This document shows, piece after piece, positions 1 through 8,701 of a stretch of 8,701 nt of DNA. Numbering within the stretch: position 1 is the stretch's first letter; the number at the start of each line of letters is the position of its first letter. Both the position numbers and the translations under genes were made by a program. Origin of the DNA: Chloroflexota bacterium (GTDB lineage: Bacteria > Chloroflexota > Dormibacteria > CF-121); assembly GCA_005889285.1 (NCBI GenBank), contig VBFF01000019.1:1-8701 (forward strand). The letters run 5' to 3'. The notes beneath the pieces were generated by a model. That model did not search any database and had not been told where the DNA came from. It was given only the letters and a program-made list of their open reading frames with translations.

Positions 1-3949
<3,949 letters not shown>

Positions 3950-4003
3950 TACCCCGCAAGTTTACCCGCGAGCCATCGCGGTCACTTCTCTGTCGAGCTG
4001 TGA

Positions 4004-5401
4004 CTAGTGCCGGCGGCCGCGCCCGCGCATCCGACCCGCGGCCATGTCGTCCATGTCGTCGTCCTCGACGCTGCGTTTTTGCCGCGAGGCTTTGAACGAC
4101 TCGGAGAAGGCGCCGATGAACTGATCACGCAGCTCCATCGTCGAGACCTCGAACGCGTCCTTCAACGTCCAGTGATCATCCGGGGAGTACTTCCGCTCGC
4201 AGGCCCAGAGCAGGAACGTGATCAGTTTCACCTTGATCGCCGCGGCAAGCTTCGAATCGCGCTTCGACTTCGCGCCCTTCTCCTTGCCCTTACCCTTGCC
4301 TTTGCCTTTGGGACCAGCGGCGGCCGGCGGCGGGGCAACGTTGCCGTCTCCGGTGCGAACGCCCCACGCGGGAGCGGCGGGGGCCGGACGGACAGGGGGC
4401 GCCTGGGCGACCAGGCTCGCCCGCAATGACGCGAGGTCGTCCTTGGGGGCCGCTGGCGCCGGCATGGGCACGGCCGCCGGCGGCGCGTACGCGGGGATCG
4501 CCTCTCGTTTCTTCGGAATCGCCATGGGCGGCACGGAAAAGCTCGGTACCGGCCGGGGTGGCGCCGGGGGCGCTACCGGCGGCTGCGGTGCGGCTGCGGG
4601 CGGCATCATTTGCGGCGGCATGGCCTGCGGCGGCATCCCCTGCTGGGGCATCGGCGGCTGCGGCGGATATGCCGGAAAGCCAGGCTGAGGCTGCCCCGGA
4701 TAAGCCTGCGGAGGATAGGGCTGCCCCTGCGGTTGCTGGCCGGGGTATGGGACTCCCTGGGGTGCCGGGGTGTAGCCGGGTTGGCGCTGCGGGTAGCCGG
4801 GCTGCTGCTGCGGGTAGCCGCCCGCCCCCCAAGACGGAGCGGCCGGCATGCCGGGCTGGCCCGCCGGCGGCCAGGCCTGTGGGGCTCCCTGAGGAGCCAC
4901 CCCGGGGTATGGCCCAGGTGGGGGCCCTTGCTGCTGCCAGGCCGGTGGCGCCTGCCCCGGGCCCGGCGGCGCATAGGTCGGGTAGACGGGTGCGATCGGC
5001 CGCTGCTGATCTGGCGGAATGTAGGGCGCCGAGGGGCCCTGCAGGACCGCCTGACTGCGTCGCAGCAGGTCCAGCAACCGGGCTTTGTCGATGTATAGGT
5101 TGCCGGCGAGGCTCGGGTTGACGCCTGGAGTGAACATGAACTGGCCGCTCTGGAATTCCCAGAGGAGATCGAAGGCCTGACGCGCACCGCGGACGCGGCC
5201 CCCGGCGGCGTGCGTCAGCGCCCCGCCCTGGAAGGCGTAGACCCACTCCCCACGGGGCTCTCTGAGCTCGAGCACGCCGGATTGGCCGTTGTTGACAACC
5301 TGGTCGAGCAGCCCAAGCAGCCCGACACGATCGATCGGGCTGTAGGCCGGCGCCTTGCCCTGGGCGTCCGGCTGCCCTTTGCCCTTGGCGAAGAGCTTCA
5401 C
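4004..5401 (-). CDS. DUF4388 (PATAN-like) protein with long Pro/Gln/Gly-rich linker
   Basis: Function unknown. Residues 22-118 fit the DUF4388 family, first noted in the N-terminal part of PatA-type response regulators: a helix (VGLLGLLDQVV), strands with SGVLELRE and WVYAFQGGALTHA, then FDLLWEFQSGQFMF and a helical end. Residues 121-345 are low complexity, rich in P, Q, G, A and Y, with imperfect heptads (YPQQQPG, YPQRQPG) and MPPQ repeats; this part should be disordered. A basic KGKGKGKGKEKG run (365-376) leads to a helical C-terminal segment (about 384-440) that I do not recognise. An acidic cluster EDDDMDD (446-452) and an RGRGRR tail (459-464) follow. There is no signal peptide or membrane segment, so it is probably cytosolic. 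The GTG start is the first start codon after an in-frame TAA upstream, but it has no nearby Shine-Dalgarno. It sits 50 bases after the phosphoribosyltransferase and 54 before pcrA, so probably in their operon. A scaffold or regulatory role is only a guess. Confidence 0.85.
   Translation of the reverse strand: MKLFAKGKGQPDAQGKAPAYSPIDRVGLLGLLDQVVNNGQSGVLELREPRGEWVYAFQGGALTHAAGGRVRGARQAFDLLWEFQSGQFMFTPGVNPSLAGNLYIDKARLLDLLRRSQAVLQGPSAPYIPPDQQRPIAPVYPTYAPPGPGQAPPAWQQQGPPPGPYPGVAPQGAPQAWPPAGQPGMPAAPSWGAGGYPQQQPGYPQRQPGYTPAPQGVPYPGQQPQGQPYPPQAYPGQPQPGFPAYPPQPPMPQQGMPPQAMPPQMMPPAAAPQPPVAPPAPPRPVPSFSVPPMAIPKKREAIPAYAPPAAVPMPAPAAPKDDLASLRASLVAQAPPVRPAPAAPAWGVRTGDGNVAPPPAAAGPKGKGKGKGKEKGAKSKRDSKLAAAIKVKLITFLLWACERKYSPDDHWTLKDAFEVSTMELRDQFIGAFSESFKASRQKRSVEDDDMDDMAAGRMRGRGRRH
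4772..4820. repeat. 21-bp tandem repeat inside the DUF4388 gene linker
   Basis: Two adjacent 21-bp copies (4772-4792 and 4793-4813) begin GTAGCCGGG and end GCTGCGG, followed by a 7-bp partial third copy (4814-4820). They encode the YPQRQPG and YPQQQPG heptads. The copies differ at three positions. Such repeats suggest that the linker length can change by slippage or recombination. Confidence 0.75.
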
Positions 5402-5451
5402 ACCGCTGTAACCGGCGAGGGGACGCCGTCCTTGCCCGTGTAAAACCTCCG

Positions 5452-6090
5452 CTACAACGTGTTACCGGCCAGCAGCAATGCTCTAACCTCGTCGTCGGTA
5501 ACCTGTGGCCATTCCTGGAAGAAGTTCCCGACCGCGTAGAACGGCTCCGGATTGTCGAGGCAGACGAATTCATCCACCTGTGGCCTGAGCCAGCCAGCAG
5601 TGTCGGGTGGCGCAACGGGGACCGCCAGCACCACTCGTTGGGCACCACGCCGGCGCACCGTCTGGATACCCGCTTGCGCGGTATACCCCGTCGCAACACC
5701 GTCGTCGGTCAGGATCACGGTTCGGCCCTCGAGCGGCGGCATGGCTCCCGCGCCCAGCCTCGCCAGCCAGGCCCGCAACTCCTCGCGCTGCCGCGCCGCC
5801 GCGTGCCCGATGTCGTCCTCGGTCAGACCGAGGTGCTGGCTGAGTCGGCGATCGAAGACGAGCACCGCATCATCGTCGACGGCCCCGATCGCGAGTTCGG
5901 GATTACCCGGAGCGCCGAGCTTGCGCACGGGGCAGATCCCCAGCGGCAGATTCAGGTCGACGGCGATCGCCTTCGCCACAACGACGCCGCCGCGGGGGAT
6001 CCCCAGCACGATCGTTCTGTCCTGGTCGCGGTAGCGTTGCAAGACGGCCGCGAGGCGCTCGCCGGCATCGGTGCGGTCGCGGAAAATCAC
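5452..6090 (-). CDS. Phosphoribosyltransferase family protein (COG1926-like)
   Basis: A 212-residue type I phosphoribosyltransferase-fold protein; substrate unknown. The PRPP-binding loop is [15 protein letters not shown] (125-139), the signature of the family with the paired acidic residues D129-D130. [10 protein letters not shown] (30-39) fits the pyrophosphate loop, and [16 protein letters not shown] (56-71) resembles the flexible-loop region of predicted phosphoribosyltransferases of the COG1926 type. The C-terminal part, with [19 protein letters not shown] (184-202), is also typical of that group. No hydrolase or other fused domain is seen. The GTG start (6090-6088) lies 6 bases from a TATTGT -10 element, so the mRNA may begin at the start codon itself. 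This would be the first gene of the operon continuing to ligA. It is divergent from the peroxiredoxin with only 17 bases between the two start codons. Confidence 0.9.
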
Positions 6091-6094
6091 CGAA

Positions 6095-6103
6095 CTACAA
6101 TAG
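6095..6103. promoter_or_regulatory. Symmetric bidirectional -10 element, likely leaderless on both sides
   Basis: CTACAATAG gives TACAAT (6096-6101) on the plus strand and TATTGT (6102-6097) on the minus strand; both fit TANNNT. Counting the last T of each -10 as position -7, the +1 falls on the A of the peroxiredoxin ATG (6108) and on the G of the phosphoribosyltransferase GTG (6090). The element is centred at 6099, exactly the midpoint of the 17-base gap. I see no convincing -35 on either side. The direct observation is the spacing; promoter activity is inferred. Confidence 0.6.
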
Positions 6104-6107
6104 GTCG

Positions 6108-6641
6108 ATGTCGACGGCCGCGACGAACATGCCCGGCGTCGGGGACCTGGCGCCCGATTTCACGCTGCCGGGGACCCCGGATGGTGATCCCGTTTCCCTC
6201 TCCTCCTTCAAGGGCAGCAAGCACGTCTTGCTCGCCTTTTACGTTTTCGACTTCAGCCCCGGCTGAACCAACGAGCTCACCTCCTTGCGAGGTGATCACC
6301 AGCAGTTCGTGAAGGCAGAGACCCAGGTGCTTGGCCTGAGCGTCGATCACATCTGGGCCCACAAGGCGTACGCAAAGAGCCTGGGCGATCTCCCCTTCCC
6401 GATACTTGCCGATTGGGACAAGTCCGTCGCGCGCCGCTACGGCGTGCTCAACGAAGAGCGAGGCGTCGCCCAGCGGTCCTTGTTTCTAGTCGATTACCGG
6501 GGCTACATCCGCTGGCGCAACCCTCATTACGACTGGCGCAGCCAGGAACAGTACGCGCAGGTGACCGAGGCCATGCTGGCGCTGCCGATGATCCCGAGGG
6601 CCAAGCAAGCGACCTCCCAGCCGGACCCTCCGCAGAAATAG
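6108..6641 (+). CDS. Selenocysteine-containing peroxiredoxin (1-Cys, AhpE/BCP-like), in-frame UGA at the active site
   Basis: Peroxiredoxins reduce hydrogen peroxide and organic or peroxynitrite peroxides with a peroxidatic Cys, or here Sec. Reading through the TGA at codon 53 gives 177 residues with the full thioredoxin-like fold: [11 protein letters not shown] (12-22), the strand [14 protein letters not shown] (39-52), the Sec site, TNEL (54-57), [35 protein letters not shown], and [15 protein letters not shown]. Cys homologs typically read FDFSPVCTNEL-like here, so TGA replaces the peroxidatic Cys, with Ser50 at the Thr/Ser position of the PxxxTxxC motif (V46 replaces the Pro). The protein has no cysteine at all, so Sec would be the only chalcogen nucleophile and the mechanism 1-Cys-like. 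A hairpin follows the TGA. The ATG at 6108 is chosen for its fit to the -10 element and a full N-terminus; a second in-frame ATG lies at 6129. The alternative is a nonsense-mutated pseudogene, but the rest of the frame shows no decay. Confidence 0.85.
6264..6266 (+). other. In-frame UGA, predicted selenocysteine codon (codon 53)
   Basis: This TGA is the only in-frame stop between the ATG at 6108 and the TAG at 6639, and it falls on the peroxidatic position of the peroxiredoxin fold. It is one base from TGC or TGT. pcrA in this window ends with TGA, so UGA is also a normal stop here and wholesale reassignment is unlikely. Confidence 0.75.
6277..6295 (+). promoter_or_regulatory. Candidate bacterial SECIS hairpin
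   Basis: TCACCTC (6277-6283) pairs perfectly with GAGGTGA (6289-6295) around the loop CTTGC (6284-6288). The stem starts 10 bases and the loop 17 bases after the UGA, within the range known for bacterial SECIS elements, which lie inside the coding region just after the Sec codon and are bound by SelB. The loop has a G at 6287 but lacks the GU order and the bulged U of the E. coli fdhF element, so SelB recognition would have to differ. The pairing is observed; the role is inferred. Confidence 0.5.
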
Positions 6642-6665
6642 AAAAGGCCAGCCCGAAGGCTGGCC
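6642..6665 (-). terminator. Rho-independent terminator of groES
   Basis: A perfect 8-bp stem GGCCAGCC (6646-6653) / GGCTGGCC (6658-6665) closes a tetraloop that reads TTCG on the minus strand. On that strand it is followed by TTTT (6645-6642), then CTATTT. It starts 17 bases past the groES stop. On the plus strand it begins 4 bases after the peroxiredoxin stop but lacks a U-tract, so any action in that direction would be weaker. Confidence 0.85.
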
Positions 6666-6682
6666 GTTGATGGTTGAGAGGT

Positions 6683-6985
6683 CTAGCTCTTGCCGTTGGC
6701 GACGACGGCCAGGATGTCCTTCTCGGACAGGATCAAGTACTCGGTCTCGTCGAGCTTGATCTCGCTGCCGGCGTACTTGGCGTAGACGACGCGGTCGCCA
6801 ACTTTGACATCGAGCGGCTCGCGCTTGCCGGTCGTCTCGATGAAGCGGCCGTTGCCGACGGCCTCGACCATGCCTTCCTGCGGCTTTTCCTTGGCCGTGT
6901 CGGGCAGAACGATCCCGCTCTTGGTCTTCTCTTCGCGATCGACCGGCTTGATTACGACTCGGTCGCCCAATGGACGTAGCTTCAT
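6683..6985 (-). CDS. groES: Co-chaperonin GroES
   Basis: The 10-kDa lid of the GroEL chaperonin, a heptamer that caps the folding chamber in the cytosol. The 100 residues match the family from end to end: [14 protein letters not shown] (1-14), the GroEL-binding mobile loop (about 17-36) with IVLP at 25-28, [10 protein letters not shown] (37-46), [14 protein letters not shown] (60-73) and the C-terminal [10 protein letters not shown] (85-94). The ATG has a strong Shine-Dalgarno. Control is by a sigma70-type promoter with a CIRCE operator, so HrcA repression and heat induction are expected. Unusually, no groEL follows: a terminator comes 17 bases after the stop and the next gene is on the other strand, so groES is transcribed alone. 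Confidence 0.98.
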
Positions 6986-6989
6986 AAAA

Positions 6990-6997
6990 CCCTCCTT
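6990..6997 (-). promoter_or_regulatory. Strong Shine-Dalgarno of groES
   Basis: AAGGAGGG on the minus strand, followed by TTTT and the ATG. It is nearly a full match to the anti-Shine-Dalgarno and contrasts with the weak or absent sites of the operon genes in this window. Confidence 0.9.
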
Positions 6998-7013
6998 AGG
7001 TGGTGACAGTACA

Positions 7014-7040
7014 TTAGCACTCAGTGAGCCCGAGTGCTAA
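7014..7040. promoter_or_regulatory. CIRCE operator (HrcA binding site)
   Basis: TTAGCACTC (7014-7022), nine bases, then GAGTGCTAA (7032-7040): a perfect match to the CIRCE inverted repeat bound by the heat-shock repressor HrcA. It lies 28 bases upstream of the groES ATG, spans the expected transcription start and touches the -10 element. HrcA bound here would block groES transcription until heat or misfolded protein inactivates it. Confidence 0.97.
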
Positions 7041-7068
7041 TGATAGCGGATGGAACCGGGTCTTTCAA
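7040..7068 (-). promoter_or_regulatory. groES promoter (-35 TTGAAA, -10 TATCAT)
   Basis: On the minus strand TTGAAA (7068-7063) and TATCAT (7045-7040) are separated by exactly 17 bases, fitting a housekeeping sigma promoter. The -10 shares its last base with CIRCE, so the transcription start (near 7033) lies within the operator and the transcript has a leader of roughly 48 bases. Confidence 0.8.
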
Positions 7069-7088
7069 GATATGGGTCTTGCACGCTC

Positions 7089-7117
7089 TTGTCAGGGTGC
7101 CCCCGGGGGCGTACCCT
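7089..7117 (+). promoter_or_regulatory. Possible promoter of the SGNH hydrolase gene
   Basis: TTGTCA (7089-7094), 17 bases, TACCCT (7112-7117). The -35 matches consensus at five of six positions and the -10 at three. The start would be near 7124, giving a short leader of about 24 bases that carries the Shine-Dalgarno. The spacer holds a GC palindrome (listed separately). The weak -10 keeps confidence low. Confidence 0.4.
7094..7117. repeat. GC-rich inverted repeat in the promoter region
   Basis: GCCCCCGGGGGC (7099-7110) is a perfect 12-bp palindrome. It is flanked by AGGGT (7094-7098) and ACCCT (7113-7117), which also pair, offset by two extra bases (7111-7112). It fills the spacer and the -10 of the proposed promoter, where an operator for a dimeric regulator could sit. 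I do not recognise the regulator. Confidence 0.6.
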
Positions 7118-7147
7118 CGCATCACGATCTATGGGAGGGAGGAACTC

Positions 7148-7942
7148 ATGAAGAGTCTGCTCGTCGTGCTCCTACCGCTTGCCCTGCTGGCTGGCACGAT
7201 TCCGGCGTCGGCCAATGATGAGGCCGGATACCTCGCCATCGGCGATTCCGTCGCGTTCGGCTTCAACCCGCTCGTCTTTCACAGCGATCCGACCGACACC
7301 GATGCCTACATCGGCTATCCGGAAGTCCTTAGCAAACATGTGGTGAACGCGTCGTGCTCTGGAGAGACCAGCGGCAGCCTCATCGCCGGCCCGCCCGACA
7401 ATGGGTGTGCAGGCTTCAGGTCTGTGGCCCCCCTGCACGTCCGCTACACGGGGACACAACTGGCTTTCGCGGTCGCGTACATCCGGGCCCACCCAAACAC
7501 GCAGCTGGTGACCATCGATATCGGAGCCAACGACTTGTTCGTCCTGCTGCGGACCTGCGCAGGGTCCAGCAGCTGCTTTGCGGCAGGATTCCCCGTCATG
7601 CTGTCGAGGCTCGCGAGCAACCTGGTCACAACCTACCAGTCGCTCCGCGCCGCTGGCTTCAGGGGCCATCTCGTCGGCTTGACCTATTACGTAACCGACT
7701 ACAACGATCAGAACACGGTTGCAGCAATCGGGGCGATCAACCAGGTCGTCGGGGCTGTGACAACGGCGTTCGGAGGACGAGTCGCTGATGGGTTCAAGGC
7801 ATTCCAAGGCGAGGCGATGGAAGCCGGCGGCGACAGCTGCAAGGCTGGCCTGCTGATCAGGCTGCCAACCGGCGGCTGCGACATCCATCCATCTCGGTTG
7901 GGGCGCCAGCTCCTCGCCCGCGCCGTCGAGGCCGTCAACTAG
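7148..7942 (+). CDS. Secreted SGNH/GDSL-family hydrolase
   Basis: A 264-residue predicted esterase or lipase of the SGNH superfamily; substrate unknown. An N-terminal signal peptide (MKSLLVVLLPLALLAGTIPASA, cleavage probably after ASA at 20-22) points to export. Catalytic blocks follow: IGDSVAFG with nucleophile Ser34 (block I), SGET with Gly72 (block II), IGAND with Asn128 (block III), and CDIHPS with Asp245 and His247 (block V). The Asp is one residue closer to the His than in the classic DxxH. Six cysteines (C70, C87, C137, C143, C231, C244) in an exported protein could form three disulfides. The ATG at 7148 is chosen over an open frame that begins farther upstream, because GGAGG (7138-7142) lies 5 bases before it and the signal peptide starts there. 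The stop is only 4 bases from the converging tsaD stop, and I see no terminator between them. Confidence 0.9.
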   Translation: MKSLLVVLLPLALLAGTIPASANDEAGYLAIGDSVAFGFNPLVFHSDPTDTDAYIGYPEVLSKHVVNASCSGETSGSLIAGPPDNGCAGFRSVAPLHVRYTGTQLAFAVAYIRAHPNTQLVTIDIGANDLFVLLRTCAGSSSCFAAGFPVMLSRLASNLVTTYQSLRAAGFRGHLVGLTYYVTDYNDQNTVAAIGAINQVVGAVTTAFGGRVADGFKAFQGEAMEAGGDSCKAGLLIRLPTGGCDIHPSRLGRQLLARAVEAVN

Positions 7943-7946
7943 CGCA

Positions 7947-8701
7947 CTAAGCGAATCCGAGGCTCGGGTCCGCGTCGAAGGGCGTCGGATCCGGGCCTCG
8001 CCGGTCCCACTCGATCAGCGCGGCGACGCCGATCATCGCCGCGTTGTCGGTACAAAGCTCCGGGGCCGGGATGACGAGATGCGCCGCCTTGCCCAGGCGC
8101 GCGCGCGCGGCCTCACGCAGCCGGCGATTGCGCGCCACGCCGCCGCCCAGCACGATGGTCGGTGCGGGCCCCCACCCTGGCCCTCCCCCGCGAGCGGGGG
8201 AGGGAAATAATGCGCCTTCCACGCGCTGCAAAAGCGCGTCGACGATCGCTTCCTGGTAGCTGGCGGCGAGGTCGGCGCGCGCCTGGTCGGAGATCGACTT
8301 GCGTTTGCGGACCTCGTACAGAAGCGCTGTCTTGACGCCGCTGAAGCTGAAGTCGAGGCCGGGGGCACGGGGTCGCGGAAAGCGGATCGCCCGCGGATCG
8401 CCGGTCGCGGCCAGCGCGTCGATCGCCGGGCCGCCGGGGAACGGCAGACCGAGAATGCGCGCCCCCTTGTCGAAGGCCTCCCCCGCCGCGTCATCGATCG
8501 TCCGGCCGATCACCGCGATGCTGCCGTCCTCCTGCCATCGGACCAGGTCGCTGTGACCCCCGGACACGACCAGTCCGAGGACCGGTGGCCGGAGATCCGG
8601 CTCCTCGAGCAGCCCGGCGAAGACGTGGGCGGCCAGGTGACTGACGCCGATCACCGGCAGTTTGCGCGCCCAGGCGATCGCCTGTCCGAGGTTGACGCCG
8701 A
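7947..8701 (-). CDS. tsaD: tRNA threonylcarbamoyladenosine transferase TsaD (N-terminus cut by window edge)
   Basis: TsaD, with TsaB and TsaE, transfers the threonylcarbamoyl group to A37 of ANN-decoding tRNAs. The visible 250 or so C-terminal residues carry the family marks: metal-binding HLAAH, VVSGGHSDLV, FDKGARILGLPFPGGPAID, FSFSGVKTALL, GGVARNRRLRE and CTDNAAMIG with the metal-binding Asp. The frame stays open upstream of the ATG at 8654 through GVNLGQAIAWARKLPVIG to the window edge, so the true start lies outside and about 90 N-terminal residues are missing. A Gly/Pro-rich stretch FPSPARGGGPGWGP, encoded by a palindromic repeat (8181-8204), is inserted between a helix and the strand that leads to GGVARN. 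It is in frame and probably a surface loop, so activity may well be kept. Confidence 0.96.
   Translation of the reverse strand, partial: GVNLGQAIAWARKLPVIGVSHLAAHVFAGLLEEPDLRPPVLGLVVSGGHSDLVRWQEDGSIAVIGRTIDDAAGEAFDKGARILGLPFPGGPAIDALAATGDPRAIRFPRPRAPGLDFSFSGVKTALLYEVRKRKSISDQARADLAASYQEAIVDALLQRVEGALFPSPARGGGPGWGPAPTIVLGGGVARNRRLREAARARLGKAAHLVIPAPELCTDNAAMIGVAALIEWDRRGPDPTPFDADPSLGFA
8181..8204. repeat. Palindromic repeat element inside tsaD
   Basis: CCCTCCCCCGC (8181-8191) and GCGGGGGAGGG (8194-8204) form a perfect 11-bp inverted repeat around GA. With its flank it resembles the dispersed GC-rich palindromes seen in intergenic regions of many bacterial genomes, here encoding a Ser-Pro-Ala-Arg-Gly-Gly run in frame. 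The inserted part probably spans about 8163-8207. Only one copy is in the window, so its repetitive nature is inferred. Confidence 0.65.

Follow-up and report, generated by a model that had tools for sequence, protein, structure and literature searches.

A Peroxiredoxin Gene with an In-Frame UGA at the Catalytic Cysteine Position in a Chloroflexota Bacterium, Likely Decoded as Selenocysteine

The Peroxiredoxin Gene and Its Surroundings

The window, the whole stretch of 8,701 nucleotides analysed here, carries a peroxiredoxin gene, and the features of this gene are listed in Table 1. The translation of positions 6108–6641 on the forward strand gives a peroxiredoxin of 177 residues, in which the sole internal stop is the TGA at 6264–6266. 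When this TGA is counted as one residue, the Pfam AhpC-TSA domain covers residues 11–136 with 116.5 bits against a cut-off of 26. The Pfam match and the predicted fold, described below, assign the protein to the peroxiredoxins with a thioredoxin-fold domain. An earlier note, made from the sequence alone, had described the frame as a full peroxiredoxin broken only by the TGA, with no frameshift or other stop after it. The translation and the Pfam match agree with this description, and the same is true of the 16 full-length copies from the bacterial family to which the window belongs. The start codon ATG is conserved in these 16 copies, 51 or 52 codons upstream of the UGA.

Table 1. Positions of the features of the peroxiredoxin gene in the window.
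Feature	Position	Strand	Remarks
Possible −10 element TACAAT, 6 nt 5′ of the ATG	6096..6101	+	Read by eye
Peroxiredoxin coding sequence	6108..6641	+	177 residues; UGA is codon 53; stop codon TAG; Pfam AhpC-TSA
In-frame UGA where homologues have the peroxidatic (catalytic) Cys; likely selenocysteine	6264..6266	+	Codon conservation
Hairpin 3′ of the UGA, likely a bSECIS with a non-consensus loop	6277..6295	+	7 bp; loop CUUGC at 6284–6288
ORF of 118 aa from TTG in the standard code; truncated form in the protein database	6285..6641	+	
Arg123 codon	6474..6476	+	Arg in 42/42 stop-codon forms and 62/63 Cys forms (tree set)

The PxxxT/SxxC motif and an active-site Arg are hallmarks of peroxiredoxins, and the active-site Pro, seven residues before the catalytic residue, is near-universal. 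In the window protein, the PxxxTxxC motif appears as V46xxxS50xxU53. Ser50, U53, and Arg123 are present, the last of which we take to be the conserved active-site Arg, and Val46 replaces the Pro. The window protein contains no Cys residue. Cys is absent from ten of the 16 family copies; in five, a shared Cys stands ten residues ahead of U, and the last copy has a Cys elsewhere.

The genome assembly containing the window is 1.73 Mb in 193 contigs and is 82% complete. Upstream of the peroxiredoxin gene lies a divergent phosphoribosyltransferase gene (5452–6090, minus strand), and downstream lies a groES-like gene (6683–6985, minus strand), presumably groES as judged from its sequence. Both neighbours were matched beside all 15 family orthologues searched (L010–L024), with one of the matches being partial in L018 and L021. 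The closest named full-length relative shows 93% identity. Between the 3′ side of the groES-like gene and the end of the peroxiredoxin gene, a strong terminator-like hairpin is present on the minus strand (6646–6666).

The sequence TACAAT was observed by eye at the same distance from the start codon in 15 of the 16 family copies, and L024 has TAGAAT. A sigma-70 scan found no site. The transcript may be leaderless, with TACAAT as a putative −10 element.

Conservation of the UGA Codon

The family is represented by 18 genomes, and all of the 16 full-length copies, from four genera, have TGA at the codon for the catalytic Cys. In genome G004 the gene is split across two contigs with the TGA in the first part, and no peroxiredoxin match was found in G012 among the 18 family genomes. 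The earlier note had placed the TGA exactly on the peroxidatic Cys, and alignment with Cys-containing homologues confirmed this. The TGA column corresponds to Cys in 18/18 Cys rows of a 36-row alignment. The protein database gave 278 homologues, of which the best 120 were fetched; Cys occupies the site in 63/63 of those fetched with less than 55% identity. The window gene thus shows a mark of selenoprotein genes, an in-frame UGA at the position of the redox-active Cys of its homologues.

One search for relatives reached 61 loci, with some genomes reached twice, and revealed 56 TGA, 2 TAG, and 1 TGC, with two loci ending short of the codon. A set of 44 loci includes 41 with TGA, one of them a duplicate, 2 with TAG, and 1 with TGC. 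When 110 genomes of the class were searched, 57 genomes were matched and an internal TGA was found in 57 of the 60 match rows; the three other rows are the downstream part of the split copy and two rows both with TGC. At the level of the phylum, 202 of 400 genomes gave matches. A sample of 75 loci was taken from the upper part of this match list, outside the window's class, and the 73 loci covering the site comprise 32 TGA and 41 Cys forms. UGA peroxiredoxins are therefore common in the phylum alongside Cys ones.

A copy from Halobacteriales (L067) and a database protein (P0056) both contain FYVFDF, a stretch seen in many Sec forms, yet carry Cys at the site and again five residues later. It is possible that they are Cys ancestors or reversions.

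Selenocysteine Machinery and the Match between Codon and Anticodon

The window genome encodes SelA (540 bits) and SelB (345 bits) by adjoining genes on contig C171, and SelD (405 bits) on C181 (locus L042). A tRNA-Sec with the anticodon UCA was found on C139 with 58.2 bits (cut-off 47). The occurrence of SelA, SelB, SelD, and tRNA-Sec(UCA) in one genome is another mark of selenoprotein synthesis. Absence of this machinery had been named in the earlier note as a refutation, and all four components are present. A UGA is also found at the active-site position of SelD (HGAG-U-ACK), which brings the number of such UGA genes in the window genome to at least two. Among 14 named control genomes, matches over the cut-offs were obtained for selA in one (E. 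coli), selB in two, selD in two, and tRNA-Sec in five. Since the tRNA-Sec model exceeded its cut-off in 5/14 controls, the anticodon matters for the tRNA call.

A selA match was found in 53 of 61 genomes. Among the eight genomes with no selA match, three (G024, G050, and G056) have TGC or TGT at the codon in their homologue, and three (G018, G028, and G038) gave no peroxiredoxin homologue at E 1e-10. The other two, G009 and G029, have the UGA gene. G029 retains tRNA-Sec and selD despite having no selA match. G009 belongs to the same genus as the window genome and carries its UGA gene at L012; none of selA, selB, selD, and tRNA-Sec was found over the cut-offs in this assembly, which is 87% complete and 6% contaminated, and its highest-scoring candidate for tRNA-Sec reads as tRNA-Ser. 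This genome speaks against any strict rule linking the UGA gene to the machinery. Recent loss, assembly gaps, or the 6% contamination could explain this case.

Two loci from Geodermatophilus (L075 and L077), whose products are 36% identical to the window protein, have TAG at the catalytic codon. The best tRNA-Sec matches in their genomes (L107 and L106) score 66.6 and 66.4 bits and have the anticodon CUA; ARAGORN labels the CUA-anticodon tRNA-Sec of both genomes as tRNA-Pyl. UAG-coded Sec was reported for Geodermatophilaceae, including AhpC of Blastococcus saxobsidens, in PMC5330540, and the two Geodermatophilus loci are probably relatives of this AhpC. The codon at the site tracks the anticodon of tRNA-Sec (UAG with CUA), which fits Sec and does not fit a stop.

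Decoding of the UGA as Trp, Cys, or another standard residue, through codon reassignment or leaky decoding, is conceivable in principle, and no observation was found in its favour. Three family copies of the peroxiredoxin gene (L012, L022, and L024) end in TGA, and thus UGA retains its normal meaning as a stop. The Sec machinery of the window genome and the UAG codon matched by a CUA anticodon also speak against a standard residue, and this reading is scarcely credible.

Selection on Both Sides of the UGA

Comparison with 15 relatives gave pN/pS values of 0.065–0.279 before the UGA and of 0.009–0.55 at codons +14 to +110 after it. Purifying selection is strong on both sides of the UGA. Normalised synonymous diversity among the 16 copies was scanned in 143 nine-codon segments, and the lowest value was found at +3 to +11 (0.12 vs a median of 0.81). 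Three codons in the region, Ser59 (TCC), Leu60 (TTG), and Asp63 (GAT), are each identical in 16/16 copies; TTG represents just 30 of the 265 Leu codons in the family genes. The minimum of synonymous diversity, together with the three fixed codons, indicates an overlapping nucleotide element directly 3′ of the UGA. Other groups of copies show a weaker dip: f3 has 0.57 for the segment +5 to +13 and its minimum (0.43) in another segment, and for actinomycetes the corresponding values are 0.24 and 0.20, again in different segments.

These patterns bear on the reading that the gene is a pseudogene, or that the TGA is a miscalled TGC or TGT. G009, with its UGA gene and no Sec machinery found, offers some room for it, because decay after the loss of the machinery is possible there. 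The earlier note had also counted differing stops and frameshifts in close relatives as a refutation; the TGA is shared by every full-length family copy in the absence of other stops or frameshifts, the codons on either side are under strong purifying selection, and synonymous conservation follows the TGA. A nonsense change or a sequencing error is therefore very unlikely.

The protein database presents the gene in another form. None of the 57 homologues with at least 55% identity among the best 120 of 278 covers residue 53; 45 of the 57 begin with residue 60, which the TTG encodes, and two with residue 1. The expectation in the earlier note that standard annotation would give a truncated protein was borne out: a 118-aa ORF starts from the TTG at 6285, the same start as in 45/57 relatives. 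It could be proposed that the UGA is a true stop and that the piece from the TTG is the real protein. The existence of this ORF, its prevalence as the database form, and the invariance of the TTG in 16/16 copies are consistent with the proposal, though the hairpin described below accounts for the TTG too. A protein starting at the TTG would be missing both the N-terminal strands of the predicted fold and its catalytic residue; the codons before the UGA are under purifying selection, and the UGA itself is conserved as UGA. It is very improbable that the TTG-started piece is the real product.

The Hairpin Downstream of the UGA

According to PMC13188914, a bSECIS has a loop of 3–9 nt, a stem of 4–16 bp, a distance of 16–37 nt from the UGA, and an MFE of −7.5 or lower, and a G is located within the first two loop positions; the same review states that some bacterial elements fail this model. 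The window hairpin folds with −9.4 kcal/mol at a UGA-to-loop distance of 17 nt, and its stem, loop length, distance, and energy fall within these limits. The hairpin at SECIS distance proposed in the earlier note thus exists, but its loop breaks the G rule of the published model. No G is found in the first two loop positions in any of the 16 family copies. The CUUGC hairpin reaches −7.5 or lower in 12/16 copies, and in the remaining four, L011, L012, L023, and L024, it is less stable, lies elsewhere, or gives way to another fold. No Rfam model exceeded its cut-off on the window.

Folding energy was considered as proof of the hairpin and discarded; dinucleotide shuffles gave an unremarkable z of −1.13. 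Codon-preserving shuffles gave a mean z of −1.35 for the family (16 copies), +0.24 for f3 (15), −0.22 for actinomycetes (8), and −0.14 for Terriglobia (2); the two UAG loci scored −1.2 and a single Cys locus −1.79. Consensus hairpins of −7.5 or lower were found in 8/14 f3 copies, 8/8 actinomycete copies, 1/2 Terriglobia copies, and 2/2 UAG copies, and at −5 or lower they were found in 12/14 f3 and 2/2 Terriglobia copies. The loops of the consensus hairpins in these four groups are nearly always 16–17 nt past the codon. Four of 14 Cys controls also have a consensus hairpin, at 24–36 nt. Since Cys controls fold hairpins as well, a hairpin alone is little proof, and the fixed place and the synonymous conservation are more telling.

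For nine of the 16 family copies, pairing in the stem amounts to 93.7%, and a single pair shows a change in both of its bases. The figure is 93.3% for five Chloroflexota copies with the loop UUUAG, picked by eye from the phylum sample, where a single pair likewise shows a double change. Slid structures reach no more than 58.7% pairing in the family set and 66.7% in the UUUAG set. Covariation was rejected as proof because one double change per set is within the reach of shuffles; the double change of the family set is not above shuffles on two of five measures. By eye, the CUUGC and UUUAG sets have a common 5′ arm, and the 3′ arm is shifted two bases on with pairing kept.

Other UGA genes of the family have G-containing loops. 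The hairpins of the family selD genes, by eye, have the loop UGA, in agreement with the G rule. A second, distant UGA peroxiredoxin (L081), on contig C317 of the same-genus genome G004, has a hairpin with the loop CGGGC, which also conforms to the G rule.

Enzyme Type and Structure

The best match of the family profile among solved structures is AhpE of Mycobacterium (1xvw and 1xxu), with 165 bits, and AhpE does not need a resolving Cys. The single window sequence gives a different order, with a plant 2-Cys enzyme (88 bits) ahead of AhpE (76 bits). A resolving Cys is absent from the window protein, and no Cys is common to the whole family. The earlier assignment to a 1-Cys AhpE/BCP-like type is favoured by the profile and the missing resolving Cys, but not by the single sequence. 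An AhpE-like assignment appears reasonable.

The AlphaFold model, built with Cys standing for Sec, shows a peroxiredoxin fold (pLDDT 92.3, pTM 0.86), and the structural matches listed by Foldseek are peroxiredoxins. The predicted fold resembles AhpE 1xxu with a TM of 0.90 by target length, whereas 1xxu ranks 41 by E-value, behind 2-Cys enzymes. The window protein differs from AhpE in its predicted Sec in place of Cys.

Two positions differ between the forms. In the tree set, the residue five after the site is Thr or Ser in 42/42 stop-codon forms and Cys in 27/63 Cys forms; the phylum sample shows Cys there in 1/32 TGA and 12/41 Cys forms. Actinomycete copies have a common Cys 54 residues past the site instead. 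Position 46 is Val in 42/42 stop-codon forms and Pro in 61/63 Cys forms of the tree set, 15 loci of which came from a scan whose patterns included Val46. In the phylum sample, Pro is found in 38/41 Cys and 13/32 TGA forms, and a strict rule equating the Sec form with Val46 was therefore rejected. Given the scan bias and the phylum sample, Val46 is a trend among related sequences.

Phylogenetic analysis placed the window's family in its own clade (support 100/99). As to whether Sec arose once, this tree needs 4 changes. Trees with the Sec forms together were not rejected (p 0.279), nor were those including the two Val-bearing Cys forms (p 0.278).

Discussion

It is highly probable that the window carries an intact peroxiredoxin gene, whose UGA is likely decoded as Sec by the SelA, SelB, SelD, and tRNA-Sec of the same genome, and whose product is a predicted one-Sec peroxidase of the AhpE type. 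SelB with Sec-tRNA would bind the hairpin just 3′ of the UGA and deliver Sec rather than allow termination. The selenolate of U53 would then attack peroxide to give a selenenic acid, and a thiol or thioredoxin-like partner from outside would complete the reduction. An outside reductant is proposed because the window protein has no Cys. No mycoredoxin-like glutaredoxin (TIGR02200) was found in the window genome at its 82% completeness. Judging from the sequences, a one-Sec peroxidase with an outside reductant fits best.

PrxU of Eubacterium acidaminophilum, attributed to Sohling (2001), is reportedly a Sec-peroxiredoxin. The window protein is like PrxU in being a peroxiredoxin with a (predicted) Sec at the catalytic position, but it scores 74.3 bits against the 270 cut-off of the model NF040737, and no NCBIfam model reached its cut-off for the window protein. 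The earlier note's statement that Sec-peroxiredoxins are known in bacteria agrees with the literature, where they (TxxU) form an established family of selenoproteins (PMC13188914, PMC9312934, PMC1088965, and PMC5029168). The motif PxxxTxxU is described for them in PMC13188914, and the window protein differs in having Val and Ser in place of Pro and Thr. Surveys counted 43 sequences (PMC1088965) and 91 sequences in 78 organisms (PMC5029168). These share with the present case the prediction through alignment of UGA with Cys. Among the sequences in the tree, the window's family forms its own clade. AhpC of Blastococcus saxobsidens, described in PMC5330540, is likewise a predicted Sec peroxiredoxin with the same kind of site. 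The UAG system differs in its codon, UAG instead of UGA, and in its consensus hairpin loop, AGUU. Chloroflexi are not mentioned in the main text of PMC13188914, PMC5330540, PMC9312934, and PMC5029168, and no description of a Chloroflexota Sec-peroxiredoxin family was found in the literature searched, which included few subscription papers.

The window gene is very likely a functional Sec-peroxiredoxin of a kind already known. Its unusual features are few: the absence of Cys from the protein, Val in place of the active-site Pro, and a loop outside the published bacterial SECIS rule. Tentatively, and with somewhat less than even confidence, we suggest a second class of bSECIS in this Chloroflexota family, whose loop is CUUGC (UUUAG among certain other Chloroflexota) and starts with two positions free of G. 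It may be read by the same SelB as the G-containing loops of selD and of the second UGA peroxiredoxin, and the enzyme may work without any Cys and without the active-site Pro. The conserved, rule-breaking hairpin allows a direct test of SelB recognition. The site occurs naturally in UGA, UAG, and Cys forms, with the anticodon in step in the two UAG genomes, and so offers Sec decoding a clean test case. Selenium appears to serve peroxide removal across an entire bacterial family, and the searched database has only fragments of its enzyme lacking the active site; selenium use in these bacteria is thus probably under-counted.
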